Positions 1 to 64,000 of a stretch of DNA of 64,000 bases are shown here, piece by piece. Position 1 is the stretch's first letter; each line of letters starts with the position of its first letter. Origin of the DNA: Micromonospora profundi (lineage in GTDB: Bacteria; Actinomycetota; Actinomycetes; Mycobacteriales; Micromonosporaceae); contig NZ_JAATJK010000001.1 in the NCBI RefSeq assembly GCF_011927785.1, forward strand, positions 310,001-374,000, read 5' to 3'. The notes under the pieces were generated by a model that was given only the letters and a program-made list of their open reading frames with translations, searched no databases and was not told the DNA's origin. The position numbers and the translations under genes were made by a program.

Positions 1-1
1 G

Positions 2-202
2 ACCACGCTTGTGGTGCACGACCTGCCGGACGACTACCACGCCCGGCTGCGGGAGGCGCTGCTCTCCGCCGACGTGGCGCAGGTCTCCGCAGCGGCAGCG
101 ACCCACCTGCACCCGGAAGCGCTGACCCTTGTCATCGAGGGCGACGCGGCGCTGATCCGCGACGAGTTGGTCGCGGCCTCCCTGGGCGACCTGCTCACTT
201 GA
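2..202 (+). CDS. M16-family (insulinase-like) zinc peptidase, C-terminal fragment
   Basis: The frame is already open at the left edge, so only the last 66 or so residues are visible and the true start lies outside. The tail has the alternating helices (DYHARLREALLSADVAQV) and the ending LTLVIEGDAALIRDELVAASLG that I recognise from the C-terminal domain of actinobacterial M16 peptidases. These are usually encoded as two adjacent subunits, one with the HxxEH zinc site and one without. The part that would distinguish them is missing, so neither activity nor subunit type can be stated. The family call rests on the pattern of the tail alone. Confidence 0.55.
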   Translation, partial: TTLVVHDLPDDYHARLREALLSADVAQVSAAAATHLHPEALTLVIEGDAALIRDELVAASLGDLLT

Positions 203-230
203 CCCTGACCCTGACACGCCTCCTTGCGTT

Positions 231-285
231 GATCATGAGGTTGTCGTCACACCGCCCGGCGTGTCGTGACGACAACCTCATGATC
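231..285. repeat. Perfect 20-bp inverted repeat downstream of the peptidase gene
   Basis: Bases 231-250 and 266-285 are exact reverse complements (arm GATCATGAGGTTGTCGTCAC) around a 15-base loop. The structure lies 28 bases after the peptidase stop and 89 bases before the asd start. It could act as a terminator, but there is no T-tract and the arms are long and not especially GC-rich for this genome. That fits a dispersed palindromic repeat better. I recall similar GATCATG-containing motifs as common in Micromonospora intergenic DNA, but cannot verify this here. Confidence 0.8.
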
Positions 286-301
286 GGCGGAGGCGGGGTA
301 G

Positions 302-2027
<1,726 letters not shown>

Positions 2028-2104
2028 TCGGCGCAGCGCAGCGCGCGTTACCTCGCCCCGGGCGGCGGGTAGACGGGCCGTGCCGACACCGAGAGGGGAG
2101 CACC

Positions 2105-2521
2105 ATGACAACGGTCGGAGAGTTCATGACGACCCGGTTGGTGACGATGGACGGCAACGACACGTTGAGCGCCGCCGCGCAGGAGATGCGGGACAGCGCC
2201 ATCGGTGACGTGGTGGTGACCGACGGAGACAGCGTGGTCGGTATCGTCACGGACCGGGACATCGCGGTCCGCGGTGTCGCGGAGAACCGAGAACCCGGCA
2301 CGACCCGGCTGAAGGAGATCACCAGCCGGGATGTGATCACCGTGAGCCAGTACGACGACGCGGTGTCCGCCGCGGACCTGATGCGCACCTACGCCGTACG
2401 CCGGCTGCCGGTGATCGAGGACGGCCGCCTGATCGGCCTGGTGTCGATGGGTGACCTCGCGGTGGAGCGTGAGCCGCAGTCGGTGCTTGCCGACATCAGC
2501 GCCGACGAGCCCAACAACTGA
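2105..2521 (+). CDS. Tandem CBS-domain protein
   Basis: The 138-residue protein is essentially a pair of CBS domains, about residues 5-60 (VGEFMTTRLVTMDGNDTL through GIVTDRDIAVRG) and 72-128 (DVITVSQYDDAVSAADLM through RLPVIEDGRLIGLVSMGDLA). Stand-alone CBS pairs bind adenosyl nucleotides and act as energy or redox sensors on partner proteins. No partner domain is fused and no obvious target gene is adjacent. GAGAGGGGAGCACC precedes the ATG at 2105. A terminator-like hairpin follows between this gene and the convergent gene on the other strand. Confidence 0.9.
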   Translation: MTTVGEFMTTRLVTMDGNDTLSAAAQEMRDSAIGDVVVTDGDSVVGIVTDRDIAVRGVAENREPGTTRLKEITSRDVITVSQYDDAVSAADLMRTYAVRRLPVIEDGRLIGLVSMGDLAVEREPQSVLADISADEPNN

Positions 2522-2536
2522 TCGTCCGCCGCGGGT

Positions 2537-2568
2537 GCGCCGGCTCTCCCTCTCGGGAGGGCCGGCGC
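2537..2568. terminator. Hairpin between convergent genes
   Basis: Arms 2537-2550 and 2555-2568 (14 bases, one mismatch) enclose TCTC. The hairpin follows the CBS gene by 16 bases and precedes the end of the convergent winged-helix gene by 58 bases, so it may serve both. Confidence 0.6.
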
Positions 2569-2625
2569 TGCGTTCGTCGACCCGGGGCCGTCTCGACCCG
2601 GGCCGCTCGCCAGGCCTAGGCGACG

Positions 2626-3732
2626 TCAGGGCTTGTCGACCTCGACGCGAACGTCGGTGGCGGCTCGGGCCTCGGCGACAGTGGCGGCCTCGGAGTCGAG
2701 TTCCCGTCGAACCCGGGTGGACAGCGTCGACCAGGGGCTGACGGTCAACTCCAGCCGGCCCTTTCCGGCCTGCCGTGCCCGCCAGGTGCCCGCCACCTCA
2801 CCGTCCACCAGTAGCGCGCCGGGGTTGCCGACCGGCCGCCACAACTGTTGCTGGTGCTCGCGTACGGGGACCAGCAGGTCACGATCGCGGCCAGCGAGAA
2901 ATGGGTCGCCCGGTGGGAGGAGTCGCACCAGTCGTGGCGGGGACGCGCCAGTCAGCGCGTCGAGCGCGTCGGTCGGCAGCCAGGTGGCCCGGCCGTCGAC
3001 GCGTACCTCGGTCAGGCCGGTGGGCCAGGCCCGGCGCAGCTCCGTCGCCGACGAGCCGAGGAAGCCTGCGGCATCGCCCACGGTGGCCGGGCCGAGCAGC
3101 CGCAGGTACGTCGTGACCACCTCGGCGGTGTGCGCCGCCTCGGCGGGCGGGCCGGGCCAGTCGGGCAGCGGCGCGAGCCGGGCGGCCCGGCCGGACACCG
3201 CGAGGCGTACCCCGCCGGCGAGCCCGGCCTGCTGGAAGAGCGCGCCGGAGATGTGCCGGGACCGGCACGGCTGGCAGTCGTAGGTCAGCGCGGCGGGCAC
3301 CAGTTCGGAGACGGCGCGGCTGACCGCGCCGCGCTCCATCTCGGCTGTTACGACCGCCTGGAACGCCTCGGCGGTGGCCCGGAAGGCGGCAAGCCCGAGC
3401 CGGGCGCCCTCCCTGATCTGCCCCGGCATCCGGCGGGTGGCGTCGACGTCGGTGAGCGGCCAGAGCGCGGCGGTGAGCCTCGGCAGGTCGGCCCGTCGGT
3501 GCAGGTGTGGGGCGCCGCGCATGGACCAGACGAGCTCCAGTCGGTCGTCCGGCCCGGTCGCGCCCCGCGCGGCGAGCGCCTGGCGGGCCGCGCCGTACGG
3601 CGTGTCCTGTACACCGAGCGCCAGCACCGCCAGGTCGCCCGCCCGCCGGTCGGCAGTGCGATCGAGTTGCTGGGCCGCCACCCGGTAGGCGAGCACCTGG
3701 CGCCGGTCGACCTCCGGTGTCCGCCCCGTCAT
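2626..3732 (-). CDS. Winged-helix DNA-binding protein of the AlkZ/YcaQ-like (HTH_42) family
   Basis: The ATG at 3732 gives 368 residues. The N-terminal section RQVLAYRVAAQQLDR, the central WSMRGAPHLHRRADLPRLTAALWPLTDVDA region and the C-terminal PRLVRLLPPGDPFLAGRDR ... GALLVDGEVAGTW block are the signature of the HTH_42 (formerly DUF1006) family. Studied members are DNA glycosylases that unhook interstrand crosslinks or excise bulky alkylated bases. The QLD in AAQQLDR could be the Q-hydrophobic-D form of the catalytic motif, but I assign this by eye. In-frame sequence upstream of 3732 is Arg/Pro-rich and unconserved in character, so it is not used. Lesion specificity is unknown. Confidence 0.8.
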   Translation of the reverse strand: MTGRTPEVDRRQVLAYRVAAQQLDRTADRRAGDLAVLALGVQDTPYGAARQALAARGATGPDDRLELVWSMRGAPHLHRRADLPRLTAALWPLTDVDATRRMPGQIREGARLGLAAFRATAEAFQAVVTAEMERGAVSRAVSELVPAALTYDCQPCRSRHISGALFQQAGLAGGVRLAVSGRAARLAPLPDWPGPPAEAAHTAEVVTTYLRLLGPATVGDAAGFLGSSATELRRAWPTGLTEVRVDGRATWLPTDALDALTGASPPRLVRLLPPGDPFLAGRDRDLLVPVREHQQQLWRPVGNPGALLVDGEVAGTWRARQAGKGRLELTVSPWSTLSTRVRRELDSEAATVAEARAATDVRVEVDKP

Positions 3733-3932
3733 CTGGCACTCCGTCCCGGACTGTCCCCTCGTGTCCTTCCGGCACGTTACCGCCACCGACCGGCGCCGGC
3801 GGCTCACCCGATCTGGGCGAGGTTGACCGCGGGGTTGGCGGGGACCCGGTTGTCCAGGTGCAACGCCGGCCGGGCGCGACGCGAGCGCGCCGGACGGGAT
3901 CCCGGCCGGTGAACGGGGAGGAGTGGGGCCCG

Positions 3933-4304
3933 ATGGTGGACGCGACCACGAGGTTCTTCGAGGACCTTCAGCGACGGGGGTACGAGCCCTTGCTGGCGAA
4001 GGCGTCCGGAACGATGCGGATCGACCTTCAGGAGGGTGCGCAGACCCGGCACTGGCTGCTGGCGATCGACCACGGTCAGCTGCAGGTGACCCAGGAGGAC
4101 CGGGAGGCCGACACGGTGGTCGGGACGAGCCCGGCGCTGTTCGACGACATCGTCTCCGGCCGCGAGCACGGCCTGGCCGCCCTGTTCCGCGGTGACGTGA
4201 CGGTGTCGGGTGACGCCCGGCTGGTGGTTCAGGTGGAGCGGATCTTCCCCGGGCCGCCGGACTCCCGGGGGCCGCGTCGCCGCTTCGCGGGGGAGGCGAA
4301 CTGA
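3933..4304 (+). CDS. SCP2 sterol-binding-domain protein
   Basis: The 123-residue protein shows the SCP2 fold pattern: FFEDLQRRGYEPLLAKASGTMRIDL, then HWLLAIDHGQLQV, ADTVVGTSPALFDDIVSGREHGLAALFRGDVTVSGD. SCP2 proteins bind lipids or other hydrophobic ligands. GGGGAGGAG stands nine bases before the ATG at 3933. The stop overlaps the start of the next gene as ATGA, so the two are translationally coupled. The link to a glycan-debranching enzyme is unexpected and may mark a regulatory or scavenging function. The ligand is unknown. Confidence 0.85.
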   Translation: MVDATTRFFEDLQRRGYEPLLAKASGTMRIDLQEGAQTRHWLLAIDHGQLQVTQEDREADTVVGTSPALFDDIVSGREHGLAALFRGDVTVSGDARLVVQVERIFPGPPDSRGPRRRFAGEAN

Positions 4305-6364
4305 TGGGCCAGAGCAACACGGTACGGATCCTCGACGGCAACACGTTCGTGGTCTGCGAGGACACCGGTGACATCGAGGCGACGCCGAGCGAGCCGACCG
4401 GGCTCTTTTCCCTGGACACCCGGTTCTTGTCCACCTGGGTGCTGACGGTGAACGGCGAACGGCTCAACTCGCTCTCCTTCGACGACCTCCAGTACTTCGA
4501 GTCGCGGTTCTTTCTCGTGCCGGGGATGGCGACGCACTATGTGGACGCGAAGTTGTCGATCATCCGCGAGCGCGCGGTCGGCGGCAGCTTCCGCGAACAG
4601 CTCACCATCCTCAACCACGACGAGAAGCCCGTCGACCTGGAGATCAGGATGGACGCGGCGTCGGACTTCGCCGACCTGTTCCAGGTCAAGGACGAGATCC
4701 TGAACAAGAAGGGCGAGATCTACGCCGAGGTCGAGGCGGACAGGCTGCGGTTGGGCTACCGACGGGGCAACTTCCGGCGGGAGACGATCATCTCCTCCTC
4801 GATGACGGCCCGCTACGACAGCAAGGGGTTCGCGTACACAGTGCGCCTGGAGCCCAACGAGCAGTGGAAGACCGCGATCGACGTGAAGACGCACGCGATC
4901 GGACCAGGTGGCCGGGACCTGCGGATGGGGCTTCGGATCCACGGCAACGAGCGGCTCGCCCTCCAGCACGACCTGGAGCAGTGGATCGCGGACGCGCCCA
5001 AGGTCAACAGTGAGCACGGTCGGGTATCGGCGACGTACCGGCGCAGTTTGATCGATCTTGCGGCGCTGCGCTTCTCGCCGCTGTCGCTGGGCGGTGCCAC
5101 GCTTCCCGCGGCCGGCCTGCCCTGGTTCATGACCATGTTCGGCCGGGACAGCATCCTCACCTGCCTGCAGACGCTGCCGTTCACCCCGCAACTGTCGAAG
5201 ACGACCCTGCGCATCCTGGCGTCCCTGCAGGGCACCCGTTTCGACGACTTCCGGGACGAGGACCCGGGGCGGATCCTGCACGAGATGCGCTACGGGGAAA
5301 CCGCGGCCTTCGAGGAGCAGCCGCACACGCCGTACTACGGCTCGGTGGACGCGACCCCGCTGTTCGTGGTGCTGCTCGACGAGTACGAGCGGTGGACCGG
5401 AGACGCCGACCTGGTCAGGGAGTTGGAGCGGGAGTCCCGGGCGGCGCTGGGCTGGATCGACAGTTACGCCGACCTGGTCGGCAACGGCTACATCTGGTAC
5501 GAGCGGCGCAACACCGAGACGGGCCTGGAGAACCAGTGCTGGAAGGACTCCTGGGACTCGATCTCCTACTCCGACGGGACACTACCGCCCTTTCCCCGGG
5601 CCACCTGCGAGGTGCAGGGGTACGCGTACGACGCGAAGATCCGCGCGGCGCGGCTGGCCCGGGAATTCTGGGGTGACCCGGAGTTCGCCGACCAGCTGGA
5701 GCGGGAGGCGGCGGAGCTGAAGGAGCGGTTCAACAGGGACTGGTGGGTCGCTGACCGGGGGTACTACGCGCTCGCGCTGGACCCGGAAGGCCGTCAGTGT
5801 GACGTCCTCAGCTCCAACATCGGCCACCTCCTGTGGAGCGGGATCGTCGAACGCGAGCGGGCCGAGCAGGTCGCGCAGCACCTGGTGGGGCCGCGTCTCT
5901 TCTCCGGCTGGGGGGTACGGACCCTGGCCGAGGGGGAGGCCCGGTACAACCCGATCGGCTACCACAACGGCACGATCTGGCCGTTCGACAACTCCTTCAT
6001 CGCCTGGGGTCTGCGCCGGTACGGGTTCGCCGAGGAGGCAGCGACAATCGCCAACGGCATGCTGGACGCGGCGACGTACTTCGACGGGCGGCTGCCGGAG
6101 GCGTTCGGCGGCTATCCGCGGGAGCTGACGAAGTTCCCGGTGGAGTATCCGACGGCGTGCAGCCCGCAGGCGTGGTCGACCGGTACGCCGCTGCTGTTGC
6201 TGCGCACCATGCTCGGGCTTGAGCCGCACGAGGGGCACCTGGCGGTCGAGCCACGGCTGCCTGTGGGGATGGGCCGGATCGAGGTGCTGGACATTCCGGG
6301 CCGGTGGGGTCGGGTGGACGCGTTCGCCCGGGGCCGGCTCGACCTGGACAACCTGGCCGACTGA
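4304..6364 (+). CDS. Glycogen-debranching-type amylo-alpha-1,6-glucosidase
   Basis: The protein has 686 residues. The N-terminal ~220 residues (VRILDGNTFVVCEDTGDI ... GLFSLDTRFLSTWVLTVNG) form the GDE_N_bis domain. The rest is an alpha/alpha-toroid like GH63/GH15 debranching enzymes, with PWFMTMFGRDSILTCLQTLP, GLENQCWKDSWDSI and YHNGTIWPFDNSFIAWGL as the conserved active-site loops. Acidic residues in the FGRDS and WKDSWDS loops are plausible catalytic or sugar-binding positions. It probably removes alpha-1,6-linked or terminal glucose from glycogen-like material in the cytoplasm; no signal peptide is present. The start overlaps the SCP2 stop. A hairpin follows. Confidence 0.9.
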   Translation: MGQSNTVRILDGNTFVVCEDTGDIEATPSEPTGLFSLDTRFLSTWVLTVNGERLNSLSFDDLQYFESRFFLVPGMATHYVDAKLSIIRERAVGGSFREQLTILNHDEKPVDLEIRMDAASDFADLFQVKDEILNKKGEIYAEVEADRLRLGYRRGNFRRETIISSSMTARYDSKGFAYTVRLEPNEQWKTAIDVKTHAIGPGGRDLRMGLRIHGNERLALQHDLEQWIADAPKVNSEHGRVSATYRRSLIDLAALRFSPLSLGGATLPAAGLPWFMTMFGRDSILTCLQTLPFTPQLSKTTLRILASLQGTRFDDFRDEDPGRILHEMRYGETAAFEEQPHTPYYGSVDATPLFVVLLDEYERWTGDADLVRELERESRAALGWIDSYADLVGNGYIWYERRNTETGLENQCWKDSWDSISYSDGTLPPFPRATCEVQGYAYDAKIRAARLAREFWGDPEFADQLEREAAELKERFNRDWWVADRGYYALALDPEGRQCDVLSSNIGHLLWSGIVERERAEQVAQHLVGPRLFSGWGVRTLAEGEARYNPIGYHNGTIWPFDNSFIAWGLRRYGFAEEAATIANGMLDAATYFDGRLPEAFGGYPRELTKFPVEYPTACSPQAWSTGTPLLLLRTMLGLEPHEGHLAVEPRLPVGMGRIEVLDIPGRWGRVDAFARGRLDLDNLAD

Positions 6365-6376
6365 CGCACCGAACAG

Positions 6377-6403
6377 CGGCGGCGCGGGCAACCCGTGTCG
6401 CCG
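6377..6403 (+). terminator. Hairpin after the debranching-enzyme gene
   Basis: Stem 6377-6388 pairs with 6392-6403 over 12 positions, two of them G-U, around the loop CAA. It starts 12 bases after the stop codon. Confidence 0.5.
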
Positions 6404-6451
6404 TTGGCCGCCGCCCAGGCGACCCACAGCCGGGCACGATAGATTCTGCGG

Positions 6452-7204
6452 ATGCCGGAGCTCGTGTACCCGCCCGTTATCGCCGCCGCCAAGACGATGT
6501 TCCGGGTCCTCGACCTGAAGATCAACATTGAGGGCGCCCACCACGTACCCCGCACCGGTGGGGCCGTGCTGGCCAGCAACCACGTGAGCTACCTCGACTT
6601 CATCTTCGCCGGCCTCGGCGCGAACCCCTCGGGCCGGATGGTCCGGTTCATGGCCAAGCACTCGGTCTTCGAGCACCGGATCGGCGGGCCGTTGATGCGC
6701 GGGATGAAGCACATCCCTGTGGACCGCGAGGCCGGCGCGGCATCGTTCCGGGCGGCGGTGGACGCGCTCAAGCGCGGCGAGGTCGTCGGCGTCTTTCCGG
6801 AGGCCACGATCAGCCGCTCGTTCACCGTCAAGGAACTCAAGAGCGGCACCGTCCGGATGGCCCGCTCGGCGAAGGTGCCGGTGCTGCCGGTCGCGCTGTG
6901 GGGCACCCAGCGGCTCTGGACGAAGGGCCGCCCGCGCACCCTGACCCGCCGGCACACGCCCATCACGATCCTGGTCGGCGAGCCGATCGAGCCGGCGGAC
7001 TTCCGGGACCCGAATCTGCTGGCCGCCGAGCTGACGACCCGGCTCACGGCGCTCGTCGATCGCGCCCAGAGGGAGTACCCGGACGCACCGGTCGGCCCGG
7101 ACGACACGTGGTGGCTGCCGGCGCACCTGGGCGGCACCGCCCCGACGCCGGAGGAGGCCGCCGCCATGGACGCCGCCGGGGAGCGGCGTACCCCCAGCGT
7201 CTGA
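6452..7204 (+). CDS. 1-acyl-glycerol-3-phosphate acyltransferase (PlsC family)
   Basis: The 250-residue protein carries the acyltransferase blocks: NHVSYLDF (the HX4D catalytic motif), RFMAKHSVFEHRIGGPLMRGMKHIPVDR (block II) and VGVFPEATIS (block III, with EA in place of the usual EG). It transfers an acyl chain to lysophosphatidate or a related lysolipid at the membrane. There is no strong N-terminal membrane helix, so it is probably peripheral. The ATG at 6452 directly precedes a short amphipathic leader (MPELVYPPVIAAAKTMFRVL) typical of actinobacterial members. It has no obvious operon partners. Confidence 0.92.
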   Translation: MPELVYPPVIAAAKTMFRVLDLKINIEGAHHVPRTGGAVLASNHVSYLDFIFAGLGANPSGRMVRFMAKHSVFEHRIGGPLMRGMKHIPVDREAGAASFRAAVDALKRGEVVGVFPEATISRSFTVKELKSGTVRMARSAKVPVLPVALWGTQRLWTKGRPRTLTRRHTPITILVGEPIEPADFRDPNLLAAELTTRLTALVDRAQREYPDAPVGPDDTWWLPAHLGGTAPTPEEAAAMDAAGERRTPSV

Positions 7205-7289
7205 ACGGTCGGCACGGTGACCGGATCGTTCCGCAAGCGGGCGTGATGGTGTCTGCCGTCGCGGTCACCGCCCGACCAGGATCGACGTC

Positions 7290-7898
7290 ATGAGCAGAGC
7301 AGCACTTCTCGTGATCGACGTCCAGGAATCGTTCCGGCAGCGCCCCATCTGGGCGTACGGCTCCAACCCCGACATCGTCGGGCAGGTCGACCGGCTGGTC
7401 ACCGCCGCCCGTCAACGCGGCGACCTGGTGGTCTGGGTCCTGCACGCCGAACCGGGCACAGGCGGCGTCTTCGACCCGGCGCGCGGCCACGTGCGCCTGC
7501 TCGACGGACTGACACCGGCCGCGGGTGAGCCGACGCTCGTGAAGACCGCCCACAACGCGTTCACCACCACCAATCTGCAGCAGCTGCTCACCACCGCGGG
7601 CGTGGACGACCTCACCGTCTGCGGCATCCGCACCGAGCAGTGCGTCGAGACCACCGCCCGGGTGGGGTCGGACCTCGGCTACCGGATGACGTTCGTCACC
7701 GACGCGACGCAGACCTTCCCCATCCCGCACCGGGAGGTGCCGGAGACAGCGACCGTCGAGGAGATCCTCGCCGATCCGCGCACCATGACCACCGAGGAGA
7801 TCATCACCCGCACCGAGTACGCGTTGGCAGGCCGCTTCGCGACTATCAGCACTGTCGACGAGGTCACCGGCGCGGCCCTCGCCGACGCCCGGAGGTGA
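7290..7898 (+). CDS. Isochorismatase-like cysteine hydrolase
   Basis: The 202-residue protein keeps the catalytic triad of the cysteine-hydrolase fold: D10 in LLVIDVQESF, K85 in TLVKTAHNAF and C118 in CGIRTEQCVETTAR. The family hydrolyses C-N bonds of ureido, nicotinamide or amidic substrates, or ether bonds of isochorismate; this sequence does not tell which. It ends four bases before a GlxA-type regulator that is probably co-transcribed. This regulator/hydrolase pairing is frequent and suggests the regulator senses the hydrolase substrate or product. Confidence 0.9.
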   Translation: MSRAALLVIDVQESFRQRPIWAYGSNPDIVGQVDRLVTAARQRGDLVVWVLHAEPGTGGVFDPARGHVRLLDGLTPAAGEPTLVKTAHNAFTTTNLQQLLTTAGVDDLTVCGIRTEQCVETTARVGSDLGYRMTFVTDATQTFPIPHREVPETATVEEILADPRTMTTEEIITRTEYALAGRFATISTVDEVTGAALADARR

Positions 7899-7902
7899 GC
7901 CG

Positions 7903-8883
7903 ATGGCCAAGGTCGTATTCCTGCTGGTCCCGCAGCTGCACCTGCTGGACCTCGCTGGGCCGGCCCAGGTCTTCTCCAGCGCCGCGGACCTCGGCCACGA
8001 CTACCGGCTGCACTACGTGGCCGAGCGGGAGCAGGTCCCCACCGTCCAGGGCGTACCGCTGGTCGCCGAGACGCTCTGGCCCGAGCTGACGCCGGACGAC
8101 CTGGTGATCGTGCCGGGCTGGCGGCCGGCGGCGCACGGCCCGCAGGGGCCGGTGTCGCCGGCCGACCTGCGGCGCCTGGCCGACCACCACGCGTCCGGCG
8201 GCACTGTGGCGAGCGTCTGCGCGGGCGCGTACGCGCTGGGCCGCGCCGGGCTCCTCGACGGCCGACGCTGCACCACCCACCATGAGGTGCAGGACGATCT
8301 TGCCCGCCGTTACCCGGCAGCCCGGGTGGCCCGCGACGTGCTGTACGTGGTCGACGACCGGGTGGTCACCTCGGCGGGCATCGCCAGCGGCATCGACGTG
8401 GCCCTGCACCTGGTGGCGACCCGGCACGGCCCGGCCACCGCCGCCCGGATCGCCCGCACGCTCGTCGTCCACACCCGGCGCAACGGAAACGAGCCGCAGG
8501 CCAGCGCGATGATGCGTCATCGCCTGCACCTGTCCGACGCGGTGCACCGGGTGCAGGACGTGATCGACACCCGGTACGCCGAGCCGTTGCCGCTGGCCGA
8601 GCTGGCCGCCACCGGTGGTGTGGCGGAGCGGACACTGAGCCGGCTGTTCCGCGCGGCCACCGGGCTGACGCCGCTGGGCTATCAGCAGTCGCTGCGCGTG
8701 GAACGCGCCGAGCACCTCATCGGGCACGGCGCTACCGTGGAGGCTGCGGCGCGGAACGTGGGCTTCACCGACGCCCGGATGCTGCGCCGCCTGCGAGCCC
8801 GTCCCAGGACGTCGGCTCCGGCCCCGAACGGTAGTAGTCGTCCCGGGAGCGGAATTCCACAGGCAGTGAACCAGGCAGGGTGA
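7903..8883 (+). CDS. GlxA-type transcriptional regulator (DJ-1/PfpI domain plus AraC HTH)
   Basis: Residues 1-180 form a DJ-1/PfpI-like domain (FLLVPQLHLLDLAGPAQVF; nucleophile elbow ASVCAGAYALG). Residues about 215-305 are an AraC helix-turn-helix pair (LPLAELAATGGVAERTLSRL; VEAAARNVGFTDARMLRRL). GGAGGTGAG overlaps the end of the isochorismatase gene and gives a good site for the ATG at 7903. Family members usually end soon after MLRRLRAR, but here a Pro/Ser/Gly-rich tail of about 28 residues follows and runs 119 bases across the end of the convergent gene. The tail may be real or a result of a lost stop. Confidence 0.9.
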   Translation: MAKVVFLLVPQLHLLDLAGPAQVFSSAADLGHDYRLHYVAEREQVPTVQGVPLVAETLWPELTPDDLVIVPGWRPAAHGPQGPVSPADLRRLADHHASGGTVASVCAGAYALGRAGLLDGRRCTTHHEVQDDLARRYPAARVARDVLYVVDDRVVTSAGIASGIDVALHLVATRHGPATAARIARTLVVHTRRNGNEPQASAMMRHRLHLSDAVHRVQDVIDTRYAEPLPLAELAATGGVAERTLSRLFRAATGLTPLGYQQSLRVERAEHLIGHGATVEAAARNVGFTDARMLRRLRARPRTSAPAPNGSSRPGSGIPQAVNQAG

Positions 8884-9484
8884 TCCGGTTCTCCCCGGCG
8901 AGCAACGCGGGACCGGCCCGCAGCAGCAGCACGTCGCGTTCCTGGGCGGAGAGGTCCACGAGCTCCGGGTGGGTGAGCCGGAACACTGCCACCGCCCGGC
9001 GGATCTGCTGGGCCAGCGCCATGACCTCTCCGGCCGGCCCGCCGAGGGCCAGCGCCGGCTGCTGGATGGTGCGCAGCGCGTCGCAGACGATCAGCAGCTC
9101 GGCCGGATCGGCCTGTGGAAGCTCCAGCCGGGACGGCCACTGCCAGCGGACCTGGCCGGTCATCAGGCCGCCCAGCCGGCCCGGGGGTCGGCGTCGGGAC
9201 GTGCCGTCGGCGACGAGGGACAGCTGCGAACCGGTGCCCACCCAGCAGATTCGCTGATCGGTGACTGTCACCGAAACCGGCCCGGGAAGCTGCCAGCCGA
9301 GATGGGCCTCTGTCGGCCCGAGCAGGCAGCCCGCGACCAACAGCCGGTGTCGGCTGAGCACGTTCTCACCGGGCAGCGGACGCATGTTGTAGTGCCGGTC
9401 CAGGGCGGGACCCACCTCGTCGTCCGGTGCGTCGAACCGGTGTGGACCGATAAAGAAGGGGGACGCGTCCGTGTGCATCGTCAC
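8765..9484 (-). CDS. Hypothetical protein downstream of the two-component genes
   Basis: I do not recognise the family. The 239-residue product has a strand-rich centre (HLGWQLPGPVSVTVTDQRICWVGTG) reminiscent of bacterial PH/GRAM-like folds. A helical second half (EVMALAQQIRRAVAVFRLTHPEL) follows, then a Ser/Gly-rich end. No signal peptide or membrane helix is seen. GGAAGG precedes the GTG at 9484. The gene starts 66 bases after the response regulator on the same strand, so it may be the last gene of the kinase-regulator operon. Its 3' end overlaps the convergent glxA-type gene by 119 bases. Confidence 0.6.
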   Translation of the reverse strand: MTMHTDASPFFIGPHRFDAPDDEVGPALDRHYNMRPLPGENVLSRHRLLVAGCLLGPTEAHLGWQLPGPVSVTVTDQRICWVGTGSQLSLVADGTSRRRPPGRLGGLMTGQVRWQWPSRLELPQADPAELLIVCDALRTIQQPALALGGPAGEVMALAQQIRRAVAVFRLTHPELVDLSAQERDVLLLRAGPALLAGENRITLPGSLPVEFRSRDDYYRSGPEPTSWDGLAGGAASGRR

Positions 9485-9550
9485 GACCTTCCGGTCAGCT
9501 GGCTGTGCGTACGAGCCTCGCGGATCCGGGGGTCGCTGTCATGACGGTCG

Positions 9551-10264
9551 TTAGGGGGTCGGCCGGTCGTACGTCGCCTGTGACCGGTAGATGCCGATCT
9601 CCTCCGGGCGGACTAGCCCGTCCTCGATCGCACGGGCGAGCAATGCGGCCTTTGTGGCGGCCGGCCGCCCCGCACGGGTGTACTTGATGCGTGCCCGGTC
9701 CACGTATTGCTTCACCGTGTGTTCGCTGATCTGCATCCGGCGGGCCACCGACGCCTTGGACATCGACTGGAACCAGAGCAGCAGCGCCTCACGCTCCTTG
9801 TCGGACAGCATCGGCCGGTCCGGCCGCGGATCACCGACCATCGCGCCGGCCAACGCCGGTGGCACGTACGGGCGGTCGCTCGCCGCCGCCAACACGGTCG
9901 CCACGCAGTGCTCCCGGCCCTCGTGCTTGGCCAGGAATGCCACCGCCCCGGCGTCCAGCGCGGCGAGCATCGTCTGCGGATCGGTGTGCTCCGAATAGAC
10001 CACCACCCGTCGCCCGGTGGCACTCAACTCGGCCAGCTTGTCCAGCGCCATCCGACCGTGCAGCCGCAGGTCGAGCAGGACGACATCGGCGTCCGGCGCC
10101 GCCCGCAGCACCTCGTCCGGGTCGTCGCCGGTGGCCAGCACCCTCAGCCGGGGCTCGGTGGCCATCCAGGCGCGAACCCCGTCGACGACCACCGGATGGT
10201 CGTCGACGATCGCCACCCCGACCGGCCGGTCGCCGGTCACTTCCGCCACCGGGTCTGCGCCCAT
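9551..10264 (-). CDS. LuxR/NarL-type response regulator
   Basis: The 237-residue protein has a receiver domain (acidic pair D21/D22 in AIVDDHPVVVDG, phospho-acceptor D65 in VVLLDLRLHG, switch Ser in VVYSEHTD, Lys in FLAKHEG). A C-terminal helix-turn-helix follows (LSDKEREALLLWFQSMSKASVARRM, then ISEHTVKQYVDRARIKY). The ATG at 10264 lies inside the end of the kinase-like gene (28-base overlap), so expression is coupled. The cognate kinase is most likely the intact one two genes upstream. Targets are unknown. The 12682-12717 inverted repeat upstream of the operon is a candidate binding site. Confidence 0.92.
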   Translation of the reverse strand: MGADPVAEVTGDRPVGVAIVDDHPVVVDGVRAWMATEPRLRVLATGDDPDEVLRAAPDADVVLLDLRLHGRMALDKLAELSATGRRVVVYSEHTDPQTMLAALDAGAVAFLAKHEGREHCVATVLAAASDRPYVPPALAGAMVGDPRPDRPMLSDKEREALLLWFQSMSKASVARRMQISEHTVKQYVDRARIKYTRAGRPAATKAALLARAIEDGLVRPEEIGIYRSQATYDRPTP

Positions 10265-11445
10265 CTGATGTCCCCGTCCCGTTCGTAGAGGTGCTGTACC
10301 GGCCCGTGGTCGTACTCCCCGGGTGGTGGGCCGGTCGCCTCCGGCCCCTCCCGGTCGGGCGTGACCAGGCTGACCACCACCTCGTCGGGCCCGGAAACGA
10401 CGGTCAGCCGTGCCCAACCCCGTGCGTCGGCGAGATGCGCGGCGAGCGGGTCGGCCAGTTGGCGGCGGATCTCGACAGGCAACGGCGGTGGATTGCCGAT
10501 GGTGACCAGGTCGATCGGCAGTCCGTTGCGTTCGGCCAGGTCGGCGGCGGCCCGTAACTCGTGCAGCAGCGGATCGGGTACGTCGTCGGACTCCGCGATC
10601 ATGCGGCGTAACCGGGCCGCGGCCAGTACGCAGCGCCGCTGCACCTCCGGGTCGTCCGGGTCGGCCGCACCGTAGGCCAGCTCACCGAGGACCCGCCCCG
10701 CCGCGGCGCCGGCCAGGGCGAGCCGGTCACGGCGCTCCCGCAGGCCCCGCTCGGCCGCAGCCCGTTCGGCGGCCATCGCGTGCAATGCGGCAGCCGTGGC
10801 GGCCCGGTCACGGGCCAGCCCGACGATCGTCGCACCGCCCACGAAGACGGCCAGTTGCAGGGAGAAGGTGCCGTAGACGTACATCGTGAAGCGGGCCAGC
10901 GCGGCGGCGTCGGGGCCGTGGGTGAGCACGGCGACCAACGCGATCACCGTGTGCGTCGTCAGCAGGACGACAAGCCCGACGACCCGGCGGCCCCACAGCA
11001 TGAGCACGAAGAACCAGCCGAGCGTGCCCCACACCCAGTTCGCAGCGCCGAACAGGTGCCGCTCACCGACCGCCGCGAAGACCGCCGCGTCGGCGGCGAG
11101 CAGCAGCACGGCCAGCGGCCACGGCGGCAGCGGTGTGCCGCGCAGCAGGAGGACGCCGGCGACCGCGCCCGCCACGGCGACCAGCGCCCAGCAGCCGAGC
11201 ACGACAGCCGGCTCGGCGAACTCCGTGCGTACGCCGAGCACCGCGGGGAGGCTGATCGTTACATGCCAGGCCCATGCGATGCCGACGACGACGATCCGGG
11301 CTCCGCGATCGGACGCCCGCGCCACCGCCGCCGGTGCGGCGAGCACCCCCTCCCCGGGCTCCGGTGTCGCGTTCGACTGTTGCTGCCGGGTCGCCGCTCC
11401 ACGGGTGACGGTGTGGCCCGCTGGCACGTCGAGGTCAGCCGACAC
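10237..11445 (-). CDS. Degenerate histidine-kinase-like membrane protein
   Basis: The 402-residue protein starts with a ~45-residue polar leader. About five membrane segments follow between residues 48 and 210 (for example VVVGIAWAWHVTISLPAVLG and PLAVLLLAADAAVFAAVG), then a helical region (AAERAAAERGLRERRDRLALAG) where the dimerisation/phospho-acceptor helix should be. I see no convincing H-box histidine and no G-box. The C-terminal DARGWARLTVVSGPDEVVVSLV resembles an eroded ATPase domain. It overlaps the upstream kinase by 11 bases and the downstream regulator by 28. A pseudokinase that modulates the intact partner is my inference. Confidence 0.75.
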   Translation of the reverse strand: MSADLDVPAGHTVTRGAATRQQQSNATPEPGEGVLAAPAAVARASDRGARIVVVGIAWAWHVTISLPAVLGVRTEFAEPAVVLGCWALVAVAGAVAGVLLLRGTPLPPWPLAVLLLAADAAVFAAVGERHLFGAANWVWGTLGWFFVLMLWGRRVVGLVVLLTTHTVIALVAVLTHGPDAAALARFTMYVYGTFSLQLAVFVGGATIVGLARDRAATAAALHAMAAERAAAERGLRERRDRLALAGAAAGRVLGELAYGAADPDDPEVQRRCVLAAARLRRMIAESDDVPDPLLHELRAAADLAERNGLPIDLVTIGNPPPLPVEIRRQLADPLAAHLADARGWARLTVVSGPDEVVVSLVTPDREGPEATGPPPGEYDHGPVQHLYERDGDIRWAQTRWRK

Positions 11446-12613
11446 CGGGCCACTCCAATCGGATTCGGGTGCCCGCGCCGGGCGCGGACCGCACGTCGGC
11501 CCGCCCGCCGACCGCTGCCATCCGGCCGTGGATCGACTCGCGCAGCCCGTACCGGTGCGGTGGGACGGTGGCCGGGTCGAAGCCGGGACCGTCGTCGACG
11601 ACCTCGACCACGACGGTCATCGCGTCGCGGGTCAGCCGCAGCACGGCCCGCGCGCCCGGAGCGTGACGGTCCACGTTGGACAACGCCGCGTAGGCGCTCT
11701 CGGTGATCGCGTCGGCCACCCCGGCGGGCACCGCGCACGGCGCCAGGTCCATGTGCATCCGCAACTGGGGCAGCCGGTCGACCACCGTCCGCAGTCGACC
11801 GTCCAGGGACACCGGGCCGTCGCCGGGCGTCGGGCCGCTGTCGGTCAACGCCACGAGGGTACGCAGGTCGGTGGCGCACCGATCGCGGAACGCAACGGAC
11901 GGGCCAGCCACCGCGCCGAGCCCCACCATCGTCAGCGTGCCCAGCACGGTGTCGTGCAGGTCGCGGTTCTGCTGGCGTTCCGCCTCCCGTGCTGCCCGTG
12001 CGACCAACGACTCCCGGGTCAGCCGCTGGTGCTCGGCGAACGCCAGGTCCGCCCGACCGATCCGGCGGCGCATCACCACAGTCACCAACGCCGTGACGGC
12101 CGTCTGCACCAGCAGCGTCGCGGCGTGCGCCCGCGCCTCGGTGACGTTGCCGGCGGCGTGTGTGCCCGCGACGTACGCGGCGGTGACCAGCAGCCCTCCC
12201 GGCACCGACCAGCGGGCGGGAGCCGTGGCCTGCGCGTTGATCACCGTGGTGCTGGCCAACACCGCGATCCAGCTGCCCTCGCCGGGCAGCACCTCCGGTG
12301 CCACCATCTGGGGGATGAGCAGGCACGCAGCAACGGTGACCACGATGTCGCCGATGGCCAACACCCGGTTGATGCCGTGGCGCAGCGCGCGAACGCCGTA
12401 GAAGAGTGACCAGCCGGTCAACACGGCCACGCCGGGCCACAGCACCGCCGGCTCGACCGGTGAGGTACGTACCGAGAGCGCCACGGCCGCACCGACAAGC
12501 CCGCACGTCAGCCGCAGCAGCGCGGGCAGCGTGGTGAAGATGAGGCCGAACGCGCCACCTGCCGGGTTGTCCAGCGAGGGGGGCGGCACAGTGGGGGCGG
12601 TTAACGCCGGCAT
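11435..12613 (-). CDS. Sensor histidine kinase (HisKA_3-type, membrane)
   Basis: The ATG at 12613 gives 392 residues. Residues 20-185 hold about five membrane helices. The phospho-acceptor region is ERQQNRDLHDTVLGTL with H220. The ATPase domain shows an N-box (AYAALSNVDRHA) and a G1 box (DDGPGFDP), followed by GLRESIHGRMAAVGG as in NarL-type kinases. It should autophosphorylate and pass phosphate to the LuxR-type regulator encoded two genes downstream. It is the first gene of the operon; a 13-bp inverted repeat lies about 70 bases upstream of the start. The signal is unknown. Confidence 0.9.
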   Translation of the reverse strand: MPALTAPTVPPPSLDNPAGGAFGLIFTTLPALLRLTCGLVGAAVALSVRTSPVEPAVLWPGVAVLTGWSLFYGVRALRHGINRVLAIGDIVVTVAACLLIPQMVAPEVLPGEGSWIAVLASTTVINAQATAPARWSVPGGLLVTAAYVAGTHAAGNVTEARAHAATLLVQTAVTALVTVVMRRRIGRADLAFAEHQRLTRESLVARAAREAERQQNRDLHDTVLGTLTMVGLGAVAGPSVAFRDRCATDLRTLVALTDSGPTPGDGPVSLDGRLRTVVDRLPQLRMHMDLAPCAVPAGVADAITESAYAALSNVDRHAPGARAVLRLTRDAMTVVVEVVDDGPGFDPATVPPHRYGLRESIHGRMAAVGGRADVRSAPGAGTRIRLEWPGVG

Positions 12614-12681
12614 CGGGGGGTGTCCCTTCCGACAACGACCCGGTGCGGGTCCGCACGGCGGAGATCGACATCGGACAATAG

Positions 12682-12717
12682 CATGCGGACGGTGAGTGTT
12701 CACCCACCGTCCGCATG
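12682..12717. promoter_or_regulatory. Nested inverted repeat upstream of the kinase operon
   Basis: CATGCGGACGGTG (12682-12694) is repeated exactly in reverse complement at 12705-12717. The centre GTGAGTGTTCAC (12692-12703) is itself palindromic. It sits 69 bases upstream of the kinase start and 175 bases before the divergent lipoprotein gene. I infer an operator, probably for the co-encoded response regulator. A small hairpin repeat is the alternative. Confidence 0.55.
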
Positions 12718-12891
12718 GTGTCATTACGTCGTTGCTCTGCGCTATCGGCCGTTGATCCCAGCGGTCGCCGTGCGGATGGCGAAGACCGCAGGCCGAGGCG
12801 GGTATGTCGCTCCGACGCACTACCTGTTCCAGTGGGAACCCGGCACCGTCACCGCCCGTCTGAATTGGTGACAGAGGGGTGGTGGGCCGGG

Positions 12892-13884
12892 ATGCGCTCG
12901 CGGGCAACGATAGTGGCGGCGGCGCTGCTCGGCGTGGCGCTGAGCGGTTGTGCAGGCACCGACACCGGGCCGGACGGAGTGGATACTCCCGGCCCCGCCC
13001 AGATCGTCGACAAGTGGACGTCCTGTGCCGAGGACGCACCGCACGCCGGCGCCGTGCTGCCCGCCCCGCCCCCGCCGGGCGGATCGGCGTCCCCGGTGTC
13101 GGACGAGCCGGCGGCCGGGCGCATCGACCCCGCGTTCACGCCGTTCACCGCAGTGCTCTGCGGACAGCAGATCCGGCCCGGCCCCGCCGGCGGCACGGAG
13201 CAGGTGGCCACCGAACGACGCGCCGACGACATCGACTCCCTGCTCGCCGCGCTGCGCCTACCTGACCAGCGCGGCGACGAGGAGGTCGCCTGCACCCTCG
13301 ACCTGGTCATCCCGCCCTGGGTGGCACTACTCGACCAACAGGGGCGTTGGCTGCGGCCACACCTGCCTGTGGACGGGTGCACCAAGCCCCGCCCGGAGGT
13401 GCGCGCGGCGTTGGACGGGTTGCGCCTGACCACTGTCGCCACACGTACCGTCAGGCAGATCGAATCTCCGGCGGCCGAGGCCGCAGGCTGCGACCAACAG
13501 TGGTCGGACATGGTCTGGGCGCAGGGGACCGACGGCCGCCCCGAACCGCCCGCGCCGGGCGCCGGGCCGCTGCGGCTCTGCGTCTACCGGGTGCCCGCCC
13601 ACGAGCGGGGCGGCAGCAAGCCAGCCGGTGACTTCGCGTACGGCGGGGCGCTGCCGCCGGATCGGCAGGCGAACATCCTGCGGGCGCTTGCCACGACCCG
13701 GCCGGCGAAACCCTGCGGCACCCCGGCGTCCCGTTTCGCTGTGCTCCGACAGCTGGACGGCAGCGGAGCGGAGTCGTACGTCGAACTCGACGGCTGCCGG
13801 CCTATTCTGGTCGTGCCGCCGGGCGGCGGGTCACGGCTCGGGCAGGGCGACGCCGCGTTGACCGCGCTGCTCGGGCCGATCTGA
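12892..13884 (+). CDS. Hypothetical secreted lipoprotein
   Basis: The ATG at 12892 gives 330 residues with a lipoprotein signal MRSRATIVAAALLGVALSGC (lipobox cysteine C20). A Pro/Asp-rich linker follows, then a cysteine-bearing extracellular region (cysteines in WTSCAEDAP, AVLCGQQI, EVACTLDL, VDGCTKP, AAGCDQQW, RLCVYRV, AKPCGTP and LDGCRPI) suggesting several disulfides. No known domain is recognised. Like many actinobacterial lipoproteins it is probably anchored to the outer face of the membrane. It is divergent from the two-component operon and convergent with the next lipoprotein gene. Confidence 0.8.
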   Translation: MRSRATIVAAALLGVALSGCAGTDTGPDGVDTPGPAQIVDKWTSCAEDAPHAGAVLPAPPPPGGSASPVSDEPAAGRIDPAFTPFTAVLCGQQIRPGPAGGTEQVATERRADDIDSLLAALRLPDQRGDEEVACTLDLVIPPWVALLDQQGRWLRPHLPVDGCTKPRPEVRAALDGLRLTTVATRTVRQIESPAAEAAGCDQQWSDMVWAQGTDGRPEPPAPGAGPLRLCVYRVPAHERGGSKPAGDFAYGGALPPDRQANILRALATTRPAKPCGTPASRFAVLRQLDGSGAESYVELDGCRPILVVPPGGGSRLGQGDAALTALLGPI

Positions 13885-13929
13885 GCCGTCCCTTTCCGGT
13901 CTCCGGCCGCCCGTCGGCGCGGCCACGAC

Positions 13930-14823
13930 TCAGCGGATCGGCAATGCCGCCGGGCCGCCGTTGGCGATCGACCGCTTTACCGTTTCGCCGCCGGACCAGA
14001 AGTAGCAGCGCACACCCCGGTCGCCGCGCGCCCACAGATTGGGGGAGGGGAGGCGGTACGCCGTTCCGGTGCGGTAGCGCAGGTTGGCGTCGTTGGGAAC
14101 CTTGGCGTAACGGGCGACCAGAGTGCGGCAGGCGGGGTGGATGGCTGCCTCGTCGCGGACGGCGTCCTGGTAGGAGCGGTCCGGGGCGGTCCAGATGCCG
14201 ACGTACTCGTACTGGTGCGCGGTGGTGCAGCCAGCCGGTCGCAGCCGGCCCCACTCGTCCTCGTTCATGCAGCCGTACGTCAGCGGGGAGCGGCTGCCCA
14301 CAGCGTTGCGCAGCGTGCCGGCCCGGTGGATGGCCCGGTCCGTGTCGCCGTTGGCGCCGTCCACCTCGTCCAGTTCGAAGATGTCGCACCGGTACCACCG
14401 GCTGCCGCCCGCCCAGCCGGCCGGTGACGTCGGCGCGACCTGCACGGAGAGCCGGGCGCTGCGCCACTCACCGCCGACGAAATCCTTGGCGCGGGTGTCG
14501 CAGTCGGTGAAGATCGCGCGCATGGCTGCTGACTCCACCGTCGGCGGGGCGCTCCGCGCGGCCAGGGCGCCCGTGAAGGTGCCGACGTGGAACGTCTCCA
14601 CCAGGTGCGTCTTCGCGCAGTCCACAGGGGCGTAGCTGCTCAGATATGCGGTCGGCTCGGGGATGACATGGCACTCGCCGGCCTGCGGCGAGAACTGCTT
14701 CGCCTGGGCCATCGGTCGCCAGTCGTCGGCCAGGTCGCCGTCCGTGCCGGCCGGCGTGCCGCAGCCCGCCGATGCCACAGTGATGAACGCAGCCGCGAGC
14801 GCTGCCGTTAGATGCCGTCGCAT
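13930..14823 (-). CDS. Septum-formation-domain lipoprotein
   Basis: The 297-residue protein begins with a lipoprotein signal (MRRHLTAALAAAFITVASAGC, lipobox SAGC). It then has repeated Cys-containing units: AGECHVIP ... PVDCAKTHLVETFHVG, and later LTYGCMNEDEW ... PAGCTTAHQYEYVGIW. This C-x-x-x-H-x-x-E/Y pattern is that of the 'Septum_form' family of actinobacterial surface proteins, whose function is not well defined. GGGGAG lies seven bases before the ATG at 14823. It is convergent with the preceding lipoprotein gene. Confidence 0.8.
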   Translation of the reverse strand: MRRHLTAALAAAFITVASAGCGTPAGTDGDLADDWRPMAQAKQFSPQAGECHVIPEPTAYLSSYAPVDCAKTHLVETFHVGTFTGALAARSAPPTVESAAMRAIFTDCDTRAKDFVGGEWRSARLSVQVAPTSPAGWAGGSRWYRCDIFELDEVDGANGDTDRAIHRAGTLRNAVGSRSPLTYGCMNEDEWGRLRPAGCTTAHQYEYVGIWTAPDRSYQDAVRDEAAIHPACRTLVARYAKVPNDANLRYRTGTAYRLPSPNLWARGDRGVRCYFWSGGETVKRSIANGGPAALPIR

Positions 14824-15010
14824 GTGAAATCTCCCCGTGGCCCCCGTGCCGACGCGCGCAGCATATGGCACCGGAGTGACGAGCAGGGACCTGCTTCCGG
14901 CCAGGTTCTCGCTACTCCTGACCAGCCACGTGGACGTGAGTTGCCGGACCGCCGCTGGCCTCGAAGAACGAGGGTCAGCGGCGGTCGCGCGGCGCGTTCT
15001 CGGCGGCGGA

Positions 15011-15430
15011 TCAGCCGGCGAGCTGTCGCCGTACCGTGTCGGCGTCCATCAGGTACCACATGTCCTTGAACTTGCCGTCCTCGATCCGGTAGAAGGCGGT
15101 CTCGGCGAACTTCACCGACTTGCCGGTGGGCGCGAGGCCGCTCCACTCCCGGACCGGTGTCCCGGTGTCGATGAGGCGGGCGGCTACCCGGTCGCCATCG
15201 ACGACGAGGTCCTGGATCTCCCAGTGGAAGTCCGGCACCGCGTCGACGTGCTTGTAGAACTCGGCGACCATGTCGGCCATCTTGACCGGGGTGCCGTTCA
15301 TGATCACCTCCTCGTGGGCGAACTCGGCCATCCGGGCGAACTCGCGCTTGTTCGCCAGTTCGACGTAGCGCAGGTAGAAGTCGCGCAGTTCCTCGGTCGT
15401 CATGCCCGAACGTGTCGCGGTGGTGCTCAT
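15011..15430 (-). CDS. SnoaL-like / NTF2-fold polyketide-cyclase family protein
   Basis: The 139-residue protein has the NTF2-like pattern of SnoaL ester cyclases and related proteins (EELRDFYLRYVELANKREFA ... VPDFHWEIQDLVVDGDRVAARLIDTGT ... AFYRIEDGKFKDMWYLMD). Members close rings in polyketides, bind small hydrophobic ligands, or act as hydratases; the substrate is unknown here. GGAAGATC precedes the ATG at 15430. Two TetR-type palindromes lie 85-134 bases upstream, so the gene is probably under TetR-family repression. Confidence 0.85.
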   Translation of the reverse strand: MSTTATRSGMTTEELRDFYLRYVELANKREFARMAEFAHEEVIMNGTPVKMADMVAEFYKHVDAVPDFHWEIQDLVVDGDRVAARLIDTGTPVREWSGLAPTGKSVKFAETAFYRIEDGKFKDMWYLMDADTVRRQLAG

Positions 15431-15514
15431 GATTGATCTTCCGTTCTGCTGGTGTGGACTGGTTGGCCCCGGTCGGTCGTTCGGCCGGAGCGGCCCCGCG
15501 TGTCCATGTTTTGT

Positions 15515-15564
15515 ACCGATCGGTTGCCTGCAAGCCAACCGTAGCAGTTTCTGTACCGATCGGT
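15515..15564. promoter_or_regulatory. Two TetR-type operator palindromes
   Basis: ACCGATCGGT occurs at 15515-15524 and again at 15555-15564, each within TGTACCGATCGGT, with centres 40 bp apart (about four helical turns). Such palindromes are typical TetR-family sites. They face the SnoaL-like gene on one side and the membrane/XRE genes on the other. No TetR gene is adjacent; the nearest is 5 kb away at 20768. Confidence 0.65.
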
Positions 15565-15624
15565 AGGTGAGTCGGGTCACCACGCGTGCCGCTGCGGGAG
15601 TGCGTGTCGAGGATGGTTGACGTG

Positions 15625-15656
15625 ATGTAAGGGATGTTTTACATTGGGCCATGTAA
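15625..15656. promoter_or_regulatory. ATGTAA/TTACAT half-site cluster upstream of the membrane/XRE module
   Basis: ATGTAA at 15625-15630, TTACAT at 15639-15644 and ATGTAA at 15651-15656 form alternating inverted half-sites, with a perfect ATGT-TTT-ACAT at 15634-15644. The AT content is unusual for this genome. The cluster lies 29 bases before the membrane-protein start and is a good candidate operator for the XRE repressor encoded with it. Confidence 0.55.
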
Positions 15657-15684
15657 ACAATTCTTGACACGGGGGGAGTGGGCG

Positions 15685-16158
15685 ATGATCCGCGACGCCA
15701 ACCGAGAAGACCGGGTCGCCATGACGTTCGGGCAGCGGAACGCATGGGTTTCCGCCGTCGTCATGCCTGCGGCATCCATCGCGTACCTTGCCGTGGTCCT
15801 GCCCCGGCTGGGTGACCGGCCCGCCGCAGAGGTCTCCTGGGTGGGGCCGATGCTGTGGACGATCGGCGCGACGGTCGTCGGCACCATCGTGGGGACCATC
15901 CTCATCTCGATCGCGGCAGCCATCACCAACCGCGACGTGGAGTCCAAAGGGGACGTGAGAGACAAGCAGATCGACCGCTACGGCGACCGCCTGGCACAGG
16001 CCATCACCGCCTTCGGTGGCGCTGTCGTCCTGGCGCTGGTGATGTTCGAGGTGGATCACTTCTGGATCGGCAACGCCCTGTTCGTGATCGGCGCCATCGG
16101 AGCGACGTGGGGGGCCGTCGCGAAGATCCGCGCGTACCACGGTGTCTTCAATGGTTAA
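15685..16158 (+). CDS. Four-helix membrane protein paired with an XRE regulator
   Basis: The ATG at 15685 follows GGGGGGAGTGGGCG and gives 157 residues with four predicted membrane helices (about residues 18-38, 50-75, 105-122, 128-145). The cytoplasmic loop after helix 2 ([23 protein letters not shown]) resembles the DERD-type loop of DUF2178-like proteins that are commonly encoded with small XRE repressors. The next gene's ATG overlaps its end by eight bases. I infer a membrane component that controls the repressor. The ligand or stress sensed is unknown. Confidence 0.75.
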
Positions 16159-16369
16159 GCCGACCCGCGTCACCAACCGGATCCGCGCTCTTCGGTTCGC
16201 CAACGATGAGATGACCCAGGCCGACCTGGCCGAGCGCGTCGGTGTCACCCGGCAGACGGTCATCGCCATCGAGCAGGGGCGCTACTCGCCGTCGCTGGAG
16301 ATGGCGTTCCAGATCGCCCGGGCGTTCGGCGTGCCACTGGACGAGGTCTTTCAATACCCCGACGAGTAG
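16151..16369 (+). CDS. Small XRE-family HTH transcriptional regulator
   Basis: The 72-residue protein is almost entirely an XRE helix-turn-helix ([46 protein letters not shown]). The type is the compact YozG-like repressor without an effector domain. Its ATG at 16151 overlaps the stop of the membrane-protein gene, so the two are coupled and presumably form one regulatory unit. The ATGTAA/TTACAT cluster in front of the pair is the likely autoregulatory site. Confidence 0.9.
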
Positions 16370-16404
16370 GCGAATCGGGCCGACATGGCAACGAGAGGAC
16401 GATC

Positions 16405-17097
16405 ATGAGCAGTCGTGGCAGGTCGAGGGTCTGCGTCGTCGGAGCCTCAGGAAAACTCGGTAGGTACATGGTCCGGCACGCGCTGGACAAGGGCTACGAG
16501 GTCGTCGGCGTGTGCCGTGCGGGCAGCGTGGGAAAACTGGACGAGTTCAAGGGCCGCATCACAGTCGTCGCGGGGCCGACGAACGATCGTGACGTCATCG
16601 GGCGGGCGGTCGCCGGCTGCGACGGTGTGCTCACCGTCCTGGTCCCCTGGGGTGTGCACGGCTACTCGACGGGCACGGCGCGGGCGGTCCTGGACCACGC
16701 CGACCCGGGAGCACGCCTGGTCTTCTCGTGCGGCTGGCACGTCACGCGCGACGGCCAGGACGTCTACCCGTGGAGGCTCAGGGCGTTCGTCGCGGCCTTC
16801 GGTGTGCTCGCGCGGCTGGCCCGCTTCGCCGACATCCGCGACCAGGTGCAGGCGTGCCGGCAGATCTTCGCCAGCGACACCCGGTGGACGGTGGTGCGCG
16901 GCAGCGACCTTGAGGAGGGCGACAGCCAGGGCCTACCCGTCTGGAGCCGGCACGTGGGCGATCCCGTACTCAAGAGCAACATCACGCGCCGGGTGGACTT
17001 CGCCCTGTTCATGGTGGACGCGCTGACGAACGACGAACTGGTCCACGAGGCACCGGCGATCGTCGGCTGCCGGACACCCTCGGCGCTGGCCGCATAG
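16405..17097 (+). CDS. NAD(P)-binding Rossmann protein (NmrA/SDR-like)
   Basis: The 230-residue protein has an N-terminal dinucleotide-binding motif GASGKLG (residues 13-19) and an NmrA-like layout (FKGRITVVAGPTNDRDVIGRAV ... VLTVLVPWGVHG). It lacks an evident Tyr-x-x-x-Lys catalytic pair, so it may be a redox sensor or an atypical reductase rather than a classical SDR enzyme. GAGAGGAC precedes the ATG at 16405. It is on the same strand as the XRE gene with a 35-base gap, so it could be the third gene of that operon. A palindromic repeat element begins at its stop codon. Confidence 0.8.
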   Translation: MSSRGRSRVCVVGASGKLGRYMVRHALDKGYEVVGVCRAGSVGKLDEFKGRITVVAGPTNDRDVIGRAVAGCDGVLTVLVPWGVHGYSTGTARAVLDHADPGARLVFSCGWHVTRDGQDVYPWRLRAFVAAFGVLARLARFADIRDQVQACRQIFASDTRWTVVRGSDLEEGDSQGLPVWSRHVGDPVLKSNITRRVDFALFMVDALTNDELVHEAPAIVGCRTPSALAA

Positions 17098-17162
17098 GCC
17101 CTTCCTGCGCAAGGAAGGGCCCCTTCTTAACGCCTGGTGCATAAGAAGGGGCCCCTCCTAAC
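17097..17162. repeat. GGGGCCCC palindromic repeat element (copy 1)
   Basis: Two overlapping perfect hairpins are visible: 17097-17106 with 17112-17121, and 17117-17129 with 17142-17154 (GGGCCCCTTCTTA arm). Bases 17110-17162 match 43991-44043 inside the cysG-type gene at 45 of 53 positions without gaps. The element lies between the end of the NAD(P)-binding gene and the 3' end of the SARP gene and could also terminate transcription of either. Confidence 0.85.
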
Positions 17163-17205
17163 CGCGCGAACCGCACCCGACCCCTCTCTGGGCTGCGGCT
17201 GCGCG

Positions 17206-19158
17206 CTATCGCCGACACGCCGCGCCCGATGCGCCGCACACCAACAGCCGCTGGTGCCGGGCGGGCCGGCCATCCCGCTCACCCGCTGGATAGTCCAACT
17301 CGGCTAGGCGGGAGCCGTGCAGCCGTCCGAGGGCTGCCCGACGTTGGTGGGCGCTGTGCTGCCGCATCGCCCGGTCGTGGGCGTACCGGCGGAGCAGGTC
17401 GTGGAAGGCGAACCGGCCCGGGGCGTGCTCCTCGATGAGATGCGCGGCGGCGAGCCGTTCGAGCAACAGCTCCGCCTCGGCGGGTGCGGTCCCGCTCAAC
17501 GCGGCGGCGGTCGCGGTCGAGAAGTCCTCGCCGGGCGCGAGGCCCAACAGCCGGAACAGCCGCTGCGCGGCTGGCGGCACCGTCTCGTAGGACAGGTCGA
17601 ACGCCACCTGGATGGCCGCTTCGTCGTCGTCATCGGCGGCGAGGGCGGCGAGCCTGTCCTCGGTGCGCAACTCGGCTACGAGATCGGCGACGCGCCGGTA
17701 CGGCCGGTGCGCGAGGCTCGCGACAGCGATGCGCAAAGCGAGCGGCAGGTACGCGCACAGGCTCGCCAGCTCGCCTATCGCCTCCGGTTCGGCGCGGGCG
17801 TGGTCCTCGCCGAGCAGCCTGGCCAGCAGTGTGCCGGCGTCATCGGGGGTGAGCACGCCCAGCGTGAGGCGGCGGACACCCTCGCGGGCGGCGAGCCCGG
17901 CGAGCCGGTCCCGGCTGGTGATGAGCACCAGGCAGCCCGGACCCCCGGGCAGCAGAGGGCGTACGTCCTCCGCCGAGCGCGCGTTGTCGAGCACCACCAA
18001 CAGGCGTTTGCCCGCCGTCAGCGACCGGTACATCGCCGAAGCCCCGGCGACGTCGACCGGCACCTCTTCGGGGCGGACCCCGAGCGAGCGCAGCAGCACA
18101 CCCAGCGCCGCGGTGGGCCGCAGCGGCGGCTCCGGGGCGTAGCCGTGCAGGTTGATGAACAGTTGCCCGTCGGGGAACCGGTGCGCCACCTGGTGTGCCC
18201 AGTGCACCGCCAGCGCCGTCTTGCCCACCCCGGCCGAGCCCGCGATCGCCGCGGAGACCGCCGGTGCGCCGGCCTCCGGGAGCAGCAGGTCCAATTCGGC
18301 GAGCGCCCGCCGTTGGCCGGTGAACAGGGCGACGTCCGCCGGAAGCTCGTGAGGTACGGCGACCGAGCGCACCACTGTCTCGTCCACGGGTGGCCGCCAG
18401 GCCAGCGACTCGTCGCCGCGCAACATCGCCCCGTGCAGCGTACGAAGCAGCTCACCGGGCTCGACACCGATCTGCTCGACCAGCAGCCGGCGTACGCGCT
18501 GGTGCGCGTTCAGCGCCTCGGCCCGCCGCCCGGACCGGTAGAGCGCCAGCGTGAGCAGCGCCTGCAGGCCCTCCCGGTAGGGATGCTCGCCGGTGAGGTT
18601 TGTCAGCTCGGACACCAGCTCCCCGTGCCGGCCCAGCGCGAGGTCGAGCTGGATGCGGCGTTCCAACGCGCTCAGCCGCCGCTCCTCGATCTGCGCGGCG
18701 GCGGTTTGCAGCAGCGGAGTGGACAGACCGTCGAGGGCGGGGCCACGCCACAACTGCAACGCCGCGCAGAGAGTCGCGCGGGCGCCAGCCAGGTCGCCGC
18801 CGTCCGCCATGACGTTCGCGCGATCGACCGCCTCGTCGAACTGGCGCAGATCGAGCTGCCAGCCGTCGAGGTTGAGCTGGTATCCCGAGCCCCGGGTGGC
18901 GATGAGCTCGCTTTCTGCGTGCTCGGAGCGTAGGAGACGACGCAGGACACCCACCCGGTTCTGCACCTGGGCACGCGCGCTGCTTGGCGGGTCGTCTCCC
19001 CAGGCGGCGTCGATCAACCGGCGGATCGACACCACTCGACCAGTGTCCAGGAGCAGAGCTGCCAGGATCGACTGGTTACGGGCTCCGCCGAGCGCCACGC
19101 CGTTGTCTCCGGCATGGACCTCGACCGGCCCGAGCATGGTGAACACCTTGATTCTCAT
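17206..19158 (-). CDS. SARP/AfsR-type regulator with NB-ARC ATPase domain, short C-terminus
   Basis: The 650-residue protein has an OmpR-like winged-helix DNA-binding domain (residues ~10-95, with RGSGYQL), a bacterial transcriptional activation domain (BTAD, ~100-245, ending QIGVEPGELL) and an NB-ARC ATPase (~275-560; Walker A AGSAGVGKT, Walker B LLVVLDNA). Such proteins activate secondary-metabolite or stress genes. Relatives usually continue after FHDLLRRYA into several hundred residues of TPR repeats. Here only about 40 Arg/Gly/Ala-rich residues follow, and they do not look like the expected DWYL helix. The 3' end may be truncated or frameshifted; it stops 44 bases from a repeat element. 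ATG 19158 directly precedes the conserved domain. Confidence 0.85.
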   Translation of the reverse strand: MRIKVFTMLGPVEVHAGDNGVALGGARNQSILAALLLDTGRVVSIRRLIDAAWGDDPPSSARAQVQNRVGVLRRLLRSEHAESELIATRGSGYQLNLDGWQLDLRQFDEAVDRANVMADGGDLAGARATLCAALQLWRGPALDGLSTPLLQTAAAQIEERRLSALERRIQLDLALGRHGELVSELTNLTGEHPYREGLQALLTLALYRSGRRAEALNAHQRVRRLLVEQIGVEPGELLRTLHGAMLRGDESLAWRPPVDETVVRSVAVPHELPADVALFTGQRRALAELDLLLPEAGAPAVSAAIAGSAGVGKTALAVHWAHQVAHRFPDGQLFINLHGYAPEPPLRPTAALGVLLRSLGVRPEEVPVDVAGASAMYRSLTAGKRLLVVLDNARSAEDVRPLLPGGPGCLVLITSRDRLAGLAAREGVRRLTLGVLTPDDAGTLLARLLGEDHARAEPEAIGELASLCAYLPLALRIAVASLAHRPYRRVADLVAELRTEDRLAALAADDDDEAAIQVAFDLSYETVPPAAQRLFRLLGLAPGEDFSTATAAALSGTAPAEAELLLERLAAAHLIEEHAPGRFAFHDLLRRYAHDRAMRQHSAHQRRAALGRLHGSRLAELDYPAGERDGRPARHQRLLVCGASGAACRR

Positions 19159-19291
19159 CCGTTACCCCCGTACCGGATCATCAGTAAGACGTGCAGCCCT
19201 CCTTCGCAGGCGCCTCAGTGTCCACTGTGCAGACCACTTTTCGCTTGCCCGGACCGGATACGTCGCGCTTGTCCTCCCGGGCACAGAGAGG

Positions 19292-19329
19292 CCGGCGTCG
19301 GCCGCCTGGGGGGAGGCGACCGACGCCGG
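19292..19329 (-). terminator. Strong hairpin downstream of the GH26-like gene
   Basis: Arms 19292-19307 and 19314-19329 pair over 16 positions (one G-U) around a GGGGGG loop. It lies 53 bases beyond the stop of the minus-strand hydrolase gene and upstream of the SARP gene. Confidence 0.65.
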
Positions 19330-19382
19330 TGTGAGTGGGTGGATGTCGACCTCGGCCGGCGGTCATCACCGGTCGAAGTGCC

Positions 19383-20561
19383 TTATGCCGCGGCCGTGAC
19401 CTGGGTGACGATGTTGCTGGTGGCGGTCAGGGTGCCACCGGTCTGGGCGCTCCACCACTTGAGGCGGCCCTGGTAGGCGGTATTCGGCGCCAACCCGGCC
19501 CGGTCGCAGGTGACGGTCTCCGGGTTGCCGGACACCGACCGGCGCGGCCCTTCCAGGAAGTCCCCGCCGACGGCCAGCCAGGACGCGCAGGAGACCCAGC
19601 CGGTTGCCTGTCCAGGATCGACCCGGGTCGACCACTGGATCGACGTGGACGTGGGAGCCGCGGGACCCGCGGAGGTGGTCATGGCCGGCGGGCCGGCGAA
19701 CAGTGAACCGGTCACCGCCTCCCGCCACGCCTGGATGCTGCCGGAGTCGCCGATCAGGTCGTACTGCGGCCAGCCGGTCGCGTCGAAATAGGTGACGAAC
19801 CGCGCGTCGGCCGTGTTGCGCATCCACCTGGCGATCTCGCGGAGCATCGCCGGCCGGTTCGCGTGGTCGTCCACACCCAGTTCCGCCACCGCGTACGGCT
19901 TGCCCTCTGACCGGGCCACCTCAAGACCCGGACGCAGGGCGTTGTGCGCCGCCATGGTCTCGGACTTCGTCACGTCGAAGCCGTAGACATCCCAGGCCAT
20001 GACATCGACGTACGCCGCACCCGGGTAGTAGTCGCGCCAGTTCCGCCCGCTCTTCGGGTCGAGCGTCCAGTCCATCCAGATGGTGGTGGCGTACAGGCGC
20101 GAGTTGTTCGCCTGGTCGGCAAGGCCGGCGATGCGCTGCCACGCCGCCCGGTACGCAGCGGCCGTGAACGCCCCGTCCCGGATGTCGTCCTCCGGCTCGT
20201 GAAAGTAGCTCCAGTAGATGTCCCGGTCCCGTGGCGCGTTGGCGAACCACGTGCGCAGGTAGTCGTCCGCCGAGCCGGTCAGGATGACGTCGGCGTCGTA
20301 CTTGAAGGACACCACCGTGGAGCGTCCCGGAGTGTTGAGCTTGGCGTCGGTCCACGCGCCGGGGGCGCCCGGGTAGAAGACCCGCAGGATCGGCAGCGTG
20401 CCGTAGCGGGCGTCCGCCGCCGCCAGTGCCTGGTTGAACGTCTGCCCTGACGGCTGGTGCACCGACGATCCGAAAAGCGTCGGGGTGCTGGCGCTCGCAG
20501 GCGTCTGCAGACCGACCAAGACCACGGCGGCGGCCGCCACCGCGGCGACGAGTCGTCTCAA
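19383..20561 (-). CDS. Secreted glycoside hydrolase, GH26-like (mannanase family)
   Basis: The start is set by AAGGAGGA six bases before the TTG at 20561. It yields a clean Sec signal (MRRLVAAVAAAAVVLVGLQT, cleavage after PASA) and a 392-residue protein. ATG codons further upstream would bury the signal behind ~25 polar residues. Two acidic positions match GH26-type catalysis: the acid/base Glu in YFHEPEDD and the nucleophile Glu in VAELGVDD, separated by the usual ~100 residues. The last 90 residues, with two cysteines (WVSCASW, VTCDRAG), look like a separate beta-sandwich, possibly carbohydrate-binding. Substrate (mannan or another beta-glycan) is inferred only from the family. Confidence 0.82.
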   Translation of the reverse strand: MRRLVAAVAAAAVVLVGLQTPASASTPTLFGSSVHQPSGQTFNQALAAADARYGTLPILRVFYPGAPGAWTDAKLNTPGRSTVVSFKYDADVILTGSADDYLRTWFANAPRDRDIYWSYFHEPEDDIRDGAFTAAAYRAAWQRIAGLADQANNSRLYATTIWMDWTLDPKSGRNWRDYYPGAAYVDVMAWDVYGFDVTKSETMAAHNALRPGLEVARSEGKPYAVAELGVDDHANRPAMLREIARWMRNTADARFVTYFDATGWPQYDLIGDSGSIQAWREAVTGSLFAGPPAMTTSAGPAAPTSTSIQWSTRVDPGQATGWVSCASWLAVGGDFLEGPRRSVSGNPETVTCDRAGLAPNTAYQGRLKWWSAQTGGTLTATSNIVTQVTAAA

Positions 20562-20767
20562 GATTCCTCCTTGGGGTGGTTGGCGCGGGAACATCGACTG
20601 ACGCCAGTCTCCGAGGGTGGGCCACACATCCGTCATGGAACGGCCATAGCCCCGGTGCGGCGCGGCTAGCTGCGGAGATGGCCCGGCGCGAGGGCTCGCG
20701 GGCGGGGCGACGCCGAGGGGGAACCTAGTATTCGGGTCATGAGTGCAGCGCGTCCCGCGGACCAACG

Positions 20768-21316
20768 GTGAGTCGTGCTCCCCGCAGCGACGGCCTCGCC
20801 AACCGGGAGAAGATCCTGGCGGCGGCGTTGCGGACGTTACAGCGTGACAGCACGGCTCCGATGGCGGCCGTCGCGCAGGAGGCCGGCGTGGGCGTCGGGA
20901 CGCTCTACCGTCATTTCCGCGACCGCGACGCCCTGCTTGTGGCCCTGGAGGTCCGTTCCATCGGTATGGTCCTGACAATGCTCGACGAGGTGCTCAAGCG
21001 CGGGCTTCCGGGCATCGAGGCCGTGCGGGAGTTCCTGATCGGTACGGTGCGGCACGGTTCCGAGCTCTTCCTGCCGCACCACGGAGCCCCGGTCACGACC
21101 GACCCGGAGTACCGACGTCTTGACCGGCTCGTGTGGGAGGGCGTCGGTCGGATTGTCGAACTCGGCGCGGCGGACGGAACGCTGCGAGCCGATCTGACGG
21201 CCCGCGATGTCATCATTTTCGGCTCGCTGATCGCAGTTCCGATGCCTTTCGCGGGCGACTGGCCCGAGGTGGCGGGCCGCCAGATCGACCTGTTCCTCAC
21301 GGCTATCCGCGCTTAG
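20768..21316 (+). CDS. TetR-family transcriptional regulator
   Basis: The 182-residue protein has an N-terminal TetR helix-turn-helix (REKILAAALRTL ... MAAVAQEAGVGVGTLYRHFRDRDALLVAL) and an all-helical ligand domain with the C-terminal pattern of the SbtR type. The GTG at 20768 begins MSRAPRSDG just before the domain. It is divergent from the GH26-like gene and is followed by a convergent epoxide-hydrolase-type gene. No ACCGATCGGT palindrome is present in its own upstream region, so a link with the operators at 15.5 kb is only a possibility. Confidence 0.88.
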   Translation: MSRAPRSDGLANREKILAAALRTLQRDSTAPMAAVAQEAGVGVGTLYRHFRDRDALLVALEVRSIGMVLTMLDEVLKRGLPGIEAVREFLIGTVRHGSELFLPHHGAPVTTDPEYRRLDRLVWEGVGRIVELGAADGTLRADLTARDVIIFGSLIAVPMPFAGDWPEVAGRQIDLFLTAIRA

Positions 21317-21372
21317 CCGGCGGCTGGCTGCTTGCGGTCTGGCCGCCGGCCGTCACCGTTGCGCCAGGGCCG

Positions 21373-22239
21373 TCATTGTTGCGCCAGGAAGGCGAGCAGG
21401 CGCTCGGTCAGCCGCGCCGGTTGTTCCTCGGCCGGGAAGTGGCCGCTGCCGGCGACGACCGCCGCGTCGACGTGCGGTGCCACGGCGCGGAGGCTGGTGG
21501 CGAGCCGGTCGCCGACGGCCTGATCCCCGCCGACAGCCAGGACCGGCATGGTGAGCCGGTTGCCCGCATCAACCCAGGCCGCATTGGCCCGGCCGTCGTC
21601 GAGCAGCGTGCGGTAGTGGCCGAAGCTCGACCGTAGGCGTTCTCTGCCGCGGTACGCGTCGGTGTACCGGCTCACCTCGTGCGACGCCAGGGGGTTGGTG
21701 TTGCCGGCGAGCTGGGCGTACCAGAGGTCGAAGAACTCGTCCTCGTGCCCGTCGATGAGCAACTCGGGCACGTGCGGGGTCATGAAGAAGCCGAAGTGCC
21801 AGCGGCCGCCGTGCGCGACGTCCATTGCCTGTTCCAGCCCGAGGCCGGGCACGGCGAGTTCCATGAGGGTGAGGCTGCGTACCTCATCGGGGTGTCGGCG
21901 TGCCCAGGCGAACGCGACCATGCCGCCGACGTCGTGCCCTGCCACGTGCGCGGCAGGTCCCAAGCCGAGGGTACGCAGCAGCGCGCGGATGTCCTCGGCC
22001 TGATTGTCTTTGTCGAAGCCGGTCTCGGCCGGCGCCGAACGGCCGAGACCGCGTAGGTCGGGAACGACGACTGTGTAGCCCGCCTCGGTGAGCGCGGGCA
22101 GGATCGGCAGCCAGCAGTCGCCGGTCTGCGGCCAACCGTGCAGGAGCACCAGCGGCTCGCCGTGGCCGCCGTGCAGGACGCTGAGATCGGTGCCGTTGGT
22201 GGTGATCGTGCTCCGCGTGAAACCGGGCGCCACGCTCAT
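21373..22239 (-). CDS. Alpha/beta hydrolase, epoxide-hydrolase type
   Basis: The 288-residue protein shows the alpha/beta-hydrolase core: oxyanion segment LLHGWPQTGDCW, nucleophile elbow GHDVGG with aspartate D103 rather than serine, and the C-terminal catalytic histidine in GSGHFPAEE. An Asp nucleophile is the mark of epoxide hydrolases and haloalkane dehalogenases; the HGWPQ form favours epoxide hydrolase. It is cytoplasmic, with no signal peptide. It is divergent from a cupin gene across a 132-base region that contains an AT-rich GATATATTCCG tract. Confidence 0.88.
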   Translation of the reverse strand: MSVAPGFTRSTITTNGTDLSVLHGGHGEPLVLLHGWPQTGDCWLPILPALTEAGYTVVVPDLRGLGRSAPAETGFDKDNQAEDIRALLRTLGLGPAAHVAGHDVGGMVAFAWARRHPDEVRSLTLMELAVPGLGLEQAMDVAHGGRWHFGFFMTPHVPELLIDGHEDEFFDLWYAQLAGNTNPLASHEVSRYTDAYRGRERLRSSFGHYRTLLDDGRANAAWVDAGNRLTMPVLAVGGDQAVGDRLATSLRAVAPHVDAAVVAGSGHFPAEEQPARLTERLLAFLAQQ

Positions 22240-22371
22240 GTTTCCTCCAGCAGTGATTCCTTCTTATGCGGACGATATATTCCGTTTAACGGCGCCGCCA
22301 CCCGGAGAAGGAGGAGGGTGTCGGCGTGGACCCGCCGACCGCGAAGCACCACACCAGAGAGGACATGCGGC

Positions 22372-22899
22372 ATGACCAGCTTCGACCGCGCTGCCCCCGC
22401 CATCCCGGACGACGACCCGACCCGGACGCTGACCGTGGCGAACCCCGACGACCCGGCGACGACCTGCATCTCCCTCGCCGGGGGTAACTACGCCATGCTG
22501 ATCACGGGCAAGCAGACCAACGGGCGGTACTGCCTCATCGACATGCGCGTCCCCGACGGCGGCGGGCCGCCGCCACACCGGCACGACTTCGAGGAGATGT
22601 TCACCATCCTCGAAGGGGAGATCGAGTTCACCTTCCGCGGGGAGGAGCACACCGTGCCGGCCGGATCGACAGTCAACATCCCAGCCAACGCCCCGCACAA
22701 CTTCCGCAACGCCTCCGGCGCACCCGCCCGCATGCTGTGCATGTGCACCCCGGCGGGCCAGGACGAATACTTCCTGCGCGTCGGCGACGAAGTCGCCGAC
22801 AGGGACGCGCCGCCACCGCAGCTCACCGACGAGGACATCGCGGAGCGTCGGCGGCGCGCCGTCGAACTGGCTCCCGAATACCGCACCGAGATGCTCTGA
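22372..22899 (+). CDS. Cupin-domain protein
   Basis: The 175-residue protein has a single conserved cupin barrel with motif 1 PPHRHDFEEMFTILEGEIEF (metal-binding His-x-His and Glu) and motif 2 VPAGSTVNIPANAPHNFRN (third His). AGAGAGGA precedes the ATG at 22372. The C-terminal third (DEDIAERRRRAVELAPEYR) is helical. Such small cupins range from dioxygenases to isomerases and sensors, so no reaction is claimed. It is divergently transcribed from the epoxide-hydrolase-type gene, possibly for the same metabolite. Confidence 0.88.
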   Translation: MTSFDRAAPAIPDDDPTRTLTVANPDDPATTCISLAGGNYAMLITGKQTNGRYCLIDMRVPDGGGPPPHRHDFEEMFTILEGEIEFTFRGEEHTVPAGSTVNIPANAPHNFRNASGAPARMLCMCTPAGQDEYFLRVGDEVADRDAPPPQLTDEDIAERRRRAVELAPEYRTEML

Positions 22900-22972
22900 C
22901 AGCCGCCATGAGGGCGGGAGCCGACGATCGACGGGTCGACCACGTGGAGCCGGCGGCCTGCGGTGGTGGAGG

Positions 22973-23045
22973 TGCGCCCGGCAGGATTCGAACCTGCGGC
23001 CTTGGGATTAGAAGTCCCCTGCTCTATCCGCTGAGCTACGGGCGC
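22973..23045 (-). tRNA. tRNA-Arg (anticodon TCT)
   Basis: Read on the minus strand, the 73 bases fold into a full cloverleaf. The acceptor stem GCGCCCG pairs with CGGGCGC, the D-arm is GCTCAGCGGATAGAGC, and the anticodon stem GGGGA/TCCC surrounds the loop CTTCTAA (anticodon TCT). The T-arm is GCAGGTTCGAATCCTGC. The discriminator base is A and no CCA is encoded. It reads AGA codons, rare in this GC-rich genome. No integrase-like gene flanks it. Confidence 0.97.
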
Positions 23046-23203
23046 GTGGCGTGGATGTCGCGCCAAGAGGGTACCGCCGCCCTGCCTCGCAGCGGCGAAA
23101 AGGGTGCTCGCGTCCACATCGCCGAGCAGGGTCCCACGGCGGCCAGGTGGCGGGCATCCGGGTTCTCGTCGGTGGGCGCGGCGCTGGCCCGTACCCTCGG
23201 CTG

Positions 23204-23911
23204 GTGTTGCTGGACCCCGACGCCGAGAGCGGCGTCGCCTACGAGTTGTGCCAGGTCGTCGGCCGCGCCATCCTGCCGTTCCGGTCATCGGACGCCGCCG
23301 ACCAGCGCTTCGGCACGGCGTTCTTCTTCCAGGCTGCCGACGACCCGGTGGGGGAGTCGCTGCTGACCGCCGCCGACCTGGTCGGCGCGGCGGGCGGCCA
23401 GTTGAGTCTGCGGGCGAGCGTCAGCGAGCCGGCCGGCGTCGCCCCGGACGCGATCACGGTGGCCGAGATCACCCCCGGTTGGGCGCGCTTCCCGGGCGAC
23501 GGCGTCGCGGTACTCCCCACCGCCGGGCTGCACCGCTACGCCGGCGACGGCGGCTGGCGGTGGCGGGTGCAGCCGGTGCCCGCCGGAATCGCCGCCGGGC
23601 CCGAGGTGGTCGAGCGCAGCACCGCCGCCGCCGGGTCCGCGTTCGTGCTGGCCCATGGGGTACGCGCCGACGGCTCCCGGCCGCTTGAGGTGGCGATCGA
23701 GCGGGTGGTCCGCGACGGGGACACCGTGCGGATCACCACGGAGCTACCCCAGGGGTACGTCGGCGCGCCGGTCTTCACAGTGCACGCCGACGCCACCGGC
23801 GAGGTGTCGCTGTACTGCCTCGGCCTGGTCCTGCCCGGTGTCGACGGGCATCCGGTGGCCACCTTCGACCGGATCCGGGCAGTCCTTCCGGCCACGCGCG
23901 GCGACGCCTGA
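23204..23911 (+). CDS. Hypothetical protein, possibly trypsin-like fold
   Basis: I do not firmly recognise this 235-residue protein. It has no signal peptide or membrane helix. GRAILPFRSSDAADQRFGTAFFFQA near the N-terminus and ELPQGYVGAPVFTVHADATG ... CLGLVLPG near the C-terminus have the look of the strands and substrate-pocket loop of trypsin-like proteases. I cannot find the His/Asp/Ser triad (the position expected to be GxSGxP is GYVGAP), so an inactive relative is possible. The GTG at 23204 is chosen because the in-frame sequence upstream is Arg-rich and crosses into the region beside the tRNA gene. Confidence 0.6.
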   Translation: MLLDPDAESGVAYELCQVVGRAILPFRSSDAADQRFGTAFFFQAADDPVGESLLTAADLVGAAGGQLSLRASVSEPAGVAPDAITVAEITPGWARFPGDGVAVLPTAGLHRYAGDGGWRWRVQPVPAGIAAGPEVVERSTAAAGSAFVLAHGVRADGSRPLEVAIERVVRDGDTVRITTELPQGYVGAPVFTVHADATGEVSLYCLGLVLPGVDGHPVATFDRIRAVLPATRGDA

Positions 23912-23935
23912 GCTGTCGCCCTGCGGGCGGGGTGG

Positions 23936-24958
23936 TCAGTCGTTGGCCGTCGCCCCGGTCCGGTCGGCAGGGGCGAGGTCGGTCGGGGCTGGATCGGCCG
24001 GGGCGGTGGGACCGGCGGCCAGGAACGCCTCGGCCCACCGGCCGACCTCGTCCAGAACCTGTCCGCGTACGGCTGCGCCGGAGAGCGTGAGGTCGTGCAG
24101 CCCTCCGTCGAAGCGGGCCAGTGTGACGTGCCGGCCGAGGCGGGGCGCGTACCGGACCATGTGCTCGACGTCCAGCACCGTGTCGGCAAGTGTCGCGTTC
24201 TCGTGCCATTTACTGCTCCGGAAGGAGCGGGTGGAGCAGGCCACCAGCACCGGCACCTGGATGTTCAGCCCGGCGCGTAGCCGGCGTTGCCCGGTGCGGA
24301 TCGCGTTCAGCCAGCCGGCCCGGACCGGGAACCCGGCGAGCGGCTTCCACGCCAGGTCGTACGTCCACTCGCCACGATGGTCGGCGTGCAGGCTCTCGCC
24401 GTACACCGAGCCGAGCCCGAGCGGCACGATGCGGTGCGGCGCCCTGCGGCCCAGCCGGGCCGCGGCGGCCGCGATGGGCCGGCGCACCGCCCAGGAGGCG
24501 TTGAAGTCGAAGAAGGGGCTGTTGAGCACCAGGCCGTCGATGGTGCCGGCGTCGCGGCGGGCGTCCGCCCAGAGCGACATGATCAGGCCGCCGGTGGAGT
24601 GGCCCATCGCCAGCAGGGTGTCATGCCCGTCGTCGGAGCGGATGATCTCGACGGCGGCATCCAGCTCGGAGAAGTAGTCGTTGACGTCCTGGCAGAAGTT
24701 CGGGGTCTGATGCGCAAGCAGGCTGCGGCCGTATTTGCGCAGATCGAGGGCGTAGAAATCCCAGCCACGCTCGGCGAAGAAGTCAGCCAGGTGGGTCTGG
24801 AAGAAGTAGTCGACGAAGCCGTGCACGTAGAGCACCGCCCGCCCGGTGGGGCGCTCGGCCCGCCGGCGGACCAGTGTCGCGACGACAGGACCCTCGTCGT
24901 CGACGCCCAGGTCGATCGTCTGCCGCTCGTAGGGCGGCCCCAACACGTCCGGTTCCAC
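23936..24958 (-). CDS. Alpha/beta hydrolase, monoacylglycerol-lipase/S33 type
   Basis: The 340-residue protein has the lysophospholipase-like hydrolase pattern: VLYVHGFVDYFFQTHLADFF (oxyanion region), the cap segment FYALDLRKYGRSLLAHQTPN, and the nucleophile elbow GHSTGG with S121. LVLNSPFFDFNASW and a late DGGLHDL carrying the catalytic histidine follow. It likely hydrolyses acyl esters of lipids. The C-terminal ~30 residues are an Ala/Pro/Asp repeat-like tail of no recognisable function. It is convergent with the preceding hypothetical gene. Confidence 0.88.
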   Translation of the reverse strand: MEPDVLGPPYERQTIDLGVDDEGPVVATLVRRRAERPTGRAVLYVHGFVDYFFQTHLADFFAERGWDFYALDLRKYGRSLLAHQTPNFCQDVNDYFSELDAAVEIIRSDDGHDTLLAMGHSTGGLIMSLWADARRDAGTIDGLVLNSPFFDFNASWAVRRPIAAAAARLGRRAPHRIVPLGLGSVYGESLHADHRGEWTYDLAWKPLAGFPVRAGWLNAIRTGQRRLRAGLNIQVPVLVACSTRSFRSSKWHENATLADTVLDVEHMVRYAPRLGRHVTLARFDGGLHDLTLSGAAVRGQVLDEVGRWAEAFLAAGPTAPADPAPTDLAPADRTGATAND

Positions 24959-25098
24959 GAATCCGACGCTACGCCGACCGGCTACCCGGTGGTAGCCCCG
25001 GCCCCGCCGGGCTCACCTCCCGGTCCGCGAACCGCGGCCGGCAAGCCCGCCGGCCCCGACCGGCCGTGCCTGCCGGCCGGGACACAGCGGGTACGCGC

Positions 25099-25536
25099 TC
25101 AGGCCGTCTCGGCGTCGGCGCGGCTCGGGTCGGCGGCGGGCAGCGCGTCCGGCTCCTCCGTGTCGACAGGGCTCTGCGGCGGGCTGACGTCGCGCAGGTG
25201 CTTGTTGTGCCGCGGCTCCTGGCGGGTCTTGGCGTCGTTGAGCCGCCGCCGCAGGTCGTCGCGGACGTCGTTGAGCGCGGCGTGCAGGTCCTCCTCGCCG
25301 GAGGTGGTGACGATCTTCTGGCGGCCGGCGATCCAGCACTCCAGGGTGACCTTCTGACCCCGGGCCTCCCGATCCTTCACCGACACCTCAAGCTCGGTGG
25401 CGTCGGCATGGAAGCTGGCCAGCCGGGCGTCGAGAGTGGCGAACTGCTCGGCGATCCAGTTGCGGTCGCCCTGCGAGAAACCGGCGCCGACCCGCAGGCA
25501 CTCCGCCACGGTGGCCGGGTTCGCCACGGCGCTCAT
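25099..25536 (-). CDS. Short HPF/RaiA-like ribosome-associated protein
   Basis: The ATG at 25536, behind GAGGTGCGGCG, gives 145 residues. Residues 15-100 (LRVGAGFSQGDRNWIAEQFATLDARL, ATELEVSVKDREARGQKVTLECWI, EEDLHAALNDVRDDLRRRLND) have the beta-alpha-beta pattern of S30AE/HPF proteins that bind the 30S subunit in stasis. The actinobacterial long HPF has an additional C-terminal dimerisation domain, which is absent here; instead there is a ~40-residue polar tail. This is therefore probably a second, short paralogue rather than the main hibernation factor. It is divergent from an ssb paralogue. Confidence 0.72.
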   Translation of the reverse strand: MSAVANPATVAECLRVGAGFSQGDRNWIAEQFATLDARLASFHADATELEVSVKDREARGQKVTLECWIAGRQKIVTTSGEEDLHAALNDVRDDLRRRLNDAKTRQEPRHNKHLRDVSPPQSPVDTEEPDALPAADPSRADAETA

Positions 25537-25879
25537 CGCCGCACCTCGGAAACGGTCGCGAAGCCGGAAGTAGTGATCATCATGACGCTGACCTCTCGTC
25601 GACGTGGAGCTGTCGGTGGTGCGTTGATCAAATCCATACCCACTCGGTCGGCCCCGGAACCGCCGGCAGCGTGTCGAGCGTGGTGGGCGTGCCGTGGGCG
25701 TGGTCGGCGGCACGGCAGGCGTCTTCGGCTGTAGCACATGCGGGCTTGATCAGGGCGTTATCCACAGGCGGTCCGGTTGTCCACAGGTCGAGGTGCGGCG
25801 CTGGCGACACACGCCGGCGCCGCTCAGGCTGAGGGCCGAGTCGACTCGCGCTGGCAGACCCCGATCCCCTGGAGGGACG
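25537..25879. other. 343-bp divergent intergenic region (HPF-like gene / ssb paralogue)
   Basis: No credible gene is seen here; the open frames are antisense-like and lack conserved pattern. It holds the divergent promoters and, near 25758-25785, two DnaA-box sequences, annotated separately. Confidence 0.6.
25758..25785 (+). promoter_or_regulatory. Two DnaA boxes upstream of the ssb paralogue
   Basis: TTATCCACA (25758-25766) is the classic DnaA box and TTGTCCACA (25777-25785) is the form common in GC-rich actinobacteria. They are in the same orientation with a 10-bp gap, 94 bases before the ssb-like ATG. The pair alone is too small for an origin, so DnaA-dependent control of the neighbouring genes is the simplest reading. 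Confidence 0.7.
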
Positions 25880-26593
25880 ATGTTCGACACCTACGTCACG
25901 ATCGTCGGCAACGTGCTGACCGCACCCGAGTGGCGACGTACGACCCAGAGCAACACGCTCGTGGCCAACTTCAAGGTCGCCTCCACCGCCCGCCGGCTCA
26001 ACCGCGACAGCGGTCGCTGGGTCGACGGCAATTCGCTGCGTGTCCGCGTCAACTGTTGGCGCAAGCTCGCCGAAGGCGTGGCGGCCTCCGTGATGGTCGG
26101 CGACCCGGTGGTGGTCTGTGGCCGCCTCTACACCCGCGACTGGACCGACGACGCCGGCAACCACCGCACCGTCTACGAGCTGGAGGCGGTCGCCGTCGGC
26201 CACGACCTGTCCCGTGGCCGGGCCCGCTTCCTGCGTAACCGGCCGGCTCTGACGACCAGCACGGTCGAGGACGCGGACGCCGAGAGCCGGGTGCACGGCG
26301 AGCCCACCGAGCCGGTGCCGGCCGGCCAGGCACCAGTGCTGCCCGCCGACCGCCCGGTGGACGACGACTTCGAGCTGTCCGACTTCGGCTCGCTGCGGAC
26401 CAGCCCTGTCGACCACGACCCGCTCGACGACGACGAACTGACCCCTCCCGACGACGGCGACCCGCAGGGCGACGGCGACCCGCAGGGCGACGGCGACGAC
26501 GAGTTGGGGCCGGTCCCCGACGAGGGTCGGCCGGACGCCGCGCCGTCCGGTCGGGGGCGGCGTGGCCGAGGGCGGGTTCCGCAGCCGGTGTGA
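25880..26593 (+). CDS. Single-stranded DNA-binding protein paralogue
   Basis: The 237-residue protein has an N-terminal OB fold of the SSB family (TYVTIVGNVLTAPEWRRTTQ ... VANFKVASTARRLNRDSGRW ... LRVRVNCWRKLAEGVAASVM ... GDPVVVCGRLYTRDW). The rest is acidic and low-complexity with DGDPQG repeated, ending in RGRRGRGRVPQPV. It lacks the DDDxPF-type acidic tip that recruits partners to the housekeeping SSB, so it is a second SSB, of the kind that in Streptomyces acts in chromosome segregation during sporulation. GGAGGGACG overlaps the ATG at 25880. Confidence 0.88.
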   Translation: MFDTYVTIVGNVLTAPEWRRTTQSNTLVANFKVASTARRLNRDSGRWVDGNSLRVRVNCWRKLAEGVAASVMVGDPVVVCGRLYTRDWTDDAGNHRTVYELEAVAVGHDLSRGRARFLRNRPALTTSTVEDADAESRVHGEPTEPVPAGQAPVLPADRPVDDDFELSDFGSLRTSPVDHDPLDDDELTPPDDGDPQGDGDPQGDGDDELGPVPDEGRPDAAPSGRGRRGRGRVPQPV

Positions 26594-26680
26594 CCGTTCG
26601 GCTCGCGGTTCCCCCGGCCATGGCGAGGGCCAGGACATCGCGAGGGCAGGGCGGCGACGCCGGCACGGCACGACGGGGGC

Positions 26681-26711
26681 GGGGTGGCGATGCGACTCGC
26701 GTCGTCACCCC
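26681..26711 (+). terminator. Hairpin after the ssb paralogue
   Basis: A 14-bp stem (26681-26694 with 26698-26711, two G-U pairs) closes a three-base loop ACT. It separates the ssb-like gene from the cobalamin pair cbiB-cobQ. Confidence 0.65.
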
Positions 26712-26802
26712 GCGTGTCTGCAGCACCGGGCTGGTGGAGCGCTGCGGACGCGGATCGGCTCATAGGGTGCTCGTCTAGGCTGGCTGGCCGGAGGTGGTAC
26801 GC

Positions 26803-27948
26803 GTGCGACGGACAGCGCCGGTTGCTGACGCGGTGGGGCTGTTGGCCGGGTACGCCCTGGACAGGCTGCTCGGGGACCCCCGCCGGTGGCACCCGGTGGC
26901 CGGCTTCGGGCGGGCCGCCGGCGCGTTGGAGCGCCGCCTCTACCGACCGGACCGGACAGCCGGGGCGGCGTTCACCGCGCTCGCCGTCGGTGGGCCCGTG
27001 ATGCTCGGTGCGGTCGCTGCGGCTGCCACCCGGCACCGACCGGTGGCCCGTGCGGCACTCGTCGCCGCCGGAACGTGGGCCGTGCTGGGTGGCCGCACCC
27101 TGCGGCACGAAGCCTCTGTCATGGGTCGAACGCTGCGCGACGGCGACCTGCCCGCCGCCCGGCAGCGCCTCGGCCACCTCTGCGGCCGTGACCCGTCGAC
27201 CCTGGGGGAGTCCGAGCTGGCCCGAGCCACCGTCGAGTCCGTCGCGGAGAACACCTCCGACGCGGTGGTCGCCCCGCTCGTGTGGGGCGCGGTCGCCGGC
27301 CTGCCCGGCCTCCTGGGCTACCGCGCGGCTAACACCCTCGACGCCATGGTCGGGCACCGGTCGCAGCGGTACGCGCGGTTCGGCACCCCTGCCGCTCGGC
27401 TGGACGACCTGCTCAACCTGGTGCCGTCCCGGCTGACCGGGCTGCTCACCATCGCTGTCGCCCCGGTAGCGCACGGTGACCGCGAGCGGGCCTGGCAGGT
27501 GTGGCGGCGCGATCGCAACGACCACCCGAGCCCCAACGCCGGCCAGTGCGAGGCGGCGATGGCCGGCGCGCTCGGCGTCCGCCTCGGCGGCCGCAACGTC
27601 TACTTCGGGCGCTCCGAGGTACGCCCGTTCCTGGGTGACGGCCCGCGCCCCGAAGCACGCCACCTCAAGCGGGCCGCCCGCATCTCCGGCGCCGTCGGCC
27701 TGGCCGCCCTCGGGCTGGCAGCCGCGTACCCGGTGACCGTCGGCCGAGTGGTAAACGCCGTGGGTCGGCGCGCCCTGCACACAGCGGTCGGCGGGCGCGG
27801 GTTGGGTGGCGCGGTCGGCAAGCGTGGCCTGGGTGCGGCGATCAGCGGGCGTGGGCTGGGTGACGCGGTCGGCGGGCGCGGGTTGGGTGGCGCGATTGGT
27901 CAAAGCTGGTCGCGGGCTGTCGTGGCAGGGCAGGGGAACGGGCGGTGA
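26803..27948 (+). CDS. cbiB: Adenosylcobinamide-phosphate synthase
   Basis: This membrane enzyme attaches (R)-1-amino-2-propanol O-phosphate to adenosylcobyrate in the late aerobic or anaerobic B12 route. Conserved blocks include [52 protein letters not shown] and NHPS-type [24 protein letters not shown]. The GTG at 26803 is preferred because GGAGG lies ten bases upstream; the GTG at 26794 has no room for a site. The usual protein ends near the YPVTVGR helix. Here about 60 residues follow, including four 9-residue Gly-rich repeats. The stop overlaps the start of cobQ. Confidence 0.93.
27784..27891 (+). repeat. Four 27-nt tandem repeats in the 3' end of cbiB
   Basis: Four units of 27 bases encode [27 protein letters not shown] and AVGGRGLGG, with a partial fifth (AIG). 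The first (27784-27810) and fourth (27865-27891) units are identical at the DNA level, so the array expanded recently or is kept homogeneous. Confidence 0.9.
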
Positions 27949-29486
27949 GCGGCGGCCTGCTGGTCGCGGGCACCACCTCCGACGCTGGCAAGAGCGTGCT
28001 CACCGCCGGCATCTGCCGATGGCTGCACCGCCAGGGCGTGAAGGTGGCACCGTTCAAGGCGCAGAACATGTCGAACAACTCGGCAGTCGTCGTCGGGCCG
28101 GACGGGCGCGGCGGCGAGATCGGCCGAGCCCAGGCCATGCAGGCAGCCGCCTGCGGCATCGCACCGGACCTGCGCTTCAACCCGGTACTGCTCAAGCCGG
28201 GCAGCGATCTGGCCAGTCAGGTGGTGCTGCTCGGCGAGGCGGTCGACACGATCACGGCGAGCACCTTCGGGCAGTTGCGGCCCCGGCTCGCCGAGACCGC
28301 GTACGCGGCGCTTGCCGAGTTGCGTGACGCGTACGACGTGGTGATCTGCGAGGGCGCGGGCAGCCCTGCAGAGATCAACCTGCGGGCCGGGGACTACGTG
28401 AACATGGGCCTGGCCCGGCACGCCAACCTGCCCACCCTCGTGGTCGGCGACATCGACCGAGGTGGCGTGTTCGCCTCGATGTTCGGCACCGTGGCCCTGC
28501 TCGACGCCGCCGACCAGGCGCTGATCGCAGGCTTCGTGATCAACAAGTTCCGCGGGGACCTCGGTCTGCTCCAGCCCGGCCTGGACATGCTGCGCCAGGT
28601 GACCGGCCGCCCCACGTACGGGGTGCTGCCCTGGGCACTGGACCTTTGGCTGGACGCGGAGGATTCGCTCGCCTACGGCCGGGTGCTCGGTCGCCCCGCC
28701 GCGCCGCACGGGACCGAATGGTTGGATGTGGCAGTAGTGCGGCTACCCCGGGTCAGCAATGCCACCGACGTGGAGGCGCTGGCCACCGAGCCGGGCGTGC
28801 GCGTCCGCCTCACCGTCGAACCGGCTGAGTTGGCCGCCGCCGACCTGATCGTCCTACCCGGCTCGAAGTCGACAGTCGCGGATCTCGCCTGGCTACGCGA
28901 GACGGGCCTCGCCGACGCGATCCACGCCCACGTGAGCAGCGGAAAGCCGCTGCTCGGCCTCTGTGGCGGCTTTCAGATGCTCGGCCGGGCCATCCACGAC
29001 CCGGTGGAAAGCCGGCAGGGCAGCGTGGCAGGGCTCGGCCTGCTGCCGATCGAGATCACCTTCGATTCGCGCAAGACCGTCCGGCAGTCGGTGGGCACCG
29101 CCCTCGGTGGCCTGCCCGTCCGTGGCTACGAGATCCACCACGGGTACGTCTCACACACCGACCCGACCCTCACCACGCTGCTGACCGGTGCCGACGGCGT
29201 CGGCGAGGGTGCCGTGCTCGGCCCGGTGTACGGCACGCACTGGCACGGGACGTTCGAGTCGGACGAGTTCCGTCGCTGGTTTCTCACCGAGGCGGCTCGG
29301 CTGGCGGGGCGCACCGGGTTCCGTGTTTCACCGGCCACCAGCTTCGCCGCCGCCCGGGAACGCTCGCTCGACCTGCTCGGCGACCTCGTCGAGGAGCACC
29401 TGGACACCGACGCCCTCTGGAAACTCATCGAAAACGGCCCCACTCCCGGGCACCCGTTCATCCCACCAGGCCCGCCACGAACCTGA
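27945..29486 (+). CDS. cobQ: Cobyric acid synthase (amidotransferase)
   Basis: CobQ amidates the b, d, e and g carboxylates of adenosylcobyrinate diamide using glutamine and ATP. The 513-residue protein starts GTG (GTGA overlap with cbiB) with the P-loop-like [11 protein letters not shown] and the signature [25 protein letters not shown] and [10 protein letters not shown]. The C-terminal class I glutaminase keeps its nucleophile C340 ([12 protein letters not shown]) and the GYEIHHGY block. All expected motifs are intact, in contrast to the cobB-like gene at 37.5 kb. Confidence 0.96.
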
Positions 29487-29604
29487 CCGGAGACTCAGCG
29501 GCGATTGTGTCTGTCGTCCCGGCTGGCCCGCGGCGCGGCGTCGCGACGGCAGAGTCTGCCCGTCCCCCACGAGTCGGGCCGGCGTGGTGGCGTCGGGTCG
29601 GACT

Positions 29605-30006
29605 TCAGGGGCGGATATCGGCGGGGCGATCCGTGGTGGGCAGACCGGCGGCGAGCCAGGCGTCCACGCCTCCGATCATGTCGGTGGCGCGGCGCAGGCC
29701 GAGGGTCTGCAGGCTGGCGGCGGCCAGGCTGGAGCTGTAGCCCTGGCGGCACACCAGCACGATCTCCCGGTCGTAGCCGGTGGCCTCCGGGATGCGCCAG
29801 GCGCTGGCCGGGTCGAGTCGCCATTCCAGCACCGTCCGGTCGATGACGACGGCGCCGGGCAGGTCGCCCTGTTCTCGGCGTTGCGTGTCGGTACGGGTGT
29901 CGACAAGCAGCGCGCCGCCGCGGACCGCCTCGACGGTCTGCTGCGGAGTCAGTCGGTGCAGCCCGGCGCGGGCCTGTTCGAGGAGGGCGTCAATGCCGGG
30001 GCTCAT
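29605..30006 (-). CDS. Single-domain rhodanese-like protein
   Basis: The 133-residue protein has a rhodanese pattern: GGALLVDTRTDTQRREQGDLPGAVVI, YDREIVLVCRQGYSSSLAAASL with the persulfide-forming cysteine C86, and MIGGVDAWLAAGLP. The loop CRQGYSS binds anionic substrates, as in sulfurtransferases. The ATG at 30006 is used; an in-frame GTG at 30024 would add six residues and neither has a strong ribosome site. It is convergent with cobQ and probably monocistronic. The sulfur acceptor is unknown. Confidence 0.85.
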   Translation of the reverse strand: MSPGIDALLEQARAGLHRLTPQQTVEAVRGGALLVDTRTDTQRREQGDLPGAVVIDRTVLEWRLDPASAWRIPEATGYDREIVLVCRQGYSSSLAAASLQTLGLRRATDMIGGVDAWLAAGLPTTDRPADIRP

Positions 30007-30193
30007 CACGTCTCGGAGCACCACCAGATCATGCCGAGCGGGCTACCCGCCCGCGTGGCGAACGGGTCGCCCGTCACCCGTCGCCGCCGCAATTCCCCCG
30101 GACGTGACGGTGCCCCGGCCGTGGCGGTCAGCCGGACGTGTCAGCCCGACCAACTCACGTCGGCCTTCGGCGACGACGGCATACTTCGGTGGT

Positions 30194-30871
30194 GTGGACC
30201 AGGCCACCGACCGCACCGACAGTAGGTTGACCGTGGCCGTCGTCGAGGCGTACACCGAGTTGGCTCGTCGGGTGCTCGCGGGCCCGGCGCGGTTGGGGCG
30301 GACCCGGCTTGTCGCTGTCGACGGGCCGAGCGGCGCGGGCAAGAGCCGGTTCGCGGCGCACCTCGCGGATGCCCTTGCCGAGCTGACCGGTCCGCCCCGG
30401 AGCCACGGTGAAGGCGGGCGACCTCCGGTGGTGCACACCGACGACCTGCTCGACGGTTGGGACGACCAGCTCACCTTCTGGCCGCGGCTGGAGGCGCAGG
30501 TGTTGGCTCCGCTGCGGGCGGGACGGCCCGGGGCGTACCGCCGCTACAGCTGGGTGCGGCGGTCGTTCCTGCCCCGCCCGGTCCCGGTGCCGGTCGCGCC
30601 GGTGCTGATCGTGGAGGGTGTCAGCGCGGCGCGCGCTGTCGTCCGGCCCGAGGTGACAGCGGCCGTGTTCGTGACCGCGCCCGCGCCGACGCGGCTGGCT
30701 CGCGCGGTTGCCCGGGACGGGCCTGAGATCCTGCCCGAGCTGCGCCGCTGGCATGCGGGGGAGCGGGCGCACTTCGCCGCCGACGGCACCGCCGGCCGGG
30801 TCGACCTGGTGATCGACGGTGCACCGACCCTGCCGTACGACGCCGAGAGGTACTACATGCGGACCCGCTGA
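30194..30871 (+). CDS. P-loop kinase related to uridine kinase
   Basis: The 225-residue protein has a Walker A site GPSGAGKS (residues 44-51), a VVHTDDLLDGWDD Walker-B-like substrate loop and the uridine-kinase-type RYSWVRRSF and VLIVEGVSAARA segments. It probably phosphorylates a nucleoside or another small molecule, but the nucleoside-specific motifs are not clear enough for a substrate. The GTG at 30194 follows a weak GGTG tract; sequence upstream is Arg/Pro-rich. The 3' flank contains 27-nt tandem repeats directly after the stop. Confidence 0.75.
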   Translation: MDQATDRTDSRLTVAVVEAYTELARRVLAGPARLGRTRLVAVDGPSGAGKSRFAAHLADALAELTGPPRSHGEGGRPPVVHTDDLLDGWDDQLTFWPRLEAQVLAPLRAGRPGAYRRYSWVRRSFLPRPVPVPVAPVLIVEGVSAARAVVRPEVTAAVFVTAPAPTRLARAVARDGPEILPELRRWHAGERAHFAADGTAGRVDLVIDGAPTLPYDAERYYMRTR

Positions 30872-30880
30872 CCCGAGCCC

Positions 30881-30934
30881 GAGTCCGGGCCCGGACGACC
30901 CGAACCCGAGGGCGGGCCCGGACGACCCGAGCCG
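30881..30934. repeat. Tandem 27-nt repeat after the kinase gene
   Basis: Two units (30881-30907 and 30908-30934) share 23 of 27 bases with core GGGCCCGGACGACCCGA, and a decayed third copy follows. They lie in the 152-bp gap between the kinase stop and the M48 protease gene. No gene is seen in that gap. Confidence 0.7.
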
Positions 30935-31023
30935 GGACCCGCACGACCTCAGCCGGGGCGTGGACGCCGGCCACCGACTGGGGCACGATGCGGGGAAGGT
31001 CGGGAACGGCGAACGGGAGTCAC

Positions 31024-32169
31024 ATGTCGACAACGGACACACCCGCACGACGCCGGGTCACCCTCACCGGCATCAGCTCCCGAGCGTGGGAGCATCCGGC
31101 GGACCGGGGCGCCCTTGTCGCGCTGCGGGAGCTGCGCGGGTTCGACGATGTGCTGCGGGCGTTCTTCGGCATGTGGAACGAGCGCGGGTTCCGACTCTCG
31201 GTGCTGGCCTCCGGCATCCGTGTCGACCACCGGCAGTACCCGGCGGTGTGGCAGCGCTACACCGAGGCCGCGGCGGCGCTCGACGTGGCGGAGCTGCCCG
31301 AGCTGTACGTGACGCAGTCTCCGTGGCTGGGCGCCGAGGCGGTCGGCCTGGAGCGGCCGTTCATCGTGCTGAACTCGGCGTGCGTGCAGCAGCTCGATGA
31401 GGACGAGCTGCGCTGCCTGCTCGGCCACGAGTTGGGGCACGTGGGCAGCGGGCACGCCGTCTACAAGACGATGCTGATGATCCTGACCCGGTGGGCGGCC
31501 AATCTGAGCTGGCTGCCGGTGGGCGCGTTCGCGTTGCGGGCGATCATCGCGGCGATGCTGGAGTGGTGGCGCAAGGCGGAGCTGTCCGCCGACCGGGCAG
31601 GGCTGCTCGCCGGGCAGGACCCGGCCGCCGCGCTGCGGCTGCTCATGAAGCTCGCCGGTGGCGGCGACCTGTCCCAGGTCGACACCACAGCCTTCCTGGA
31701 GCAGGCCGCCGAGTACGCCGGTGGGGGCGATGTGCGGGACAGCCTGCACAAGATCCGGATGACGGCGTGGAGCACCCATCCGGCGCCGGTGGCGCGGGCC
31801 GCCCAGCTGCGGCAGTGGATCGACTCCGGGGCGTACGGGCGGGTGCTGGCCGGGGACTATCCACGCCGCGACGACGACGGCTCGACAAGCGTCTCGGAGG
31901 AGATCAAGGCCGCCGCTGAGTCGTACCGGGAGGAATTCAGCAGGTCCACCGACCCGCTTGTCGGGTTGCTGCGCCGCCTCGGCGACGGCGCCAGCGACGT
32001 CGGCGAGTGGGTGGGCGGCACCGCCGGCCGAGCGCGCTCCTGGGTGGATGCCGCGACTGAGGCAGCCGGCCGGGCGCACCGCGCCGGTCGGGCTGCGCCC
32101 GGCGCCACGGCGGGTGCCGGCGGAGCCGGTGGCGGTGACGGTACGGGCTCGGGCGGCGCGGCGGTGTAA
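31024..32169 (+). CDS. M48-family metallopeptidase
   Basis: The 381-residue protein carries the zinc motif HELGH (H135, E136, H139) in LRCLLGHELGHVGSGHAVY and a downstream ELSADRAGLL, whose Glu is the third ligand, as in M48 peptidases. There are one or two weak hydrophobic stretches around residues 145-190 (MLMILTRWAANLSWLPVGAF, ALRAIIAAML). These are typical of membrane-associated M48 enzymes that degrade damaged membrane proteins. The C-terminal ~70 residues are Gly/Ala-rich. GGGAG precedes the ATG at 31024. A dipeptidase follows 21 bases downstream and may be co-transcribed. Confidence 0.9.
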   Translation: MSTTDTPARRRVTLTGISSRAWEHPADRGALVALRELRGFDDVLRAFFGMWNERGFRLSVLASGIRVDHRQYPAVWQRYTEAAAALDVAELPELYVTQSPWLGAEAVGLERPFIVLNSACVQQLDEDELRCLLGHELGHVGSGHAVYKTMLMILTRWAANLSWLPVGAFALRAIIAAMLEWWRKAELSADRAGLLAGQDPAAALRLLMKLAGGGDLSQVDTTAFLEQAAEYAGGGDVRDSLHKIRMTAWSTHPAPVARAAQLRQWIDSGAYGRVLAGDYPRRDDDGSTSVSEEIKAAAESYREEFSRSTDPLVGLLRRLGDGASDVGEWVGGTAGRARSWVDAATEAAGRAHRAGRAAPGATAGAGGAGGGDGTGSGGAAV

Positions 32170-32190
32170 GGCCGGCATACGATTCCGGTC

Positions 32191-33558
32191 ATGACCTCAC
32201 CGATCATGTCCGAGTCCGAGGTGCGGGCCGCCGTCGAGCGGGAGATGCCCGGCGTCCGTGCCGACCTGGAGCGCCTCGTCCGTATCCCCGGCATCGCGTT
32301 CGACGGCTTCGACCACTCGCACGTGGAGCGCTCCGCCGAGGCGGTCGCCGAGCTGCTGCGCGGTTGCGGCCTGGACGTCGACATCGTGCGCTCCGGCGGC
32401 CAGCCGGCGGTGATCGGCCGGCGGCCGGCACCGCCCGGGGCGCCGACAGTGCTGCTGTACGCCCACCACGACGTGCAGCCGGTCGGTGACCGGTCGCTGT
32501 GGGAGTCCGACCCGTTCGAGCCGGTGGAGCGGGACGGCCGGCTCTACGCCCGGGGCGCGGCCGACGACAAGGCCGGCATCATGGCGCACGTGGCGGCGCT
32601 GCGCGCGTACGGTGACGCGCTGCCGGTCGGCGTGGTCCTCTTCATCGAGGGCGAGGAGGAGTACGGCTCCGACTCGCTGGAGCGACTGCTGGCCGAGCAC
32701 CGCGACGAGATCGCCTCCGACGTCATCGTGATCGCCGACTCCGCGAACTGGGACATCGGCGTACCGGCGCTGACCACCTCGCTGCGCGGCATCGTCAACT
32801 GCTTCGTCGAGGTCCGTACGCTCGACCACGCCGTGCACAGCGGCATGTTCGGCGGTGCCGTTCCGGACGCGCTGACCGCGTTGGTACGCCTGCTGGCCAC
32901 AGTGCACGACGATGCCGGTGACGTGGCGGTCGACGGGTTGGTCAGCCGTGGAGGTGCCATCGTCGACTACCCGGAGGACCGGTTCCGGGCCGAGGCGGGG
33001 CTGGCCGAGGGTGTGCAGTTCATCGGCACCGGCCGGATCACCGACCGGCTCTGGAACAAGCCGGCCCTGGCAGTGCTCGGCATCGACGCACCGGCCACCG
33101 GCGAGGCTCCGAATGCGTTGCTGCCGGCCGCGAAGGCAAAGCTCAGCATCCGTCTGGCCCCGGGCGACGACCCGAAGCGGGCGTACGCGGCGGTGCGCGC
33201 GCACCTGGAGAAGCACGCGCCCTGGGGTGCCCAGGTGACGGTGACGTTCGAGCACGACGGTGAGCCGTGCGTGATCGACGCTTCCGGCCCGATGTTCGAC
33301 GCCGCCCGCTCGGCGTTCCGGGCCGCCTGGGACGGCACCGACCCGGTGGACATCGGTGTCGGCGGTTCGATCCCGTTCATCGCGACCTTCCAGGAGATGT
33401 TCCCGCAGGCGGCGATCCTGGTGACCGGTGTGGAGGACCCGCACGCCCGCGCGCACGGCCCGAACGAGAGCCTGCACCTTGGCGAGTTCGCTCGGGTATG
33501 CCTCGCCGAGGCGTTGCTGCTGGGCGCGGTGGCGGCGGCAGGTACGAACGGACGATAG
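32191..33558 (+). CDS. M20-family dipeptidase
   Basis: The 455-residue protein has the M20 metal-binding pattern: YAHHDVQPVGD (H92), YARGAADDKAG (bridging Asp) and the catalytic EGEEEYGSDSL. A lid/dimerisation domain follows and then a GGSIPFIATF ... ARAHGPNESLH ending that brings the last His. It hydrolyses dipeptides or acylated amino acids in the cytoplasm, probably finishing degradation of peptides released by proteases such as the adjacent M48 enzyme. The length fits actinobacterial dipeptidases. A small hairpin follows 13 bases after the stop. Confidence 0.93.
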   Translation: MTSPIMSESEVRAAVEREMPGVRADLERLVRIPGIAFDGFDHSHVERSAEAVAELLRGCGLDVDIVRSGGQPAVIGRRPAPPGAPTVLLYAHHDVQPVGDRSLWESDPFEPVERDGRLYARGAADDKAGIMAHVAALRAYGDALPVGVVLFIEGEEEYGSDSLERLLAEHRDEIASDVIVIADSANWDIGVPALTTSLRGIVNCFVEVRTLDHAVHSGMFGGAVPDALTALVRLLATVHDDAGDVAVDGLVSRGGAIVDYPEDRFRAEAGLAEGVQFIGTGRITDRLWNKPALAVLGIDAPATGEAPNALLPAAKAKLSIRLAPGDDPKRAYAAVRAHLEKHAPWGAQVTVTFEHDGEPCVIDASGPMFDAARSAFRAAWDGTDPVDIGVGGSIPFIATFQEMFPQAAILVTGVEDPHARAHGPNESLHLGEFARVCLAEALLLGAVAAAGTNGR

Positions 33559-33571
33559 GTGTCGGAACCGT

Positions 33572-33595
33572 AACTCCCTGTCTGATCTGGGAGTT
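33572..33595 (+). terminator. Short hairpin after the dipeptidase gene
   Basis: AACTCCC (33572-33578) pairs with GGGAGTT (33589-33595) around a 10-base loop, 13 bases after the stop. It is weak and ends in TT only. Confidence 0.35.
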
Positions 33596-33635
33596 TGCGG
33601 CGTGTCGCGGGCGGGTTTGTTATAGCCTTTCGAAC

Positions 33636-33842
33636 ATGAGTACGAACGAGGTGATGGCCCGCTTGGGGGCCGCCGTCAGTGCGCTGGGGGACGTCGACGT
33701 CTCCGCGTGGTCCGAGGACACGCTCAACGAACAGCTCGGTGAGCTCTCCGCCGCCCTGGTCGCCCTCGACTCGGTGCTCTCCCGGGTCGCCGGCGAGGTC
33801 CGCGCCCGGGGGCTGCGCATCGAGGAACCCGTCTCCGCCTGA
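33636..33842 (+). CDS. Small helical protein of unknown function
   Basis: The 68-residue product (MSTNEVMARLGAAVSALGDV ... LGELSAALVALDSVLSRVAGEVRARG) is almost entirely amphipathic helix. It has the look of the N-terminal helical part of DUF222 proteins, which normally continue into an HNH nuclease; here the frame stops soon after the helix. It could be a small independent protein or the remnant of such a gene. An AT-richer TTTGTTATAG tract lies just upstream of the ATG. A strong hairpin follows before the DNA ligase gene. Confidence 0.6.
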   Translation: MSTNEVMARLGAAVSALGDVDVSAWSEDTLNEQLGELSAALVALDSVLSRVAGEVRARGLRIEEPVSA

Positions 33843-33880
33843 TTCGTCGCCCACCGCCGGTAGCGGTGGCGGCACCCTGC

Positions 33881-33918
33881 CGACACCGCCCGGGTACGGC
33901 AATGCCCGGGCGGTGTCG
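33881..33918 (+). terminator. Perfect 14-bp hairpin directly before the DNA ligase start
   Basis: CGACACCGCCCGGG (33881-33894) and its exact complement (33905-33918) flank a 10-base loop. The hairpin ends 15 bases before the ligase ATG. It may terminate the small-protein transcript or form an attenuator in the ligase leader. Confidence 0.6.
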
Positions 33919-33933
33919 CAGGCGGCTGGCAGG

Positions 33934-35526
33934 ATGAGGTTCGTGCGGTTCATCGATCTGGCGGCCACCTCCGCCGCCGTGAGCGCCACCAGCGGCCGGC
34001 GGGCCAAGGTGGAGCTGCTGGCTGACGCGCTGCGCCGGCTCGACCCGCCCGAGGTGGAGCCCGGCGCCGGATATCTCGCCGGTGAGCTGCGGCAGCGGCA
34101 GACCGGCGTGGGCTACGCCAGTCTGCGTGACCTTCCGCCGCCCGCCGCCGAGCCGACGCTGACAGTGGCCGCCGTCGACGCGGCCATCGAGCAGATCGCC
34201 GCGGTGCAGGGCGCGGGTTCGCAAGCCCGCCGCCGGACGTTGCTGGGCGCGCTCTATTCGGCGGCGACCGCCGACGAGCAACGGCTGCTCACCGCCCTGT
34301 TCGGTGGCGAGTTGCGCCAGGGCGCCCAGGCGGGGCTGTTGGCCGACGCCGTGGCTCGGGCCGCCGAGGTGCCCGTCGCGACGGTCCGCCGGGCTCTGCT
34401 GCTCGCCGGTGATCTCCGCGCGGTGGCGGTTGCCGCGCTGGCCGGAGGCGCTGCCGAGTTGGCCGGGTTCGGCCTGCGGGTCGGCCGACCGCTCGCGCCG
34501 ATGCTGGCGCAGAGCGCACCCTCGGTCGATGAGGCGCTCGCCGCGACCGGCACGCCCGCAGTGGTCGACGTGAAGCTCGACGGCATCCGCATCCAGGTAC
34601 ACCGCTCCGGCGCCGACATCGCGGTGTTCACCCGCAGCCTCGACGAGATCACCGGCCGGATGCCCGAGGTGGTGGCCGCCGTCCGCGCCCTGCCCGGCCG
34701 GGAAATGGTCCTCGACGGCGAGGCGATAGGCCTGGACGACACGGGCCGCCCACTGCCGTTCCAGCAGACCTCAAGCAGGGCCGCACGGCGCACCACGCCC
34801 AGCACCACCGGGGGCACGCCTGTCGCACCGGCGGTGCTCGCCGCGGCCGCCACCACCGGCGCAACGGTGCTGACCCCGTACTTCTTCGATCTGCTGCACC
34901 TCGACGGCCAGGACCTGATCGACCTGCCCGGCCGGGAGCGGTGGGCCGCGCTAGCCGGCGCTGTCGATTCGTCGCTGCTGGTCGGGCGAATGGAGGTCGA
35001 CGGCCCGGAGCAGGCCGGGGCCGCGTTCGCCGCCGCGATCGACGCCGGCCAGGAGGGCGTGGTGGTCAAGGCGCCGGACGCGCCGTACGACGCCGGCCGG
35101 CGGGGCGCGGCCTGGGTCAAGGTCAAACCACGGCACACCCTCGATCTGGTGGTGCTGGCCGTCGAGTGGGGCAGCGGCCGGCGCGAGGGCTGGCTGTCCA
35201 ACCTGCATCTGGGTGCCCGCGACCCCCGCTCCGGCGACTTCGTGATGCTCGGCAAGACGTTCAAGGGGCTCACCGACGAGCTGCTGCGCTGGCAGACCGA
35301 GCGGTTCCTCGGCCTCGCCGTGGAGCGCGGCGACTGGGTGGTCCGGGTCCGTCCCGAGCAGGTGGTGGAGATCGCCTTCGACGGGGTGCAGACGAGTTCG
35401 CGCTACCCGGGCGGGATGGCGCTGCGGTTCGCCCGGGTGGTGCGCTATCGCGACGACAAGTCCGCCGCCGAGGCGGACACCATCGACGCGGTCCGGGCCA
35501 TCCACGCCGGCCGTTCCACCGGTTGA
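33934..35526 (+). CDS. ATP-dependent DNA ligase (LigB-like)
   Basis: The 530-residue protein has an N-terminal helical DNA-binding domain (residues ~1-190), the nucleotidyl-transferase core with adenylation motif I VVDVKLDGIRI (K214), motif III-like EMVLDGEAIGLD, motif V GVVVKAPDAPY and AWVKVKP. A C-terminal OB domain ends VVEIAFDGVQ. It matches the mycobacterial LigB architecture, a non-essential ligase beside the NAD-dependent LigA. A Ser/Thr/Ala-rich insertion sits at about residues 280-305. The ATG at 33934 directly follows a hairpin and has only a weak GGCAGG site. Confidence 0.93.
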   Translation: MRFVRFIDLAATSAAVSATSGRRAKVELLADALRRLDPPEVEPGAGYLAGELRQRQTGVGYASLRDLPPPAAEPTLTVAAVDAAIEQIAAVQGAGSQARRRTLLGALYSAATADEQRLLTALFGGELRQGAQAGLLADAVARAAEVPVATVRRALLLAGDLRAVAVAALAGGAAELAGFGLRVGRPLAPMLAQSAPSVDEALAATGTPAVVDVKLDGIRIQVHRSGADIAVFTRSLDEITGRMPEVVAAVRALPGREMVLDGEAIGLDDTGRPLPFQQTSSRAARRTTPSTTGGTPVAPAVLAAAATTGATVLTPYFFDLLHLDGQDLIDLPGRERWAALAGAVDSSLLVGRMEVDGPEQAGAAFAAAIDAGQEGVVVKAPDAPYDAGRRGAAWVKVKPRHTLDLVVLAVEWGSGRREGWLSNLHLGARDPRSGDFVMLGKTFKGLTDELLRWQTERFLGLAVERGDWVVRVRPEQVVEIAFDGVQTSSRYPGGMALRFARVVRYRDDKSAAEADTIDAVRAIHAGRSTG

Positions 35527-35619
35527 CCGTCGTCGCACCAGGCGGTTGATCCAGTTGGCCGGACCGGCGGCGGCCCGGTCACCGACGGGTCGCTCCAAAG
35601 ATCGACCCGCCAGCGCGGC

Positions 35620-36444
35620 TCACTGGCTGGACAGCGATCGGGCGTAGTTGACCTGGTTGTTGATGTGCTGCACCTGACCCTGGTCGCTCACCGGGATCCG
35701 GGCCACGTACTGCTGGGCACCGTTGGTGACAGTCACCTGGACGGTGCCGCGGTGCCGGGTTTCCTTGACCAGTAGGAAGAGCAGGCTGAAGATGGCCACG
35801 CAGAAGAAGCCGACGATGGCGCAGACCAGCGCCCAGGTGGCGATCTTCTCCTCGCGCTGCCAGTAGTCGGCCACGTGCCAGCTCGCCCCGGCCAGCGGCA
35901 GCACCCCGGCCGGTGTACGGATGACCGGCGGGCTCACCGTGATCTCGGCGATCTGCACGGCGACCACCTCCGGCCCGGCGAAGCCGGCCGCCGCGACCGG
36001 GTACGCCGCCACCGGCGGGTACGGCCCGACCGCCGGCCACGCACCAGAGGTCTGCGCCGGCGGCCCGGAGAAAGAGGCCGGCGGTCCGGAGTACGACGCG
36101 GGCGGTGCGGAGTAGGGCGCGGCAGTCGCGGGCGAGATGGCCGGTGATGTGGGCGACTGCGCCGGCGCGGCGGGGAACTGCGCGGTCGGTGCCGGGGCGA
36201 CCGGCGGCGTACCGAAGATCGCGTCGGCCGGGTGCGGTGCGGCCAGCTGCGGTGCGGGCGGGAACGGCGCGGTCGGCGGCATGGCAGCCAACGCGGCGGT
36301 CGGCGGCTCGGAGGCCAACGCGGCGGTCGGCGGCTCGGAGGCCAACGCGGCGGTCGGCGGCTCGGAGGCCCACGGATCGGTGGGCGGATGTGCCTGCGTC
36401 GCCGGCTCCGACTCGGGTCGCGGCGCTGCGGGATCCACGGTCAT
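35620..36444 (-). CDS. Membrane-anchored hypothetical with Pro/Ala-rich repeat N-terminus
   Basis: The 274-residue protein begins with ~150 residues of Pro/Ala/Ser/Thr low complexity, including three ASEPPTAAL units. A folded part follows with strands VQIAEITVSPPVIRTPAGVLPLAGASWHV, one or two membrane helices (WALVCAIVGFFCVAIFSLLFLLV) and a terminal strand region (GTVQVTVTNGAQQYVARIPV). The arrangement is like small PH-like or DUF6232-type membrane proteins, but I cannot name a family with certainty. ATG 36444 is used; GTG 36459 is an alternative. Its function is unknown. Confidence 0.7.
   Translation of the reverse strand: MTVDPAAPRPESEPATQAHPPTDPWASEPPTAALASEPPTAALASEPPTAALAAMPPTAPFPPAPQLAAPHPADAIFGTPPVAPAPTAQFPAAPAQSPTSPAISPATAAPYSAPPASYSGPPASFSGPPAQTSGAWPAVGPYPPVAAYPVAAAGFAGPEVVAVQIAEITVSPPVIRTPAGVLPLAGASWHVADYWQREEKIATWALVCAIVGFFCVAIFSLLFLLVKETRHRGTVQVTVTNGAQQYVARIPVSDQGQVQHINNQVNYARSLSSQ
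36287..36367. repeat. Three identical 27-nt tandem repeats
   Basis: Units 36287-36313, 36314-36340 and 36341-36367 are identical at all 27 positions and are followed by a decayed fourth. On the minus strand they encode the ASEPPTAAL repeat of the Pro/Ala-rich membrane protein. Complete identity suggests recent expansion. Confidence 0.92.
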
Positions 36445-36549
36445 CAGCGCGCCCCACACGAATTGATCACCCGGCGGAGACTACCGGCTGCCGTGGTGCC
36501 CCGTGTTCCCCCGAGCGTCCGATTGCGACGCCGGTACGGTCACCGGGGC

Positions 36550-37371
36550 TCAGGCGGACGCGCTCGGCGTGGGCTCTGCCGCCCGGTCCAGCGGGGCGGT
36601 CTTCGTGTCGATTCCGGCGGCCCGGCGGGCCTCACGACGGGCCACCCAGCCGTAGCCGAAGAGGGCCATCACGGCGAACAGCCACCACTGCACGACGTAG
36701 CCGAAGTTCTGCCAGTTGTTGGCGTGCCCCACCGGCACGGCCTTGAACACCGGGTCGGCGGGCGGGGTCTGCTCGTCCAGCAGCAGGTAGCCGCCGTAGA
36801 CCGGGTAGGGCAGCTCGCGGGCGAGGCCGGGCACGCCGACGCGGCGGGTCTCAAGCATCCCGTTGCGGCGGGCCACAGTGCCGGCGCCGCTCTCGGTCTC
36901 GTGCACCCGGCCGACCACCGTCACGTCGCCGGTGGGCGTGGCGGGCACCGACGGCTGTGCTGTCGCCCCGCCCGGAGCCGGCGGGATCCAGCCCCTGTCG
37001 ACGAGCAGTGCGGTGCCGTCGGCGAGCACCAGCGGGGTGAGCACCTCGAAACCGACGCGGCTGTCGGCCGTCCGGCCCCGGACCAGGATGGTGTTGGACG
37101 GGTCGTACCGGCCGGTGGCGGTGATCCGGGACCAGACCTTGTCCTCCGCGGGCGGCGGGCCGGCGGTTCCCGGGCCGCCGGTGGGAGCGCGGAACGCCTC
37201 GGTCAGGGGCACCGGTGCCATCCGCAGGCCGGCGTCGATCCGCTCGTTGACCTCGGTACGCCCCTGGTAGCGGTCCAGCTGCCAGTTGCCCAGCCAGACC
37301 ATGACGGCGGAGGCGACCACTGTCAACGCGAGGGCGCCCAGCCAGCGTGGGCTCAGCAGGAACCGGTACAC
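36550..37371 (-). CDS. SURF1-family protein (cytochrome oxidase assembly)
   Basis: The 273-residue protein has the SURF1 layout: an N-terminal membrane helix (LGALALTVVASAVMVWLGNW followed by QLDRYQGR), a periplasm-facing domain with GRYDPSNTILVRGR and LLVDRGWIPP, and a C-terminal helix (NFGYVVQWWLFAVMALFGYGW). SURF1 proteins assist haem a insertion into cytochrome aa3 oxidase. The GTG at 37371 starts directly at the VYRFLLSPRW leader; the longer frame to 37413 adds only weak sequence. It is divergent from the cobB-like gene. Confidence 0.92.
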   Translation of the reverse strand: MYRFLLSPRWLGALALTVVASAVMVWLGNWQLDRYQGRTEVNERIDAGLRMAPVPLTEAFRAPTGGPGTAGPPPAEDKVWSRITATGRYDPSNTILVRGRTADSRVGFEVLTPLVLADGTALLVDRGWIPPAPGGATAQPSVPATPTGDVTVVGRVHETESGAGTVARRNGMLETRRVGVPGLARELPYPVYGGYLLLDEQTPPADPVFKAVPVGHANNWQNFGYVVQWWLFAVMALFGYGWVARREARRAAGIDTKTAPLDRAAEPTPSASA

Positions 37372-37540
37372 GGCACCGAGGCTACCCGTATGACCGGGGC
37401 CACTGACCTGCACCGGGCCGGAGACCGTCGATCAGCCCGGATCGGGGGTGCTCGCGCGGAAGACCGGGCGGGTATCGTCACGCGGACGGCTCGGCACCCC
37501 GGCCGGTCGTCGCGTACCCGCCGCCGCCCGCGAGGAGTCG

Positions 37541-38947
37541 ATGATGACCGTCGTGCCGCGCCTGGTGCTCAGCGCGCCGTCCTCCGGCCACGGAAAGAAC
37601 GCGCTGGCGATCGGGCTGCTCGCCGCCCTGGCCGAGCGGGGTGTCGACGTCGCCGGGTTCAAGCTCGGCCCGGACCAGGTCGACGCCGCGTACCTGGGCC
37701 TCGCCGCCGGTCGGCCGGGCCGGGTGATCGACCCCCGGCTTGTCGGTGCCGACCGGCTCGCCCCGCTCGTCGCGCACGGCGCAGCGGGCGCCGGGCTAGC
37801 CGTGGTGCAGGGCAGCATGGGCCTGTACGACTCGGTGGGTGGCCGCCCCGAGCAGGAGTCCACCGCCGCTGCGGCCGCCGCTCTGCGCAGCCCTGTGGTC
37901 CTGGTTGTCGACGTGGCCGCGATGGGGCAGTCGGTTGCCGCCCTCGTGCACGGTTTCCGCTCGTACGACGAGCAGTTGTGGCTCGGTGGGGTGATCCTCA
38001 ACCGGGTGGCGTCGTCGCGGCACGAGGGGATGCTGCGCGAGGCGCTGGAGGACGTGGGGGTGCCCGTCTACGGGGCGCTGCGCCGCCATGACCTGCCGTC
38101 GGTGCTGCCGTCGCGGCGGCACGGGGTGGCCCCGGTCGTCGACGGGTCGGCCGACGCCACCCGTGCGGTCCGTCGTCTCGGCGAGGCGGTCGCCGCAACT
38201 GTCGACCTGGAACGGCTGCTCGGGCTGGCCCGTTCGGCGCCGCCGCTGCCGGCAACGGCGTGGTCGCCGCAGGAGGCGCTCGGCGAACTGGTCGTCCCGG
38301 CGCAGCGTCCGCTGGTGGCGGTCGCGGGTGGGCCGGGCGGCAGTTTCAGCCATCCGGAGACGGCCGAGCTGCTGCGGGCCGCCGGTGCCGAGGTCGTCGT
38401 TGTCGATCCGCTGCGCGACGAGACGCTGCCGGTCGGCACCCGCGCGCTTGTCGTCGGCGGCGCGCTGCCCGAGGCGTACGCCGAGCAGTTGTCAGCCAAC
38501 CGGAGGCTCTGCATCGCGGTGGCCGAGTTGGCGCGTACCGGGCGGCCGGTGGTCGCCGAGGGCGCTGGCCTGCTCTGGTTGGCCCGGGAGTTGGACGGGC
38601 TGCCGATGTGCGGCGTGTTGGACGCTGTCGGTGTCAGCCGGGACGGTCTCGTGGTGGGCTACCGGGAGGCGACCGCCCAGACCGATAGTGTGGTCGCGGC
38701 GAAGGGCACGGTGGTTGTCGGCCACAAGGAGCACCGCGCGGTGCTCACCCCGCGCGCTGGTCAGCGGCCGGCGTGGAGCTGGGACGGTGGCACGCCGGAG
38801 GGGTTCGTCTGGCGCAACGTGCACGCCTCACAGCTCACCCTGCACTGGGCCGCGCATCCGGCGACCGCTGCCCGGCTGGTCGCCGCTGCCGCGAGCGAGC
38901 CGACGGCTGAGGCGGTGCCCGCCACCCCGGACGGCGTGCCCGCGTAA
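37541..38947 (+). CDS. CobB/CbiA-like cobyrinate a,c-diamide synthase homologue, catalytic Cys lost
   Basis: The 468-residue protein aligns by pattern along the whole CobB/CbiA fold: P-loop-like LSAPSSGHGKNALAIG (residues 10-25), FKLGPDQVDAAYLGLAAGRPGRV, QGSMGLYDSVGG and LGGVILNRVASSRHE. The glutaminase half includes VVAEGAGLLWLARELDGLPM and FVWRNVHASQLTLHWA. In normal enzymes the glutaminase nucleophile is the Cys of AECxGL; here it is G341 (codon GGC at 38561-38563). The P-loop Thr is N20, the KxGPDYIDP block reads KLGPDQVDA, and GHEFH reads GHKEH. It therefore cannot use glutamine by the normal mechanism. GAGGAG precedes ATG 37541; ATG 37544 is equally possible. Confidence 0.82.
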   Translation: MMTVVPRLVLSAPSSGHGKNALAIGLLAALAERGVDVAGFKLGPDQVDAAYLGLAAGRPGRVIDPRLVGADRLAPLVAHGAAGAGLAVVQGSMGLYDSVGGRPEQESTAAAAAALRSPVVLVVDVAAMGQSVAALVHGFRSYDEQLWLGGVILNRVASSRHEGMLREALEDVGVPVYGALRRHDLPSVLPSRRHGVAPVVDGSADATRAVRRLGEAVAATVDLERLLGLARSAPPLPATAWSPQEALGELVVPAQRPLVAVAGGPGGSFSHPETAELLRAAGAEVVVVDPLRDETLPVGTRALVVGGALPEAYAEQLSANRRLCIAVAELARTGRPVVAEGAGLLWLARELDGLPMCGVLDAVGVSRDGLVVGYREATAQTDSVVAAKGTVVVGHKEHRAVLTPRAGQRPAWSWDGGTPEGFVWRNVHASQLTLHWAAHPATAARLVAAAASEPTAEAVPATPDGVPA

Positions 38948-38981
38948 CGCCGGGTTCCGGCACCCGCCGGTGCCGGGCAGC

Positions 38982-39015
38982 CGGCTGACCCGCCCGGATC
39001 CGCGCGGGTCAGCCG
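38982..39015. terminator. Bidirectional hairpin between the cobB-like and PBP genes
   Basis: A perfect 12-bp stem (38982-38993 with 39004-39015) closes a 10-base loop between convergent genes. A second small hairpin (CCGGCACC/GGTGCCGG) lies at about 38958-38974. GGTCAGCCGACTAT occurs twice here, once past the PBP stop and once over its last codons. Confidence 0.7.
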
Positions 39016-39028
39016 ACTATCACGCCGG

Positions 39029-41161
39029 TCAGCCGACTATGGCGTCCGATGGTGGGGTGAACTGGCGGGTCGGTGTGCCCTTCAACCCGTCGCGCAGGGT
39101 TTCCGACACCGCCTTGATCGGGATCTGGGACTGCCCGTCACCGACGGCGTTGAATGGATTGTCCGGGTCGGAGATGAAGCTCGCCGCAGCCAGTTCCGGC
39201 GTGTAGCCGACGAACCAGGCCGACCGGGTGCTGTCGGTGGTGCCGGTCTTGCCGGCGACCGGGCGGCCGACCGTACCCCGGACGCTGTCGGCGGTGGACC
39301 AGCCGCCGCAGCTGCCGCGTGCCGGGGTGTCACCGGTGGGGCAGCGGGCGGCGTCGGTGGCGGCCCGGGCGGCGTCCGCGCTGACGACCTGCCGGCAGCG
39401 TGGCTTGGCCACCTCGCGATGGATACCGCCGGGGGTCGCGTACGTCGCCGGTGTCCCGTCCCGGTTCATGATCGCCTGTACGGGGATCGCCTCGCAGTAG
39501 CGGCCGTCGGCGGCGATGGCGGCGTACGCGTTCGCCATCTCCAGCGGGGTGGCGTCGGAGACGCCCAGGGTGAACGCGCCCCAGGACTTCGCCTTCTCGG
39601 GGGACGCGTGGTCCCTGTCGACGTCGGTGCGCCAGCGCAGCCCGAGTTGCTCCGCCAACCGGACCGCCCGGTCCGCGCCGACCTTCTCCTCCAGCCACAC
39701 GAAGTACGTGTTGACGGACTTGCCGAAGCCGGACCACATGGTCTGCTGGCCGGTCATGGCGCCGCTGGCGTTGGAGGGCGACCAGCCGTCGTAGACCTCC
39801 GACCGGTAGCGGTAGGGCGCGTTGAATGAGGTGGACAGGGTCATTCCCGAGTCCAGCGCGGCAAGCATCGGGAACATCTTGAACGTCGACCCGGCCTGGT
39901 AGCCCGCCAGGTCACCGCCACCGAGCAGTGGTGCCACGGTGTTCGGGTAGTTGGCCTTCACCTTCGGCCCGGCCTCGGGGTTCGAGCTCTGTGGGTTCTC
40001 GTTCAGGTCCAGCGAGTACGTCCGGTTCACCGCCATTGCCTTGACCCGCCCGGTGCCCGGCTCGGAGACCACGATGCCGTTGGCGAACGGGCTGCCGGTG
40101 GCGGTCGTGGCACCGACGTTCTTCTCCGCCGCCTCCTGGACCTTCGGGTCGAGGCTGAGCACGATCCGGTAGCCGCCCCGGCGCAGGTTGTCCATCCGCT
40201 CCAGGCGGCTGGCGCCGAACGCGGGCTGGGAACTCCACCAGTTCTTCAGGTAGTCGCAGGCGAAGCCCCAACTGTTGTACTTCTCCGGGATCGCCGCGCA
40301 GTCGTGCGGCGGGGTGGTCAGCTTCAGTCGGATCGGCTCGGACTTGGCGGCGGCGGCCGAGTCGGGGGAGAGGTAGCCGAGTTGGCTCATCCTGTCCAGC
40401 ACGTAGTTGCGCCGCCCGGTGGCCTCCTTCTGGTCGGAGTCGGCGGGGTCGTACTCGGATGGGGACTTGACCAGGCCGGCGAGGGTGGCCGCCTCGACGG
40501 GGGTGAGGTCCTTCGGGGTCTTGGAGAAGAAGATCTCGCTTGCCGCGTAGATGCCGTACGCCCGGTGACCGAAGTACGCCGAGTTCAGGTAGCGCTCCAT
40601 GATCTGTTCTTTGCTCAGCTCCTTCTCCAGGTCCAGCGCCATCCGCATCTCCTTGACCTTGCGCAGGCTGGTCTGCTGGGTGGCTTCCTGGACCTCCTTG
40701 GGCGTTGTCGCGCTGTCCCGCAGGGCCATCCGGACGTACTGCATGGTGAGCGTGGAGGCACCCTGGGAGACTCCGCTGGAGCGGGCGTTGGACACGAAGG
40801 CGCGGGCCACGCCCTTCGGGTCGACGCCGTGGTGCTGGTAGAAGCGGGAGTCCTCGGCGGCGACGATCGCCTGCTGGATGTTCGGCGACATGTCCGACAG
40901 CTTCGTGTACTGCCGGTACTCCTCGTAGAACATGGTCAGTACGGTCTTGCCGTCCGGGGCGTAGAGGTAGGAGGTCTCGGCGGGCAGGGCGGTGGCCAGC
41001 AGCTTGGTCTTGTGCTCCACGGCGTGTGCGGTGGCCTTCGCGCCGAGCCCGGTCAGGGCGACGAGCGGGTACGCGGCGGCGGCGATCACGATGCCGGCGA
41101 TGAGCCCGGCGCGCAGGAGAGGAACGAGTCGACCAGCGGCAGCAAGGGGTCGGTTGCTCAC
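39029..41161 (-). CDS. Class A penicillin-binding protein (bifunctional transglycosylase/transpeptidase)
   Basis: The 710-residue protein has a short cytoplasmic start and a membrane anchor (residues ~17-40). The GT51 transglycosylase follows (catalytic E103 in AAEDSRFYQHHGVD; STLTMQYVRM), then a transpeptidase with S425-T-F-K428, S482-V-N484 and K638-T-G640. It polymerises and crosslinks peptidoglycan at the outer face of the membrane. Two or three Cys pairs (HDCAA/FACDY; RYCEA, PRCRQ, ARCPTG, GSCGG) may form disulfides outside. The GTG at 41161 starts MSNRPLA. The upstream region is unusually AT-rich. Confidence 0.95.
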   Translation of the reverse strand: MSNRPLAAAGRLVPLLRAGLIAGIVIAAAAYPLVALTGLGAKATAHAVEHKTKLLATALPAETSYLYAPDGKTVLTMFYEEYRQYTKLSDMSPNIQQAIVAAEDSRFYQHHGVDPKGVARAFVSNARSSGVSQGASTLTMQYVRMALRDSATTPKEVQEATQQTSLRKVKEMRMALDLEKELSKEQIMERYLNSAYFGHRAYGIYAASEIFFSKTPKDLTPVEAATLAGLVKSPSEYDPADSDQKEATGRRNYVLDRMSQLGYLSPDSAAAAKSEPIRLKLTTPPHDCAAIPEKYNSWGFACDYLKNWWSSQPAFGASRLERMDNLRRGGYRIVLSLDPKVQEAAEKNVGATTATGSPFANGIVVSEPGTGRVKAMAVNRTYSLDLNENPQSSNPEAGPKVKANYPNTVAPLLGGGDLAGYQAGSTFKMFPMLAALDSGMTLSTSFNAPYRYRSEVYDGWSPSNASGAMTGQQTMWSGFGKSVNTYFVWLEEKVGADRAVRLAEQLGLRWRTDVDRDHASPEKAKSWGAFTLGVSDATPLEMANAYAAIAADGRYCEAIPVQAIMNRDGTPATYATPGGIHREVAKPRCRQVVSADAARAATDAARCPTGDTPARGSCGGWSTADSVRGTVGRPVAGKTGTTDSTRSAWFVGYTPELAAASFISDPDNPFNAVGDGQSQIPIKAVSETLRDGLKGTPTRQFTPPSDAIVG

Positions 41162-41192
41162 ATGGCCAAGTTATGACATTTCAGAATCGAAC

Positions 41193-41207
41193 ATGAGAAA
41201 AACTCAT
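41193..41207. promoter_or_regulatory. AT-rich palindrome upstream of the PBP gene
   Basis: ATGAG-AAAAA-CTCAT at 41193-41207 lies 32 bases before the PBP start inside an AT-rich island (TTATGACATTTCAGAATCGA at 41171-41190). It may be an operator or the promoter core; the cobalamin operon starts on the other side. Confidence 0.4.
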
Positions 41208-41283
41208 AAACCAGCGGGGTGGTGATGTGCCTTACGCCGGGATCGATTGTCCCGCCGGCAGCCTTCCCGGCAGGATCGCGGGC

Positions 41284-42381
41284 ATGCGTGATCAGCCGAG
41301 CGACGTACCGCCGGTCGCTGCGGCCGATCCGGCTGTGGCGCCCGAGCCGGATCTGGCACACCACGGGGACGCGGAGGTCGGCGTCGGCCTCATCGACCTC
41401 GCCGTCAACGTCCGCCAGGCGCCACCGCCTGCCTGGTTGGCCGAGCCGATCGCTGCCACCCTCACCGACCTGGCCCGCTACCCGGACCCGTCGGCGGCCC
41501 GGGGCGCCGTCGCCGCCCGGCACCGGCGTCCCCCGAACGAGGTACTGCTCACCGCCGGGGCCGCCGAGGGCTTCGTGCTCATCGCCCAGGCGCTGCGCGG
41601 CATCCGGCGACCGGTGGTCGTGCACCCCCAGTTCACCGAACCGGAGGCGGCGCTGCGGGCCGCCGGTCACACGGTCGAGCGGGTGCTGCTCGACCCGGCC
41701 GACGGCTTCCGGCTCGACGCCTCCCGGGTGCCCGCCGACGCCGACCTGGTGATGATCGGCAACCCGACCAATCCCACGTCGGTGCTGCACCCCGCCGAGA
41801 CGGTGGCCGCGCTGGCCCGCCCGGGTCGGGTGCTCGTTGTCGACGAGGCGTTCGCCGACACCACAGGCGGGCACAGCGGCGAACCGGAGTCACTCGCCGA
41901 GCGGCGTGACCTGCCCGGCCTGCTCGTGGTGCGCAGCCTCACCAAGACCTGGGGGCTCGCCGGCCTGCGGATCGGCTATTTGCTCGGCGCCCCGGAGCTG
42001 CTGTCCCGGCTGGCCGCCGTCCAGCCGCTCTGGGCCGTCTCCACGCCCGCGCTGGCCGCCGCCGCGGCGTGCGCCACGCCCGTCGCCGTCCAGGCCGAGC
42101 GCGCGATCGCCGTCGACCTCGCCGCCGACCGCGACCACCTGGTGGCCCGCCTCGCCAGCATCCCCGGTGTACGCGTCGCAGGCCGCCCCGCCAGCGCGTT
42201 CGTGCTCGTGCACCTGCCCGGCGCGACGCGCGTCCGCGCGGCGCTGCGGGACCGGGGCTGGGCGGTCCGTCGCGGTGACACGTTCCCGGGTCTCGGCCCG
42301 GACTGGCTGCGCCTGGCGGTACGTGACCGAAACACCACCGACGCGTTCGTCGAGGTGCTGCGCGAGATCATGGAGGCATGA
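41284..42381 (+). CDS. Class I/II PLP aminotransferase of the CobC/CobD (threonine-phosphate decarboxylase) type
   Basis: The 365-residue protein has the fold-type I pattern of the HisC/CobD family: GAAEGFVLIAQALRG, MIGNPTNPT (N160), VVDEAFADTTG (D187), SLTKTWGLAGLRIGY with the Schiff-base lysine K221, and a C-terminal DWLRLAVRD. Position before cobT with an ATGA overlap indicates the cobalamin role: making (R)-1-amino-2-propanol phosphate for CbiB. Histidinol-phosphate aminotransferase activity cannot be excluded from sequence. The ATG at 41284 is preferred; a GTG at 41227 would add 19 residues. No cobalamin riboswitch is evident upstream. Confidence 0.87.
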   Translation: MRDQPSDVPPVAAADPAVAPEPDLAHHGDAEVGVGLIDLAVNVRQAPPPAWLAEPIAATLTDLARYPDPSAARGAVAARHRRPPNEVLLTAGAAEGFVLIAQALRGIRRPVVVHPQFTEPEAALRAAGHTVERVLLDPADGFRLDASRVPADADLVMIGNPTNPTSVLHPAETVAALARPGRVLVVDEAFADTTGGHSGEPESLAERRDLPGLLVVRSLTKTWGLAGLRIGYLLGAPELLSRLAAVQPLWAVSTPALAAAAACATPVAVQAERAIAVDLAADRDHLVARLASIPGVRVAGRPASAFVLVHLPGATRVRAALRDRGWAVRRGDTFPGLGPDWLRLAVRDRNTTDAFVEVLREIMEA

Positions 42382-43514
42382 TGTTGGAGACCACGATCGC
42401 GGCCATCGCGCCACTGGACGAGTCGGCAATGGCCGCCGCCCGGGAGATGCACGGCCGCCTGACCAAGCCGCCGGGCTCGCTGGGTGCGCTGGAAGACCTG
42501 TCGGTACGCCTCGCAGGGCTCGCCGGGGTCTGCCCACCGCCGTTGCCCGAGCCGGCCGCGGTGGCGATCTTCGCGGGGGACCACGGGGTGCACGCCCAGG
42601 GGGTGACCCCGTGGCCGCAGGAGGTCACCGGGCAGATGATCGGCAACTTCCTGGCCGGCGGTGCGGTCGTCAACGCGTTCGCCCGGCAGGCCGGCGCCTC
42701 GGTCACAGTTGTCGACGTAGGGGTCGCCAACCCGCTTGCCACCCCGGATGAGGTCCCCGACCCGGCCGCGAACGACCCAGCGACATCCGGCCTGCCCGTG
42801 CAGGACCCGGCCGTGCACGATCCGGCCACGCCCCGGCTTGTCGCCGCGTCGGTGCGCCGGGGCACCCGGGACTTCACGGTGACCGCCGCGCTCACCCGAG
42901 ACGAGGCGCTGGCTGCGGTGTGCACCGGCATCCGGATCGCCGACGAGTTGATCGACGCCGGTGCCGGCATCCTGCTCACCGGCGACATGGGCATCGGCAA
43001 CACCACCCCGGCGGCCGCGCTGATCGCCGCGTTCACAGGTGTCGACCCGGCCGACTCCACCGGTCGGGGCACCGGCGTCGACGACCCGACGTACGCCCGC
43101 AAGGTGGCTGTGGTGCGTGCCGCGCTTGCCCTGCACGAGCCCGACGCGGCTGACCCGCTGGGCGTGCTGGCCGCCGTCGGTGGCCTGGAGCACGCGGCAC
43201 TGACCGGGCTGATCCTGGGTGCGGCGGCGCGCCGTACACCTGTGCTCCTGGACGGCGTGATCGCGGTTTCCGCCGCCCTCGCTGCCGCCGCGTTCGCGCC
43301 GAACGCGGTATTCGCCATGGTCGCCGGGCACCGCTCGGCCGAGCCGGGCGCCACGGTGGCACTGCGCAGCCTGGGCCTCGACCCGCTCATCGACCTGGGG
43401 CTGCGTCTCGGCGAGGGCACCGGGGCGCTGCTGGCGCTGCCGGTGGTCACCGGCGCGGTGCGGGTGCTGCACGAGGTGGCCACCTTCGACTCCGCAGGGG
43501 TGGCCGAGAAGTGA
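42378..43514 (+). CDS. cobT: Nicotinate-nucleotide-dimethylbenzimidazole phosphoribosyltransferase
   Basis: CobT makes alpha-ribazole phosphate for the lower loop of cobalamin. The 378-residue protein has KPPGSLGALEDLSVRLAGL, IFAGDHGVHAQGVTPWPQEVT, LLTGDMGIGNTTPAAAL and a C-terminal LGLRLGEGTGALLAL with the catalytic glutamate. An insert of about 25 residues rich in Asp-Pro-Ala (DPAANDPATSGLPVQDPAVH) interrupts the region after VVDVGVANPL and is probably a surface loop. GGAGG precedes the ATG, which overlaps the aminotransferase stop. The cysG-type gene follows. Confidence 0.95.
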   Translation: MMLETTIAAIAPLDESAMAAAREMHGRLTKPPGSLGALEDLSVRLAGLAGVCPPPLPEPAAVAIFAGDHGVHAQGVTPWPQEVTGQMIGNFLAGGAVVNAFARQAGASVTVVDVGVANPLATPDEVPDPAANDPATSGLPVQDPAVHDPATPRLVAASVRRGTRDFTVTAALTRDEALAAVCTGIRIADELIDAGAGILLTGDMGIGNTTPAAALIAAFTGVDPADSTGRGTGVDDPTYARKVAVVRAALALHEPDAADPLGVLAAVGGLEHAALTGLILGAAARRTPVLLDGVIAVSAALAAAAFAPNAVFAMVAGHRSAEPGATVALRSLGLDPLIDLGLRLGEGTGALLALPVVTGAVRVLHEVATFDSAGVAEK

Positions 43515-43542
43515 CAACGCGCGTCCGGCTCGGAGGTGCGCT

Positions 43543-44775
43543 GTGAGCGCCAGCCCGTACCCCCTCGGTCTGCGGCTCGACGGGCGGCGGGTGGTAGTGG
43601 TGGGCGGCGGCGCGGTCGCCACCCGGCGCGTCCCGGCGCTGCTGGACGCCGGTGCGGACGTCCTGCTCGTGGCACCGGAGCTGACCCCGGCGCTGCGCGC
43701 GCACGTCGACGCGGGGCGGCTGCGCTGGGTGCCGCGCCGGTTCGCGCCCGACGACCTGGACGGGGCGTGGCTGGTCCAGGTAGCGATCGACGACCCCCTC
43801 GCCGCGGCGTCGGTGAGCGCCGCCGCCGCCGAGCGGCGGATCTTCTGCGTCCGGGCCGACGACCGCACGGCGGCCACCGCCTGGACCCCGGCGGTGACCC
43901 GGCACGGCCCGGTCACCGTGGCGGTGCTCGGCGGCGGCGACCCGCGACGGGCAATGAGTGTCCGAGACGCGATCCGCAACCTCCTCGGTGCAAGGAAGGG
44001 CCCCCTGTTAACGCCTGCGGTAGAGGAAGGGGCCCTTCCTAACGCGGGCGGCGGACGGGTGGCACTGGTCGGGGCCGGCCCCGGTGACCCAGAGCTGATC
44101 ACCGTAAAGGGCTGGCGGCTGCTCACCGAGGCCGACGTGGTCGTCGCCGACCGGCTGGTGCCCGGGCTGCTCCTGGACGAGCTACGCCCCGATGTCGAGC
44201 TGGTGGACGCCTCGAAGATCCCCTACGGCCCGTCCCGGGCACAGGAGGAGATCAACCAGATCCTGGTCGACCGTGCCCTGGCTGGCGCCTTCGTGGTGCG
44301 GCTCAAGGGCGGCGACCCGTACGTCTTCGGCCGGGGCGGCGAAGAGCTGCTTGCCTGCGCGGCGGCCGGCGTGCCGGTGACCGTCGTGCCGGGAGTGACC
44401 AGCTCGATCGCCGCCCCTGCGGCGGCCGGGATTCCGGTCACCCACCGGGGGGTGGCGCACGAGTTCACTGTGGTCTCCGGCCACCTGGCACCCGACTCGC
44501 CGGCGTCGCTTGTGCGGTGGGACGCCCTGGCGGGCCTGCGCGGCACCTTGGTGATCCTGATGGGGCTGAAGAACCTCGCTGCCATCACTGCAACCCTCAT
44601 CGCCCACGGCCGACCGCCGCAGACGCCGGCAGCCGTCGTCCAGGAGGCCACCACGGGCGCTCAGCGGGTGCTGCGCTCGACGCTCGACGCGGTGGCCGCC
44701 GACGCGGTGGCGGCCGACCTCCGCCCGCCAGCCGTCGTGGTGGTCGGCGACGTGGTGGGCGCCCTGGACGGGTGA
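43543..44775 (+). CDS. cysG: Precorrin-2 dehydrogenase / uroporphyrinogen-III C-methyltransferase fusion
   Basis: The 410-residue protein combines an N-terminal NAD-dependent precorrin-2 dehydrogenase domain (GGGAVATRRVPALLDAGADV; residues ~8-145) with a C-terminal S-adenosylmethionine uroporphyrinogen-III methyltransferase (GAGPGDPELITVKGWRLL, VVVADRLV, VVRLKGGDPYVFGRGGEEL, GIPVTHRGVAHEF; ~172-405). It supplies precorrin-2 for B12 or siroheme. The dedicated ferrochelatase helices of enterobacterial CysG are shortened. Residues 150-167, between the domains, are encoded by a palindromic repeat element (43991-44043). The GTG at 43543 follows GGAGGTGC. It is the last gene of the cobalamin operon. 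Confidence 0.92.
   Translation: MSASPYPLGLRLDGRRVVVVGGGAVATRRVPALLDAGADVLLVAPELTPALRAHVDAGRLRWVPRRFAPDDLDGAWLVQVAIDDPLAAASVSAAAAERRIFCVRADDRTAATAWTPAVTRHGPVTVAVLGGGDPRRAMSVRDAIRNLLGARKGPLLTPAVEEGALPNAGGGRVALVGAGPGDPELITVKGWRLLTEADVVVADRLVPGLLLDELRPDVELVDASKIPYGPSRAQEEINQILVDRALAGAFVVRLKGGDPYVFGRGGEELLACAAAGVPVTVVPGVTSSIAAPAAAGIPVTHRGVAHEFTVVSGHLAPDSPASLVRWDALAGLRGTLVILMGLKNLAAITATLIAHGRPPQTPAAVVQEATTGAQRVLRSTLDAVAADAVAADLRPPAVVVVGDVVGALDG
43991..44043 (+). repeat. GGGGCCCC palindromic repeat (copy 2) inside the cysG-type gene
   Basis: The 53 bases match the intergenic copy 17110-17162 at 45 positions without gaps. The outer arms AGGAAGGGCCCC (43993-44004) and 44029-44040 are a perfect 12-bp inverted repeat. 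In the reading frame used it encodes RKGPLLTPAVEEGALPN; the other two forward frames contain stops (TAA and TAG). The element forms the interdomain linker. Confidence 0.9.
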
Positions 44776-44808
44776 CGCAGGGACCTCTTCGCGTTCCACT
44801 GCGAATTG

Positions 44809-45390
44809 TTAACGGCGCACCTGATAGCGCAGGTGAAGCACCCGGTTGCCCTGGATCACCACGTCGGGATCCTCCAACAGGCGCTGCGCGTCGACCGACC
44901 CGAAGTAGCGCTTCCCGGCCCCGAACACGACGGGTACGACGTCCATGCGCACCTCGTCGGCCAGGCCTGCGGCGAGCACCTGGCCACCGACGTCGCCAGC
45001 GGCGACCTCGACAATGCGGTCACCCGCAAGCTCCTGTGCCTTGGCCACTGCTGCCTCGACACCGTCGACGAAGTGGAACGGCGCCTCGGGGTCCCAGCCC
45101 TCGGGCGCGGGCCGGTGCGTCACGACGACCACATGGTCGATCCCGCCCGGCGGCTTCCCGTCCCAGCCGTCGGTCATGTCGAAGACGTGGCGGCCGACGA
45201 CTGTCACCCCGATCTGGTCCCAGTACGGCCGTGTGTAGTCGTAGGACGTCTGCGACACCTTCAGCTCGCCGCTGGAGTCCAACGGGACGTCACCGCTGGT
45301 CAACCAGTCGAACAGCGGCCCGGGCTGGTCATTCTCGTCCGCGACGAAGCCGTCCACCGACACCGAGCTGTACAGGACCACACTGCCCAC
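44809..45390 (-). CDS. Dihydrofolate-reductase/RibD-C-terminal-domain protein
   Basis: The 193-residue protein has the RibD-C/DHFR-like pattern: VVLYSSVSVDGFVADENDQPGPLFDWL, VTVVGRHVFDMTDGWDG, HVVVVTHRP and IVEVAAGDVGGQVLAAGLADEV ... VVPVVFGAG. Stand-alone members are NADPH-dependent reductases of unknown substrate. GAGGAGA precedes the GTG at 45390, which fits the start of the domain. An AraC-type regulator gene lies 67 bases upstream on the same strand and may control it. It is convergent with the cysG-type gene. Confidence 0.88.
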   Translation of the reverse strand: MGSVVLYSSVSVDGFVADENDQPGPLFDWLTSGDVPLDSSGELKVSQTSYDYTRPYWDQIGVTVVGRHVFDMTDGWDGKPPGGIDHVVVVTHRPAPEGWDPEAPFHFVDGVEAAVAKAQELAGDRIVEVAAGDVGGQVLAAGLADEVRMDVVPVVFGAGKRYFGSVDAQRLLEDPDVVIQGNRVLHLRYQVRR

Positions 45391-45457
45391 GCCGCTCTCC
45401 TCTGCCTTCGGTTTCCCCCAAATTAGCGGGCCGTGGGCTCCAGCCTCTTGTAAGAAA

Positions 45458-46303
45458 TCAATCGAGCGGCAACGGCCAACCATCCAGCACGTGGCCGGGA
45501 TGTTCGCGCAGGAACCGCCGCCGGACTTCGAGGTACCGGGTCGGCGTGAGCCCGGTGAACGCCCGGAACTCGTGGCCGAAGTGGGCCTGGTCGAAATAGC
45601 CAGCGCCACCGGCGAGGCCGCCCCAGTCGACAGGCTCGGCGGGGTCGATCGTGAACACGGCGGCGGCGAAGCGGTAGGTGCGGGCCAGCCGCTTCGGCGT
45701 GACGCCGATGAGCTCCTTGAACCGCTGTGCCAGATGACTGCTGCTGATGCCGGCTGCCGCGCTCAGGTCGCCGATCACCACCCCACCGCTGGCCGCCGCG
45801 ATGACGCTGCTGGTGCGGCGGACCAGCCCCAGGCCGGTGGTCTCGCACAGCCGTCGCATCAGCTCCTCCTCAAGCAGCGTCAGCATCTCGTGCGGTCCGG
45901 CCGCCGTGGCCAGCCGGTCCCGCAGCTCTGCAACGGCGGGCCGGCCCCAGACCTGCTCAACCGTCACCGGCCGGTCACACAGCTCGGCAGCCGGCATCGG
46001 CAGGAACGGCGCCAACCCCCACGGCTTGATGTGTACGCCGACGGACCGGGTCCGGGGTGGGTAGCCGAACTCCAGCGCGCGGGTGGGCGTGGTGACCACG
46101 CAGCCGTCGGCGTACTCGGCGGTCTCGATGTCGGTGCCGGCGCGGATGCGGAACGGCGCCCCGAGGTTGACGATGAGCAACGCCGCAGGCATCGCCGGCA
46201 GCGTCAGCCGGGCGTACGGCGACGCGCCCTCCAGGTAGTACAGGTCGTCGATCAGCCCGTCCAGCGGCGGTCGCGGCACTCGGGACACGTACTCCACGGC
46301 CAC
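45458..46303 (-). CDS. AraC-family transcriptional regulator
   Basis: The 281-residue protein has an N-terminal cupin-like sensor part (PAALLIVNLGAPFRIRAG; RSVGVHIKPWGLAPFL) and a C-terminal AraC/XylS pair of helix-turn-helix motifs. These are IGDLSAAAGISSSHLAQRFK and, with some variation, VDWGGLAGGAGYFDQAHFGH followed by FRAFTGLTPTRYLEVR. The pattern is that of the actinobacterial DUF6597-AraC group. It precedes the RibD-like gene and likely regulates it. Start GTG 46303 is chosen because the N-terminal segment MAVEYVSRVPRPPL is typical. Confidence 0.88.
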   Translation of the reverse strand: MAVEYVSRVPRPPLDGLIDDLYYLEGASPYARLTLPAMPAALLIVNLGAPFRIRAGTDIETAEYADGCVVTTPTRALEFGYPPRTRSVGVHIKPWGLAPFLPMPAAELCDRPVTVEQVWGRPAVAELRDRLATAAGPHEMLTLLEEELMRRLCETTGLGLVRRTSSVIAAASGGVVIGDLSAAAGISSSHLAQRFKELIGVTPKRLARTYRFAAAVFTIDPAEPVDWGGLAGGAGYFDQAHFGHEFRAFTGLTPTRYLEVRRRFLREHPGHVLDGWPLPLD

Positions 46304-46318
46304 AGCATCGCAGACGAA

Positions 46319-46346
46319 CGGGCCGGAGCAACGCTGCTCCGGCCCG
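46319..46346 (-). terminator. Hairpin after the otsB-GH15 gene
   Basis: A perfect 12-bp stem (46319-46330 with 46335-46346) closes the tetraloop ACGC. It lies 21 bases beyond the minus-strand stop at 46367. Confidence 0.75.
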
Positions 46347-46366
46347 TCGACGAACTGACTATTCGG

Positions 46367-48973
46367 CTACTGCTTGAGCATGTTGTCCAGCAGCAGGGCG
46401 CAGCGGATCAGCCCCAGGTGGCTGTACGCCTGCGGGTGGTTGCCCAGGCCCCGCTCGGCGAGCGGGTCGTACTGCTCGGGGAGCAGCCCTGTCGGGCCGG
46501 CCGTGAGCACCATCTGCGCGAACAGTTCCTCGGCGTCGGTGCGGCGACCGGTGCGCAGGTACGCCTCGATCAGCCACGCCGTGCAGATGTGGAAGCCACC
46601 CTCACGGCCGGGCAGGCCGTCGTCCCAGTGGTAGCGGTAGACGACCGGACCGCTGCGCAGGTCCGCCTCGATCCGCAGGACTGTGGACAGGAAACGCGGG
46701 TCGTCACCCGGGAGCAGGCCGGAGAGCCCGATCCAGAGCGACGAGGCGTCCATGTCCTCGTCGCCGTAGGCGACGCTGTACGCCTCCACGTCGGAGTGCC
46801 AGCCGTGCTCCAGCACGTTGGCGCCGATCCGGTCGCGCAGGTCCGTCCACTCCGGCCGGTCCTCGCCGCCGTGCTGGCGCATCACGTGCAGCGCCCGGTC
46901 GACTGTCATCCAGCACATCACCTTGGAGAAGACGTGGTGCCGGGGTGGGAGCCGAGCCTCCCAGATGCCGTGGTCGGGCTCGTGCCAGCGGCGGCGGACC
47001 GCCTCGACCATGTTCTCCAGGACCCGCCACTCGTCGTCACGCACCGAACCGCGGGCGTCGGCGACGGCCGCGATGAGGTCGGCGATCGGGCCGAAGACGT
47101 CCAGTTGCAGCTGGTGGTTGGCGAGGTTGCCGACCCGGACCGGCCTGGAGCCGGCGTACCCGGGCAGCGTGTCGATGACCGCCTCGGCACCCAGCTCGTA
47201 GCCGTCGATCGTGTAGAGCGGGTGCAGCCGCTCCGGGTGACCGCCGGTGCGTTCGATGCAGCCGTCGACCCAGCGCAGCAGCGCTTCGGCCTCCTCGATG
47301 GAGCCGAGGTCGACAAGCGCGCGGGCGGTGAGCGCCGCGTCCCGCAGCCAGCAGTAGCGGTAGTCCCAGTTGCGGACGCCGCCCAGCTCCTCGGGGAGCG
47401 AGGTGGTGGCCGCGGCCAGGATCGAGCCGGTCGCCTCGTGGCAGAGCCCTCGCAGCGTGAGGGCGCTGCGGGCGACCAGGTCGCGGGCGGTGGACGGCAG
47501 CCGCAGCGAGGCCACCCAGTCCTTCCACGGCTGCTCGGCGGCGGCCTGCCGCTCGTGGACCGGCACCCGGTGGTGGTCCAGGCTGTTCGTGCCGAAGCGA
47601 AGCTCCAGCACGATCTGCCCGCCAGCGGCGGAGAGGTCGACGACCGCCTTGGCGGTCTCGTAGCCGCCGTCGTTCGTGACGTCCCACTCCACCCCGGGGG
47701 AGTAGAGGGCGATCGGCTCGTTCGAGCCGAGCACCAGGAGGCCGTCGCCGAGCGGTTGCAACTGCACGGCGACCTGACCGAATTCGGGTCGCGGCGCGAA
47801 GTCCAGCCGGACCCGGCCGCTGCCGGTCAACACCCGGACGAGTGTCGAGTCACCGGTGATCACCGCGGCGCCGTCCGGGATGGTCTCCCTGGTCGGCTTG
47901 TCCAGCCAGTCGGTGACGGTGAGCCCGGACCACCGGGTCTCCACTGTCATCGTGCCGGAGCGGTAGCGCTGGCCCAGCGGAATACCGCCGCGTTCCGGGG
48001 CGACGCTGAAGTGGCCGGCGGGGCTGCCGCCGACCAGGTCGGCGAAGATCGCCGCCGAGTCCGGCTTGGGGTGGCAGAGCCAGCTGACCTTGGCCTCGGG
48101 GGTGAGCAGCGCGACGGTACGGCCGTTGGCCAGCATGGAGTGCCGTTCGATGGGCACCGCCCGCTCGCCGAACAGCCAGTGCCTGCGGGTCTCCAGCAGC
48201 AGCCCGAGCGCGCGGGCCGCCTCGATCGGCTCGGCCACCCGGTAGTCGGCCTGCGTCTCGCCGGGACCGATCTTGATGCCGAGGTCCGGCCCGTGCAGGT
48301 TGCTGAACGCGTTCTCGTCGGTGACGTCGTCGCCGATGAAGAGCACCGCGCTTGCCGCGAGCTGGGTCCGGAGCTGGTCGATCGCGGTGCCCTTGTGGGT
48401 GGCCACCACGGACAGCTCGATGACCTCCTTGCCTTGCGTGACCGTGACGCCGTCGAAGGTCGCCGGGCCGTTCAGGGCCGCTTCGATTGCCGAGGCGGCG
48501 ACCTGCGGGTCGACTCCCCGGGTGTGCATGGCGACGCTTGCCGGCTTGCGTTCCAGCCGGATGCCGGGGTGCTCGGCGGCGATCTCCCGCAGCGCGTTGC
48601 GCACCTGTTGGCGGACCGCCACCAGCTCGGGGGAGAGCCGCTCGACGAAGCCGATGTCGAACTCGGAGCCGTGGCTGCCGACGAGGTGCACCTCGCTGGG
48701 CAGCCGGGAGAGCGCGGCCAGATCGCGCAGCGCCCGGCCCGAGACCACCGCCACTGTGGTCTGCGGCAGCGCGGCGAGCGCGCGGATCGCGGCCACGGCC
48801 TCGGGCAGCGGTACGGCGGTGCTCGGATCCTCGACGATCGGCGCGATCGTGCCGTCGTAGTCGCAGGCGATGAGGAGTTGGGGAACCCGGGCGATCCGGC
48901 CGATGGCGGATCGCAGTTCCGGGTCCATCACTGCGGCGGCGATCGCCGCTCCGTCGGTGACGGACGTGTTCAC
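46367..48973 (-). CDS. Trehalose-6-phosphate phosphatase fused to a GH15 glycoside hydrolase
   Basis: The 868-residue protein joins two enzymes. Residues ~30-255 are a HAD phosphatase of the OtsB family (D38-Y-D40-[38 protein letters not shown]). Residues ~275-865 are a GH15 glucoamylase/trehalase-type domain ([69 protein letters not shown]). In mycobacteria GH15 enzymes of this kind hydrolyse trehalose. The fusion thus couples trehalose formation with a domain that may cleave it or another alpha-glucoside. Its GTG overlaps the otsA stop by four bases. It is cytoplasmic. Confidence 0.9.
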
Positions 48974-50370
48974 GCGGCCTCCGCCTCGGACACTCCGAGT
49001 TCGGAGAGGAAAGACTTGGCCCAGTGCCCCACGTCGTGGGTGCGCAGGTGGCGTTGCATTGTCCGCATCCGGCGGCGTGCCTCGGTTTTCTCCACGTGCA
49101 CTGCCCGGAGCAGGGCGTCCTTGACCGCGTCCGGGTCGTGCGGGTTACACAAAAAGGCCTGACGCAGCTCTGTTGCGGCGCCGGCGAATTCACTGAGCAC
49201 GAGCGCGCCACCCTGGTCGGCGCGCGATGCGACGTACTCCTTGGCCACCAGATTCATTCCGTCTCGCAGCGGGGTCACCATCATCACGTCGGCAGCGACG
49301 TACATCGCGGCCAGTTCACTGCGACTGTACGACTGATGCAGATAATGCACCGCCGGCACGCCGACCCGGCCGAATTCGCCATTAATCCGACCAACCTCGC
49401 GCTCAACCTTGACTCGAAGTGCCTGGTAGTGCTCGACGCGCTCGCGGCTCGGCGTGGCCACCTGCACCATAACCGCATCCGGAACTGTCAACTTTCCGTC
49501 AGCAAGCAGTTCGCGGAAGGCCTTCAGGCGCAACTCGATGCCCTTGGTGTAGTCGAGCCGGTCCACACCCAGGATGATCGTCTTCGGGTCGCCCAGTTCG
49601 GCGCGGATCTGCTTGGCCCGGGCCTGGATCGCCGGGTCCTCGGCAAGCCGCTCCATCTCCTTGGTGTCGATCGAGATGGGGAACGCGCCCGCCTTCACCT
49701 GCCGGCCGTCGACCTGGATCATCTGGCCCTCGTAGCGCAGGCCGAGCAGGTGCCGGGCCAGCCGGACGAAGTTCTGCGCGGCCAGCCGCTGCTGGAAGCC
49801 GACCAGGTCGGAGCCGAGCAGGCCGCGCAGGATCTCCGTACGGAACGGCATCTGCATGAACAGCTCGATCGGCGGGAACGGGATGTGCAGGAAGAAGCCG
49901 ATCCGCAGGTCCGGTCGCAGCTCACGCAGCATCGCCGGGACCAGCTGGAGCTGGTAGTCCTGCACCCAGACCGTCGCACCCTCGGCCGCCACGTCCGCCG
50001 CGGCCTCCGCGAACCGGGCGTTTACCAGGCGGTACGCCTCCCGCCAGCGACGCTTGTAAGCGGGTGTCTCGACAGCGTCGTGGTAGAGCGGCCAGATCGT
50101 CGCGTTGGACTGGCCCTCGTAGTAGCGCTCCAACTCCTCGGCGCTCAGCGGCACCGGGTGCAGTCGGATGCCCTCCAGGTCGAACGGCTCGGGGGCGGCG
50201 CCGGTGCCACCGGCCCACCCGACCCAGGTGCCCTGGTGTTCGGCGAGCACGGGATGCAGCGCGGTGACCAGCCCGCCGGGGCTGCGTCGCCACTGCCGTC
50301 CCTCGGGTGTGCTCACCTCGTCGACCGGCAGACGGTTCGCCACTACGACAAAGGAGCTACGGACGGTCAC
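48970..50370 (-). CDS. otsA: Trehalose-6-phosphate synthase
   Basis: The 466-residue GT20 enzyme joins UDP- or GDP/ADP-glucose with glucose-6-phosphate. Typical motifs are [18 protein letters not shown] (glycine-rich donor loop), [41 protein letters not shown] and [12 protein letters not shown]. Length and motifs are complete. The GTG at 50370 ([15 protein letters not shown]) is the only sensible start. It is coupled to the downstream phosphatase-GH15 fusion through a GTGA overlap, so T6P made here is handed to the phosphatase for osmotic and stress protection. Confidence 0.96.
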
Positions 50371-50735
50371 GATCGGCCACCTCCGGGTACTGACGGGTCC
50401 ACCGCGATGAGAGTACTGAGCGTAGCTGCGGTGTCTGGGCCCCCGTGCCGGAGTCTCCTACCCGCTCACGCTTCGCCGAATCCTCAAGGTGATCTTGTCG
50501 ACAACAGGCAGGTCCAGAGGCCTGACGAGCGGCTCGCGGCAGTCGGCAGCAGGTCCGGTCGGCGGCGCGCCGCGTACCCCGGAGGCGGGGTGATGTGGGC
50601 GAAGCGCGCCGTACCTGTCAGGATTGAGGGTGGCGTGCGCGTGGCCGGCTCCCGGCCGGCGGCGGCGGGTGGAGATTCGAGCCCGCGCCGCGCCGCCCAT
50701 CAGGCGACAGCAAACCGACGGAGGTAGCCCGCACC
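50371..50735. other. 365-bp divergent intergenic region (otsA / ettA)
   Basis: No credible gene is visible. It must contain the divergent otsA and ettA promoters. A small TTGTCGACAA palindrome with neighbouring GATC is present near 50495; I see no further structure of note. The ettA ribosome site GGAGG is at 50721-50725. Confidence 0.5.
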
Positions 50736-52412
<1,677 letters not shown>

Positions 52413-52424
52413 CCGGCCGAGAAG

Positions 52425-52871
52425 GTGTCTGACCGGTTCGTCTACCACTGCACACTGCGCTGGTCCGACCTGGACGCGTACGGCCACGTCAACAACTCGC
52501 GCTTCCTCACCCTGTACGAGGAGGCGCGGGTGGCGTTGATGTTCGCCGGCGGCCGGGCCTGGGGAGTGGGCTCGTTCGCCGACGGCGTCGTGATCCGTCG
52601 GCACGAGGTCGACTACCTGCGCCCCGTCGACTACGCGCTGGGTCGGGCCACCGCGGAGGCCGCACCCACGGTCCGGATCGAGCTGTGGGTGGAGGAGATC
52701 AGGCCCTCGCGGTTCACCGTCGCCTACGAGCTGTACGACGGCGACGTGCTGGCCAGCCGTGCCCGCTCGGTGCTGGTGCCGTTCGACCTGACCCGCCAGG
52801 TGCCCCGGCGGATCACCGCCGAGGAGCGGGCGTTCCTGCTCACGTACGCCCCGCAGGGCGGCGACGGGTGA
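52425..52871 (+). CDS. Hotdog-fold acyl-CoA thioesterase (4HBT family)
   Basis: The 148-residue protein has the 4-hydroxybenzoyl-CoA thioesterase pattern LRWSDLDAYGHVNNSRFLTL (catalytic Asp at D15/D17) followed by a long helix (EEARVALMF) and hotdog strands (VRRHEVDYLRPVDY; RFTVAYELYDGDVLASRARSVL). It hydrolyses acyl-CoA thioesters; the chain is unknown. The GTG start follows GAGAAGG. The stop overlaps the next gene as GTGA. It probably belongs to the ettA operon as a loosely related passenger. Confidence 0.92.
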   Translation: MSDRFVYHCTLRWSDLDAYGHVNNSRFLTLYEEARVALMFAGGRAWGVGSFADGVVIRRHEVDYLRPVDYALGRATAEAAPTVRIELWVEEIRPSRFTVAYELYDGDVLASRARSVLVPFDLTRQVPRRITAEERAFLLTYAPQGGDG

Positions 52872-53599
52872 CCCGGCCGGACACGGCGGGGCCGGACCGG
52901 TCGGCGGCGTCGCAGCCCGGTCACGGCCTGACCGGGGTGGCCGACGCGGGCGCGTTCCTGGCCCGCCTGGTCCGCTTGGATCCGGGTGCGCTGGTTCGGC
53001 TGCGGCCGGGTGGCGCGCCCGGCCGGGTCGCCCTCTGGGCCCGGCTGCCGTGGCAGGCGCTCGTGGTCCGGACGGTGGCCGGCGGTCCGACCGACGGCAC
53101 CGCCGTGGACGTCACTGTGAGCGCCGCCCAACTGCTGGCGGAGTTGGAACGTGGCGGCGCGACGTTGCCGGTCTCCAGGGACGCGCAGTGGCAGTGGCCG
53201 TTGCCGCCGGCACGCAGCCGGCCGGTGGAGGTGTTGCCCACCGCGGAGCTGCGGCGGATCGCGGACGCGGCGGCGGGCACTCTGCGCACCGCGAGCGAGC
53301 AGGGTGTCGCAGGTCGTGCAGTGGGTCAGCGGGCCCTGCGTGACGCGCTTCTCGACCACGTGGCAGTGCTCGTCACTCCGGACGACCCGCCGGGCCCGCC
53401 GGTGGAGGTGTCGCAGCGGTTGGTGCAGGGGTTGGTCCGGATGGGCTTCCTCGGCCCGGCCGACGGCACCGCGCGGCCGCAGGTGCAGGTGCGGGTCGCC
53501 GGCCGTTGGGTCGGCCTGGTGGGACCATATGGAGCCGCCTGGTTGCAGAAGGCCACGGATCTTGGCCTGACCCCCCTGAACACTCGTACGAACGGATGA
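52868..53599 (+). CDS. Hypothetical actinobacterial protein downstream of the thioesterase
   Basis: I do not recognise a named family for this 243-residue cytoplasmic protein. It contains an Arg/Leu-rich strand region (GAPGRVALWARLPWQALVVRTV) and an ordered central part (DAQWQWPLPPARSRPVEVLPTAELRRIADAAAGTL). A C-terminal strand-loop segment follows (RVAGRWVGLVGPYGAAWLQK). No catalytic motif, signal peptide or membrane helix is seen. Its GTG overlaps the thioesterase stop by four bases, so it is expressed with ettA and the thioesterase; a role with translation or CoA metabolism would be speculation. Confidence 0.7.
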   Translation: MTRPDTAGPDRSAASQPGHGLTGVADAGAFLARLVRLDPGALVRLRPGGAPGRVALWARLPWQALVVRTVAGGPTDGTAVDVTVSAAQLLAELERGGATLPVSRDAQWQWPLPPARSRPVEVLPTAELRRIADAAAGTLRTASEQGVAGRAVGQRALRDALLDHVAVLVTPDDPPGPPVEVSQRLVQGLVRMGFLGPADGTARPQVQVRVAGRWVGLVGPYGAAWLQKATDLGLTPLNTRTNG

Positions 53600-53730
53600 C
53601 CCTGGCTCATTCTTCTGGGTCGGTGCGGTCGTTGGGGGGGTGCTTCAACTCGGCTGTCCGGGTACCGTCCATCCTCGGATCCAACGCACCGTAGGCGACT
53701 GGATCCGCTGGGGAGTGAGGTGCGCGAGCG

Positions 53731-54315
53731 ATGCCGTGGTGGTCATGGCGCCCCGGTCCCGCCGACGGCGGGGATCCGGAAACCGGAAGCGGGATCACAG
53801 TCGACAGCGCGGTCCGGGTCGGGCCGCCCAGCCCTCGCCAGCCGGGGGACGACTGCCCGGGCAACGACAGGCCCGCGCTGGCCGACATGTCGGCCACCGT
53901 CGAGCCGGTGAGCCTGGGTCGGGTCTGTGACGCGCTCGATCTACTCGACGTGCGTTACCTGGCAGACGGCGACGGCAACCTCCTGGCCATGTGGGAGCGG
54001 CACGCCGTGCTGGTGACCCTCGAAGGCCCGGAGGACGAGATCCTGGTCATGCGGGCCCGCCCGCACGCCACGGTCCCGCCGGACTGGGCTGACCGGGCCT
54101 ACCGGGTGGTCAACGAGTGGAACCACACCCGTCGGTTCTGCAAGGCGTACATCGGTGACCCGACCGAGCGCGGGCAACTGCCGATCTACGCCGAGCTTCA
54201 GGTGCCGCTCGGCGCTGGTACCCACGACGCGCTGCTTGTCGAGATGCTCGACTGCGGCGCGGCGGTGGCCACCAGCTTCGTGGACTGGCTGCACGACGAG
54301 GGCGCGCTGCTCTGA
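53731..54315 (+). CDS. YbjN-domain protein
   Basis: The ATG at 53731 gives 194 residues: a poorly conserved N-terminal ~55 residues followed by a YbjN domain (LGRVCDALDLLDVRYLADGDGNLLAMW, ILVMRARPHATVPPDWADRAYRVVNEWNHTRRF). A typical ending is FVDWLHDEG. YbjN-like proteins resemble type III secretion chaperones in fold. Mycobacterial relatives are linked to stress and regulation, without a defined reaction. The start is uncertain: GTG/ATG codons at about 53887 would give the domain alone. It is convergent with glbO. Confidence 0.82.
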   Translation: MPWWSWRPGPADGGDPETGSGITVDSAVRVGPPSPRQPGDDCPGNDRPALADMSATVEPVSLGRVCDALDLLDVRYLADGDGNLLAMWERHAVLVTLEGPEDEILVMRARPHATVPPDWADRAYRVVNEWNHTRRFCKAYIGDPTERGQLPIYAELQVPLGAGTHDALLVEMLDCGAAVATSFVDWLHDEGALL

Positions 54316-54349
54316 AGCATCGCGCCTGCCGGGAGCCCGGTGCGGGCCG

Positions 54350-54775
54350 TCAGGCGGGCTCGGCCGGGTCCTCCATGGCGTTGACCATGAAGTACGCGGC
54401 CCGCTCCAGGTAGTCCCAGAGGGCGCTGGCGACCTGCGGCTCCAGATCGAGCTTGTTCACCGCGTTGCGCATGTGCCGCAGCCAGGCGTCCCGTTCGGCC
54501 GCGCCGATCCGGAACGGGGCGTGCCGCATCCGCAGCCGTGGGTGCCCGCGCTGGGCCGAGTAGGTGTTCGGTCCACCCCAGTACTGCATCAGGAACAGGG
54601 TCATCCGGTCGGCAGCCGGGCCCAGGTCCTCCGGATACATCGGCCGCAGCAGAGGATCGCCTGCCACGCCGACGTAGAACTCGTCCACCAGCCGGCGGAA
54701 GGTGGGCTCGCCGCCGACCGCCTCGAAGAGGGTCATCGACGCACCGGGACGGTCGGATTCACCTGCGGGGTTCAC
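54350..54775 (-). CDS. glbO: Truncated haemoglobin, group II (HbO)
   Basis: The 141-residue 2-on-2 globin has the GlbO signature: FYVGVAGDPLLRPMYPEDL, FLMQYWGGPNTYSAQRGHPR, proximal haem ligand H85 in RMRHAPFRIG and the group II Trp W98 (G8). TrHbO binds oxygen with high affinity and protects against peroxide and nitric oxide; in mycobacteria it associates with respiratory membranes. An internal ATG (MTLFEAVGG) would give the more usual 128-residue length; the GTG at 54775 adds 13 polar residues and has only a weak ribosome site. Confidence 0.95.
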   Translation of the reverse strand: MNPAGESDRPGASMTLFEAVGGEPTFRRLVDEFYVGVAGDPLLRPMYPEDLGPAADRMTLFLMQYWGGPNTYSAQRGHPRLRMRHAPFRIGAAERDAWLRHMRNAVNKLDLEPQVASALWDYLERAAYFMVNAMEDPAEPA

Positions 54776-54872
54776 CGTTCCATCCTGCCAGGTGCGGCCC
54801 GGCCCGGCCGGACCCGTACGCCGTGCGTCGGGTCACGGCGGCCAAGCGCCGGCCCCTGGGCTGGCCCGATGG

Positions 54873-56336
54873 TCAGGTGACCGCCTGCCGGTGACGGTCG
54901 TCACCGGTGCCCCGCGCCATGTCGCCGGCTGCGGGGCCACGGGGGCCAGGTGCGGGCGCGGCGCCGGCCGAGGCGCCCGGTGCCGGGGTGCCTGTCGCTG
55001 GGGTGCCTGGCTCCGGGGTGCCTGGCGCGGAGGTGGCTGGGTCGGGGGCGGGCGTGGCATTGGCCGCGGTGGCTGCCGCGATCGTCGCATCGATGGTCTG
55101 CTTGTCCGGCCAGCGCAGCGCGGCGATCGTCATCAACACCACCCCGACGGCGCTCCACACCCCGACCACCATCGGAATGGAGAACCGCTCGGCGAGCATT
55201 CCGGTGATCAGCACCGCGAGGCCCTGGATGACCTGGACGCCGGTCGCCATCACACCGAAGGCGCGCGCCCGGAACCCGGCGGGCAGCGCCTGGACGAACA
55301 GCCCGTTGGCCATCGGCAGCATGCCGGCGACCGCGAACCCGCACAGGGCGGCCAGCAGCGCCACCACCAGCGGAGACGGATTCAGCAGTGCCGGCACCAG
55401 CACCAGCGGTGAGAGCACGGCGAGCGGACGCATCAGGGCCAGCCGGCGGGCCGGGCCGAACAGCCTGCTCACCAGCAGCCCGCCGAGGATGAAGCCCAAC
55501 GGATTGGCGACCATGATCACCGCTTGCGCCGTCCCGGGGTTCATGTTGACGTTCGGGTGCTCGTTGGCCCAGGCGGCAGCCAGCCCTTCCGGAACGATCG
55601 AGAAGAGCATCGCGCTGAACACCAGCACCGCGATGGCCCGCAGCACCGGTGTGCCGAACACGATCTGGAACCCCTGCGCGGTCTCCCGGAGCAGGTGGCT
55701 GCGGTGCGCGCTGGTCATCAGCGCCGGTCGGTTGCGTACGCCGAAGCGGACCAGCAGCGCGGAGACACCGAACGTGACCGCGTTGAACAGCAGCGCGGCC
55801 CTCGGGTCGATCGAGGCGATGGCCGCGCCGAACAGATAGCCGACGACCTGGGCGGCCTGCCCGATGCTGCTGTTCAGCGACAACCCGACCACCAGCCGGT
55901 CCCCGGCGAGGATCTGCGGCATCAGCGCGGACTTCGCGGCCTGGCTCGGTGGGTTGGCAAGCGTCGTGGCGAAGATGAGCACCAGCAGCGCCGGGACCGG
56001 CAGGTTCGGAAGGGCGATGAGCAACATCAGCGCCATCCGGATCAGGTCACACAGCACCATCACCCGCCGGTACGGGTAGCGCTCGGCCAACGCGGCGAGC
56101 AGCGGGCCACCGACCAGCCACGGCAGGTAGCTGATGGCGAACGCGGCGGCGGAGAGCGCGACCGACTCGGTCTGCCGGTAGACGAGGAGGGTGACGGCGG
56201 CCTTGGCGACGTAGTCGCCGATCCAGGAGAGGGCCCCGGCTGCGAAGACAGCTCGGAACTCGCGCTGGGCGAACACTTCGCGAAAAGTGGCCGGGCCCTC
56301 CGCGGAAGGTCGCTCGTCGGGCACCGTCGCCTCCAT
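54873..56336 (-). CDS. Major facilitator superfamily exporter (MFS_3-like)
   Basis: The ATG at 56336 gives 487 residues with 12 predicted membrane helices. It has MFS loops (LAALAERYPYRRVMVLCDLIR between TM2 and TM3; SRLFGPARRLALMR in the second half) and the layout of enterobactin-exporter-like MFS_3 proteins. It probably exports a small molecule or drug by proton antiport. The last ~65 residues after WPDKQ are an Ala/Pro/Thr/Gly-rich cytoplasmic tail with repeated PGTP-type units, of no known function. The longer frame to 56414 lacks any ribosome site. Confidence 0.85.
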   Translation of the reverse strand: MEATVPDERPSAEGPATFREVFAQREFRAVFAAGALSWIGDYVAKAAVTLLVYRQTESVALSAAAFAISYLPWLVGGPLLAALAERYPYRRVMVLCDLIRMALMLLIALPNLPVPALLVLIFATTLANPPSQAAKSALMPQILAGDRLVVGLSLNSSIGQAAQVVGYLFGAAIASIDPRAALLFNAVTFGVSALLVRFGVRNRPALMTSAHRSHLLRETAQGFQIVFGTPVLRAIAVLVFSAMLFSIVPEGLAAAWANEHPNVNMNPGTAQAVIMVANPLGFILGGLLVSRLFGPARRLALMRPLAVLSPLVLVPALLNPSPLVVALLAALCGFAVAGMLPMANGLFVQALPAGFRARAFGVMATGVQVIQGLAVLITGMLAERFSIPMVVGVWSAVGVVLMTIAALRWPDKQTIDATIAAATAANATPAPDPATSAPGTPEPGTPATGTPAPGASAGAAPAPGPRGPAAGDMARGTGDDRHRQAVT

Positions 56337-56583
56337 CGGCCCCCGGAACAGCCGCTCGTGGCAGCCTGGCCGGGAACACTCGTCAGATCTACGGATCAGC
56401 GAGGATGTGACCACGTTCCGGCGGGAACGCGTGTTTCGGATTCTGCCCGATCGTCTGACAACTAGCTAGGGCGAACGGCTCGTTCGTCGCATCCCCGACT
56501 GAACGAACGGACGATACCTGAGGGGCCGGGCGGCTCGCGACCCCCACATCGGCGGCCAGCGCTGCCAGGCCAGATCGCCGAGG

Positions 56584-57624
56584 TCAGGTGGCACCACCCT
56601 GACCCGTCTCACCTTCGGGCAACGGTCGGCTCGGCGCACCCTGATAGATGCGGGAGGCGGCGATCTGCGCGGTGATCCCGGAGTTTTCCAGTGCCTCCGC
56701 CAGCCTGCGGCGCAGCTCCCGGCCTACCGCGAACTGACCGTCGGCCGTCGTCTTCACCACCGTACGGATCACCGCACCATCCACTGTCATCTGCTCGACA
56801 CCCAGCACCTCGGGCGCCTCCACGATCTCCAGCGACAGTTCCGGGTCGAGCGCCACCGAGGCGGCCGCCGTCCGCAGCACGGCGCTCGCCTCCTCGGTGC
56901 CGCTGAACCCGATCGGCAGGTCCACGACCACAAGCGCCCAGCCCTGGCTCTTGTTGCCCACCCGGATGATCTCGCCGTTGCGGATGTACCAGAGCACGCC
57001 CCGGCCGTCGCGGACCGTGGTGACACGGAGCCCGACCGCCTCGACGACACCTGTCGCCTCGCCCAGGTCGACGTTGTCGCCCACGCCGTACTGGTCCTCG
57101 ATGAGCATGAACAGCCCGGCCAGCAGGTCCTTGACAAGGCTCTGAGCGCCGAAGCCCAGCGCGACGCCGGCGATGCCGGCGCTGGCCAGCAGTGGCGCGA
57201 GGTCGAAACTGAACTCGCGCAGGATCATCAGCAGCGCGATGCCGAACACGAACGCGGTGGTCAGGCTGCGCAGCACCGAGCCGATCGCCTCGGCCCGCTG
57301 CCGACGCCGTTCGGGTACGAACTCGGCCGGGTCGACAGCGGCGGTGGGCACCCGCTCGCGCAGCGGTCGCAGCATCGTCGGCACAGCGCCCTCGGCTGTG
57401 GTCCGGACCAGGCGGTTGATCGTCCGGTGCAGCGCCCAGCGGGCCACCATCGCCAGCACCAGGATCAGCAGCACCCGCAGTGGTTTGAGCAGGATCCAGT
57501 AGCTGCCTTCCGCGAACCATTCCGACCTGGTCATGCGGTAGAGGAATTCGCAGGAGGTACTGCCCTGGCAGTTCACCGATCCGACGGTGGGCAGGGCGAG
57601 GGGGGTCACGCTGGCGGCACTCAC
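56584..57624 (-). CDS. MscS-type mechanosensitive channel
   Basis: The 346-residue protein has three N-terminal membrane helices (ILLKPLRVLLILVLAMVARW; FVFGIALLMILREF; the pore helix LASAGIAGVALGFGAQSLVK). The MscS beta-domain signature follows (LFMLIEDQYGVGDNVDLGEATG), with VLWYIRNGEIIRVGNKSQGW. It opens under membrane tension to release solutes. The GTG at 57624 is chosen since it directly precedes the domain; an in-frame ATG at 57750 and open sequence up to 57852 also exist. The next element toward the right is the AICE integrase, whose stop is at 57856, so the original upstream region has probably been replaced. Confidence 0.88.
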   Translation of the reverse strand: MSAASVTPLALPTVGSVNCQGSTSCEFLYRMTRSEWFAEGSYWILLKPLRVLLILVLAMVARWALHRTINRLVRTTAEGAVPTMLRPLRERVPTAAVDPAEFVPERRRQRAEAIGSVLRSLTTAFVFGIALLMILREFSFDLAPLLASAGIAGVALGFGAQSLVKDLLAGLFMLIEDQYGVGDNVDLGEATGVVEAVGLRVTTVRDGRGVLWYIRNGEIIRVGNKSQGWALVVVDLPIGFSGTEEASAVLRTAAASVALDPELSLEIVEAPEVLGVEQMTVDGAVIRTVVKTTADGQFAVGRELRRRLAEALENSGITAQIAASRIYQGAPSRPLPEGETGQGGAT

Positions 57625-57855
57625 ACTGCCTTCGTACCGCAAGGGGCCCGGCCGCCCACCGGCGACCCACCGGCCGGGTGAGATCCCGCCGAGGGCCGGA
57701 TCGGACCGGCGTGAACCGGCCATCGTGACAGGTGCGGTAAGGAGCTTCATGTCCGACCCCGGATTAGTACGTGCAATCCCTGATTTGGCGGCCCGGACCG
57801 CTGTTGACCTGCAAGAACGCCGATCGAAGATCATCCGGCACAACCAGGGCACAAA

Positions 57856-59097
57856 TTAGTTCCGATCTTGGGCGGCGGGAGCGCCGGTGTGGCTGCCCTT
57901 GGTCGGGCGGAGGATCTGCCCGATCAGGCCGCGCGGCCGGTCCTTCTTCGGCAGCCAGTGCACGTAGGTTTCCAGCGTGATCCGGAGGCTGGCATGCCGC
58001 AGTGCGTGCTGCACCTCCTGGGGCTCGACGCCGTTGCTCATCAGCGTGGTGGCGAAGAAGTGGCGCAGGGAGTGGAAGGTTCCCGACTTGGGCCAGCCTG
58101 CGGCGGAACGCCAGCCCTCCCACAGCTCAGACCAGTAGCGGTCGGTTATCAGCTTTCCGCTTGTAGTGGTGAACAGGAGAGCTGCGGGACGAGAAACCCG
58201 TCTTTCGCTGGTGATGTCCGGCAGCTCGAATTCGACGGGGCCGACCTCTTTGATGTGGGTCGCCACTTCCTCGGCGACCACGGCGTCCAGGTCGACTGTC
58301 CCTGTCGATCCGCTCTTTGGCGCGGCGAGGTAGAAGCCGCCGAAGTGCTCCCGGGAGTGCCGCAACTGCTGGACGACATGAAGCTCTTCGTGAGCAACAT
58401 CCAGGCACCGTGAGCTGTCTTCCATGCCCAGGACTTCACCGATGCGCAAGCCTTCACCGGCTCCCAGCCAGATGGCCGCGCGGAATCGTCGGGGTACGAC
58501 CTCGGTGAGCTTGAGCACCTGGTCCTCAGTCGGTACCCATCTCGGTGCTCGTGACATCCCCCGTAGCACTTGCGCGAGGTTCACGCCGTCGCAGGGGTTG
58601 TCGTCAAGCACCTTATCGATGACGGCAGCGTTCAGGATGGTCTTGAGAACACCGAAGTAGAGGCCAATGGACGACTTCGCGGTGCCATCGTCCAGCAGCC
58701 GACCGAGCCAGGCCATCACGTCGGTGAGGGTGATCGACCGGATGGACTGCTCGCCAAAGGCCGGCACAAGACGCTTGCGAAGATTCTGCGGGACGCGTCG
58801 CCGTGTTTCGACGCTCCACCCGGACTCGCGGGATTCCTTCCATCGCTGCGCGTATTCGGCAAAGGTGAGCTGTTCCATCTCGCGGCCAACCTTGACCTCT
58901 GCGGCGACGCCCGAGCGGCAATTGAGGTCGAAGGTTTCCGCGTCGCGCTTGAGATCGAACAGCTTGTCTCGGTCATTGCTGTCGGCGTCGGTGTAACGCA
59001 CGCGCCAGCGCTTCCCCCGACCGTGCCGTTTCGACGGGATGAACTTTTTCGTGTCCGGGTCGCGTTTCTTGAGGTACCACAGGTCATCGATGGGCAT
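57856..59097 (-). CDS. int: AICE tyrosine-family site-specific integrase
   Basis: The 413-residue protein has an N-terminal arm-binding region (RWRVRYTDADSNDRDKLFDLK), a core-binding SAM-like domain (TFAEYAQRWKESRESGWSVE) and the catalytic domain. The active site is complete: R218 (GEGLRIGE), K261 (PKSGST), H342-x-x-R345 (FHSLRHFFA), H368 (LRHASL) and Y378 (TLETYVHW). It recombines attP with attB. The ATG lies next to the xis stop with no gap. Its 3' end faces the chromosomal junction, as in pSAM2-type elements where int abuts the attachment site. Confidence 0.96.
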   Translation of the reverse strand: MPIDDLWYLKKRDPDTKKFIPSKRHGRGKRWRVRYTDADSNDRDKLFDLKRDAETFDLNCRSGVAAEVKVGREMEQLTFAEYAQRWKESRESGWSVETRRRVPQNLRKRLVPAFGEQSIRSITLTDVMAWLGRLLDDGTAKSSIGLYFGVLKTILNAAVIDKVLDDNPCDGVNLAQVLRGMSRAPRWVPTEDQVLKLTEVVPRRFRAAIWLGAGEGLRIGEVLGMEDSSRCLDVAHEELHVVQQLRHSREHFGGFYLAAPKSGSTGTVDLDAVVAEEVATHIKEVGPVEFELPDITSERRVSRPAALLFTTTSGKLITDRYWSELWEGWRSAAGWPKSGTFHSLRHFFATTLMSNGVEPQEVQHALRHASLRITLETYVHWLPKKDRPRGLIGQILRPTKGSHTGAPAAQDRN

Positions 59098-59098
59098 G

Positions 59099-59293
59099 TC
59101 AGGCCGCCTGGTCTTCCAGCCAGGCCCGGACGTCGGCCGGGTCGTAGCGCAGGTGTCGGCCGACCTTGAAGGCGCGGGGGCCGGTGCGGCGGTGCCGCCA
59201 TTGGTAGAGGGTGCCGACGGGCACCCGCAGGAAGGCGGCGGTGTCGCTGATGGACCAGAGGTCCGGCAGCGGGAGGGGGGTGGGTGCGGTCAT
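59099..59293 (-). CDS. xis: Excisionase / recombination directionality factor (MerR-like HTH)
   Basis: The 64-residue protein is a winged-helix excisionase (LWSISDTAAFLRVPVGTLYQ, WRHRRTGPRAFKVGRHLRYD, VRAWLEDQ). It bends attachment-site DNA to direct the integrase to excision. It sits directly upstream of int with only one base between the stop and the int ATG. Its ATG at 59293 overlaps the preceding small gene (ATGA). Confidence 0.95.
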   Translation of the reverse strand: MTAPTPLPLPDLWSISDTAAFLRVPVGTLYQWRHRRTGPRAFKVGRHLRYDPADVRAWLEDQAA

Positions 59294-59493
59294 CGTGGCT
59301 CCTTTCGGGTGATGGTGATGTAGGTGCGGCTCTCGCCGCTGTAGCCGGCGTGGCGGGTGCTGGTGCGGCAGGTGACCCGTTCGCGGCCGTAGTGGGCGGT
59401 GAGTTGGGCCGCGATGGTGGCGGCGTGGGCGGTGACGGTGGCGGTCGGCCCGATGAGCCGGACCGCGACCAGCGGGCGCGGACGTGTGGGCAT
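59290..59493 (-). CDS. Small AICE protein of unknown function
   Basis: The 67-residue protein (MPTRPRPLVAVRLIGPTATV ... TRHAGYSGESRTYITITRKE) is basic and strand-rich. No family is recognised; similar small proteins occur between repSA and xis in other AICEs. AAGGAG stands five bases before the ATG at 59493. The stop overlaps the xis start, so it is part of the excision/integration operon. The perfect palindrome at 59569-59586 lies 76 bases upstream, where a promoter for this sub-operon would be. The reading frame continues upstream across that palindrome but lacks a sensible start there. Confidence 0.7.
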   Translation of the reverse strand: MPTRPRPLVAVRLIGPTATVTAHAATIAAQLTAHYGRERVTCRTSTRHAGYSGESRTYITITRKEPR

Positions 59494-59568
59494 GCCGCTC
59501 CTTCCGGTGTCGGTGGGGTGGGGTGTTGCGTGCGCTGTGGAGTTGTCAAGGAACGGCTTCACAGGTCG

Positions 59569-59586
59569 TTGACACGTACGTGTCAA
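59569..59586. promoter_or_regulatory. Perfect 18-bp palindrome, copy 1, at the end of repSA
   Basis: TTGACACGTACGTGTCAA is exactly self-complementary. It covers the repSA stop codon and lies upstream of the small gene-xis-int unit. A 16-bp core of the same palindrome occurs at 63131-63146. I infer an operator of an element-encoded repressor not visible in this window. Confidence 0.6.
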
Positions 59587-61172
59587 GCGGCCATGGGTTG
59601 GACCGCGCGAGCGGCGGTGAGTTCGTCGGCCAAGGCGTCGATGCCGGCGAGGTGTTGTGCGCGGGCCATGGCGGCGGCGGTGTTGGCGAGTAGCGCGTCG
59701 CCGGTGGTGATCCAGCCGGTGGCTTGGTAGCCGAGTTCGTAGATGACCCGCTCGGTCTGCTCGTCGTCCCAGGTGTGCGGGTGGCCTTCGGTGCGCCGCC
59801 AGATGGTGCGCTGGAGGCGCAGGAAGCCGAGGGTGACGGAGAACGCGCGGCTCTTGGTGGCGATGTGTCCGCCGTAGCCGAACTGGTGCGCCCACCGCCG
59901 AAGCCGGGCGTAGTCGGGGTGCTCGCCGATGTCCCAGCACGCGCGGATGAGTCGCCCGAGGTGGGTGCCTGGGTCGCCGTGGATCTGGACGGAGAGGTCG
60001 TCGACGCGGCGCAGGCTCAGCCCGGTTACTTCGGTGCTCTTGGTGACGTACTTGGCGATGTAGCCGGTGATCTGGGCGAGGTTGACCTCGTGGCCGGGGG
60101 CGTTGACGTGCTTGAGGTCCAAGCCCTTGTCGCCCCACGCGATGTGCCAACCCTGGTTGCCGTTGGCCGGATGTGACGCGGAGGTGTAGGCGGTCTTGAC
60201 GAACGCCGTTCGGACGGCAGCCTCGAACATGTCCCGGGTGATGACCCGGGGCGGCGGCACGATCGCCTCAGGGCAGTCGGGGTTGTAGCCGTCGAGGCGG
60301 ATCAGGGCGTGGTAGTGGATGACTCCGCGTACCTGGAATTCGTAGACCTTGATGTAGCGGCGGCGCAGGTCCACGCCATAAGTGCGGCCGAGGCGGCGTA
60401 GTTCCCGGTCGGCTTGTTGGATGGTGCGGCGCCACAGCTCGGGTGCCTCGTGATTCCAGACGACTTGGCCGGCGTGGTCGTAGCAGTCCAGGCACAACGG
60501 CTGACCGAGGTGGGCGTCGGCGGCCTTGTGGCGTTGGCCGCAGCGCAGCTCCACACCGTGGGGGCAGGTGCGGCCGAAGGGGTGGCAGACCGAGGCCCGG
60601 CAGGTGCAGCCGTCTTTCTTGCGGCAGTCCGCCGCGTGGACTTTCACCACCCGGTGGTGCACCGGCCCGAACGACGGAGCGGTGGCGGTCAGGAAGATGG
60701 CGATGTGCTCATGCAGGGGTGGTAGTCCCCACCGGTCGCCCTGCAAGCCAGCCTTTATCAGGTGGTAGGTGTCGCGGCGGTACAGCTCGGCGCAGGACGG
60801 GCAGACCGCAGCGCGGCGGTTGCCGCACGGCGTGTAGATCGCGCCGTCGGGCATGTCCTCGGTGTCGACGGTGGCCATCCGGTTGCCGTCAGCGTCGTTG
60901 ACGTGGATCTGCCCAGCGAGGCGGATCGGGTGCTTGCACGCCGAAGCCGCCCGGACGTGGCCGAGCCATTCCGGGTAGTCGGGGTCTTGAGCGCGGGCGC
61001 GGCCGGACGCGACGGTGCGGGGGTCATGCCCGCGTACCCACCCATCGGCGGCGGGATCAGGGGTGGTGCGGGTGGGGGTAGCCCAGGGCCAGTAGCCGGC
61101 GGACTCAGCGGAGGCTCCCGTGCCCGAAACCGTGGTGGTTTCGGGCGCGAGAGGCAACGTCGAGGACGTCAC
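59583..61172 (-). CDS. repSA: Rolling-circle replication initiator of the RepSA family
   Basis: The 529-residue protein has several Cys clusters: PCGNRRAAVCPSCAEL, DCRKKDGCTCRASVCHPFGRTC, LRCGQRH and PLCLDCYDH. They suggest zinc ribbons typical of the pSAM2 RepSA family. The rolling-circle core shows an HUH-like H286-Y-H288 (GVIHYHALIRLDG) and a YIAKYVTK motif (residues 371-378), which matches the Tyr/Lys catalytic helix. It nicks the excised circle at an origin to start replication. Its ATG overlaps the DUF2637 gene stop. No origin sequence could be identified by eye. Confidence 0.93.
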   Translation of the reverse strand: MTSSTLPLAPETTTVSGTGASAESAGYWPWATPTRTTPDPAADGWVRGHDPRTVASGRARAQDPDYPEWLGHVRAASACKHPIRLAGQIHVNDADGNRMATVDTEDMPDGAIYTPCGNRRAAVCPSCAELYRRDTYHLIKAGLQGDRWGLPPLHEHIAIFLTATAPSFGPVHHRVVKVHAADCRKKDGCTCRASVCHPFGRTCPHGVELRCGQRHKAADAHLGQPLCLDCYDHAGQVVWNHEAPELWRRTIQQADRELRRLGRTYGVDLRRRYIKVYEFQVRGVIHYHALIRLDGYNPDCPEAIVPPPRVITRDMFEAAVRTAFVKTAYTSASHPANGNQGWHIAWGDKGLDLKHVNAPGHEVNLAQITGYIAKYVTKSTEVTGLSLRRVDDLSVQIHGDPGTHLGRLIRACWDIGEHPDYARLRRWAHQFGYGGHIATKSRAFSVTLGFLRLQRTIWRRTEGHPHTWDDEQTERVIYELGYQATGWITTGDALLANTAAAMARAQHLAGIDALADELTAARAVQPMAA

Positions 61173-62059
61173 GCGGTGGCTCCCACAGCGGTGCCGTTGT
61201 GGGGTCGGTTGTTGATGCTCGGTTGAGTGGTCAGGGCCATCAGGATGTCGGCGGCCGTTGCGGTGGGGACGCGCAGCCGCACAGCGAGTTGGCCGGGGGT
61301 GATGGGCTCACCGTGGGCTTTCTCGTGGGCCGTGGCGACGATCCGCGCTCCAGAGAGCAGCGCGGGCGCAGGTCCAGCGGTTACCGCAGGCGCGGCGGGT
61401 GCCGGGGTCGGGTCCTTGTCGGTGGTATCCGGGGTGAGCTCGACCGTCGTCGGGGTGTCGGTGTCCTCGCCAGAGTTGGGCAGGGTTGCGGATTCGTGGT
61501 CAGGTGCGGTGATCTCGGGTGTGGGGTTGGTGGCCGGGGTCGCGGCGGCCGGGCGGACCGTCGGCGAGGCGGGGATGTCGGGTGACGACGCCTCGGCGAG
61601 GGTGGCCGGCGCGGGTGCCGGGACGAGTTCGGTGGGCCGGGTGTTGGTGTGTTTGGCGGCGAGTAGGGCGGCGGTGGCCATGAGCATCAGGCCGTCGACG
61701 GCGATGGGACCGAACCAGATGACGAGGGTTCCTTCGTCGTAGTGACGTAGGAGTCCGGACAGGTGTTGGTAGGACACGAACGCGGCGACCAGGGCGACGG
61801 GCGGCATTCCGACCCAGCGCAGGACGTCCCAGCCCCAGCCCGAAGGCCAGGGGGTGCGGGCAAGGATTTCGATGGCGATGAACAGGAACAGCGGCCAGAC
61901 GATCGCGGAGACAACCGCGCCGGGCTCCGGGGTCCAGTTCTCGGGTGCGCCCTTGGGGGCGATGAAGGAGTGGGCGATGTTCGCGGCGACGGAGACGAGT
62001 CCGCCGAGGACGAGGCCGAGGTAGGCCCAGCGGGTGGGGCGGAGGTTCGTCGTGGTCAT
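61169..62059 (-). CDS. DUF2637 membrane protein (Spd-like)
   Basis: The 296-residue protein has four membrane helices in residues ~10-135 (WAYLGLVLGGLVSVAANIAH, VVSAIVWPLFLFIAIEILA, MPPVALVAAFVSYQHLSGLL, PIAVDGLMLMATAALLAAKH), the DUF2637 pattern found in AICEs and Streptomyces plasmids. A Pro/Thr/Ala-rich linker and a C-terminal helix-turn-helix-like part (PITPGQLAVRLRVPTATAADIL) follow. DUF2637 proteins are associated with intramycelial spread after transfer. It overlaps both neighbours by four bases. Confidence 0.9.
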   Translation of the reverse strand: MTTTNLRPTRWAYLGLVLGGLVSVAANIAHSFIAPKGAPENWTPEPGAVVSAIVWPLFLFIAIEILARTPWPSGWGWDVLRWVGMPPVALVAAFVSYQHLSGLLRHYDEGTLVIWFGPIAVDGLMLMATAALLAAKHTNTRPTELVPAPAPATLAEASSPDIPASPTVRPAAATPATNPTPEITAPDHESATLPNSGEDTDTPTTVELTPDTTDKDPTPAPAAPAVTAGPAPALLSGARIVATAHEKAHGEPITPGQLAVRLRVPTATAADILMALTTQPSINNRPHNGTAVGATA

Positions 62060-63174
62060 GGGGTCACCTCAGGGGTGCAGTCGAGGCATGAGCCGGTGCG
62101 GCGGGGGATGTAGTAGGGCTTGACCTGCCGGCAGTCGGGGCAGGTGCGCCGGGCGGTGAGCGCCTTGGCGATGGCCGCCATCTGGGCGGGGGTGGCGGTG
62201 CGCTTGGGCATCGCGAGGTCGAGGCGGAACAGGTAGGCGACGCGCTTACCGCGACGCCAGAGGATCTGCGCGGCGGGTTCTTGGCCGCCGGGGCGCAGGT
62301 TGCGGGTACGCAGTTGCCGGCGGGTCAGGAGCCCGTCGGGGGCGAACTTGAACGGGTAGGTCGGCAGGCCGTAGCGCTCGCCGGTCGGGTCGTAGAACAC
62401 CATCGGGTCCTCCGCGTCGTCGTCGGCCTGGTCCTGGTAGTCGTTGCCGGCGCTGCCGGTGGTGAAGGTGGGGTGTTCGTAGGTGTCGCGGTCGATGTCC
62501 TCGGGCAGGAACGCCGCCGAGCAGACCGCGCAGACGATCGGGCCCTCTTCGAAGGCGGTGGTGGAGATGCGCAGCTTGCGGGGGCATTCGCACTCGCAGG
62601 AGACGCCGTTGTTGTTGTTCGTGCGGGTTTTGCCTTCCCCGGTCGGTTCGGGGTGGCGGTAGAAGCGCAGCGCCACGGCCAGGCCGGCGATGGCGGCCTT
62701 GTAGCGGGCGCGGGTGAGATCGGTCAGGGTGCAGGGCGAGTAGCCGAGCTTGTCGTCCTTGGTCGTGGACAGGCCGAGTTCAGCCGCGAGGGTGGCGAAC
62801 TTCTTGTTGTGCCAACGGCCCTGCCGGGACGTGTCCTGGACGCCTCGCACGTCAGCGAGAGCGTGGGTTGCCTCATGCAGGAGCGTGGTGAAAACGGCTT
62901 CCGGCTCGCGGGACAGGCCCTCACCGGAGATGAGGATTTCGGGCAACTGGGTCTCGCCGGCTTGCCAGCGCAGGGCAGCGAAGTGACCCCACTTCATGCC
63001 CTGATTGGGCTTGCTGGGGGAGCCGGAGCCGACCACGAGGACAGCGGCCGGGACTTCGGCGTGCTGGTCGCGGATCGCGGACCAGGCCGCTTCGAGCGCG
63101 CCGACGAGTGCGGCGGTGGAGATGTCGTTTTGACACGTACGTGTCAGGTCGGGGGTGTGGGCGGCGGTGCTCAT
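62056..63174 (-). CDS. SprT-like zinc metalloprotease with C-terminal zinc fingers
   Basis: The ATG at 63174, behind GGAGGG, gives 372 residues. Residues ~20-140 form a SprT-like domain with an intact active site, H100-E101-x-x-H104 (LLHEATHALADV), and third ligand H122 (GRWHNKKFATLAAEL). The C-terminal half has zinc-finger-like clusters CECECP/CAVC and CPDC ... CLDC. SprT/Spartan proteases in eukaryotes clear DNA-protein crosslinks. Bacterial homologues on mobile elements are little studied. A role in freeing RepSA or other covalent protein-DNA complexes is conceivable but unproven. The palindrome copy 2 is embedded in codons 10-15. Confidence 0.82.
   Translation of the reverse strand: MSTAAHTPDLTRTCQNDISTAALVGALEAAWSAIRDQHAEVPAAVLVVGSGSPSKPNQGMKWGHFAALRWQAGETQLPEILISGEGLSREPEAVFTTLLHEATHALADVRGVQDTSRQGRWHNKKFATLAAELGLSTTKDDKLGYSPCTLTDLTRARYKAAIAGLAVALRFYRHPEPTGEGKTRTNNNNGVSCECECPRKLRISTTAFEEGPIVCAVCSAAFLPEDIDRDTYEHPTFTTGSAGNDYQDQADDDAEDPMVFYDPTGERYGLPTYPFKFAPDGLLTRRQLRTRNLRPGGQEPAAQILWRRGKRVAYLFRLDLAMPKRTATPAQMAAIAKALTARRTCPDCRQVKPYYIPRRTGSCLDCTPEVTP
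63131..63146. promoter_or_regulatory. 16-bp palindrome, copy 2, in the 5' coding part of the SprT-like gene
   Basis: TGACACGTACGTGTCA is identical to the core of the copy at 59569-59586. It lies 29-44 bases downstream of the ATG of the SprT-like gene and encodes LTRTCQ there. A repressor bound here would block the operon running to int. Confidence 0.6.
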
Positions 63175-63593
63175 GCGGCCCTCCGGATGGTGTGTCGGCG
63201 GTAGGCGATGGCGGCGGCGCACAGCGCCTCGATGACGTCGGCCGCCTTGCGGCCAGGGGTGCTCTCCCAGGCGAAGACCGGGGCGTGAAGGCCGGCGTGG
63301 CCGACCGCGATGAGGTAGGTGTTGAACCACTCGACGGCGGCGCTGTAGGCGCGCTGGTCGGCGTCGGTGATGCCGGTCAGGTACCAGCGGGGTCGGCCGA
63401 ACACGGCGGCCCGGATCGCGCCGAGGATCGACGCGGGGTAGGTGCCGGTGCGGTGACAGGCGCACTTGGCCGGGCAGGCGTCGTGGGCGTCGTAGAGGCC
63501 AGTGGGGGTCCAGCCGTAGCGGCCCAGGTAGAGGGCGGCGCGGTCAAGGACGGCGTGAACGTTGCCGGTCGGCAGAGCCGAGACGGTGCTCAT
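63171..63593 (-). CDS. DUF6197-type AICE protein
   Basis: The 140-residue protein has the layout of the DUF6197 family found on actinomycete plasmids and AICEs: an N-terminal helix (VHAVLDRAALYLGRYGWTPTG), a Cys-rich loop (HDACPAKCACHRTG), an SILGAIRAAVFGRP segment and the C-terminal AYSAAVEWFNTYL with KAADVIEALCAAA. Function is unknown. It shares the LGAI-x-x-AV-x-G core with the gene upstream, so the two are probably an old duplication. It overlaps both neighbours by four bases. Confidence 0.72.
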   Translation of the reverse strand: MSTVSALPTGNVHAVLDRAALYLGRYGWTPTGLYDAHDACPAKCACHRTGTYPASILGAIRAAVFGRPRWYLTGITDADQRAYSAAVEWFNTYLIAVGHAGLHAPVFAWESTPGRKAADVIEALCAAAIAYRRHTIRRAA

Positions 63594-63997
63594 CGAGCAG
63601 CCCGCCAGACGAGGAACCCGGCGCGGGTCGGCAGCCGCTCTTGGCTGTACTCGTGGTCGGCGTAGGTTTCGAGCTGGTCTTCGGTGGCGTGGGTCCAGTC
63701 GTAGTCCTCGGCGCAGTCGCGCAGGACGTCCAGGACGCCGGGCAGGGTTTGGGTGGCGTCGTCATTCCAGTCGGCGACGGTCTCCGTTGCCGAGGTCGAG
63801 GGCGTGTTGTCGTCGAAGTTGGGCGTGCGGCCGTCGTGCCGGAGGAAGTCGGCCAGGCAGGTGACGGTGGTGTCCCAGAGGTCGGCGGCGGCACCGTCGC
63901 CGCAGTAGCGGTCCTCGATGGCGACGGGGTGGCCGTAGACGGCCATGGCGATGGCACCGAGGGTGCAGGCCGGCGGGAACGAATCGTGCTCGCTCAA
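63590..63997 (-). CDS. DUF6197-like AICE protein (start near window edge)
   Basis: The 135-residue reading frame begins at a TTG (63997) three bases from the window end, so the real start may lie outside. It contains TLGAIAMAVYGHPVAIEDRY, VTCLADFLRHDGR and a VADWNDDATQTLPGVLDVL segment that is typical of DUF6197 C-termini. The final ~40 residues (CAEDYDWTHATEDQLETYAD) are acidic. Function is unknown. The arrangement with the next gene (ATGA overlap) shows that it belongs to the same AICE operon. Confidence 0.65.
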   Translation of the reverse strand: MSEHDSFPPACTLGAIAMAVYGHPVAIEDRYCGDGAAADLWDTTVTCLADFLRHDGRTPNFDDNTPSTSATETVADWNDDATQTLPGVLDVLRDCAEDYDWTHATEDQLETYADHEYSQERLPTRAGFLVWRAAR

Positions 63998-64000
63998 CTT

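Follow-up and report, generated by a model that had tools for sequence, protein, structure and literature searches.

An 18-residue stretch of the CysG-type enzyme of Micromonospora profundi is encoded by a copy of a dispersed palindromic repeat, which lies between the two catalytic domains of the protein. Very probably, this repeat is a non-autonomous palindromic element of the Micromonosporaceae that is mostly found directly after stop codons and is occasionally read in frame within genes, and the cysG copy would be an old, tolerated insertion that now serves as an interdomain linker. The copy was found in a contiguous stretch of 64,000 nucleotides (contig NZ_JAATJK010000001.1, positions 310,001 to 374,000; hereafter ‘the window’), and the features on which the argument rests are collected in the table below.

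Table. Features of the cysG gene, of the repeat copies in the window (window positions) and of further in-frame copies (positions in the M. profundi genome)
Feature	Position	Strand	Basis and details
cysG-type gene (precorrin-2 dehydrogenase + uroporphyrinogen-III C-methyltransferase)	43543..44775	+	410 aa, GTG start; ORF list, solved relative 1pjq
NAD(P)-binding dehydrogenase domain PF13241, residues 10-116	43570..43890	+	Pfam match
Tetrapyrrole methylase domain PF00590, residues 173-384	44059..44694	+	Pfam match
Palindromic repeat, 52-nt core in cysG	43992..44043	+	covariance model R1, 72.6 bits
Stem, left arm in cysG copy	43993..44010	+	15/18 positions pairable in window copy
Stem, right arm in cysG copy	44023..44040	+	
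Half-site 1 in cysG copy	43996..44014	+	starts of the two half-sites 31 nt apart
Half-site 2 in cysG copy	44027..44045	+	
TTA leucine codon, element-borne	44008..44010	+	read from sequence
Second window copy, noncoding	17111..17162	+	R1 78.7 bits; 13 nt after TAG (17095-17097)
In-frame copy, CcdA-type protein, PF02683	5663948		LEGS-ARKGTLLTPGVEEGALPN-ASADG
In-frame copy, Mg-chelatase-like AAA protein	4932313		element read from opposite strand; GK-VLGGAPSTTESDNKGPFL-ASEAA
C-terminal tail, probably an additional in-frame case	658816		

The sequence-only reading had described the element as open in the cysG frame, closed in the other two forward frames and encoding the linker between the two domains, and the domain search and the recount bear this description out. 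The repeat core, together with the codon GCA at 43990, encodes the peptide ARKGPLLTPAVEEGALPN (CysG residues 150-167; codons GCA AGG AAG GGC CCC CTG TTA ACG CCT GCG GTA GAG GAA GGG GCC CTT CCT AAC), while the remaining forward frames are stopped inside the element by TAA at 44009-44011 and by TAA at 44040-44042, the latter terminating an ORF of 43536-44042. Among solved structures, the closest relatives are siroheme synthases (1pjq, for example), which align over residues 7-154 and 169-408, and two M. profundi CysG entries are 99% identical to the protein of the window. In an AlphaFold2 model, residues 151-169 form a coil with pLDDT below 50, flanked by a helix (134-150) and a strand (172-177), so that the repeat is predicted to form a disordered interdomain linker; because the model is weak (36 rows, mean pLDDT 71, pTM 0.44) and six further segments also fall below 50, this prediction is only a guide. 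The linker peptide GPLLTPAVEEGALPN is probably made in CysG.

The copy at 43991-44043 and the noncoding copy at 17110-17162 differ at eight positions, without gaps (45/53, in agreement with the original count; the comparison within family D15 gives 85% over 54 nt), and the segment that can be aligned across copies was refined to a core of 52 nt. Matches to the half-site AAGGGCCCCTTCTTAACGC with up to three mismatches number three in the window and none in 100 shuffles of it; those to the half-site AAGGGGCCCTTCCTAACGC, at the same tolerance in the whole genome, number 64 + 44, versus 3 + 0 for a reversed control. A consensus, AAGGAAGGGCCCCTTCTTAACGCCTGGTGTATAGGAAGGGGCCCTTCCTAAC, was obtained from 21 gapless copies of the same genome, and the covariance model R1 was built from these copies, among them the one in cysG, whose score (E 3.9e-16) is therefore that of a member of the model’s own set. 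The family thus defined has a 52-nt core, an 18-bp imperfect stem and two similar half-sites 31 nt apart. An extra half-site with its own inverted repeat (GGCCCTTCCTGCGCAAGGAAGGGCC) occupies 17098-17122, partly ahead of the noncoding window copy and partly within it, which would suit a repeat composed of modular half-sites. A search of the window against Rfam at the gathering score returned a single match, a tRNA at 22973-23045, and the repeat matches no Rfam family, so that its assignment to a known RNA family was rejected; no paper on the repeat was found, by topic or by sequence, within open-licence PMC text.

Searches with R1 establish how widely the family is dispersed. The 6.93-Mb genome of M. 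profundi yields 118 matches at E <=1, corresponding to 63 places, of which 60 are credible (L177-L179, with E-values of 0.018, 0.019 and 0.025, were excluded as weak). At E <=0.001, matches are present in 89 of the 101 Micromonospora genomes sampled and in 46 of the 121 Micromonosporaceae genomes sampled, representing 17 of 44 genera; many genomes hold at least 58 matches (genus sample) or at least 48 (family sample). A class-wide sample contains matches in 10 of 118 genomes, including M. profundi itself and one further Micromonospora, and the other eight match weakly (one to three matches each, best E 2.5e-6). Since matches at this distance are few and weak, the family belongs mainly to the Micromonosporaceae. 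In each of two genomes from other genera of that family (G156 and G209), several copies share identical high scores, a pattern that hints at recent amplification outside Micromonospora.

The position of the copies relative to genes is far from random. The left edge of 44 of the 60 places falls close to a coding stop codon, from 2 nt inside it to 17 nt beyond it, as compared to 10 of 2164 random positions of the same loci; in this and all following counts, coding or noncoding status comes from a GC-frame rule rather than from annotation. The same placement after a stop codon is seen for 31 of the 37 copies not classed as coding in a second genome (G021). At 21 of the 60 places, each of the two edges has a coding stop within 200 nt. 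This placement suggests a possible role at the 3' ends of genes. L175 and L167, which appear to lie at gene starts or shortly before them, were left out of the count. Few copies are found in the third of the chromosome most distant from dnaA (C1:5958541-5959023): by successive thirds of the distance, the 60 places number 28, 29 and 3 (Rayleigh R 0.38, p about 2e-4).

A small minority of copies lies in frame within genes. The GC-frame rule pointed to four candidates for coding through the repeat among the 60 places, of which three were accepted; the fourth (L139, at 3690168) passed the rule and was dropped, its right flank being without the usual codon pattern. The three accepted genes are unrelated to each other and encode CysG, a CcdA-type membrane protein and a Mg-chelatase-like AAA protein. 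Their copies specify a recurrent peptide, RKGxLLTPxVEEGxLPN in CysG and CcdA and its reverse-strand counterpart LGxAPSTTxSDNKxPFL in the AAA protein. A loose pattern of this peptide is present in 55 of 120 CysG, 58 of 120 CcdA and, in the reverse-strand type, 8 of 120 AAA homologues among those listed; three cross-controls gave none among 120 each. Among the listed AAA homologues, the spacing between two fixed motifs is 30 residues in 101 of 120, and 45 in the M. profundi protein. In G021, two of 39 copies pass the GC-frame rule and the other 37 carry no coding-through signal; by sequence, one of the two lies in a CcdA-type protein, and the other (L291, G021:C1:203300-204800) has no Pfam match. 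The copy in L291 is apparently read in yet another frame, a third one, within a predicted 327-aa protein, and this departure from the frame of the recurrent peptide counts against the reading preferred here.

The sequence-only reading had further suggested that the bases by which the cysG copy differs from the noncoding one, including those that avoid TAA, might be adaptive. That suggestion did not survive: 26 of the 60 places in the genome are open in the cysG frame, among them 22 of the 56 that are not classed as coding. It is further opposed by the loop TTAACGCCTNNGGTAGAGSARGG, which (with up to one mismatch) occurs in 43 of the 101 genomes of the genus and reaches up to 116 matches, and by the 37 copies of G021 without a coding signal. 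Since the family is often free of stops in one frame per strand, copies within genes can be read through.

The many available orthologues of cysG allow the history of its copy to be followed. The gene is present in all 151 genus genomes sampled, and 182 linkers were extracted from 187 cysG loci, the other five having yielded no dehydrogenase part. R1 finds no match in the cysG linkers of the searched loci of other genera, and those of the fetched loci of Actinoplanes, Dactylosporangium, Plantactinospora and Streptomyces look unrelated by eye; sharing of the same linker residues by distant genera, which would have pointed to chance or to ancestral coding sequence, was thus not seen in the loci searched. 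Within the genus, many Micromonospora lineages also have differing linkers. A tree of cysG was built from 120 of the 182 extracted genes with the linker excluded (identical and short rows and most outgroup rows were omitted), and the element was scored as present at R1 >=20 bits, which holds for 41 rows. The presence of the element changes 18 times on this tree, at least 13 of these on well-supported branches. Salinispora, which is nested inside Micromonospora on the tree, is without the element, as are L064, L065 and L091, three records under the name Micromonospora that fall with the outgroup. It occurs in most lineages that arose after the earliest sampled branch (L282), itself without the element, and many linkers that lack an R1 match look, by visual inspection, like a decayed form of it.

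This wide spread, together with the decayed forms, suggests an old insertion followed by repeated decay or replacement, and the insertion in cysG probably took place close to the base of the genus, once the earliest sampled branch had separated. The proposal of a repeat family invading a tolerated interdomain site, in the manner of Rickettsia palindromic elements (RPEs), is therefore upheld as regards dispersal and the existence of further in-frame copies, and is not upheld as regards recency. A single old event would account for the copy rather than several, and repeated gain at the same site may have contributed, the tree counting changes irrespective of their direction. No clean ‘empty site’ was found among the cysG linkers; those free of the element differ in both length and sequence, so that insertion and exchange of an older linker are not separated by them, and the choice of insertion over exchange is to be read as our inference. 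Four linkers (L210, L235, L253 and L266) contain long low-complexity runs beside the element, such as repeated AAGT or NPSAGG, the longest of the four reaching 108 residues.

The sequence of events that we favour would run as follows. Most copies of a short non-autonomous repeat family would land directly after stop codons, and a few would come to lie inside genes, at sites where the protein tolerates a hydrophilic stretch. In cysG, an old insertion would have supplied the linker that joins the two enzyme domains, and that copy would then have been kept, decayed or replaced, lineage by lineage. Family membership, in-frame reading, the existence of further in-frame copies, their distribution and the predicted disorder of the linker follow directly from the computations described here; the copies within genes would be tolerated rather than beneficial.

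A rather improbable alternative is that the coding copies are retained for a role of the nucleic acid itself, for example as part of an mRNA structure or as a site of binding, and that the left-arm TTA codon may couple this role to translation. In its favour, the integrity of the cysG element follows the abundance of the family: among 95 genomes, 32 of the 39 that have 40 or more R1 matches carry the element, as do 3 of 8 with intermediate numbers and 2 of the 48 that have 10 or fewer, although these counts cover both strands and are lower bounds in the 37 of 101 genomes with at least 56 matches. For 11 phylogenetically independent pairs (19 loci were joined to genomes through identical linkers), a mean of 6.9 differ in the same way, 0.1 in the opposite way and 4.1 not at all, with a median p of 0.016 (range 0.008-0.22); since the pairs mostly agree, shared ancestry does not fully explain the relation. 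Furthermore, across 40 cysG copies, the element has a pS of 0.20 and a pN of 0.19, versus 0.36 and 0.075 for the methyltransferase domain, and 22 windows of 17 codons drawn from both domains all have a higher pS (0.26-0.47), with the pN of the element level with the highest of them. The protein sequence of the element is thus loosely held and its nucleotides are held relatively tightly, but the copies compared had been chosen by nucleotide score, which biases the result. As it stands, this conservation exceeds what a merely tolerated linker would predict, and it counts against the reading that we prefer. The TTA codon is likewise kept in 32 of 44 element-bearing linkers, while TTA accounts for 2 of the 1843 leucines that the domains of these genes contain; these 44 omit L041, L042, L046, L051 and L059, which have the same linkers as other loci, and because two identical pairs remain (L058/L245 and L067/L270), they represent 42 distinct genes (32/42).

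The structure of the cysG copies counts against such a role, although a retained hairpin is conceivable. Their stems retain 11-15 of 18 pairs and are thus incomplete, so that retention of the coding copies for the sake of a perfect hairpin is not supported. In a pooled comparison that mixes genomes, cysG copies fold less stably than noncoding ones (-22.9 versus -27.1 kcal/mol, p 0.007). Within single genomes, the cysG copy and the noncoding mean differ by about 1 kcal/mol in G021 (-22.6/-23.7) and G066 (-23.5/-24.9), where the cysG copy folds nearly as well, by about 3 in M. profundi (-28.2/-31.3) and by about 10 in G063 (-13.6/-24.1).

Comparably doubtful is the proposal that noncoding copies renew the one in cysG, through gene conversion or re-insertion, and that this keeps it intact wherever the family is abundant. 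The relation to copy number agrees with it, as do A-type loops nested among B-type rows of the tree (L255 and L268) and the right-arm end of the cysG copy in two genomes, being CCTAAC in M. profundi, the commonest in its sample (33/52), and CTTAAC in G021, again the commonest (17/39). In G063 and G066, however, the right-arm end of the cysG copy is not the commonest of the respective sample; genome-specific homogenisation by right-arm type was accordingly discarded, the outcome being mixed in the four genomes and the counts elsewhere only suggestive. Six genomes (G001, G003, G005, G036, G055 and G059) also tell against refreshing, since their B-type loop (GGATTC) matches cysG only, with 48 to 104 matches to the A-type, and gene conversion is therefore not the rule. 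The type of loop (A or B) changes five times on the tree versus a mean of 11.6 when shuffled, and those five changes make some exchange between copies possible.

More improbable still is the extended notion of a gene 3'-end signal maintained by the host through a putative factor, in which the copies within cysG, ccdA and other genes would act as translation-coupled regulatory or processing sites by way of the left-arm TTA and would decay jointly with the noncoding copies upon loss of the factor. A chance similarity, or an origin of the intergenic copies from an ancestral cysG coding segment, for which the sole point is that one copy lies in a gene, is refuted by the shuffles, by the number of places and of genera with matches, by the same type of peptide in three unrelated protein families and by the differing cysG linkers of other genera.

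Palindromes that code for protein are best known from Rickettsia, and are encountered here in conserved genes of a much-sequenced actinomycete genus; a recent review, in its passage on the subject, treats a similar route to new protein sequence in other prokaryotes as only conceivable (PMC10969869). Since there are many cysG orthologues, with elements that range from intact to decayed, the fate of a repeat inserted in a protein can be traced. In addition, a function of the family, or its mobiliser, becomes directly testable through the tight positioning behind stop codons and through the link of abundance with the integrity of coding copies.

Among known systems, REP/RAYT palindromes resemble the Micromonospora repeat in being short, palindromic, multicopy and located near gene ends. 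However, mobilisation by a RAYT was rejected: the IS200-type transposase domain Y1_Tnp (PF01797) has no match in the M. profundi genome, and across the genus, where it occurs in 28 of 101 genomes, its presence does not vary with copy number (found in 10 of the 39 genomes having 40 or more matches, and in 15 of the 53 having 10 or fewer; p 0.82). The two ends of the core also read AAGG and TAAC, and thus differ from the GTAG and CGTC tags given in PMC3733652. Miniature transposable elements (MITEs) and the RU elements of enterobacteria are likewise small non-autonomous repeats, some of which, according to the relevant passage of PMC2759123, lie inside genes; the 52-nt core is shorter than RU units (103-168 bp), and of the hallmarks of MITEs, no target-site duplication was noticed by eye in the printed flanks and no parent transposon was identified.

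The closest likeness, drawn by description, is to RPEs: both are dispersed palindromes that occur intergenically and, in frame, inside unrelated genes, and that specify a recurrent peptide. A multicopy palindrome, in-frame copies in intact-looking unrelated genes and the recurrent peptide are all found in Micromonospora; the length differs, the core (52 nt) being a third of the approximately 150 bp given for RPEs in the section of PMC10969869 that describes them. By the same section, nearly half of the 44 RPEs of R. conorii lie inside genes, as compared to 3-4 of 60 here, where most copies instead follow directly upon stop codons. The Micromonospora repeat is, moreover, that of a GC-rich actinomycete, and it carries, as read off the sequences, a TTA in the main frame of either strand. 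On account of the third of the length, the small share within genes and a comparison made by description, it is not placed among the RPEs, and appears instead to be similar to them in kind.
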